Assembly (NCBI GenBank): GCA_002748015.1 | Contig: PDRH01000026.1 | Span: 1 to 32,799 of the forward strand | Length of the DNA: 32,799 nucleotides | Reading direction: 5' to 3' | Source: Bacteroidota bacterium | Lineage (GTDB): Bacteria; Bacteroidota; Bacteroidia; Bacteroidales; CAJPTX01 | In this document: one piece after another, positions 1-32,799 of the stretch | Numbering within the stretch: the first letter of the stretch is position 1 | Layout of the letters: the number at the start of each line of letters is the position of its first letter | Translations under genes and position numbers: made by a program | The notes under the pieces: generated by a model | The model's input: only the letters and a program-made list of their open reading frames with translations | The model's database searches: none | Told to the model about the DNA's origin: nothing

Positions 1-1
1 G

Positions 2-679
2 GAGGCGAACATTGTTCGTTATCCGGATCAGCAGGTATTCCAGCAGGTGAAGGAATTCCTGGAGGAGAAGAACGAAAAGCTCGGGGAGGCAGGTATAGCT
101 GCGAGTCTCTACTTCAAGTTTACCATGCTCCCCAACGAGGCGCATCCGCAGGGGGTATCCATCCTGGCCAGCACGAGGGAGGGAACGACGGTTCTAGACC
201 ATGCGACGGGTCTCAAGCTTGAGCATGTCAATGCGCCGTCCTACTTCGTGGATAAGTACGTAGAAAAGCTGGAGAACCAGATTTTTCCAGGGCTTGAGGC
301 AAAGCTCGCGGCGGCTCAGGCGAGCGGTAGGGAGGCGGAAGCGATCGAGCTTCAGAAGAAGTTGGAGGCTCTAAAGTTTACACGTTTCTCGCATACGCTG
401 GTGGACTACGGAACTGCGCAGGAGATGTCTTTGGCTGCCATAGCACTTGTGGAGAAGTATGGGGGACGGGCAGAGGTGGAGCATGGCTATGCTGAGGTAA
501 CGGTGGCTAGCTCTGACCAGCTGGATTTCATCAAGAGTGGAGGCCCTGCTGGTTTAGCAGTTTTCTATAATGTCCGCTTCTTTAAGCAGTTTCGGAAGTC
601 TACTGACGAGTCGGCAGGCTTCCAAACAACGGTTTTTGAGGCTCGGCATAGCAGCATGCAGATTCCTGCGCATTTTTAG
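2..679 (+). CDS. Hypothetical protein, 5'-truncated at window edge
   Basis: The ORF track starts at an internal GTG (47), but the frame is open back to base 2 (EANIVRYPDQQVFQQVKEFL...), so the true start lies upstream. Stop TAG at 677-679. No family recognised. Confidence 0.7.
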   Translation, partial: EANIVRYPDQQVFQQVKEFLEEKNEKLGEAGIAASLYFKFTMLPNEAHPQGVSILASTREGTTVLDHATGLKLEHVNAPSYFVDKYVEKLENQIFPGLEAKLAAAQASGREAEAIELQKKLEALKFTRFSHTLVDYGTAQEMSLAAIALVEKYGGRAEVEHGYAEVTVASSDQLDFIKSGGPAGLAVFYNVRFFKQFRKSTDESAGFQTTVFEARHSSMQIPAHF

Positions 680-709
680 TTTAGCCTAGCGCAAAGAATA
701 GCCATAAGG

Positions 710-2245
710 ATGAGAGTCAAACAGTCCCTAGCCCTACAGGTGGTGTTGAGTATAGGCTTTGTGGTGCTTGTGCTCATAGCGACAACCGTTGTATCCGTTG
801 TTATGCAGCGGCGTAATCGGGTGGCCAGCGATATGCTCAACGAGAGCGCCCTGCCCTCGCTCTCTGCTCTGGAGGAGATTCGCTCGAATGTTGTATCCAG
901 CGAGCTGCTGGTTAAGAGCTGGGTGTTCGCTGAGAAGCAGGATAAGACCCAGGACAAGATGCGCCTCCGTAGCCTCATTGATACGGAGTACCAGCGTCTC
1001 TATGACAACGTTCGCTCGCTGGCGTCCGATTGGCCGGAGGAGGATCTCGCCGAGCTAGAGAAGGCCAACCGTGTGGTGGTTGACACCCTGTTCCCGCTGC
1101 ATCGTGAGGTGATGCAGAGCCTGAGCACCTTTGAGGCCTACGATGACTTCATGGTGATTTCTACCGTTACCCCTATGGTGGAGACCGATGGGGCGATAGT
1201 CGTGGCTACTAAGCATGCCATAGAGATATTTCAGGATTTGATTCAGAAGCAGCGCGACCGGGTGGAGCTGGCCAATGAGTCGGTGCAGGGCATGGCCAAG
1301 GCATTCGGCTACTTTCTGCTCTTTAGCTCCATCCTTTCGGTTGGGCTCCTGATACTTATCGGCTTTGTCCTGCTACGTCGTATACGCCTCTCGCTCCGGG
1401 AGACAGCGCAGACCGTAGAGGCGGTGGCCACCGGCGATTTGACGGTGGAGATTGCGGTGCAGCGGGAGGACGAGTTTGGCGCTCTCATGCAGTCCATGGG
1501 GGAGATGGTGCAGCAGCTGCGTAGCATAGCGAAGGAAATAGGCCGGGATAGCCAGTCCCTCGGCGAGGCGCGCATGGTGCTGAGCGAGGTGGCGCATGAT
1601 GTGAGCGAGGGGGCGGCCATACAGAGCAGCTCTGCCGAGCAGATAACCGCCTCCATGCAGGGGATGATGGACATGCTAAGCCATCTGAGCGAGGAGGCCA
1701 CCTCGACGACCAATGCCTTCGATGCGGTGCGCATCGACCTCATCCGCATGGGCGATGAGAGTAAGAAGAACCTAGAGGCCATCCGTACCATATCAGAGCG
1801 TATAGAGATAGTCAACGAGATAGCCAACCAGACCAACATCCTGGCGCTGAATGCGGCTGTGGAGGCGGCTCGTGCTGGCGAGCATGGACGGGGCTTCGCC
1901 GTAGTGGCAACTGAGGTCCGGAGGTTGGCCGAGCGGAGTCGCGATGCGGCCGATGAGATACTCGAGGTGGCGAGGGCGACCGTAGTGGATACGGAGCGGG
2001 TGGCAGCATTGCTCGACCGGATAAGCCCGCAGATTGATAGCACCTGGGCCATCCTCAAGGAGTTTGCCCAGTCCAGTGCGCAGCAGACCCAGACGGCCGA
2101 GCAGATCAATAACGGCATGGTGCAGCTCAATGATATAACCCAGAAAAACGCCGACTACGCAACGACTCTAGTGGCCAACTCTGATGGGCTTCGCGAGCGC
2201 AGCGAGAGCCTCGATCGCACCATCCGCTTCTTCAAGCTTAGCTAG
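710..2245 (+). CDS. Methyl-accepting chemotaxis protein (TM - periplasmic helical domain - TM - HAMP - MCP signal domain)
   Basis: Hallmark MCP hairpin ERIEIVNEIANQTNILALNAAVEAARAGEHGRGFAVVATEVRRLAERS; two hydrophobic segments; HAMP-like RRIRLSLRETAQTVEAVATGDLTVEI. Confidence 0.95.
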   Translation: MRVKQSLALQVVLSIGFVVLVLIATTVVSVVMQRRNRVASDMLNESALPSLSALEEIRSNVVSSELLVKSWVFAEKQDKTQDKMRLRSLIDTEYQRLYDNVRSLASDWPEEDLAELEKANRVVVDTLFPLHREVMQSLSTFEAYDDFMVISTVTPMVETDGAIVVATKHAIEIFQDLIQKQRDRVELANESVQGMAKAFGYFLLFSSILSVGLLILIGFVLLRRIRLSLRETAQTVEAVATGDLTVEIAVQREDEFGALMQSMGEMVQQLRSIAKEIGRDSQSLGEARMVLSEVAHDVSEGAAIQSSSAEQITASMQGMMDMLSHLSEEATSTTNAFDAVRIDLIRMGDESKKNLEAIRTISERIEIVNEIANQTNILALNAAVEAARAGEHGRGFAVVATEVRRLAERSRDAADEILEVARATVVDTERVAALLDRISPQIDSTWAILKEFAQSSAQQTQTAEQINNGMVQLNDITQKNADYATTLVANSDGLRERSESLDRTIRFFKLS

Positions 2246-2267
2246 GAGGCCTATGGGCTAGCATTTG

Positions 2268-2301
2268 GCGGGGGGCATTCCAGTTGCCCCCCGCTTTTTT
2301 T
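2268..2301 (+). terminator. Rho-independent terminator after the MCP gene
   Basis: Perfect 10-bp stem GCGGGGGGCA (2268-2277) / TGCCCCCCGC (2285-2294), 7-nt loop TTCCAGT, then a run of seven T (2295-2301). Confidence 0.9.
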
Positions 2302-2302
2302 A

Positions 2303-2310
2303 TACCTTTG
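2303..2310 (+). promoter_or_regulatory. Bacteroidota -7 promoter element TACCTTTG upstream of wecB
   Basis: tatacctttgcgggtATG; matches TAnnTTTG. Overlaps the end of the terminator T-tract. Confidence 0.7.
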
Positions 2311-2315
2311 CGGGT

Positions 2316-3488
2316 ATGAAAAAGCTCAGAGTGCTGTTGGCCTTTGGTACGCGTCCAGAAGCCATAAAAATGTGCCCGCTGGTGCGGGCGTTCCAATCGC
2401 GGGGCGATGCCTTTGATGCGCAGGTCTGCGTTACGGGTCAGCATAGGGAAATGCTCGACCAGGTGCTGGCGGTGTTTGATGTTCGACCAGAATACGACCT
2501 GGATGTGATGCGCTCCGGTCAGGATCTCTACGATGTAACGAGCCGTGTGCTGCTCGGCATGCGGGATGTCCTGAGGGATTTTCGTCCTGATGTGCTGCTA
2601 GTGCATGGCGATACGACCACGAGCATGGCCGTGGCTCTAGCTGGCTACTATGAGCGTATGGCTGTAGGTCACGTGGAGGCGGGCCTACGTACCCACAATA
2701 TCTATAGTCCCTGGCCAGAGGAGATGAACCGTCTGCTTACGGGGCGACTGGCCACCTACCATTTCGCACCGACCGCCCTGAGCCGGGAGAACCTTCTGCG
2801 GGAGGGTATAGCGGACAAGAATATCCTGCTTACAGGGAATACCGTGATCGACGCCCTTCAGTGGGTTGTCGCCCGTTTGGACGGGGATGCCTCCCTGCGA
2901 ACCAGGGTGGAGGATGGGCTCCGTCAGCAGGGCTACGATACGGGGCGCATCAATGGGGCGAGGCGTATGGTGCTGATCACGGGGCATCGGCGCGAGAACT
3001 TCGGCGAGGGCTTCATGAGTATCTGCCGGGCGATTGAGGAGCTGTCCGGTAGCTATCCGGATGTTGACTTCGTGTATCCCATGCACCTGAACCCCAACGT
3101 GCGTGAGCCCATCGCTAGGGTCTTTGGAGACGGGAGCGGGCAGCATGAGAATGTGTTTTTCATTGAGCCCCTTGAGTACCTAAGCTTCGTCTACATGATG
3201 GGGCGCAGCCATCTGGTGCTGACCGATAGCGGGGGTGTACAGGAGGAGGCACCGGGTTTGGGTAAGCCCGTGCTGGTCATGCGCGATACCACTGAACGGC
3301 CGGAGGCTCTAGAGGCGGGCACGGTGCGTCTGGTGGGCACTAGCCGTGAGGCCATAGTAGGTGAGGTGTCTCGCCTCCTGGATAGCTCGGAGGCCTATGC
3401 TGCCATGAGCCGGGCCGTGAATCCATACGGCGATGGGAAGGCTTGTGGGCGGATAGCTGATTTTCTGGGGGAGCTGCAGGAGTCATGA
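2316..3488 (+). CDS. wecB: UDP-N-acetylglucosamine 2-epimerase (non-hydrolysing)
   Basis: VLLAFGTRPEAIKMCPLVRAF, HVEAGLRTHNIYSPWPEEMNR, ITGHRRENFGEGF, LTDSGGVQEEAPGLGKPVLVMRDTTERPE. ORF track start 2265 is an over-extension into the terminator/promoter; ATG at 2316 fits the family N-terminus. Confidence 0.95.
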   Translation: MKKLRVLLAFGTRPEAIKMCPLVRAFQSRGDAFDAQVCVTGQHREMLDQVLAVFDVRPEYDLDVMRSGQDLYDVTSRVLLGMRDVLRDFRPDVLLVHGDTTTSMAVALAGYYERMAVGHVEAGLRTHNIYSPWPEEMNRLLTGRLATYHFAPTALSRENLLREGIADKNILLTGNTVIDALQWVVARLDGDASLRTRVEDGLRQQGYDTGRINGARRMVLITGHRRENFGEGFMSICRAIEELSGSYPDVDFVYPMHLNPNVREPIARVFGDGSGQHENVFFIEPLEYLSFVYMMGRSHLVLTDSGGVQEEAPGLGKPVLVMRDTTERPEALEAGTVRLVGTSREAIVGEVSRLLDSSEAYAAMSRAVNPYGDGKACGRIADFLGELQES

Positions 3489-4705
3489 TGGCGGATTCTA
3501 AGGATAGGCTATGCTTTTTGGGTCTGGGCTACATAGGCCTACCCACGGCTATAGTGGCTGCCCAGTCTGGCCTACGGGTGCTGGGGGTGGATATTGACTG
3601 CGGAGTTGTAGAGGAGACCAATGCGGGTAGGCTGCACTTCGTGGAGGAGGGGCTAGAGGATTTGCTGGGGCAGGCGCTTGCTGGCGGGCATTTCCGGGCG
3701 AGTACCGCGGTGGAAGAGGCGGAGGTGTATGTAGTTGCGGTCCCTACGCCCTTCAAGGGTGACCACGAACCCGATGTGTCCTACGTAGAGGCCGCCGTAC
3801 GTGGCTTGCTGCCCCTGCTGAAGCCGGATGACCTCCTGATCATAGAGTCAACCTCTCCCGTGGGGACGACGGAGAGCATGCGTGGCATGGTTTTCGCCGA
3901 GCGCCCCGATTTGCTTGGTCAGCTGCATATGGCCTACTGCCCCGAGCGGGTGCTACCCGGCAACGTGGTCTATGAGCTGGTGCATAACGATAGGGTCATT
4001 GGTGGCGTGGATGATGCATCCACCAAGCGGGCCATGGAGTTCTATGCGCACTTCGTCAAGGGAGAACTCTTTGCAACCGACGCCCGAACCGCTGAGATGT
4101 GTAAGCTCACTGAGAATGCCAGCCGCGATGTTCAGATAGCCTTCGCCAACGAGCTGTCCATCATCTGCGATAAGGCCGGCATCGACGTGTGGGAACTCAT
4201 AGAGCTAGCCAATCGGCACCCACGGGTCAACATACTTCGCCCCGGTTGCGGCGTTGGTGGGCACTGTATAGCCGTAGATCCCTACTTCATCACCTCCGAA
4301 TTCCCCACAGAGGCCAGGATAATTGCAGAGGCTCGACGCATCAACAACTACAAGGCGCTCTACTGCGCAGAGGCCATAGATAAGGCCATGCTACGCTTCG
4401 AGCTGGATAAGCATCGCCCTCCCGTTGTCGCCCTGATGGGGCTGGCCTTCAAGCCAAACATAGACGATCTGCGCGAGAGCCCGGCCAAGTACATCGTTAG
4501 CAAGGTCATGCAGGGCAAGGATAACGCAGATATCCTTGTGGTAGAGCCCAACGTAAGGGAGCATAGGGTGTTCAAGCTCACCGACTACCGCGAGGCCTGG
4601 GAGCGTGCCGACATCGTGGTTTTCCTGGTGGCTCACGATGAGTTCCGTACCCTTCCCGAGGCGGGGGGGAAGCAGGTGATGGATTTCTGCGGCATTAGGA
4701 AATAG
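3485..4705 (+). CDS. wecC: UDP-N-acetyl-D-mannosamine dehydrogenase
   Basis: Rossmann GLGYIGLPTAIVAAQSG, ESTSPVGTTE, GCGVGGHCIAVDPYFI, GLAFKPNIDDLRESPA; start overlaps the wecB stop. Confidence 0.93.
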   Translation: MMADSKDRLCFLGLGYIGLPTAIVAAQSGLRVLGVDIDCGVVEETNAGRLHFVEEGLEDLLGQALAGGHFRASTAVEEAEVYVVAVPTPFKGDHEPDVSYVEAAVRGLLPLLKPDDLLIIESTSPVGTTESMRGMVFAERPDLLGQLHMAYCPERVLPGNVVYELVHNDRVIGGVDDASTKRAMEFYAHFVKGELFATDARTAEMCKLTENASRDVQIAFANELSIICDKAGIDVWELIELANRHPRVNILRPGCGVGGHCIAVDPYFITSEFPTEARIIAEARRINNYKALYCAEAIDKAMLRFELDKHRPPVVALMGLAFKPNIDDLRESPAKYIVSKVMQGKDNADILVVEPNVREHRVFKLTDYREAWERADIVVFLVAHDEFRTLPEAGGKQVMDFCGIRK

Positions 4706-4718
4706 GAGCAAGCCGGTC

Positions 4719-5927
4719 ATGAAGAGTATAGAGGGATTCATACAAGAGCATGTTACCGGGCGGGTAGAGCCTCTCTTTGCCCCTGATGAGCAGGCGAATC
4801 GGGCTACTCTCCGTGGGCAAGTCGAAGGTAGGCAGGTGTTGGTCATCGGTGGTGCGGGGTCTATTGGTTCCGCCTTCATCAAGTGTCTACTCCCCTACGA
4901 ACCCGCCCAGCTCGTAGTTGTAGACCTCAACGAGAATGGTCTCACCGAGCTGACCCGAGACTTACGTTCAAGTCCCAATCTACCCATCCCCCCCGACTAC
5001 CGTACCTACCCCATAGACTACGCTAGCCCCATCTTCGAGAGCATCTTCCGGGAGAATGGGGGCTTCGATATCGTGGCCAATTTCTCCGCCCATAAGCATG
5101 TTCGTTCCGAGAAGGATAGGTACTCGGTGCGTGCCCTGCTCGAGAACAACGTCCTTCGCGCCAAGGAGCTAATGGACCTCCTCTTGGAGTATCCTCCTTA
5201 CCGTTTCTTCTGCGTCTCTACAGACAAGGCCACCAACCCCGTCAATATCATGGGGGCGAGCAAGAAACTCATGGAGGAGCTTGTCATGGCCTATGCCGAC
5301 CGTTTCCCCGTTACCTCCGCCCGCTTCGCCAACGTGGCCTTTAGCCAGGGTTCGCTACCCGCTGGCTGGGTGCAGCGCATGGAGAAGCGGCAGCCGCTGG
5401 TTGCCCCCAGGGACGTTAGGCGCTACTTCGTATCGCCCGAGGAGAGCGGCCAGCTCTGCCTGCTGGCCTGCCTACTCGGTAATTCTGGCGAGGTCTTCTT
5501 CCCGCGTCTGGAGGAGGAGCAGATGCGGGATTTCGCCTCCATCTGCGACGCCTTCCTGCGCTACAATGGGTATAGCCCATGCCCTTTTGAGGATGAGCAG
5601 GAGGCCAGAAGATATGCAGGGCAATTCGGCCATGGTAGTTCGGATTGGCCCGTTGTCTACACCCAGAGCGATACCACCGGCGAGAAACCCTACGAGGAGT
5701 TTTACACGGAGGGGGAGCGGGTAAACCTGGAGCGTTTTACCGCCCTTGGCGTGATAGAGAATTTGCCCCGCCGCCCCCTTTCCGAGGTGGAGGCGTTTCT
5801 GGAGGATTTGCAGGGGCTATTTGCCCGTCCTGATTTTAGCAAGGCAGAGGTTGTACGCCTGCTGCAGACCTTTCTCCCCGCCTTTACGCACGAGGAGAAG
5901 GGGCGTAGTTTGGACGATAAGATGTAG
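4719..5927 (+). CDS. FlaA1/CapD/PglF-type nucleotide-sugar dehydratase/epimerase (SDR)
   Basis: VLVIGGAGSIGSAFIKCLL, ANFSAHKHVRSEKD, CVSTDKATNPVNIMGASKKLMEE. Confidence 0.82.
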   Translation: MKSIEGFIQEHVTGRVEPLFAPDEQANRATLRGQVEGRQVLVIGGAGSIGSAFIKCLLPYEPAQLVVVDLNENGLTELTRDLRSSPNLPIPPDYRTYPIDYASPIFESIFRENGGFDIVANFSAHKHVRSEKDRYSVRALLENNVLRAKELMDLLLEYPPYRFFCVSTDKATNPVNIMGASKKLMEELVMAYADRFPVTSARFANVAFSQGSLPAGWVQRMEKRQPLVAPRDVRRYFVSPEESGQLCLLACLLGNSGEVFFPRLEEEQMRDFASICDAFLRYNGYSPCPFEDEQEARRYAGQFGHGSSDWPVVYTQSDTTGEKPYEEFYTEGERVNLERFTALGVIENLPRRPLSEVEAFLEDLQGLFARPDFSKAEVVRLLQTFLPAFTHEEKGRSLDDKM

Positions 5928-5930
5928 ACC

Positions 5931-7097
5931 ATGGACTACTCATCCATTGTTGCCTTCGTGCGGGAGCTATATGCCACCAGCGAGTTTATACCCCTCTCTG
6001 TACCCCGCTTCGTTGGCCGGGAGAAGGAGTACCTATGCGATTGCATAGATAGCACCTTCGTTTCCAGCGTAGGTGAGTATGTTGATCGCTTTGAGCTGGA
6101 AGTAGCGGAATATACCGCCAGCCCCTATGCCATCGCCTGCGTGAATGGTACGAATGCCCTGCACATCGCGCTGGAATTGGTAGGTGTACAGCCCGGTGAG
6201 GAGGTGATTACCCAGCCCCTCACCTTCGTGGCGACCTGCAACGCCATAGCCTATGCTGGAGCTGTTCCCGTATTCGTCGATGTCGATATGCAGACTATGG
6301 GTCTTTCGCCCGATGCCCTTCGAGCCTGGCTGCAGGATAATGCCGCGATGCGTGGTGGTGAATGCTACAATAGGCATAGCGGTCGGCGCATTAGGGCCTG
6401 CATACCCATGCACACCTTTGGTCATCCCGTGCGTTTGGATGAGCTGGTGCCCATTTGCCAGGAGTGGGGGCTAGAGTTGGTGGAGGATGCCGCCGAGAGC
6501 CTCGGAAGTCTCTACAGGGGGCATCACACGGGTACATTCGGTCGCATCGGTATACTTAGCTTCAACGGCAACAAGACCATCACCACCGGTGGCGGGGGCA
6601 TGCTCCTCATGCGGGACGAGGAGTTTGCCCACCGGGCTAAACACCTGACCACGCAGGCCAAGATACCCCACCCCTGGGAGTTCTGCCATGATGGGGTGGG
6701 CTACAACTACCGCATGCCCAACATCAATGCGGCTCTGGGATGCGCCCAGCTAGAGCAGCTGGAAACCTTTCTGAACGATAAGCGCCAGCTGGCTACGGAG
6801 TACGCCGCGTTCTTCGCCACCCTCGACGGGATGGATTATTTCCAGGAGCCAGAGAATGCTCAGTCCAACTACTGGCTGCATGCCGTCCTGCTCAGGGACA
6901 GGAAGGAGCGCGATGCATTCCTCGAATATACCAATAGCCAGGGCATCATGACGCGCCCCATCTGGGAGCTTATGCCCCGCCTACCGATGTTTACCAATAG
7001 CCAGCGTGGCCCCCTACCCCACGCTGAGGAGCTGGCTGACAGGGTGGTCAATCTACCCAGCAGCCCCCGCCTCAATGATGGGGGGGGGTATGAGTAG
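5931..7097 (+). CDS. LegC-family PLP-dependent nucleotide-sugar 4-aminotransferase (DegT/DnrJ/EryC1)
   Basis: FIPLSVPRFVGREKEYLCDCIDSTFVSSVGEYVDRFE..., EVITQPLTFVATCNAIAYAGAVPVFVDVD, EDAAESLGSLYRGHHTGTFGRIGILSFNGNKTITTGGGG. Confidence 0.9.
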   Translation: MDYSSIVAFVRELYATSEFIPLSVPRFVGREKEYLCDCIDSTFVSSVGEYVDRFELEVAEYTASPYAIACVNGTNALHIALELVGVQPGEEVITQPLTFVATCNAIAYAGAVPVFVDVDMQTMGLSPDALRAWLQDNAAMRGGECYNRHSGRRIRACIPMHTFGHPVRLDELVPICQEWGLELVEDAAESLGSLYRGHHTGTFGRIGILSFNGNKTITTGGGGMLLMRDEEFAHRAKHLTTQAKIPHPWEFCHDGVGYNYRMPNINAALGCAQLEQLETFLNDKRQLATEYAAFFATLDGMDYFQEPENAQSNYWLHAVLLRDRKERDAFLEYTNSQGIMTRPIWELMPRLPMFTNSQRGPLPHAEELADRVVNLPSSPRLNDGGGYE

Positions 7098-7719
7098 GCC
7101 GATTGTTCTTGTTGGTGGCGGTGGCCACTGTCGCTCCGTACTAAATACCCTCGCTGATTCTGGGCGCGAGGTACTCGGCATCCTGGATCTCCCCAAGAAC
7201 CTAGGCCAGCCTGTGCTGGACTGGGAGGTCATCGGTACTGATGATGATATACCCCGACTTGCCCCTGAAGCTGACTTTATCATTACGACAGGCTTCATAA
7301 GCGACCCCACCCTCCGTATTATGCTCATAGACAGGGTAAGCCTAGCGGGTGGGCATTTCGCTACGGCTATAGCCCCCACCGCCAGCATCTCGCGCTACGC
7401 CCAGGTGGGTGAGGGGGTAGTGGTCCTACACGGTGCGCGCGTAAATGCAGGGGTGTACGTAGGCCCCCACTGCATACTGAATACCCAGGCCGTTCTGGAG
7501 CATGACGTTGAGGTGGGTTGCAATTCGCACGTATCCACCGGAGCAATCCTCAATGGGGGTGTGCAACTCGGGGCGAATAGCTTTGTTGGTAGCCGTTCGG
7601 TAATTCTCCAGGGTGTGAGTATCTGCGATGCGACGGTAATCGGTGCGGGTAGCGTGGTGCGCCATGATATCCGGGAGGCGGGCGTCTTCTACTCGCCCAG
7701 TAGCCTTGAGGGGAGGTAG
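7090..7719 (+). CDS. NeuD/PglD/LegH-family sugar O/N-acyltransferase (left-handed beta-helix)
   Basis: N-terminal IVLVGGGGHCRSVLNTL followed by hexapeptide repeats (VLHGARVNAGVYVGPHCILNTQAVLEHDVEVG...). ATG 7090 (M29 of the called ORF) overlaps the upstream stop. Confidence 0.85.
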   Translation: MSRPIVLVGGGGHCRSVLNTLADSGREVLGILDLPKNLGQPVLDWEVIGTDDDIPRLAPEADFIITTGFISDPTLRIMLIDRVSLAGGHFATAIAPTASISRYAQVGEGVVVLHGARVNAGVYVGPHCILNTQAVLEHDVEVGCNSHVSTGAILNGGVQLGANSFVGSRSVILQGVSICDATVIGAGSVVRHDIREAGVFYSPSSLEGR

Positions 7720-7722
7720 GCC

Positions 7723-8898
7723 ATGGCCAAGGTGCTACTGGTCTACTACCCTAGCGTGCAGGCTCCCCTGGTTGGGCGCATTGTCGAGCAGATGCGCACC
7801 AGAGGTCTAGAGATGGACAGCCTTAACCTACCAACTGCCCAGCTCAACGGCCAGCCCCTCAATACTGGCGGTCCATACGGGTTCCTTCGGCGCATGCTCT
7901 CCCCCCTCCTGCGAATCGCCATCATCCGGAAGGCCCTCTCGCCCCTCCTGGCCTCCCTCCTCCTGCGGCGCGTCGCAAGGGGCTACGATATGCTCGATTT
8001 CCACTATTTCTCCGTGGACTACATGCCCTACATGTGGAGTCCCTCTCGCCCCTATGCCATTAGCATATGGGGTTCGGACTTCTACCGGGAGCGCCCCTTC
8101 ATCCAGCGCCTCAAGGCAAAGCTGTACCGCCGGGCGCTCTACGTTCGGGTAGCAACGGAGGCCATGGGGCGTGATGTCCTGTCCCGTTTCCCTGACCTTG
8201 ACGGTTGCATAGAGGTGGCGAACTTCGGGGTGGAGCTGCTCGAGGAGATAGACCTGCTTCGTGGTAGCGCAAAGAGCCTAGTCCCCGAATCTGAAAGGGA
8301 TGGTCGCCTGGTGCTTACCTGTGGCTACAATGGTAGCCCCGCCCAGCGGCACCAGGCCATTCTTGAGGCCATCTCCCGCCTTTCCGATACCCAGAAAGAG
8401 CGCATTTTTCTCTACCTACCGCTCACCTACGGTCTTACTCCCGAGTACAGGGCGGAGCTAATAGCCCGTCTGCAGGAACTCGCCCTACCCTATCGCCTCT
8501 TCGAGCAACGGCTGAGCGATGGGGATATGGCCCTGCTGCGTCTGGAGACCGACGTGGTGGTGAACATCCAGACCACCGATGCTCTCTGCGCATCCCTCAC
8601 CCAGCATCTCTACGCTGGCAACGTCCTCATAGCGGGCGACTGGCTACCCTACGAGATCTACCCCCAGACCGGGGTTTACTATCTTCCCACTACAATAGAA
8701 GCCCTCCCCATCCACCTGGCTACATGCATCGACGGCTACGAGCAGCAAAGCCACGCCACCGAGCGCAACCCTGAGCGCCTACGGCAGTGGGCAAGCTGGC
8801 AGGTTGCAGGCCGGCGACTCTACGAATTGTACATCAAAGGACTAAAGGAGATAGAAGCCTATGGAGGGCAGGGTGCCAACGGAGCTACTGATAGCTAG
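7723..8898 (+). CDS. Putative glycosyltransferase (GT-B-like)
   Basis: SIWGSDFYRERPFIQRLKAKLYRRA, CGYNGSPAQRHQAILEAISRL, C-terminal half DVVVNIQTTDALCASLTQHLYAGNVLIAGDWLPY; family assignment uncertain. Confidence 0.65.
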   Translation: MAKVLLVYYPSVQAPLVGRIVEQMRTRGLEMDSLNLPTAQLNGQPLNTGGPYGFLRRMLSPLLRIAIIRKALSPLLASLLLRRVARGYDMLDFHYFSVDYMPYMWSPSRPYAISIWGSDFYRERPFIQRLKAKLYRRALYVRVATEAMGRDVLSRFPDLDGCIEVANFGVELLEEIDLLRGSAKSLVPESERDGRLVLTCGYNGSPAQRHQAILEAISRLSDTQKERIFLYLPLTYGLTPEYRAELIARLQELALPYRLFEQRLSDGDMALLRLETDVVVNIQTTDALCASLTQHLYAGNVLIAGDWLPYEIYPQTGVYYLPTTIEALPIHLATCIDGYEQQSHATERNPERLRQWASWQVAGRRLYELYIKGLKEIEAYGGQGANGATDS

Positions 8899-9922
8899 GA
8901 GCGCAACGGGCATAGAGGCATTGCGCCAGATGGATGCCGTGGGGCATAAGATGCTCATCGTCGTGAATGCAGATGGGGGCTTCCACTCCATCCTTACGGT
9001 GGGCGACCTCCAGCGCGCCATCATCGCCAGCTACGATATTGCCCAGAGCATTGATGGGCTACTCGACCCGAAGTCTAAGGAATACGCCTACGTATGGGAG
9101 AGCGAAGAGGATATTCGTCAGCGCATGCTGGCCATTCGTGCGGAGTTCATGCCCGTGCTCGACGAGGCGGGCGCATTGCAGCGGCTCTACCTCTGGGAGG
9201 ACTTCTTCCCGAGCACCTCCCACGTGGCTGAGCGCGAGCCCCTAGATCTCCCTGTGGTCATCATGGCCGGTGGGCGAGGCGAGCGCATGAAGCCGCTTAC
9301 CAACGTAATACCCAAGCCGCTCATCCCGATAGGTGAGAAGACCATCCTCGAGACCATCCTTGATCAGTTCGCTGCCATCGGTTGCCACCGCTTCTACATC
9401 TCCGAGAACTACAAGGCAGGTTTGCTCCAGTACTATTTATCCGAGCTCGAACTCCCCTACTCCATTACGCACGTGGTGGAGGACAAGCCCATGGGGACCA
9501 TTGGCAGCGTCTCCCTAATGGCCGAGAGCATCGATACCCCCTTCTTCGTTTCCAACTGCGATATCCTCGTTGATCAGGACTACCGGGATGTATACGACTA
9601 CCACGTCTCCAACTCGAACGACATCACCGTGGTAACCTCCATGCAGGCGCAGCGCATCCCCTACGGGGTCATCGAGAGCGGCCCTGACGGCCTCCTCGAG
9701 CGCGTGATAGAGAAGCCCGAGAATATCTATATGATAAATACCGGGGTCTACCTGCTCAACGCCGAGATGATAGATTTAATCCCCCGGGACACCTTCTTCC
9801 ACATCACGGACCTTATCGCGGAGGTTATTGCCAAGGGGGGCCGCGTGGGTTGCTTCCCGGTGAGCGAGCGCTCCTGGCGGGATATTGGGACCTGGGCAGA
9901 GTACCTGAGGGTTCTGGGCTAG
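8861..9922 (+). CDS. CBS-domain + sugar nucleotidyltransferase (PtmE-like)
   Basis: N-terminal CBS-like segment (IEALRQMDAVGHKMLIVVNADGGFHSILTVGDLQRAII), then PVVIMAGGRGERMKPLTNVIPKPLIPIGEKTILETILDQF, MGTIGSV, FFVSNCDILVDQDY. Confidence 0.85.
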   Translation: MEGRVPTELLIARSATGIEALRQMDAVGHKMLIVVNADGGFHSILTVGDLQRAIIASYDIAQSIDGLLDPKSKEYAYVWESEEDIRQRMLAIRAEFMPVLDEAGALQRLYLWEDFFPSTSHVAEREPLDLPVVIMAGGRGERMKPLTNVIPKPLIPIGEKTILETILDQFAAIGCHRFYISENYKAGLLQYYLSELELPYSITHVVEDKPMGTIGSVSLMAESIDTPFFVSNCDILVDQDYRDVYDYHVSNSNDITVVTSMQAQRIPYGVIESGPDGLLERVIEKPENIYMINTGVYLLNAEMIDLIPRDTFFHITDLIAEVIAKGGRVGCFPVSERSWRDIGTWAEYLRVLG

Positions 9923-9944
9923 TCTGAATGGCCTTTGCCTTGGG

Positions 9945-9982
9945 CTCCCCTCCGAATTTGTCTGGGGAAATTCGGAGGGGAG
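9945..9982. repeat. Perfect 15-bp inverted repeat (hairpin; possible terminator/attenuator)
   Basis: CTCCCCTCCGAATTT (9945-9959), loop GTCTGGGG, AAATTCGGAGGGGAG (9968-9982). Intergenic, immediately after the CBS-nucleotidyltransferase gene; no strong T-tract. Confidence 0.85.
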
Positions 9983-10075
9983 GTTTGGGCGGGGCGGGGA
10001 CGTTAGCTAGTTAACCCCCTCGTTATTAGGTACGATACCCATTTCTTGGGCTATTTTACTCGTGGAGGCCCCTAG

Positions 10076-10098
10076 TAGCCCGGGTGGGCTAGTTTTTT
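10076..10098 (+). terminator. Candidate rho-independent terminator
   Basis: TAGCCC gggt GGGCTA followed by gTTTTTT; short stem. Confidence 0.45.
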
Positions 10099-10127
10099 GC
10101 CGGAGTATCCGCATGGTGTATTTTGCC

Positions 10128-10135
10128 TACCTTCG
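10128..10135 (+). promoter_or_regulatory. Degenerate -7-like element TACCTTCG upstream of the second operon
   Basis: cctaccttcgcggg in the 255-bp intergenic region; one mismatch to TAnnTTTG and no good -33 seen. Confidence 0.35.
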
Positions 10136-10177
10136 CGGGTGGGCGGGGTGTGCTGTGCGGATGGGTAATGCTTATAT

Positions 10178-11149
10178 GTGAAGCGCATGAGGGTATTAGT
10201 TACAGGCGGTGCGGGCTTTATCGGCTCGAATCTCTGCGAGTATTTTCTGGGGCAAGGGTATGAGGTGGTGTGCTTGGATAACTTCTCAACGGGGTATCAG
10301 CGGAATATTGAACCGTATGTAGGCGATGCATCCTTTCGGCTTGTGGAGGGGGATATATGCGATTTGGAGGCGTGCGTTGAGGCATCTAAGGGTTGTGACT
10401 ACGCCTTTCATCATGCGGCCCTGGTCTCTGTTCCGGAGAGCGTTAGCGATCCGATCGCCACGAATGTAAGCAACGTGGCGGGCTTTGTGAATGTGCTGGA
10501 GGCAGCCCGTCGGAATGGCCTCAAGCGGGTGATCTATGCTTCCTCTTCGGCTGTGTACGGGGATAGCGAGGTGCTGCCGGCGGCCGAGGGCGCTGAGGGG
10601 GCTTGCCTTTCCCCCTATGCGCTGACCAAGCGGATGAATGAGGAGTGGGCGGATTTATACTATCGGCTCTACGGTCTGGAGAGCATAGGGTTGCGCTACT
10701 TCAACGTGTACGGGCGCCGACAGGACCCGAATGGGGCGTATGCGGCGGTAATCCCCATTTTCGTGCGGCGGATGATGGCAGGGCAGCCACCGCAGATCAA
10801 TGGGGACGGGAGCTATACGCGCGATTTTACGTATGTGGATGATGTTGTGCAGGCCAATGTGCGGGCCATGGAGGCTGGTGTAGAGGCTGTGAATGCGGTG
10901 TACAATGTGGCCTATGGGGAGGAGTCGAGCCTCAATGCGCTGGTAGCTGAACTACGGGCAATCCTGAGTGGCTATGATGCGGCTCTCAGTGGCATAGAGG
11001 CCGAGTATGGCCCATTGCGAGAGGGGGACATTGCGCACTCTGTAGCATCGATTGGCTTGCTGCGGGAGCGTTTGGGGTATAGGCCGGAATATCCCCTTTC
11101 GAGGGGCCTTCGGGAGGCTTGCCGGTGGTATTGGGAGAATTTGAAGTAA
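10178..11149 (+). CDS. NAD-dependent UDP-sugar 4-epimerase (WbpP/TviC-like)
   Basis: [85 protein letters not shown]; start GTG 10178 or ATG 10187. Confidence 0.88.
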
Positions 11150-11163
11150 GGGATAGTAATAAG

Positions 11164-12048
11164 ATGAAGGGCATAGTACTAGCTGGGGGGAGCGGCACGC
11201 GTCTCTACCCGATAACGAAGGGGGTGAGCAAGCAGCTGCTACCCATATACGATAAGCCGATGGTGTACTACCCCATCTCGGTGCTCATGCTGGCGGGGAT
11301 ACGGGAGATACTCTTGATTTCTACCCCGGAGGATCTGCCGGGTTTCCGGCGTTTGCTGGGCGATGGTTCGGACTATGGGGTGCAGCTATCGTATGCTGAG
11401 CAACCCTCGCCGGATGGCCTGGCGCAGGCGTTCATCATTGGCGAGGGGTTCGTGGGGGATGATGATGTGTGCCTGGTACTGGGAGACAATATTTTCTACG
11501 GGAGCTACTTCACCTCTAAGCTTGCGCAGGCGGTGCGGGATGCGAAGGAGGAGCGGAAAGCTACGGTGTTCGGCTACTGGGTGCACGACCCGGAGCGGTA
11601 TGGCGTGGCGGAGCTGGATGCCACGGGGAACTGCCTCTCGCTGGAGGAGAAACCGGAGCATCCGAAATCGAACTACGCGGTGGTAGGGTTGTACTTCTAC
11701 CCGAGCAGCGTGGTGGAGGTTGCCAAGGGGGTAAAGCCCTCTGCGCGGGGGGAGCTGGAGATTACCTCGGTGAATCAGGTGTACCTTCGGGAGGGCAATC
11801 TGAAGGTTCAGACCTTGGGGCGTGGGTTTGCGTGGCTGGATACGGGTACGCACGATTCGCTGAGCGAGGCTAGCACCTTCATAGAGGTTATAGAGAAGCG
11901 CCAGGGGTTGAAGGTAGCATGCCTGGAGGCGATTGCGTATCGTAAGGGCTGGATAGGTCGGGAGAAGCTTCGGGCACTGGCCGAACCCTTGGCCAAGAAT
12001 CAGTATGGGCAGTATCTGCTCCGAATAGTAAACGAGGGGGAACAGTAG
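11164..12048 (+). CDS. rmlA: Glucose-1-phosphate thymidylyltransferase
   Basis: [75 protein letters not shown] 11164 is M16 of the called ORF. Confidence 0.96.
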
Positions 12049-12050
12049 AG

Positions 12051-13127
12051 ATGAAGAGCTGGAAACGTAGCATAGTAGTAACGGGGGGGGCTGGTTTTAT
12101 TGGTTCGCACGTTGTGCGCCTGTTCGTGTCAAAGTACCCGGAGTACCGGGTGATTTGCCTGGATAAGCTGACGTATGCGGGCAACCTAGAGAATTTGCGG
12201 GATGTGGAGGATGCGCCGAACTATGCCTTTGAGCGGGTGGATATTTGCGATTTTGCAGAGGTGCAGCGGGTGTTCCGTGATTATGCCATAGATGGGGTTA
12301 TCCATCTGGCGGCTGAGAGCCATGTGGACAGGAGTATCCGCGACCCCTTCACCTTTGCGCAGACGAATGTGATGGGTACGCTTACGTTGCTGCAGGCGGC
12401 TCGTCTCTACTGGGAGGGGCTACCGACGGGGTACGAGGGGAAGCTGTTCTACCATATCTCTACGGATGAGGTGTACGGTGCGCTGGAGATGGAGGGTGGC
12501 TATTTCGTGGAGACGACGAGCTACGATCCGCATTCGCCCTACTCTGCCTCAAAGGCGAGCTCTGACCACTTCGTGCGTTCGTTCCACGATACGTACGGTA
12601 TGCCTACGCTGGTGACGAACTGCTCGAATAACTATGGGCCCAACCAGTTCCCGGAGAAGCTGATACCGCTGTTTATCAATAATATCCGTGAGGGTAAGCC
12701 CCTGCCGGTGTACGGTAAGGGGGAGAACGTGCGGGATTGGCTGTACGTGCTGGACCATGCCCGGGCGATAGATACGATATTCCATAGGGGGAAGGTGGGG
12801 GATACGTACAACATCGGCGGGTTCAACGAGTGGCGGAATATAGATTTGATTCGGGTGATAATTGAGACGGTGGATAGGTTGCTGGGGCATGAGGCTGGTC
12901 ATTCGCTGGGCTTGATTAGCTATGTACAGGATAGGGCTGGGCATGATTTGCGCTACGCGATAGATTCGACGAAGCTGAAGGAGGAACTGGGGTGGGAGCC
13001 CTCGCTGCAGTTTGAGGAGGGGATAGAGAGGACCGTCCGCTGGTATCTGGACAACGGGGAGTGGGTGGAGCGGATAACCTCTGGGGAGTATGCGCGCTAC
13101 TACGAGGAGATGTACGGTGGACGTTAG
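12051..13127 (+). CDS. rmlB: dTDP-glucose 4,6-dehydratase
   Basis: [109 protein letters not shown]. Confidence 0.96.
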   Translation: MKSWKRSIVVTGGAGFIGSHVVRLFVSKYPEYRVICLDKLTYAGNLENLRDVEDAPNYAFERVDICDFAEVQRVFRDYAIDGVIHLAAESHVDRSIRDPFTFAQTNVMGTLTLLQAARLYWEGLPTGYEGKLFYHISTDEVYGALEMEGGYFVETTSYDPHSPYSASKASSDHFVRSFHDTYGMPTLVTNCSNNYGPNQFPEKLIPLFINNIREGKPLPVYGKGENVRDWLYVLDHARAIDTIFHRGKVGDTYNIGGFNEWRNIDLIRVIIETVDRLLGHEAGHSLGLISYVQDRAGHDLRYAIDSTKLKEELGWEPSLQFEEGIERTVRWYLDNGEWVERITSGEYARYYEEMYGGR

Positions 13128-13168
13128 GCGGCTAGGCATGTAGTTTTGCGCTAGAGGAGGGTATAGTT

Positions 13169-14614
13169 TTGAGCGATACGCTAAAGGATAGGACTGCGAA
13201 GGGTATGGGCTGGAGCCTGCTGGATAACCTGGCGGGTGCTGGCATTACCTTCCTTGTGGGGCTTGTACTTGCGCGGTTACTTTCGCCGAGCGAGTACGGG
13301 ATACTGGCCATCGTGATGATATTCATCGCGGTGTCGAACTCCATAGTGGATAGCGGCTTTTCGAGCGCGCTGGTGCGGAAGGTGAAGGTGAGCCCGTTGG
13401 ACTACAATACGGTTTTCTACTTCAATCTGGTGGTTAGCGCGGTGCTCTACGTTGGTCTGTACTTCCTGTCGCCCTTCATTGCGGATTTCTTCGGGCAGGC
13501 GATACTGGTGCCGGTGACGCGGGTGATCGGGGTTGTGCTGGTTATCAACGGCCTGGCCATCATCCCCCGGACGATTTTCGTTCGCAGCGTGAACTTCAAG
13601 TCGCAGATGTTGGCTTCGCTCATTGCCTCTGTGGCCAGCGGGGTTGTGGGTATCGGTATGGCGCTGATGGACTACGGGGTGTGGAGTTTGGTGGGGCAAC
13701 TTATCACTCGTCAGCTGCTGCTGACGGTATGCTTGTGGTGGCTATCCAGGTGGACACCGGCATTGGAGTACTCGTGGGAGAGCTTTCGGGAGCTATTCAG
13801 CTTTGGGTCTAAGCTACTGGTTGCGGGTTTGATAGATACTGTGTATCGGCATGTTGTAGAGTTTGTCATAGGGAAGTTCTACACGACGGGGGAGCTGGGG
13901 CAGTATACGCGGGCAGACCAGTTTGGCAATCTGGTGGCGGGCAACATGACTAGCGTTATTCAGCGCGTGAGCTATCCGGTGCTGAGCTCGATACAGGAGG
14001 AGCCGGAGCGGCTGCTGGAGGGCTTTCGCCGGGTGATAAAGTCGTCGATGCTGCTGTCCTTTGCGGCGATGTTCGGCATGGCGGCGTGCGCTAGGCCGAT
14101 GGTGCTGCTGCTCATAGGGGAGAAGTGGTTGCCGTCGGTTTACTACCTTCAGATTCTGTGCCTTTCGGCCTCTCTCTATCCGTTGCATGCGATAAACCTG
14201 AATATTCTGCAGGTGAAGGGGCGGTCGGACTTATTCCTCCGCCTGGAGGTGTACAAGAAGCTGCTGGGGGTGGGGCCTATTCTGCTGGGGATATTCTGGG
14301 GTATTGTGCCGATGCTGTGGGGGGGAGTTGTGACATCGGTGCTGGCCTTCTTCTTGAATAGCTACTACTCCGATGCCCTGCTTTCCTACCCGTCGTTGAT
14401 GCAGGTGAGGGATGTGGCGCCGACTTTCTGCGTCTCGCTGGTGGTGGCGGGGTGCATGTGGTGCGTTACGTTGGTGCCGATGGCTGTGTATTTCCAGCTA
14501 GCCGGGCAGGTGCTGCTGGGGGGTGGGCTGGCTTTGCTGCTCTACGAGTACTTCCGGCCGGCGGAGTACCTGGAGCTGAAGGAGATAGGTTTGAAACTAA
14601 TACTGAGGAGGTAG
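13169..14614 (+). CDS. Wzx-type oligosaccharide flippase (MOP superfamily)
   Basis: Multi-TM protein with GMGWSLLDNLAGAGITFLVGLVLARLLSPSEYGILAIVMIFIAVSNSIVDSGFSSALVRK, typical of lipopolysaccharide flippases; TTG start preceded by a GA-rich RBS. Confidence 0.9.
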   Translation: MSDTLKDRTAKGMGWSLLDNLAGAGITFLVGLVLARLLSPSEYGILAIVMIFIAVSNSIVDSGFSSALVRKVKVSPLDYNTVFYFNLVVSAVLYVGLYFLSPFIADFFGQAILVPVTRVIGVVLVINGLAIIPRTIFVRSVNFKSQMLASLIASVASGVVGIGMALMDYGVWSLVGQLITRQLLLTVCLWWLSRWTPALEYSWESFRELFSFGSKLLVAGLIDTVYRHVVEFVIGKFYTTGELGQYTRADQFGNLVAGNMTSVIQRVSYPVLSSIQEEPERLLEGFRRVIKSSMLLSFAAMFGMAACARPMVLLLIGEKWLPSVYYLQILCLSASLYPLHAINLNILQVKGRSDLFLRLEVYKKLLGVGPILLGIFWGIVPMLWGGVVTSVLAFFLNSYYSDALLSYPSLMQVRDVAPTFCVSLVVAGCMWCVTLVPMAVYFQLAGQVLLGGGLALLLYEYFRPAEYLELKEIGLKLILRR

Positions 14615-14617
14615 ACC

Positions 14618-15730
14618 GTGGAAAAGAAACCGATAAATGTAACCTCGCCGCTCCTTCCGGATCTGGAGGAGTTCATCCCCTACCTTCGGGAGATTTGGGA
14701 TAGCGCTTGGTTGACGAATAATGGGAACTACCACCAGGAACTGGAGGAGGCGTTGGCCGATTACCTGAAGGTGCCGTACATAAGCCTCTTTGCCAATGGG
14801 ACGTTGCCGCTTATGTGTGCGCTGCAGGCGCTGCGGGTAACGGGCGAGGTGATTACTACGCCCTATAGCTTTGTAGCGACAACGCATTCCCTGTGGTGGA
14901 ATGGGGTGCGTCCGGTCTTTGTGGATATAGACCCGGTAACGTGCAATCTGGATCCGGGGCGTATCGAGGCGGCCATTACCCCTCGAACGACTGCGATCAT
15001 GCCCGTGCATTGCTATGGACAGCCGTGCGATACAGTGGGCATACAGGAGGTGGCGGATAAGTATGGACTGCGGGTTATCTACGATGCGGCGCATGCCTTT
15101 GGGGTTGAGGTGGATGGCGGTGGTATCTGCTGCGCGGGGGACATGAGCACGCTGAGCTTCCATGCGACGAAGGTGTACAATACCATAGAGGGGGGGGCGC
15201 TGGTGTGCCATGATGCGAAGACGAAGGAGCGTATAGACCGGCTGAAGAACTTCGGTTTTGCGGGTGAGGTGGAGGTGATAGCCCCTGGTATAAACGGCAA
15301 GATGGATGAAGTGCGGGCAGCGTATGGGCTGCTCAACCTGCGGCAGGTGGAGGGGGCAATTGCCCGTCGCCGGGCGGTGGTGGAGCGGTATAGGGAGGCG
15401 CTGTGCGGGGTGGCGGGCATTTCGTTCTTTGAGGATCGGGATGGGGTTCGCCAGAACTACGCCTACTTCCCGATCTTCGTGGATGAGGGGGTGTTCGGGA
15501 TGAGCCGTGATGCGCTCTACGAGCGGATGAAAGGGGCGGGGGTCATGGGGCGCCGGTATTTCTACCCGCTGATTAGCGATTTCTCGACGTACCGGGGCTT
15601 GCCGTCTGCCCGTGCGGAGAATCTGCCGGTGGCTCGGCGGAAGGCTAGTGAAGTAATTTGCCTACCTTTGCATGCGGATATGGGTGAGGGGGATGTGGAG
15701 CGGGTGCTGGGGAGTATTGTGGATGTTTAA
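14618..15730 (+). CDS. DegT/DnrJ/EryC1 aminotransferase, VioA-like (dTDP-4-amino-4,6-dideoxyhexose forming)
   Basis: VTSPLLPDLEEFIPYLREIWDSAWLTNNGNYHQELEEALADYL, TTPYSFVATTHSL, YDAAHAFGVEV, LSFHATKVYNTIEGGALV; GTG start. Confidence 0.87.
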   Translation: MEKKPINVTSPLLPDLEEFIPYLREIWDSAWLTNNGNYHQELEEALADYLKVPYISLFANGTLPLMCALQALRVTGEVITTPYSFVATTHSLWWNGVRPVFVDIDPVTCNLDPGRIEAAITPRTTAIMPVHCYGQPCDTVGIQEVADKYGLRVIYDAAHAFGVEVDGGGICCAGDMSTLSFHATKVYNTIEGGALVCHDAKTKERIDRLKNFGFAGEVEVIAPGINGKMDEVRAAYGLLNLRQVEGAIARRRAVVERYREALCGVAGISFFEDRDGVRQNYAYFPIFVDEGVFGMSRDALYERMKGAGVMGRRYFYPLISDFSTYRGLPSARAENLPVARRKASEVICLPLHADMGEGDVERVLGSIVDV

Positions 15731-15733
15731 GCT

Positions 15734-17035
15734 ATGATAGAGGCATTTGTACTGCGCAATGTGCTATCTTTTCGTGATGAGGTAGTTCTGAGCTTTATCG
15801 CCGATGAGGGGGTGGGAGGTGGTGCCTCATCGTATTGTGTGGAGGCTGCGCATGGGATACGCCTTTTGCGCTTGGCTCTGCTCTTCGGTGGGAATGCTTC
15901 GGGGAAGACGAATGTGCTGGTGGCGCTCCATTTCCTACTTCAATTTATGGCTTCTTCCTCAGAAGGAGAGTCTAATAATCTGAGCAAGGGAATCGCCCTG
16001 GAGCCCTTTATCCTCGATGAGGTCTCCCGCGAGCAGGAGTCGAGACTTGAGCTCTATTTCCATCCTCGCAATTCGACGGGGGGGTATAGTCGTTACCGCT
16101 ATGAGCTTATATTCATCAAGGAGGGGGTACTGAGTGAGCGTTTGTGGGTCTATCGTACGAGTAGACCAAGCCTTTTGTATGATAGGGGAAATGGGGAGAT
16201 TCGCTTTGGCTCTGCTTTAGGGGCAATCCCTCGCGCTGTAAGGGATGAGCTGAAGGTGAAGACGCTTCGTAATATGTCCGTCTTGGCAGCCTATGCCCAG
16301 GTGAATTTTGCCAATCCAGATTTGGAGCGCGTAGTTGGCTGGGCGGTATCATATTTAGCCTCTAGCAATCCTCATCCACAGAGTATCCGCGATATGGCGC
16401 AGTACTTGTGGGATAATAAGGATCTTATTCCCCGGCTTGTTGAGCGCATGCGTTTTGCTGATTTCAATATTTCTGATATTCGTCCGGAGGTGCAAGAGGT
16501 TGACATTGAGGTGCCATTGCCCTTTGACGATATCCTGAATAAGGAGTCTGAGGGGCGTGGAAGCGGGGCTCCCCCTGTCCGTACCATTCGTAAGAGGATG
16601 GTGCGTTTGCTGTTTGAGCATGAGGTGCAGGTGGATGGGGAGCTTCGAAAGCGTTGGTTGAATGCTCATATGGAGTCGGCTGGTACGTTGGGCTTGCTGA
16701 ACCTGTTTCTAAAGGTCGCTTTTGCATTTGAGGTGCATGGCTGTATTCTGGCGGATGAGATTGAGCAGTCGCTGCATCCAACCCTGCTCGAGGATTTTCT
16801 GGATCATTTCCTCTATGCAGAGAGCGATTCGCAGCTCATTGCATCGACGCATTTGGACTCCTTGCTACACTATGTAGATGCGATTATTCGGCGGGATAGC
16901 ATTTGGTTTACTGAGAAGGATGAGGAGGGAGTCTCGGATTTGTACTCGCTGATGGTAATTAAGGGTCTGGCTAATATAAGCGATTTTCGCAAGGCGTATC
17001 GGGATGGTCTTTTGGGAGGTGTTGCCTATGTCTAG
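15734..17035 (+). CDS. AAA-family (ABC/OLD-like) ATPase, RloA-like
   Basis: IEAFVLRNVLSFRDEVVLSF, Walker A LLFGGNASGKTNVLVALHFLLQFM, HMESAGTLGLLNLFLKVAFAFEVHGCILADEIEQSLHPTLLEDFLDHF, SQLIASTHLDSLL. Confidence 0.88.
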   Translation: MIEAFVLRNVLSFRDEVVLSFIADEGVGGGASSYCVEAAHGIRLLRLALLFGGNASGKTNVLVALHFLLQFMASSSEGESNNLSKGIALEPFILDEVSREQESRLELYFHPRNSTGGYSRYRYELIFIKEGVLSERLWVYRTSRPSLLYDRGNGEIRFGSALGAIPRAVRDELKVKTLRNMSVLAAYAQVNFANPDLERVVGWAVSYLASSNPHPQSIRDMAQYLWDNKDLIPRLVERMRFADFNISDIRPEVQEVDIEVPLPFDDILNKESEGRGSGAPPVRTIRKRMVRLLFEHEVQVDGELRKRWLNAHMESAGTLGLLNLFLKVAFAFEVHGCILADEIEQSLHPTLLEDFLDHFLYAESDSQLIASTHLDSLLHYVDAIIRRDSIWFTEKDEEGVSDLYSLMVIKGLANISDFRKAYRDGLLGGVAYV

Positions 17036-17612
17036 CTTGCGAAGAAAATCTAAGCGGGAGCGGGAGCGTGGAGAGCCAGTCCCTGTGCTGATAGTGGAAG
17101 GTGAGTGTGAGCGTAGCTATTTCAATCTGCTGCGTAGTAAGAGATTCCCGTTTAGGGTGAGGCTACCGAAGCCCTCAAGCTCTATGGCTAAGCTACGGAG
17201 CATCATAGATGCAGAGCTTTTGGTGGCTTCACGAGTCGTTGTGGTGTATGATATGGATGTTCAGCAGGATAAAAGCGTTGCTGCGAATTGGCAGGAGCTA
17301 CGCGATAGCTATGAGGGGCAGGGGGTAGAGTTCGTTTTGAGCAATCCTTGCTTTGAGTACTGGTTTCTCTTGCACTTCATTGAGGAGTACGGTGTGATGT
17401 CCAGCCACCAGCTTTTGCAGAAGTTGAAGAGATATGCTCCAAATTATGCCAAGAGCTCCACTGGTATAAGGGCGATTTCGCAAGCGATTGATGGGATGCG
17501 TGAAGAGGCGATAAAGCGAGCGGATAGGTCGTGTTCTCGGTATGAAGAGTTTGAGGGTGGTTCTTTCACTCAGGTGGGCGGTTTCCTACGTAAAATGGAG
17601 GAGAAGGTATGA
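17028..17612 (+). CDS. RloB-family protein (Toprim-like motifs)
   Basis: VPVLIVEGECERSYFNLLR, VVVVYDMDVQQD, FVLSNPCFEYWFLLHFIEEYG; ATG 17028 (M9 of the called ORF) overlaps the ATPase stop. Confidence 0.82.
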   Translation: MSSLRRKSKRERERGEPVPVLIVEGECERSYFNLLRSKRFPFRVRLPKPSSSMAKLRSIIDAELLVASRVVVVYDMDVQQDKSVAANWQELRDSYEGQGVEFVLSNPCFEYWFLLHFIEEYGVMSSHQLLQKLKRYAPNYAKSSTGIRAISQAIDGMREEAIKRADRSCSRYEEFEGGSFTQVGGFLRKMEEKV

Positions 17613-18799
17613 AGAAGCTGCTGCTGCTAGGTGCTCAGGATACGCACCTGCCGCTGATACGGCGGGCGAAGGAGCGTGGGGTGTACGTGATTACCTGCGA
17701 CTACCTGCCGGAGAATCCTGGCCATAAGCTGGCTGATGAAGCCTACTATGATAGCACGACCGATCGTGAGGCCGTGCTGCGCTTGGCGGAGCGGCTGGGG
17801 GTGGATGGCATCATGACCTTCAGCTCTGATCCGGCGGCGCCCGTTGCGGCGTGGGTGGCTGAGCGATTGGGCCTACCCGGCGGGGGGGCTGAGGCCGTGC
17901 GTATCATGTCGGAGAAGGATGCCTTTCGGGACTTTCTGCGGAAGCATGGTTTCAGGGTGCCACGTTTCTCGAGCTATACCAGCCTTGATGGGCTGCGGGG
18001 AGATTTGGAAAGTCTCAGTTTCCCCTTGATGGTAAAGCCGGTGGATGCGTCGGGTAGTAAGGGGGTGGAGCGTGTTGCGGATGCGGATGCCCTGCTGCAG
18101 TGCTTCGAGGGGGCGCTTGCCTACTCCCGTTCTGGTCGCGTAATCGTGGAGGAGTGCATCGATAGCGACTATCCGCAGCTGCATGGGGATGGCTTCGTGT
18201 TGGGGGGCGAACTGGTATTCCTGCAGCTGGGGGATCACCATTTCAACCCTGAGGTGAATAATCTGGTGCCGATAAGCAGCACATTCCCCTCTGGGCAGCC
18301 GGAGGAGCAGGTGAAGCGGGTGGAGGAGGAAATCCGTCGTTTTATTCGTTTGGTGGGCTACCGTCAGGGGGCGATTAACGTGGAGGCGCGGGTTTCTGCT
18401 GGGGGGGAGGTCTATATTATTGATATAGGGGCGAGGAATGGTGGTAACTTCACGCCTCAGACCATCGAATACTCGACTGGTTTCGATTTCGTAGATGTAG
18501 GGCTGAGCGTGGCATTGGGCGAGCCGTTGCAAATTCCTTCTGCGGTGCGGCGTGCCTGCTATAGCCATCTGGTCGTGCATGCAGCTGCGGATGGCGTTTT
18601 GGACGGCCTAGAGTTTAGCGAGATGCTGAGGGAGCAGATAGTGGAGTGGCATCCTTGCGTGGAGGTGGGTGCATCGGTCTTTGCGTTTCGGCGTGCCAAT
18701 GCGGCCATTGGGGTGCTGATTGTTCGGTCTGATAGTGTTCGGGAGCTGAATGGTGTTGCTGATGGGATGGACGAGCATGTGCGGGTGTACTTGCGATAG
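17609..18799 (+). CDS. ATP-grasp domain protein (paralogue 1)
   Basis: MKKLLLLGAQDTHLPLIRRAKERGVYVITCDYLPENPGHKLADEAYYDST, FPLMVKPVDASGSKGVERV, VIVEECI, YIIDIGARNGGNFTPQTIEYSTGFDFVDVGLSVALGE. Confidence 0.92.
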   Translation: MKKLLLLGAQDTHLPLIRRAKERGVYVITCDYLPENPGHKLADEAYYDSTTDREAVLRLAERLGVDGIMTFSSDPAAPVAAWVAERLGLPGGGAEAVRIMSEKDAFRDFLRKHGFRVPRFSSYTSLDGLRGDLESLSFPLMVKPVDASGSKGVERVADADALLQCFEGALAYSRSGRVIVEECIDSDYPQLHGDGFVLGGELVFLQLGDHHFNPEVNNLVPISSTFPSGQPEEQVKRVEEEIRRFIRLVGYRQGAINVEARVSAGGEVYIIDIGARNGGNFTPQTIEYSTGFDFVDVGLSVALGEPLQIPSAVRRACYSHLVVHAAADGVLDGLEFSEMLREQIVEWHPCVEVGASVFAFRRANAAIGVLIVRSDSVRELNGVADGMDEHVRVYLR

Positions 18800-18881
18800 C
18801 CTGGGATATTTGGGGGGCAAGTTGCGTAATTTGCATGGTGCTGTTTTACCTTGGCTTGAGGCTATAGTGGTGGGTTTTACC

Positions 18882-18889
18882 TACCTTTG
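18882..18889 (+). promoter_or_regulatory. -7 promoter element TACCTTTG
   Basis: gttttacctacctttgcggggt in the 220-bp gap between ATP-grasp paralogues 1 and 2. Confidence 0.6.
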
Positions 18890-19019
18890 CGGGGTATCGG
18901 TTTGGAGTCATTCATAGATTATGCCTGTTTACAAGCAATACTACCTGCGGAGTTCCTAGGAGGGACGTGTGGTTTTTGGGGGCTAAGATATGCCCAATTG
19001 ATAAATTGGAGGTGAAGAG

Positions 19020-20221
19020 ATGAAGAAGTTGCTGTTGCTAGGGGGGTTGAGATATTTGCTCCCAGTTATTGAGAAGGCTCACAAGCTAGGGATGTATGTT
19101 ATCACCTGCGATAATGTGCCGGGGAATATTGCGCATAGGTATTCGGATGAGTATTGCGATGTAAGCATATTGGATCTGGAGGCAGTGTTGGCACTGGCGA
19201 AGGCGAAGCGAATCGATGGCATCATGTCCTTTGCGGTTGATCCAGGCGTTGTTACGGCGGCGTATGTGGCTGAGCAGATGGGTTTGCCACATGTAGGTTC
19301 GTATGATTCGGTGCGTATTCTGCAGCATAAGGATTTGTTCCGGGCATTCCTGCGAGATAATGGGTTCAATGTCCCGATGTCTGGTGGGTATAGCGAGTAT
19401 TCGGAGCTACTTGATGATATTGGGCGGTTTACCTTTCCGGTCATCGTCAAGCCTGTGGATTCTGCGGGTAGTAAGGGGGTTTGCCGTGTTGAGGGGATTG
19501 AGGAGCTGAAGGGTGCCTTCGCCTTTGCTAGGGCTAGTTCGTTCAGTGGTCGCGTGATAGTGGAGGAGTTCATTGAGGCTGAGGGGTGCTCTTCTGATAC
19601 AGATTGCTTTTCTCAAGATGGGGAGCTACGTTTTATAAGCTTCAACGACCAGATGTTTGAAGCGGAGAGTGCCAATATTTATGCGCCGAGTTCCTTCATA
19701 TGGCCTAGTGGGATGGCATCTTCGTCTCAGGACTGTCTAGCATCGGAGCTGCAACGCTTGGTGCGTTTGCTTAGCTTGGGCTCGTCGCTCTACAATGTGG
19801 AGACGCGGGTTGGATGTGACGGTAAGCCCTATATCATGGAGTTCTCTCCGAGGGGGGGGGGAATCGCCTGTCGGAGGTGCTAGGGATGGCTACTGGTGTG
19901 GATTTGATAGAGGCGGCCGTACTGGCGGCTGTGGGTGAGCGTTTTGACCTCCCTGCGACCTATGGCTATGATGGGGTTTGGGCGGAATTGGTACTCTTTG
20001 CGGAGCAAGCGGGGAGATATAATGGTTTACACATAGATGTGCGACTTCGGCCTTTCATTGTGGAGGAAGATGTATGGGTTGATCTTGGCGATTTTGTGCA
20101 TCAGTTCACGGGTGCGAATGAGGCGATTGGTACAATCGTATTCCGTTTTTCTAGCCGGGCAGAGGCGGATGAGATTTGGTCTGGGATTCGGAAGATGGTA
20201 AAGGTAGATGTGGTGCGATGA
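19020..20221 (+). pseudogene. ATP-grasp domain protein (paralogue 2), reading frame interrupted at a G10 tract (frameshift, phase-variable or sequence error)
   Basis: ORF 19020-19883 reads MKKLLLLGGLRYLLPVIEKAHKLGMYVITCDNVPGN...IMEFSPRGGG then goes out of frame (IACRRC*); the next frame continues NRLSEVLGMATGVDLIEAAVLAAVGERF... to 20221. One added G restores SPRGGGNRLSEVLGMATGVDLIEA, the expected ATP-grasp C-terminal region. Confidence 0.85.
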
Positions 20222-21324
20222 GGAAGAGAATAGCGGTACTAGGGGCCAACGAACCATTGCTACAGTTCTATAGGAAGGTAGACCGTTCTCGCTTTGAGGT
20301 GCACGGTATAGCGTGGGCGGATGGCAGCGTTTGTCGTGATTACTGCGATGTTTTCCATCCATTAGACCTGCGGGATAGGGCTGGGGTTCTTTCCCTGTGT
20401 GAGAGCCTCGGCATCGAGGGGGCCAGCACCTTCAGCCTGGAGAGCGCCGTGCCCTTACAGGTCTTTTTGGCTGAGGAGTTGGGCTTGGTACATCCGGGCT
20501 CTTCTGTGAAAGCCTGGGTTGGGAATAAGGCGATGCTTAGGGATATGCTCCGTCGAGAGGATGTGGGGTATAATCCTGCGAGCCAAAGCGCTAGCCTTTT
20601 CTCGGCGTTGGATTTGGCCGAGATGCAGTTCCCGGTGGTTGTCAAGCCGATGGATGGCGGCGGGAGTCGAGGGGTTGTTCTTGCCAAGGGCGAGAGCGAG
20701 TTGCCTGATGCTTTTGCCTATGCGCAATCGCATTCGAAGTGCGGTGAGGTGGTTGTAGAGGAGTTCCTCCTGGGTGAGGAGTTCTCGGTGGAGTATATTT
20801 CATATGGGGGTAGGCACTATTTTCTGGCTTTGACCAGGAAGCGTACGAGTGGGGCGCCGCATTTCGTGGAGCTACATCATACGCAGCCTTCTGGTGTAGA
20901 TGATGCCTGCCAGTTGGCCGTGCGGGCTGTTGTCGAGAGGGCGCTCGATGTTCTAGGTATAGAGAATGGCGTGAGCCACACGGAGATTATCATCGGTAGC
21001 GATGGACGGGTGAGCGTTGTGGAGGTAGGCCCTCGCATGGGGGGGGACTATATAACGTCCCATCTGACCGAGCTTAGCACTGGTGTCGATTTGGTCAACC
21101 TGAGCTTGTCGTTAGCTTGTGGGGATTTTGCCCCTCCCGTCGTGGAGCAGCAGCCGGGGGGCGGGGTGCTATTCTATACCCCCGATACCCGGCAAGAATT
21201 TGAGGCTATGCTGCATGGAGCGAATGTGATCGAGAGTGCATGTGCGTCCTTAGCCGGCACCTGTGAGAACAATATGGAGCGGAGTGGCTATTTGGTCTAT
21301 AGGAATGTGCTAGGGAATGGTTAG
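20218..21324 (+). CDS. ATP-grasp domain protein (paralogue 3)
   Basis: RKRIAVLGANEPLLQFYRKVDRS, FPVVVKPMDGGGSRGVVLAKGESEL, VVVEEFLLGEEFSVEYIS, VVEVGPRMGGDYITSHLTELSTGVDLVNLSLSLACG; ATG 20218 overlaps the TGA at 20219-20221. Confidence 0.9.
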   Translation: MRKRIAVLGANEPLLQFYRKVDRSRFEVHGIAWADGSVCRDYCDVFHPLDLRDRAGVLSLCESLGIEGASTFSLESAVPLQVFLAEELGLVHPGSSVKAWVGNKAMLRDMLRREDVGYNPASQSASLFSALDLAEMQFPVVVKPMDGGGSRGVVLAKGESELPDAFAYAQSHSKCGEVVVEEFLLGEEFSVEYISYGGRHYFLALTRKRTSGAPHFVELHHTQPSGVDDACQLAVRAVVERALDVLGIENGVSHTEIIIGSDGRVSVVEVGPRMGGDYITSHLTELSTGVDLVNLSLSLACGDFAPPVVEQQPGGGVLFYTPDTRQEFEAMLHGANVIESACASLAGTCENNMERSGYLVYRNVLGNG

Positions 21325-22375
21325 GGAGATCGGTAGCATTTTCCCCCTTCACAACTACGATGGGGATGGTTCTTGTAGATACACAGTGTCTGATGGACGA
21401 GTTTTTTTCTCTCGTTGCCGTGAAGCTCTACTCTGGATAGCGCGAGAGCACTATACGCCAGGGGCTTGCGTTTTGTTGCCAGCGTATACCTGTAGTACTG
21501 TCATTGAACCTTTTTTGGTGGCAGGTTGGCGTGTGGTCTTTGTGGGGGTAAATCTTGACCTAAGTCTCGATGTTGAGGATTTGGCTCGCTGCTATTGGGT
21601 AGAGGCTGCGCGGGCGGTTGTGCTTCATCCGTTTTACGGTAGGGAGCTGAGTCAGGAGGAGGAGGAGGTTCTTTCGCAGCTTAGCGCTGATGGCGGGCTG
21701 GTTATACTCGATATGACGCAGGGAATCTTTTCGGATAAGCGTTATGATTTCGTGGACTACTATGTTGGTAGCCTGCGAAAGTGGTTTCCCATGCCGGATG
21801 GGGGCTATTTGGAGGCAAATGGTGCGCTTTTACCCTCGGTCGAGGAGCTGAAGGAGAATGTCCCTTTTGTTTCGGATCAGCGGGATGCGATGTACCTTCG
21901 TGGCCAGTATTTTCGGAGTGGAGATGCAGGCCTTAAGTGCATTTCTGTACGTCTTAACAAGCGGGCTGAGGGGCAATCCCTAGATGATATTCATAGGATG
22001 TCGGATTTTTCTCTGGGTGTTTTTGCTGGCGTAGATATCGATGCGACCTATCGGGTTCGCATGGATAATTTTGCCCAGCTTTTTGAGCTGCGTTCTAGTG
22101 CTTGTCGGGTAGCGCGTAGCCCGTTTGCGTCTCTAGACCTCGTGGCCACCTCGCCGCTCTACTTCCCGATGTACGTGGAGGATGTTCTGTCGGTTCAGTC
22201 GTTTTTCGCCGGCGAGGGGATTTACTGCCCACGCCTGTGGCCCGTTGATTACCCGGAGGTGCTGGTCAGCGATGGGGTGAGGTATATCTATGAGCATTTG
22301 CTGTGCGTTCCGGTAGATCAGCGCTACGGGGCGGTGGAGATGCAGCAGATTGTAAACTTAATGCGAGAGCTATGA
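21317..22375 (+). CDS. Divergent DegT/fold-type I PLP-dependent aminotransferase-like protein
   Basis: ACVLLPAYTCSTVIEPFLVAGWRVVFVGVNLDLSLDVEDL, VVLHPFYGRE, VILDMTQGIFS, YYVGSLRKWFPMPDGGYL (candidate PLP lysine in SLRKW). Confidence 0.7.
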   Translation: MVREIGSIFPLHNYDGDGSCRYTVSDGRVFFSRCREALLWIAREHYTPGACVLLPAYTCSTVIEPFLVAGWRVVFVGVNLDLSLDVEDLARCYWVEAARAVVLHPFYGRELSQEEEEVLSQLSADGGLVILDMTQGIFSDKRYDFVDYYVGSLRKWFPMPDGGYLEANGALLPSVEELKENVPFVSDQRDAMYLRGQYFRSGDAGLKCISVRLNKRAEGQSLDDIHRMSDFSLGVFAGVDIDATYRVRMDNFAQLFELRSSACRVARSPFASLDLVATSPLYFPMYVEDVLSVQSFFAGEGIYCPRLWPVDYPEVLVSDGVRYIYEHLLCVPVDQRYGAVEMQQIVNLMREL

Positions 22376-22830
22376 TTTTATTTGAAGAGCATCCATACGC
22401 AGAGTCAACTATCCGGGGAATCCTTTCAGCTCCTGAAGTTTCTGACTTCATTGCGGGTGAAGCCCGAAGCAATGGCTTCTCGGCTTCTAGTTGGGGAAAT
22501 AAGTTGGCTACTCGTGGGTCTATTATATATAGCATGGAGGATGGGGAGGTGCACGGTTTTGCAATCCTCTACATGCATGGTTCGCCGGATAAGGGTATGT
22601 ATATAGCCGTTGGCTTTGTTAACCAGCATATTAGAAGCCGAGGTATATACCAGAAAATCATGCGTGAGATATTCGTCCGTGCTCGTGAGAAGGGTTTTGA
22701 GTGGGTTTGGGCGTATATCTCGACGCGTAATGCGCGTAGCGTTCGTTTCCATGAGCGTATGGGCTTTGATTTCGTTGAGGTGGTTGAGAAGCCGTCCGGG
22801 TCGTTGCATGTAATTCGGTATAATCTTTAG
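22372..22830 (+). CDS. GNAT-family N-acetyltransferase
   Basis: YIAVGFVNQHIRSRGIYQKIMREIFVRAREKGFEWVWAYISTRNARSVRFHERMGFDFVEV; ATG 22372 (M24 of the called ORF) overlaps the upstream TGA. Confidence 0.85.
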   Translation: MILFEEHPYAESTIRGILSAPEVSDFIAGEARSNGFSASSWGNKLATRGSIIYSMEDGEVHGFAILYMHGSPDKGMYIAVGFVNQHIRSRGIYQKIMREIFVRAREKGFEWVWAYISTRNARSVRFHERMGFDFVEVVEKPSGSLHVIRYNL

Positions 22831-22862
22831 GGTGTTCGTAGACCTTGTGTAGAGTAGTAGGC

Positions 22863-23906
22863 ATGCAGCATATACATGTGTTTATCGGGCGTTTTTACCA
22901 TCTTGTCTCGCAAATAGTACCTCAGTATTGTGCGCTGGATCCGTATTGCCATGAAATAGTGTGTGTGGGTTCGGTTTCGGAGAAGATTCGGCTTCGGTAC
23001 CAGGAGAAGCTACCATCTGAGCTCTACGGTTTGCTTCGCTTTACTGAGAGTCGTACGGCCTTTTTCCGCTATGCGTTAGACCATCGAGGGGCGCGTTTTA
23101 TCCTTCATGGGCTTCATTTTACCTGGATGGCTCCGGTACTTTTTACCCGGGCGGATTGGATTAACTGGGGCTCTGGGGTGAAAACTAATTGGAGGAATCC
23201 GTTGAGCATTTTGGGGTATCCTCTTAAGTACGTCTTCTACCACTCATTATCCTCCGTGAATGCGCTGATAGAGGAGGATATTGTTGACCTAAAGCGTAGC
23301 TTCCGGCTTCGTGATGTTGGCTATCTCCGCTATATTTTGGGTGGAGATTATGATGGTTACCGTAAGCGCTTGGTTTCTCATAGTACGCATAGCCCCCTGC
23401 GTGTCCTGGTCGGTAATAGCGCGCATTGCATTGATACTTACTATGAGGTGGCGGATCTTCTTGGGCGGCGTAGTGAGGCGTTTACGGTGCACTTCATGCT
23501 GCAGTATCCGCGGCAGGATGAGGAGGTGTTGGCACGATTTGCGAGCTACCTGGACGCGCACCTTAATCATCCGTACCAGCTGGATTTGGAGGTGATGGAG
23601 CTGGATGCCTACCATGCGTACATTGATTCTTTTGATATCTACATATGCGGTTCAATGGGGCAGAGCGGGCTGGGGGCTATAGGAGATGCCCTGCTGAGTG
23701 GCGTGGTGGCGGTGCTTCGGGGCAAAAATCTGGCGTATAAGCGATCGCAGGGATTTCGCGTTTATGGTTTTGAGGATTTGAACCGAGCCGCCACGTTGCA
23801 AGATTTGCTGCTTCCGAAGTCCGTATTTGAGACGCATATTCAGCTAGCACTTCGTGATGAGGATGTGGAACGCGCCAAGTGGATTTCCTTTTTTGAGGAG
23901 GTTTAG
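22863..23906 (+). CDS. GT56-like glycosyltransferase (WecF / 4-acetamido-4,6-dideoxyhexosyltransferase-like)
   Basis: MQHIHVFIGRFYHLVSQIV..., PLRVLVGNSAHCIDTYYEVADLL, FTVHFMLQYPRQDEEV, CGSMGQSGLGAIGDALLSGVVAVL; pattern recalls WecF-family VGNS/YP motifs. Confidence 0.65.
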   Translation: MQHIHVFIGRFYHLVSQIVPQYCALDPYCHEIVCVGSVSEKIRLRYQEKLPSELYGLLRFTESRTAFFRYALDHRGARFILHGLHFTWMAPVLFTRADWINWGSGVKTNWRNPLSILGYPLKYVFYHSLSSVNALIEEDIVDLKRSFRLRDVGYLRYILGGDYDGYRKRLVSHSTHSPLRVLVGNSAHCIDTYYEVADLLGRRSEAFTVHFMLQYPRQDEEVLARFASYLDAHLNHPYQLDLEVMELDAYHAYIDSFDIYICGSMGQSGLGAIGDALLSGVVAVLRGKNLAYKRSQGFRVYGFEDLNRAATLQDLLLPKSVFETHIQLALRDEDVERAKWISFFEEV

Positions 23907-23943
23907 AGTGCTTTTGGCTTGCCAAGGTTGTTGATAGCGTTGT

Positions 23944-25026
23944 ATGTACCTACTATATATCCTTCTGCTCCTGATGTGTTTTGCCTACCTGCGGCGTAGG
24001 TTAAATGGCGGGGAAGCAGCCTTCTACCATTCGCCCCTGGTGCTGGCCGGGCTGTTTCTCTTCGTGGGGGTGTATGCGGTGTTCTCGGATGACTATTTCA
24101 TCTACCAGGAGATCGTAACGAAGCTAATTCCGACAGGTAATTATACCAGGTTCACTCCCTTTTGGAATGCTTATGCTGAGGCTATAGGTAATACTAATAC
24201 GCTTTTCCGCTTATTGACGCTTGGTGGAGGCCTGTTGCTGCTGTCTTGGCAGGGGCACTTGCTCCGATTGCGCTATTTGGAGCTTTTGCCCTGGTTTATC
24301 GCTCTGGCGGGTATGCATCTGATTACGTGGCTACGCTTTGAGTTGGCCTGTATGCTTTTTGTGCTGGGCATGACGCTATGTTTGCGACGGAAGGCGATTG
24401 GTCTTGTTGTGGTTCTTTTGCCGTTCGTACTGCATCCGGCATCGTTCCTTTTTCTGCTTGGAGTTGGTATTTACCTGCTCAATCCCCAACGGTTAAGCAT
24501 GCGAGTATTGATGTGGTTGGGGGTGCTGCTGGTGTTGAGCTGTCTGCCGTTGCTGGTAGACCTTGCCATTGAGGTGTTTGGTATTTCCTCCTTCTGGTAC
24601 TACGTGAAGTATTTCCGGTGGGGGGATGCATTCTATCGGCGGCATTTTCTGTATGCGCTATGGGGCTACATGATCTATGTGCTGGGGCTTATTGTAGTTT
24701 ACCTTTTTTCGCGAGTTGGTCGGTGTAGTCCTTCTCCGCTGGCGCAGAAATTGACTCGTTTGATGGAGGCTTTTGGGCTTCTTTCCCTCCTATTCAATTT
24801 CATTCCGGTAACTCCGCATATTTCTGTTCGCTTGGCTGGTATAGCGTTCTATATTGCCTGTGTAGTTGGTGCAATGAGTATGCGCCAGCTTCGAGTGTTT
24901 GCGCATCGTAAGCTACTGCTTTGGATGGTGGTGTGCTTGCTGGTCATGAGCGGTATGGAAACCGTTGCTAACCATCATGATGATCTGCGAGTACTGTATG
25001 ATATTATGTATGCGTTAGCCTCGTAG
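23944..25026 (+). CDS. EpsG-family / Wzy-like polysaccharide polymerase (multi-TM)
   Basis: Multiple hydrophobic helices; SDDYFIYQEIVTKLIPTGNYTRFTPFWNAYAEAIGN...FRLLTLGGGLLLL resembles the EpsG family. Confidence 0.75.
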   Translation: MYLLYILLLLMCFAYLRRRLNGGEAAFYHSPLVLAGLFLFVGVYAVFSDDYFIYQEIVTKLIPTGNYTRFTPFWNAYAEAIGNTNTLFRLLTLGGGLLLLSWQGHLLRLRYLELLPWFIALAGMHLITWLRFELACMLFVLGMTLCLRRKAIGLVVVLLPFVLHPASFLFLLGVGIYLLNPQRLSMRVLMWLGVLLVLSCLPLLVDLAIEVFGISSFWYYVKYFRWGDAFYRRHFLYALWGYMIYVLGLIVVYLFSRVGRCSPSPLAQKLTRLMEAFGLLSLLFNFIPVTPHISVRLAGIAFYIACVVGAMSMRQLRVFAHRKLLLWMVVCLLVMSGMETVANHHDDLRVLYDIMYALAS

Positions 25027-25102
25027 TCGTTAGTTAGAGCTGATTTAGGGGTTGTGGTTATTTCCCTCGCTCGTTGCTAGGGAGGCTTTCCTATGTTTTC
25101 GC

Positions 25103-25110
25103 TACCTTTG
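25103..25110 (+). promoter_or_regulatory. -7 promoter element TACCTTTG
   Basis: ttcgctacctttgcggtgag, 50 bp upstream of ATG 25160 and inside the over-extended ORF call. Confidence 0.6.
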
Positions 25111-25159
25111 CGGTGAGCTGAGGCTTAGATTGAGCATAAAACGAATATATGTAGATAGC

Positions 25160-26980
25160 ATGCAGGCAATAATACTGGCGGCAGGTATGGGGCGGCGGCT
25201 TGGGGAGCATACCAAGGAGAATACGAAGTGCATGGTGAAGGTCAATGGTGTGCGCCTCATTGACCGGATGCTTTCGCAGCTCGCTGTGTTTTCGGTTGAG
25301 CGTGTTGTCATCGTTGTAGGCTATAAGGGTAGGGAGCTACGTGAGTATATCGATGAGCGCTATAGCGATAGGTTGCGTATAGAGTATGTCTGCAATCCGG
25401 TATACGATACGACCAACAATATCTACTCTCTTTTCCTTGCCAAGGAGCATCTGCAGCGAGGGGACACTCTGCTGCTTGAGTCTGATTTGATTTATGAGGA
25501 TAGTATCCTGGAGCTGGCGATCAATTCGTTGCATCCCAACGTGGCGCTCGTAAGTGCGTATCAGCCCTGGATGGATGGCACGATGGTTCGGATAGATGCT
25601 GATGGTAATATTACCGCCTTCATTCCGAAGGCGGATTTCAAATATAGCGAGGTTTCGACCTACTACAAGACGGTGAATATATACCGCTTTAGTGAGCGTT
25701 TCTCACGGGAGGTGTACGTTCCTTTCCTTGAGGCGTATTGCAGTGCCTTGGGGCGTAATGAGTACTATGAGCAGGTGCTGAGTATGATTATCCATCTCAA
25801 CCGGAAGGAGATAAAGGCGCTTCCCGTAGGGGATTTGGGTTGGTATGAGATAGATGATGTGCAGGATCTGGACATTGCCGAGGCCATATTTGCGCCTGAT
25901 GAGGAGAAACTTTCTCGCTATACCCAGCGGGGTGGTGGTTACTGGCGTTTTGAAACGCTCTTGGATTTCAGCAATCCCGTTAATCCGTTTTTCCCCACCG
26001 TACGGTTGCGTGAGGAGTTGCGGGCGAGCTTTGATCCCCTCGTGACCACGTATCCTTCAGGCATGGGGGTGCATGCCTTGCTGGCGGGGAAGTACTTTGG
26101 CGTACGCGCGGAGTATACAGTGTTGGGGAATGGGGTGGCAGAGTTGTTAGCCGCATTGATGCGGACGATTAGCGGCAGACTGGGTGTAGTATGCCCTACT
26201 CTCGAGGAATATGCGAACCGGTGTAAGCCGGAGCAACTAGAGGTTTTCGTGCCGCAGAATGTCGATTTCATGTATACCGCTAAGGATTTAATGGTATACT
26301 TCGAGGGGCGTAATCTAGGAACTCTCTTGCTAATTAATCCGGACAATCCGTCGGGGAATTTCATCTCGCTAGCAGATGTTGTAGAGTTGCTCGGGTGGTG
26401 TCGTGCGAGGGGCATTCGTCTTGTTTTGGATGAGAGTTTTGTGGATTTCTCGGAGGGCTTCCAGGGAAACTCGTTGCTGTCAGATGCAATGCTGGTTGGG
26501 TACCCCAACCTCTGCGTTGTGAAGAGTATATCGAAGTCCTACGGCGTGCCGGGGCTACGGCTCGGTGTGCTGGCCTCCTCTGACCGGGGGTTGGTTGATG
26601 CAATAATGGCCGAAGCCTCTATGTGGAACATCAACTCCTTCGCTGAATACTACATGCAGATTTTCGGTAAGTATACCTCTGACTATGTAGATGCTTGCGC
26701 TAGGCTTGTTGTGGAGCGTGAGCGTTTTCGTGGGCTTTTGAATGGCATTCCATTCCTGCGGGTAATTCCGTCGCAGGCCAACTATTTTTTGTGCGAGGTA
26801 TTCGGTGCGTATACCTCGCGCGGTTTGACAGAGGTACTATTGGGGCGGTCTAGTATATTGGTGGAAGATTGTAGTACGAAGAGGGGTTTTGAGGGGAGGA
26901 GCTATATACGGATTGCAGTGCGTAGTGTAGAGGACAATGACCGGCTGGTGCAGGTGTTAGGCAGTCTATCTGCTAAGTAG
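25160..26980 (+). CDS. Bifunctional: LicC/PntC-like CTP:phospho-alcohol cytidylyltransferase fused to a class I/II PLP aminotransferase (CobD/HisC-like)
   Basis: N-terminus MQAIILAAGMGRRLGEHTKENTKCMVKVNGVRLIDRMLSQL, DTTNNIYSLFLAKEHLQRGDTLLLESDLIYE; C-terminus LDFSNPVNPFFPTVRLREELR, TYPSGMGVHALLAGKYFGV, LLINPDNPSGNFI, LVLDESFVDF, VVKSISKSYGVPGLRLGVLAS. Confidence 0.88.
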   Translation: MQAIILAAGMGRRLGEHTKENTKCMVKVNGVRLIDRMLSQLAVFSVERVVIVVGYKGRELREYIDERYSDRLRIEYVCNPVYDTTNNIYSLFLAKEHLQRGDTLLLESDLIYEDSILELAINSLHPNVALVSAYQPWMDGTMVRIDADGNITAFIPKADFKYSEVSTYYKTVNIYRFSERFSREVYVPFLEAYCSALGRNEYYEQVLSMIIHLNRKEIKALPVGDLGWYEIDDVQDLDIAEAIFAPDEEKLSRYTQRGGGYWRFETLLDFSNPVNPFFPTVRLREELRASFDPLVTTYPSGMGVHALLAGKYFGVRAEYTVLGNGVAELLAALMRTISGRLGVVCPTLEEYANRCKPEQLEVFVPQNVDFMYTAKDLMVYFEGRNLGTLLLINPDNPSGNFISLADVVELLGWCRARGIRLVLDESFVDFSEGFQGNSLLSDAMLVGYPNLCVVKSISKSYGVPGLRLGVLASSDRGLVDAIMAEASMWNINSFAEYYMQIFGKYTSDYVDACARLVVERERFRGLLNGIPFLRVIPSQANYFLCEVFGAYTSRGLTEVLLGRSSILVEDCSTKRGFEGRSYIRIAVRSVEDNDRLVQVLGSLSAK

Positions 26981-26983
26981 GTT

Positions 26984-27769
26984 TTATCGCCAGAATGCTT
27001 GTGTGAAGTGTTTTGGTCGCTTGTGCTTTGGTGGGGGAGTCATGTAGTCTTCTCCGTATACTGTGGAAAGGTATGCGTGTACGTCGTTAGGCGCATCGAG
27101 TAGGCGTCCCTCAAATTCTATTTCTGTGGGGTTCTTGAAGATGTGGTGTGGGAAGCTATACTGAAGTTCCTCGATGCTTGTAACTACTTTTGAGCCGTTG
27201 AAATCCTTGACTCTTGTCCATTTGATGTAGCTCGAAAGAAGCGGCTTGTAGCCGATGATTCTGCTGGCCTTCCAGAGTGGCCATGCTATTGCTTTTTTCC
27301 ATGTCGGCATTTGGGGCATGCCGTTATGCACAGCGACCACACGCATTTTGAAGAGTAGCAAAAGTAGCCGGATAATAAGGTTGGGATACTTTGGTTGTCC
27401 ATCTATTGGGAAGATGTCTATCCACAACCCCAGGCCGGGTATTGGGTCTACTAGGGGTTCTTCTACCTGCGTGCGTTTGTCTATCACCTTGATAAAGGGG
27501 TAGTAGTAGTCCTTTTCTCCAGGTATGAATAGTCTGAAACGTTCGGTTTCGATTTTGGTGGCGAGTTCTACCATACGGTTGTAGCTTTCCGTGGGCATGT
27601 AGATATCTATGTCGTCATCCCAGGGGATAAAGCCCTTGTGGCGAACGGCCCCCAGCAGGGTCCCGTAGGCTAGGTAGTATGTTAGCCCGTGCTGTTGGCA
27701 AATGTCAACAATGTAGTCGAGGATTTCAACCTCAACCGTTTTGACCTCTTCAATTGTTAGTGGTTGCAT
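26984..27769 (-). CDS. LicD-family phosphotransferase
   Basis: MQPLTIEEVKTVEVEILDYIVDICQQHGLTYYLAYGTLLGAVRHKGFIPWDDDIDIYMPTESYNRM; start M17 of the called ORF preferred. Confidence 0.92.
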   Translation of the reverse strand: MQPLTIEEVKTVEVEILDYIVDICQQHGLTYYLAYGTLLGAVRHKGFIPWDDDIDIYMPTESYNRMVELATKIETERFRLFIPGEKDYYYPFIKVIDKRTQVEEPLVDPIPGLGLWIDIFPIDGQPKYPNLIIRLLLLLFKMRVVAVHNGMPQMPTWKKAIAWPLWKASRIIGYKPLLSSYIKWTRVKDFNGSKVVTSIEELQYSFPHHIFKNPTEIEFEGRLLDAPNDVHAYLSTVYGEDYMTPPPKHKRPKHFTQAFWR

Positions 27770-27780
27770 CTTCTTGCTTC

Positions 27781-28854
27781 TTATAGACCAATGAATTTGA
27801 TAAATCTTCTCTCCCATAGTATATTATCATCCACAAATTGCTGGAGAAGTGTGGCCCTCTGCGAGAGGTATTGCTGGGGGTTAAGCTCGGCGTAAAATGT
27901 GAGTAGCTTTTCGCCTAGGTTTGCTGTGTCTGTAATGGCTAGCCCCACTCCATACTGTGCAGCATAGGTCCCCTGTACGGTGTCGTGGGTGCAGATCATG
28001 GGGCGTCCGTATAGGAGGGAGTTGTAGAAGCGGTTGGATAGAGCGGCATCCCCATTGGGGTAGCGATTGTAGAAGATGTTCATGAACGATGAGGCCAGGA
28101 TGTAGTCCTCTTCCTCCTCTTTCCTGTAGAAGCCCTCGAATGAGATGTTCTCTACATGGTGGTCCTTGGCGTATTGCTTCAGGTTCTCTTCTTCTGGTCC
28201 CCAGCCCACGAAACGGATGAAGAAGCGATGGTCATTGCTGAGGGCTTTAATAATCGCCGAGTTGGAATCGAAGCTGCGAATGCCTCCTATGGTAAGAACT
28301 TCTATCGCCTCTTGTTGGGTTGGAGCGTTTGCTAGTCCTCGCTCTAGGTTCTGGCTAATTTTATGGCCGTCAAAATTGTGGCAGAGGGTGTATTCTACAT
28401 CTTTCGGTAGGTAGTTGATAAAACCTGGGGATGAGACCACCTGCAATGCGCTGCACTCCAGGGCCTTTCTGAATGGGTACATGAAGGTCTGGTCAAAGCT
28501 CATGTCCCTGTAGTCTATCATGTATTGCCCGCGGTACTCCTTCCTAAGAAAGCGGTATAGAAACGAGGCAACCTGAGGTCCAAAGATGATGAGACGGTCG
28601 TAGTTATTTTGCTTGATTTGCTCTTTGGCGAATGCTGTGAATCCCCAGTATGATGCTATTTTCCCGGTGCTACTCCTTGCGCAGGGTTTGCGGTAGGCGA
28701 TGCCGTTGTTGAGTTCCTCCGCCTTGTTCTCCCTGTCCCAGAAGATGATATCATGCGCTATACCTTGCTCTGCCAGTAGTTGTCGGTATGGGTTGATGAA
28801 GGGGGCAAAGAAGAGGTTCGATGGGACTACGAAGGCGATTCTGAGGCTATTCAT
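27781..28854 (-). CDS. Glycosyltransferase (GT4/group 1-like)
   Basis: MNSLRIAFVVPSNLFFAPFINPYRQLLAEQG..., IRFVGWGPEEENLKQYAKDHHVENISFEGFYRKEEE, NRFYNSLLYGRPMICTHDTVQGTYAAQYGVGLAI; start corrected from 28923, which lies upstream of the promoter. Confidence 0.8.
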   Translation of the reverse strand: MNSLRIAFVVPSNLFFAPFINPYRQLLAEQGIAHDIIFWDRENKAEELNNGIAYRKPCARSSTGKIASYWGFTAFAKEQIKQNNYDRLIIFGPQVASFLYRFLRKEYRGQYMIDYRDMSFDQTFMYPFRKALECSALQVVSSPGFINYLPKDVEYTLCHNFDGHKISQNLERGLANAPTQQEAIEVLTIGGIRSFDSNSAIIKALSNDHRFFIRFVGWGPEEENLKQYAKDHHVENISFEGFYRKEEEEDYILASSFMNIFYNRYPNGDAALSNRFYNSLLYGRPMICTHDTVQGTYAAQYGVGLAITDTANLGEKLLTFYAELNPQQYLSQRATLLQQFVDDNILWERRFIKFIGL

Positions 28855-28884
28855 GGGGAATGATTTTATCCGTATAATCCGGTG

Positions 28885-28894
28885 CAAAGGTATA
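28885..28894 (-). promoter_or_regulatory. -7 promoter element TATACCTTTG on the minus strand
   Basis: Plus strand caaaggtata; reverse complement TATACCTTTGCACCGG, about 30 nt upstream of ATG 28854. Confidence 0.65.
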
Positions 28895-28970
28895 CAATTG
28901 TAGCAATGTGGGGGGCGTAACATGTTGCATTCTTCCAGTTGGTCATGGTTGCCCTAATCGATGGATTGGC

Positions 28971-28978
28971 TATCTTTG
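28971..28978 (+). promoter_or_regulatory. -33/-7 promoter: TTG (28949-28951) - 19 nt - TATCTTTG
   Basis: ggTTGccctaatcgatggattggcTATCTTTGcg; spacing fits the Bacteroidota consensus. Confidence 0.65.
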
Positions 28979-29061
28979 CGAGATATTTAGAGGTGATGAG
29001 GAGCTACCCGCTTCACGCCTCCTAGCCGTTAATAAACACTCTAAGAACCGCTGTTTTTCGT

Positions 29062-30882
29062 ATGCATGGGATAAGTACGTGGTTTACTAGGATAGTACCC
29101 GGGAAGGATGAGGTTCGTCCTATGGGAACCTGGCTTTTTTACTTCACAATACTTGCATTTTTCATTCCTACTGTTTGGGCGTACATAGATGGTTGGGACG
29201 GAATGACTAATAGCTATGCGGCATGGATTTGGTTAGTTGTGGCAGCCTGGTTACTGGGTTTATCCGTGGCGCTAGGTTTGTTACATGAGTGGCTGGCCTC
29301 GTGTTGCTGTGGGCTCGTAGGGCGTTTTGTTCACATGGGTATTGTCCTATGGGTGGCTTTTTGGGGGGCGTTTTCCCTCTATCTGCGCTACAATTTTGGT
29401 TGCGGTATCGGTGAGAGCGTGATAGCGAATATCTATGCGACGAATGAGCGTGAAGCACGTGAGCTGATTTTCAACACCAATATGTTTTCCATGGTGTCCG
29501 TCCCGCTTTACGTGCTTTTGGCTTCTGCCGTTCTGTCCTATATCCTAAGCAGGGTGCTCCCGCTGCGTTTACCCTTTCGCTTGCTGAGGTTCTTGAGATT
29601 CGCCGCGCTGTTGCTATTCGTCTTTTTGGGATGCTTCCATTCGTACACCTTCATGTTCAAGCTCGATGAGGCGCAGGGACCGCTTGTCCGGTATTGGATG
29701 ATGTCCGAGCCAGAGTGCCTTATTTGGGGGCACTTTCGCTACAAGTGGAATATGCAACGTTTCTACGAGCTGCGGTCGCAGAAACGGGAGGTGGAGGTAG
29801 CCGTTACGGATGTTGAGCGTTTGCCTGATAACCTGGTTATTATTGTGGGGGAGAGTACGCGGCGGGAGTACTTGTCGCTCTACGGCTACCCGCTGGAGAC
29901 CACGCCAATGCTTGACAGCATCGCCCAAACGGGGAGCATGGTTGTTTTTGCTAATGCCGTGGCCCCTCGCTTCTCTACGCGGGAATCGGTTCCTGAGAGT
30001 CTGACGACGCATTCAGTTGACAGCGTGGGGCAGGATTGGTTCGTTATGCCTTCGCTACCGGATATCCTTCGTGAAGCGGGCTATGAGACCTTCTGGCTCA
30101 GTGCGCAGCATCCCTTCGGGAAGGAGAGCTGGCCAATCTCTACAGTGGCCTTAGGGTGCGATTCGGTAGCTTTCCTTGAACCCCTGCTGCTGCGTAAGAG
30201 GGGTGGGCTTCGGGTGATTTATCATGACGGAGATTTACTCTCTTACCTGCAGGTTGGGGATTCTACTAGGCGGGTTGCTCTCTTCCTCCATCTCGAGGGC
30301 CACCATACGGATTACCAGAAACGGTATACCGATGAGTTTGCCATTTTTAGTTCTGAGGATATCCCCTACCAAGAGGAAGAGGCGAAGCGGCATGTCCTTG
30401 CGCACTATGCGAACGCTTCGCGCTATAACGATTGGGTGGTATCGGAGGTCGTTAAACGTTACCGTAATACCGATGCGATGGTGTTCTACTTCTCTGATCA
30501 TGCCCAGGCACTCTATGACGACGTAACTAATCCCAATGTGATGGGCCATCTTAAGTCCTACGTAGGTCTGCGTATTCCATTCATGGTCTGGATGTCGGAT
30601 TATGCCTTGCAGCTACCGGATTATAGGGGTGATTTGCGTAGACAAACCATGCAGATCATGCGTAGGGCGCAGGATCGACTCTTTGTAAATGACATTTTCA
30701 CCCAGAGCGTATGTGGTCTCTTGGGAATCGAGGAGGCTAGCATTTCTGCCAAGGAGAATCTATTCTCTCCCGAGTATGATACGCTAAAGGTGAGAAGGAT
30801 TTATGGCGGTTCCTACTTTGGTGCTGATACTGTCGATGCGCTACCTTCGTTCAAGACCTGGCTGGAGGCTCGTATGCAGTAG
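29062..30882 (+). CDS. EptA-like phosphoethanolamine transferase (sulfatase fold, N-terminal TM domain)
   Basis: NLVIIVGESTRREYLSLYGYPLETTPMLDS, ANAVAPRFSTRESVPESLTTHS, LFLHLEGHHTDYQKRY, AMVFYFSDHAQALYDD; alternative start ATG 29122. Confidence 0.87.
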   Translation: MHGISTWFTRIVPGKDEVRPMGTWLFYFTILAFFIPTVWAYIDGWDGMTNSYAAWIWLVVAAWLLGLSVALGLLHEWLASCCCGLVGRFVHMGIVLWVAFWGAFSLYLRYNFGCGIGESVIANIYATNEREARELIFNTNMFSMVSVPLYVLLASAVLSYILSRVLPLRLPFRLLRFLRFAALLLFVFLGCFHSYTFMFKLDEAQGPLVRYWMMSEPECLIWGHFRYKWNMQRFYELRSQKREVEVAVTDVERLPDNLVIIVGESTRREYLSLYGYPLETTPMLDSIAQTGSMVVFANAVAPRFSTRESVPESLTTHSVDSVGQDWFVMPSLPDILREAGYETFWLSAQHPFGKESWPISTVALGCDSVAFLEPLLLRKRGGLRVIYHDGDLLSYLQVGDSTRRVALFLHLEGHHTDYQKRYTDEFAIFSSEDIPYQEEEAKRHVLAHYANASRYNDWVVSEVVKRYRNTDAMVFYFSDHAQALYDDVTNPNVMGHLKSYVGLRIPFMVWMSDYALQLPDYRGDLRRQTMQIMRRAQDRLFVNDIFTQSVCGLLGIEEASISAKENLFSPEYDTLKVRRIYGGSYFGADTVDALPSFKTWLEARMQ

Positions 30883-31174
30883 GATTTGCCTTCGGGGGCA
30901 ATAGGGGAAATAATGTCTTCTAATCAAACATCGTATCTGTAGTATGAAGGGGCTTATATTTTGGCCTACTGAGTCTATATGCGAAGCTAGGATTGCCTGG
31001 AGGCTAGACAGCACCATTTTGCTTCTCACGGGTAGTTTTCATCGATACGGTGCGCTTTTTAAAGTGCGGAGTTTACTCGCATGGGATACGATGAGTTCAA
31101 CGCCAGTATTTTCAAGAGCCGCATAGTTTTTGCTTCCGCTCTTAGCTGATGCTTGTAGAATGCCTTGGCCTGTG

Positions 31175-31182
31175 TACCTTTG
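31175..31182 (+). promoter_or_regulatory. -33/-7 promoter: TTG (31153-31155) - 19 nt - TACCTTTG
   Basis: gcTTGtagaatgccttggcctgtgTACCTTTGcg upstream of the GT2 gene. Confidence 0.7.
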
Positions 31183-31237
31183 CGTTTGATATGGTATTCT
31201 CATTGTTGAAACCTTGCTTGATTTATACGGCTTGTCC

Positions 31238-32011
31238 ATGACTCACTTTGCACCTTCTGAGCGTTTTCCTTTGGTCTCTGTTATTATGCCCTGCTATAAT
31301 GCGGAGCGTTTTATTGCCCAGGCAATCGAGTCGGTGGTAGCCCAAACTTACCAGGAATGGGAGCTACTCGTTAGCGATGATTGTAGTACGGATGGTAGCG
31401 TGCCGTTGGTTAAGTCGTACGCTGCCGCTGATGGCCGCATTCGCCTCGTGAAGGCATCGACTAATGGCGGGGCGGCCATGGCGCGCAATGCGGCGATACG
31501 GGTTGCCAAAGGGCGCTTCTTGGCCTTTTTGGATAGCGATGACCTGTGGCACCCTGAGAAGCTAGAACGTCAGATCGCCTTCATGTTGGGCCACCAGCAC
31601 GCCTTTACCTACACCAGCTACGCCATTGTAGATGAGCAGGGGGAGCGATGTGGAACGTCCGTACAGCCCCCCCCTAGCCTCTCCTATAGCGAGTATCTTC
31701 GAAATACAGCAATAGGTTGCTTAACGGTTGTTGTTGATAGGAACCAGCTTGGGGATGTTACCATGCAGAGCCAACCAATGCATGAGGACTTTGCAACATG
31801 GTTGCAGCTCCTCAAGCGGATAGACAGAGCCTATGGGCTTCGGGAGGAACTCGCCTTCTATCGGGTTGTTGCTGATAGCCTCTCCCATAATAAATTGAAG
31901 GCGGCAAAGCAGGTCTGGCGAATCTACAGGGAGGTTGAGGGCTTAGGACTGCTGCGCTCTTTGTATAGTTTTTGGGGATATGCAATTCATGCGGTAATGA
32001 AGCGCCTCTAA
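31238..32011 (+). CDS. Family 2 glycosyltransferase
   Basis: PLVSVIMPCYNAERFIAQAIESVVAQTYQEWELLVSDDCSTDGS, GGAAMARNAAIRVAKGRFLAFLDSDDLWHPEKLERQ; ATG 31238 preferred over TTG 31214. Confidence 0.93.
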   Translation: MTHFAPSERFPLVSVIMPCYNAERFIAQAIESVVAQTYQEWELLVSDDCSTDGSVPLVKSYAAADGRIRLVKASTNGGAAMARNAAIRVAKGRFLAFLDSDDLWHPEKLERQIAFMLGHQHAFTYTSYAIVDEQGERCGTSVQPPPSLSYSEYLRNTAIGCLTVVVDRNQLGDVTMQSQPMHEDFATWLQLLKRIDRAYGLREELAFYRVVADSLSHNKLKAAKQVWRIYREVEGLGLLRSLYSFWGYAIHAVMKRL

Positions 32012-32049
32012 TTGTTCTATTCGGTCTACATTGTTTTTCTGAATCTAAT

Positions 32050-32057
32050 TACCTTTG
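32050..32057 (+). promoter_or_regulatory. -7 promoter element TACCTTTG
   Basis: ctaattacctttgcgcacatg, about 55 bp upstream of ATG 32111. Confidence 0.6.
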
Positions 32058-32110
32058 CGCACATGTAGCCCCATGGGTATATGTTTGGGGTTAATATCAT
32101 ATCTTGGCCT

Positions 32111-32799
32111 ATGAAAGTCCCCTTTTCCCCCCCCTACATAGATGAATCGGTAATCACCGAGGTCAATGCGTCTTTGGCTTCGGGCTGGATTACCACCGGC
32201 CCGAAGGTAAAGGCGCTCGAGGAGCTCCTAGAGGCGCAAACGGGTGCAGGTCGTACGCTATGCGTAAACTCCTGGACTTCGGGGGCTATACTTGTCCTCC
32301 GTTGGCTTGGGTTGCAACCCGGGGATGAGGTTATTCTCCCGGCCTATACGTATAGCGCTACGGCTCTAGCAGTCCTTCATGCTGGTGGAACGCCGGTCAT
32401 GGTGGATGTTGAGGATGATTTCAATATTTCGCTGGAAGCCATCCGGAAGGCCATCACTCCAAGGACAAAGGCTATAATACCGGTAGATATTGCCGGTTAT
32501 CCCTGCGACTACGATGCGATTATGGCGCTCGTGCAGGAACAGCCTGTACGTCAGCTTTTCAACCCGACCTCGGAGGTGCAGGGGTACTTGGGGCGTATCC
32601 TCGTGATGAATGATGCGGCGCACTCCCTTGGGGCAACAGCGCTCAATGGACAGAAAACCGGTGCGTGCTGCGACATTGCCGTATTTTCCCTCCATGCGGT
32701 GAAGAACGTAACCACAGCGGAGGGAGGGGCAATATGCCTGAACCTGCCGTCTCCCTTTGATAATGGTAGCCTCTATGCAGATATGCGCCTCATGACGCT
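32111..32799 (+). CDS. DegT/DnrJ/EryC1 aminotransferase, 3'-truncated at window edge
   Basis: Not in the ORF track (no stop in window). My translation: MKVPFSPPYIDESVITEVNASLASGWITTGPKVKALEELLEAQTGAGRTLCVNSWTSGAILVLRWLGLQPGDEVILPAYTYSATALAVLHAGGTPVMVDVEDDFN...NDAAHSLGA...FSLHAVKNVTTAEGGAICL. Confidence 0.9.
   Translation, partial: MKVPFSPPYIDESVITEVNASLASGWITTGPKVKALEELLEAQTGAGRTLCVNSWTSGAILVLRWLGLQPGDEVILPAYTYSATALAVLHAGGTPVMVDVEDDFNISLEAIRKAITPRTKAIIPVDIAGYPCDYDAIMALVQEQPVRQLFNPTSEVQGYLGRILVMNDAAHSLGATALNGQKTGACCDIAVFSLHAVKNVTTAEGGAICLNLPSPFDNGSLYADMRLMT

Follow-up and report, generated by a model that had tools for sequence, protein, structure and literature searches.

An AbiL-type gene pair, probably an anti-phage module, between two surface-polysaccharide genes of a Bacteroidales genome

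The locus and its gene junctions

The window, meaning the whole stretch of DNA that was analysed (32,799 bp), is an entire contig. The source assembly (1.44 Mb, 142 contigs, 69% complete) is apparently metagenome-derived. As revealed by a Pfam scan of the window proteins, a surface-polysaccharide locus fills most of the window. It encodes a UDP-GlcNAc 2-epimerase, a UDP-sugar dehydrogenase, nucleotidyltransferases and a GDP-mannose-4,6-dehydratase/RmlB-type enzyme, together with a flippase, aminotransferases, ATP-grasp ligases, LicD, a phosphoethanolamine-transferase/sulfatase-type protein and GT2. Two further genes, for an ATPase and an RloB protein, lie in line with the glycan genes (Table 1). 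No other defence genes were found in the window, and no restriction-modification (R-M) genes among the window proteins scanned with Pfam. An HsdR gene is present elsewhere in the source genome, outside the window.

Table 1 Positions of the gene pair, its flanking genes and the inferred insertion, in window coordinates.
Feature	Position	Strand	Remark
Wzx-type polysaccharide flippase	13169..14614	+	Just 5' of the aminotransferase gene; flippase-aminotransferase order kept in other loci
DegT/DnrJ/EryC1 (VioA-like) aminotransferase	14618..15730	+	Left flank of the insertion
RloA / AbiLi-like ABC (OLD-type) ATPase, 433 aa	15734..17035	+	Pfam, PADLOC, motifs, model
RloB / AbiLii-like Toprim-type protein, 194 aa from ATG 17028	17028..17612	+	Pfam, PADLOC, alignment, model
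First ATP-grasp ligase	17609..18799	+	Right flank of the insertion; in other genomes, next gene after the aminotransferase
Inferred insertion extent	15731..17608	+	Aminotransferase stop to ATP-grasp start

The two ORFs were present where an earlier note on this DNA had placed them. Its description of the outer junctions was also correct: the ATPase ATG (15734) lies 3 nt past the aminotransferase TAA (15728-15730), and the RloB TGA (17610-17612) overlaps the ATP-grasp ATG (17609) as ATGA. The ATPase gene, which stops at TAG 17033-17035, overlaps the RloB gene as the note had described, but the overlap is more likely 8 nt than 32 nt. This follows from the RloB start, which is best placed at ATG 17028 (ATGTCTAG), because homologues align from there, rather than at ATG 17004 (which would give 202 aa).

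A promoter search gave a single promoter-like match, which lies within the aminotransferase gene; the number expected from shuffled sequences was 3.3, and no match lay beside the pair. Between the pair and its neighbours there was no terminator-like signal beyond chance. A separate leader would not fit in either. The pair is thus likely to be expressed by read-through, and the gene spacing suggests that it is co-expressed with the glycan operon.

The codon choice of the pair had also been described as more A/T-rich than that of its neighbours. This holds for the immediate neighbours, with GC3 of 0.70 and 0.67 versus 0.54 and 0.55 in the pair. The genes in the downstream half of the glycan locus, however, are as A/T-rich as the pair (GC3 0.45-0.61). 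Composition alone thus does not mark the pair as foreign, and we ruled it out as proof of transfer.

Identity of the two proteins

The ATPase matched AAA_21 in Pfam (6.6e-29, above the curated cut-off) and AbiLi in PADLOC (PDLC02335, 7.2e-58, 194 bits); it also matched AriA in PADLOC, more weakly than AbiLi. The second protein matched RloB in Pfam (4.4e-23, above the curated cut-off) and AbiLii in PADLOC (PDLC02337, 1.5e-20), with no AriB model among its PADLOC matches. The HMM search that the earlier note had suggested therefore returned both an ABC-ATPase and an RloB match, in line with the RloA/RloB identity proposed there. Judged by these sequence profiles, the pair is of the AbiL type (AbiLi/AbiLii), a known phage abortive-infection system, and this name is more exact than RloA/RloB. 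A carbohydrate-related Pfam domain was not found in either protein.

Every Walker, signature and switch residue is kept in the ATPase: Walker A GGNASGKT, signature ESAGT, Walker B ILADEIE, D-loop SLHP and H-switch STH. The protein deviates at one of 46 near-invariant (90% conserved) family positions. By sequence profile, its matches among solved structures were PtuA, GajA and AriA, and its AlphaFold model (pLDDT 79) had fold matches to Rad50/SMC heads and PtuA. In the ATPase tree, the window sequence fell within a well-supported clade of 20 sequences (99/100), which contained all eight R-M-linked pairs. Its exact place within this clade is unsure because of its very long branch, which at 2.28 (median 0.39) exceeds all other end branches in a comparison of 48 relatives. 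The branch of the adjoining aminotransferase was just ~2 times its median. The long ATPase branch means either that an intermediate clade is missing or that the protein evolved fast; the function of the ATPase could have drifted, though the conserved sites are kept.

All eight residues that do not vary among 36 homologues (Y31, D75, D77, E110, W112, H116, K142 and A161) are kept in RloB, as is E28, which is nearly invariant. D75, D77 and E28 are candidate residues of a Toprim-type acidic centre. RloB deviates at one of 14 near-invariant positions (T27C). The structural model was of modest confidence (pLDDT 67). Its leading PDB folds were small Toprim proteins, with weak matches (E 0.02-0.09) and none below E 0.001, and the RloB sequence had no convincing match in the PDB. 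Against viral structures, the sole significant match of the model was a phage 'RloB-like protein'. With a modest model and weak PDB fold matches, the Toprim assignment leans on a published analysis that describes RloB as an OLD_TOPRIM relative and AbiLii as a TOPRIM_OLD effector (PMC10440598).

We also considered whether the pair is what is left of a defence system in decay, or the product of a false join in the assembly. The 69% completeness of the assembly and a frame break at a ten-G tract in a neighbouring gene would fit such an origin. However, both frames of the pair are open and full length, the conserved positions are kept, and both junctions are gene-exact, unlike a random join; decay or misassembly is thus highly improbable.

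Relation to known systems

AbiL of Lactococcus lactis has the same gene order, an ATPase gene followed by an adjacent or overlapping RloB-type gene, and both of its PADLOC models match the window pair. In the Lactococcus prophage proPhi7, a pair at the prophage end is annotated 'abortive phage resistance protein'. The window ATPase aligned end to end with its proPhi7 counterpart, and the window RloB over most of its length, each at 26% identity. AbiL of Lactococcus resides on a plasmid or prophage, whereas the window pair, at ~26% identity, resides in a glycan operon.

The rloA/rloB genes of type I R-M loci belong to the same two families, and the ATPase shares its clade with all the R-M-linked pairs. 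They differ in that the window has no restriction gene, and we rejected membership in the R-M-linked rloAB group since no R-M gene was among the window proteins scanned with Pfam. PARIS (AriA/AriB) likewise combines an ABC/OLD-type ATPase with a separate Toprim effector, and the window ATPase matches AriA by sequence. The effector, however, is of the RloB/AbiLii family without an AriB match in PADLOC, and PARIS membership was rejected. So was membership in Septu or retron PtuAB: the PtuA equivalog score of the ATPase was 24.9 bits, far under the cut-off of 500, and the partner is RloB, not HNH.

Another likeness is the NetFlax pair D44 TOPRIM_OLD : D29 AAA, where D44 is described as an RloB/AbiLii homologue paired with an AAA ATPase antitoxin (PMC10440598). 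In toxicity-neutralisation assays in E. coli, one of the pairs examined was an RloB-type TOPRIM_OLD:AAA pair of Clostridium algidicarnis; unlike the window sequence, the tested pair is clostridial (PMC10440598).

Homologues and their neighbourhoods

Relatives of the ATPase at E <1e-15 occurred in 83 of 393 sampled genomes of the order (the window's own included), the closest of them in the order being 37% identical. In nearly every inspected locus with an ATPase relative, the next gene was RloB (confirmed for locus L076), and the ATPase-RloB order is kept across phyla. HsdR lies immediately 3' of RloB in five loci (L072, L074, L077, L080 and L091). Other neighbours of homologues were DNA methylases, HsdS, phage integrases and AbiH. 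A Phocaeicola plasmid homologue has TIR and SIR2 proteins and a retron HNH nearby, and a Persicobacter plasmid homologue AbiEi and Cas9.

On a mobilizable E. coli plasmid of 3.9 kb (L179, NZ_CP148421.1), the ATPase-RloB pair (93-2058) is the only cargo, and rop and mobA are the only other annotated genes. Such a plasmid is a handy natural clone for tests of the ATPase-RloB family. Small plasmids much like it recur in E. coli and Salmonella records.

The pair might mainly be a toxin-antitoxin addiction module that stabilises a highly exchangeable glycan locus, with phage defence secondary. In line with such a role are the toxicity-neutralisation assays of an RloB-type toxin with an AAA antitoxin in E. 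coli (PMC10440598), the frequent occurrence of homologues on small mobilizable plasmids, and the gene content of this kind of glycan locus, which varies strongly among relatives. On the other hand, homologues adjoin restriction and other defence genes, and the pair occurred in none of 40 orthologous aminotransferase loci. Moreover, Abi systems behave like toxin-antitoxin pairs anyway. We consider a primary addiction role unlikely, and an AbiL-type defence module the better reading.

The earlier note had argued that translational coupling to glycan genes speaks against loose cargo. This did not hold, because the family packs equally tightly against restriction, TIR and other genes: RloB overlaps HsdR by 4 nt in L074 and a TIR gene in L112, and RloA overlaps the preceding ORF by 4 nt in L076. 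The empty site in 13 loci, described below, also contradicts the argument.

Only two of the 38 homologous pairs taken from the order lay within four genes of a gene similar to the window glycan genes. In one of the two cases (L090; G065:C23, 1355-11351), the pair lies ~1.9 kb past the end of a glycan operon, and this is a possible second case of defence beside glycan genes. The L090 operon contains glycosyltransferases, DegT and a sugar transferase, and small ORFs lie between operon and pair.

The empty site

Orthologues of the aminotransferase, 59-74% identical, are widespread in the order. A comparison of orthologous loci, as the earlier note had suggested, showed 13 other loci in which an ATP-grasp gene directly follows the aminotransferase on the same strand, with a gap of -4 to +10 nt and nothing in between. 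The ATP-grasp protein was at least 32% identical to that of the window in 11 of the 13, and more remote (25-27%) in the other two. The best empty-site match was L156 (flippase 56%, aminotransferase 67%, ATP-grasp 47%), which also has a 42% relative of the window gene at 21317, so that nearly the window's gene order is found without the pair. A congener (G001) also lacks the pair, but it is uninformative, having no close aminotransferase orthologue.

On the evidence of these 13 empty sites, the pair is a clean-edged insertion of ~1.88 kb between normally adjacent genes, and not part of the glycan pathway. It took over the ATGA-style junction that several of the empty loci show between aminotransferase and ATP-grasp genes. 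A target-site duplication was not detected (no shared word of >=8 nt within ~60 nt of each insertion edge), and the repeats near the edges were short and mostly at chance level. The simplest guess for the insertion route is gene-level exchange in a variable glycan locus.

A role as part or regulator of the glycan pathway, with the pair co-opted away from defence, would agree with its in-line position at minimal gaps between the aminotransferase and ATP-grasp genes, and with the long ATPase branch. The flanking genes, however, are adjacent without the pair in 13 orthologous loci, homologous pairs in the order are only twice in 38 near such glycan genes, and the pair has no carbohydrate-related domain. 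Such a co-option is very doubtful, and the non-defence role that the earlier note had left as an option is accordingly disfavoured: orthologous glycan loci do without it, and nearly all homologous pairs lie away from such glycan genes.

Across 40 aminotransferase loci (L139-L178), the gene right behind the aminotransferase varied strongly (ATP-grasp, hexapeptide transferase, GT2 and others), and this variation suggests that the slot is a natural exchange point. As a class, glycan loci do not look like defence islands: among 115 unassigned genes around the 40 orthologous aminotransferases there were at most a few PADLOC matches, all of them to 'PDC' candidate families.

A probable anti-phage module in a glycan operon

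Taken together, the pair is probably an AbiL-type two-gene anti-phage module inserted in a surface-polysaccharide operon, expressed by read-through, with the ATPase restraining the RloB nuclease. From the interpretation in the earlier note, the RloA/RloB identity and a defence-type module in line with the polysaccharide operon stand, and the coupling argument falls. The module, sitting between two neighbouring glycan genes, would be transcribed and translated by operon read-through. ATPase and RloB would form a sensor-inhibitor complex, in which the ATPase keeps the Toprim-type nuclease RloB in check. RloB may then be freed or activated by a phage trigger and would damage nucleic acid, aborting the infection. 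The damaged molecule is possibly tRNA, by analogy with AriB, the PARIS effector, which cuts tRNA (PMC12409363). We infer the nuclease activity of RloB, its substrate, the trigger and the phage protection from related systems; for RloB, the published record comprises toxicity-neutralisation assays of the clostridial RloB-type/AAA pair and the phage phenotype of AbiL (PMC10440598).

The kind of system is already known, and the pair is otherwise ordinary as a defence system; its address in a glycan operon is unusual. Defence islands, prophages and plasmids are the usual places to look for defence genes. In this genome, an anti-phage module of two genes, already known in kind, fits cleanly between two conserved genes for surface sugars, and the empty site can be seen in other genomes. 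Our literature search for defence genes within capsule loci or O-antigen loci gave no paper directly on this subject.

The arrangement might be adaptive wiring, with a promoterless AbiL module made only when the glycan operon is on, so that the state of the surface, as outer barrier or receptor, is paired with a matching intracellular suicide defence. We give this only a small chance, and the data neither support nor exclude a wiring of defence to the surface glycan. If the pair is expressed with the glycan operon, this one locus could be used to test whether internal defence is wired to surface (phage-receptor) variation.

Other features of the glycan locus

A run of ten G (19852-19861) lies inside the second ATP-grasp gene, exactly at a frame break, where ORF 19020-19883 runs on in a different frame as 19877-20221. 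The tract is either phase-variable or an assembly error. More runs of 8-9 G occur in same-strand glycan genes (7080-7088, 12083-12090, 15190-15197 and 21039-21046) and are possible slippage sites. The protein encoded at 23944-25026 is strongly hydrophobic, with a mean hydropathy of 0.91 and six TM-like windows; it had no Pfam or PHROG match and is a candidate O-antigen/EPS polymerase.

Follow-up and report, generated by a model that had tools for sequence, protein, structure and literature searches.

A LicD-linked cytidylyltransferase–PLP enzyme fusion of Bacteroidales as a candidate one-polypeptide route from serine phosphate to CDP-ethanolamine

FrbH, an enzyme of FR-900098 biosynthesis in Streptomyces, carries a cytidylyltransferase and a decarboxylase in one protein (PMC8976061, PMC8007912). 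In Campylobacter jejuni, Cj1436 makes ethanolamine phosphate from L-serine phosphate (Ser-P) for the capsule (PMC12409886), and Mf1, a LicD-type enzyme, transfers phosphoethanolamine from CDP-ethanolamine in vitro (PMC11982090). The window analysed here, the whole stretch of 32,799 nt under study, is a contig of a 1.44-Mb assembly that is 69% complete, and it encodes a bifunctional cytidylyltransferase/PLP-dependent (Ser-P decarboxylase-like) fusion. We propose, with a probability of roughly 0.6, that this fusion makes CDP-ethanolamine, or a close CDP-aminoalcohol, from Ser-P and CTP, and that LicD moves phosphoethanolamine to a surface glycan. The analysis shows the domain make-up, the tree placement, the conservation of catalytic residues, the linkage of genes and of fusions, and the scarcity of PEP mutase; all substrates, products and the reaction order are inferred.

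The fusion is a single unbroken ORF of 606 aa (25160-26980, + strand), as the first-pass annotation had described it, joining a LicC-type nucleotidyltransferase to a class I/II PLP enzyme. A longer ORF from TTG at 25052 (+) is possible; the start was placed at ATG 25160, since every family member begins at the methionine of MQAIILAAG. The cytidylyltransferase domain covers residues 1 to about 245 (25160-25900) and the fold-type I PLP domain residues about 255-605 (25910-26977). The result of the profile search showed NTP_transf_3 at residues 3-124 (47 bits) and Aminotran_1_2 at residues 311-600 (89 bits), and the motif SISKSYGVPGLRLG was found in the protein. The AlphaFold2 model, with 37 family members in the input, was confident throughout (pLDDT 91, pTM 0.87), indicating that the fusion is a genuine two-domain protein.

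Relatives were searched in two sets. Among 198 genomes of the same order, 6 had full-length fusions at 51-59% identity, and 3 (L008, L009, L011) had a split version with adjacent separate genes and a CDP-alcohol phosphatidyltransferase alongside. A scan of named genomes gave at least 80 full-length fusions at 54-63% identity, which showed that the feature is not due to chance. The best 80 came mostly from Prevotella, Bacteroidaceae, Muribaculaceae and Paludibacteraceae, with two MAGs labelled Fibrobacter; these loci were the top-ranking matches to the window query rather than a random sample, and their genes were taken from simple ORF calling and clustered by BLAST. Plasmid records added homologues from Fusobacterium vincentii (45% identity), Erwinia, Rahnella, Gloeothece, Priestia and Pseudonocardia, for which public annotation gives only 'aminotransferase class I/II-fold PLP-dependent enzyme'. 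LicD was present in 66/80 best-matching loci by profile count on the fetched stretches, and within 3 kb of the fusion in 63, so that the association first seen in the window is general in the family.

Several relatives deserve separate description. The L007 homologue (genome G151) has several altered active-site motifs (PDTFSG, DESDVDF, and a missing KDC loop), and its PLP function is probably changed or lost. A Bacteroidales group (L010, L012, L013) has stand-alone SMUL_1544-like PLP enzymes whose linked genes are a class I glutamine-amidotransferase-like one and, in L010 and L013, a HAD-like one. In L033, a possible IspD/TarI-like nucleotidyltransferase-LicD fusion of 509 aa (8412-9938) lies directly upstream of the cytidylyltransferase-PLP fusion. 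Priestia megaterium plasmid pBM700 (NC_014023.1, L158:18160-26285) holds an operon-like run of two ATP-grasp genes, a Lys/Orn-type N-monooxygenase, an AAC(3)-type acetyltransferase, the fusion (32% identity to that of the window), an ORF like CDP-alcohol transferases, and a second DXR gene; no PEP mutase motif was found in 39 kb. The run resembles what an FR-900098-type cluster would look like without the C-P bond, and fosfoxacin/fosfocytocin (N-acetyl-N-hydroxy-ethanolamine phosphate and its CMP ester) would be a matching product.

By sequence comparison, the N-terminal domain resembles LicC and PntC. Residues G9, G11, R13, K23, E107, S108, D109, D232 and D233 are invariant in 85/85 fusions; in the alignment, K23 corresponds to the family's catalytic Lys and E107 to Glu104 of PntC. 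In PntC this Glu faces the primary amine of 2-aminoethylphosphonate (AEP), and LicC has Asp there (PMC6697681). Glu107 would fit a primary amine, such as that of ethanolamine phosphate, better than choline, which is weak evidence when taken alone.

For the PLP domain, the top PDB sequence match was 6oux at 132 bits; Salmonella CobD reached 99 bits and chains named HisC at most 89 bits. The 6oux chain is SMUL_1544, the L-Ser-P decarboxylase of norcobamide synthesis. In a maximum-likelihood tree, the fusion domains, their split-gene homologues, a third Bacteroidales group and SMUL_1544 formed one clade with 100/98 support, and the same branch put CobD of cobalamin loci and HisC on the opposite side. 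Dropping the intermediates or SMUL_1544 left this split unchanged (SH-aLRT 98-99); the exact sister group of SMUL_1544 is unsure because its branch is long. The tree was taken without Cj1436, Cj1437 and FrbH, and the clade may include an aminotransferase member. The motifs C[YF][LI]xNPY and [ILV]WNIN are common to the clade and SMUL_1544, whereas CobD reads SANINPL and PWSVN. In Foldseek, the C-terminal domain matched 6oux and CobD at a TM of about 0.8-0.86, taken by target length, with 2.3 A for the CobD match. The PLP lysine K459 (codon 26534-26536, +) is invariant in 85/85 aligned fusions. These results supported a predicted place for the PLP domain with the phospho-amino-acid decarboxylases, specifically with the Ser-P decarboxylase SMUL_1544. 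The domain did not group with CobD, HisC or AEP transaminase, and the grouping with HisC or AEP transaminase that would have refuted the first-pass annotation was thus not seen. HisC identity was rejected by the tree and by a hisC (TIGR01141) score of 107 bits against a cut-off of 276.6.

In the proposed pathway, the PLP domain would take the carboxyl group off Ser-P, and the N-terminal domain would add CMP with CTP as the source; the net reaction on one polypeptide would be Ser-P + CTP -> CDP-ethanolamine + CO2 + PPi. LicD would then transfer phosphoethanolamine from the CDP adduct onto the surface glycan. No report of a Ser-P decarboxylase together with a cytidylyltransferase was found in the open-access literature. 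Decarboxylation may come first, as with SMUL_1544 and Cj1436, which use free Ser-P, or cytidylylation may come first, as with FrbH. In the latter order, which we consider possible but unlikely, the N-terminal domain would make CDP-serine and the PLP domain would decarboxylate the nucleotide adduct, with the same end product. FrbH sets the precedent by cytidylylating 2-amino-4-phosphonobutyrate before decarboxylation, and the residues aligned to CobD His8, Asn32 and Arg323 are altered in many or all fusions. However, the nearest characterised relative acts on the free substrate, FrbH enters the comparison through published descriptions, and the split-gene versions of L008, L009 and L011 indicate that tethering of the two domains is not needed.

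The PLP domain might also act as an aminotransferase like Cj1437, giving serinol phosphate from dihydroxyacetone phosphate and a CDP-serinol tag. Cj1437 performs this reaction in a capsule locus, and the fold is common to aminotransferases, but the domain groups with the Ser-P decarboxylase and outside HisC in the tree, which was built without Cj1437, and we regard such activity as improbable. It is quite improbable that the domain is a CobD-like Thr-P decarboxylase producing (R)-1-amino-2-propanol phosphate for a CDP-aminopropanol donor. The top NCBIfam model for the fusion is CobD (TIGR01140), ahead of hisC, and DFSNPVNP of the window copy is part-way to DFSANINP of CobD; the score of 165 bits, however, is under the cut-off of 290.6, the tree parts the clade from CobD, and the fusion lies among surface-glycan or housekeeping genes rather than in cobalamin loci. 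CobD identity was rejected on the tree and the cut-off.

PEP mutase (PF13714) was not found by profile search in the window or in its 69% complete assembly, and it exceeded the cut-off in only 4/50 fusion-carrying genomes. Two of the 80 best-matching loci (L056, L084) had a PEP mutase gene near the fusion, both proteins with the EDKxxxxxNS motif; most sub-cut-off PF13714 matches were about 275 aa and presumably are ketopantoate hydroxymethyltransferase-like. The near absence of PEP mutase favoured phosphoethanolamine over phosphonate, and the PEP mutase route was rejected for most of the family, being absent from 46/50 fusion genomes and from the assembly of the window. The lean away from phosphonate, taken at first from the lack of PepM in the window, found support at the level of the 69% complete assembly, where no pepM operon was seen. 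That the fusion is a PntC-like enzyme activating AEP is highly improbable: Foldseek with the whole model does return the general PntC-AEPT layout, and PEP mutase does occur beside the fusion in those two loci, but the PLP partner in PntC is a class V transaminase, 6pd1 matches by sequence only the N-terminal domain, and the PLP domain here is class I/II, so AEP-transaminase identity was rejected.

The window copy is a divergent family member, with 63% identity at best. It has G258 where other fusions carry Y/F, N272-P273 where 82-83/85 members have Y-L, and E569 where others have K/R/S, position 569 being not strictly conserved in the family. Its loop reads SNPVNPF, departing from the C[YF][LI]xNPY of the SMUL_1544 clade. 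G258, N272-P273 and E569 align with substrate-binding positions of CobD. Because the copy departs from the family at these presumed pocket positions, its own substrate is less certain than that of its relatives; it may have changed, and an assembly error behind the odd residues is possible. No reductase gene is linked to the window fusion.

The licD-family phosphotransferase gene (26984-27769, - strand) is convergent with the fusion, and the two stop codons are 3 bp apart, in agreement with the layout first noted. It scored 144 bits for PF04991 against a cut-off of 22.6 and has the DxD-type motif WDDDIDIYMP, which places it in the LicD family; the nearest NCBIfam model is Mf1, under cut-off. 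The start at 27769 suits an upstream gene ending at 27781, which would be overlapped if the longer ORF from 27817 were used. The presence of an EptA-like gene at 29062-30882 was confirmed as well (Sulfatase and EptA_B_N domains; top NCBIfam model CptA-type, under cut-off). EptA-type enzymes draw their group from phosphatidylethanolamine, not from a CDP adduct, and a part for this gene in the pathway is unsupported. Other genes of the polysaccharide locus include UDP-GlcNAc 2-epimerase, UDP-sugar dehydrogenase, sugar aminotransferases, a Wzx-type flippase and three ATP-grasp genes. The last are consecutive (17609-21324) and L-amino-acid-ligase-like, with possible amide decorations of the glycan. 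Within the same locus, an AAA ATPase and RloB-like pair (15734-17612) matches the AbiL defence models AbiLi and AbiLii, and a chemotaxis-receptor-like protein with HAMP and MCPsignal domains (710-2245) heads it, which is unusual for the group.

As to the neighbours of the fusion in its relatives, an octopine-dehydrogenase-family gene (PF02317) was present in 49/80 best-matching loci and an ornithine-cyclodeaminase (OCD)/mu-crystallin-family gene (PF02423) in 18/80, nearly always directly downstream of the fusion on the same strand. The two were never found together (0/80 loci; Fisher p = 6e-10, ignoring relatedness). Thirteen of the 80 loci had neither reductase, and 7 of those genomes hold one elsewhere (3 octopine dehydrogenase, 4 OCD). 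The top solved relative of the octopine dehydrogenases is octopine dehydrogenase 3c7a, and both L032 and the copy of the window genome have the residues that align with its His212 and Asp329; the latter copy lies on another contig (C48), is 43% identical to that of L032 and adjoins der- and era-like GTPase genes. The top solved relatives of the OCD-family protein include imine reductases. Gene fusions gave further linkage: L039 and L040 encode a cytidylyltransferase-PLP-octopine dehydrogenase triple fusion of 945-946 aa, and octopine dehydrogenase-LicD fusions were seen in L038, L061, L068 and L071 (full reading for L038 only).

The reductase type changed repeatedly in the family. On a quick tree of the fusions, the octopine dehydrogenase or OCD label changed at least 20 times, and 14 changes were forced by well-supported branches. 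Between L097 (octopine dehydrogenase) and L082 (OCD), which share the order metG-fusion-[reductase]-licD, MetG is 94%, the fusion 91% and LicD 86% identical, whereas the reductase genes in the shared slot are unrelated. LicD identity does not track the reductase type. Because the reductases swap and LicD identity ignores their type, two unrelated reductases appear to fill the same slot, and LicD to tolerate both.

A keto-acid/imine reductase as the strongest partner suggests that the amine is modified further. As an optional step in most relatives, the adjacent octopine dehydrogenase or OCD-family reductase probably links a 2-keto acid to the primary amine, and the product would be an N-(1-carboxyalkyl)ethanolamine phosphate. 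In the simplest reading, both reductases would act on the imine that the tag's amine forms with a keto acid, reducing it to the same or a near-identical product; that they yield opposite stereoisomers is speculation. In Gloeothece the fusion and LicD are separated by a methyltransferase gene, and the split genes of Rhizobium sp. 007 have octopine dehydrogenase and a methyltransferase as neighbours; both arrangements agree with a product whose free amine is modified later. We suggest tentatively, at less than even odds, that the family converts CDP-ethanolamine, via either of the two reductases and before LicD transfer, into an opine in CDP or phospho form, N-(1-carboxyalkyl)ethanolamine phosphate. 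In Prevotella and relatives, a single surface epitope would then show an inherited chemical polymorphism, perhaps as opposite stereoisomers or with different keto acids. No report of carboxyethylamino-ethyl phosphate in polysaccharides was found in the open-access literature, and to our knowledge such an opine-type surface tag has not been described for these bacteria.

Taken as a whole, the phosphoethanolamine and LicD parts of the first-pass annotation are retained, with substrate and product predicted from sequence, and the EptA-like gene is dropped; it had missed that FrbH already has this layout, and the keto-acid/imine reductase partner. If the proposed pathway is true, many gut and rumen Bacteroidales would make CDP-ethanolamine from serine phosphate in one polypeptide and place zwitterionic groups on the cell surface with no choline or ethanolamine salvage and no phosphonate chemistry. 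Zwitterionic surface groups play a part in immune recognition and phage binding. Two non-homologous reductases have replaced each other repeatedly where the neighbouring genes otherwise match, which offers a directly testable case of chemical variation at a surface locus.

Compared with known systems, the fusion is like FrbH in having an N-terminal PF12804-type cytidylyltransferase and a C-terminal PLP decarboxylase, assigned in the window by phylogeny, on one chain. The likeness to FrbH was drawn from its published description; FrbH uses a PEP-mutase-made phosphonate for an antibiotic, whereas the fusion family is nearly without PEP mutase and has LicD and keto-acid reductases as partners. 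PntC-AEPT of Treponema denticola (6PD1/6PD2) likewise joins a LicC-like cytidylyltransferase, with the amine-facing Glu, to a fold-type I PLP enzyme, but its PLP part is a class V AEP transaminase without sequence match to that of the window, and the system depends on PEP mutase. SMUL_1544 (6OUX) is the nearest characterised relative of the PLP domain and has the CYLxNPY and WNIN motifs in common with the family, although it stands alone, without a cytidylyltransferase, in a cobamide pathway. Octopine dehydrogenase (3C7A) and OCD-family imine reductases are the counterparts of the partners in most relatives, and we know of neither with CDP- or phospho-ethanolamine as the amine. Cj1436 shares the decarboxylation of Ser-P to ethanolamine phosphate for a surface polysaccharide; in C. 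jejuni, however, the product is amide-joined by Cj1438, without CDP activation (PMC12409886). In the LicC/LicD system, LicD moves a CDP-activated amino alcohol to the glycan, and Mf1 accepts CDP-ethanolamine; the Lic system imports choline, whereas the amino alcohol of the fusion would come from serine phosphate and may become an opine.
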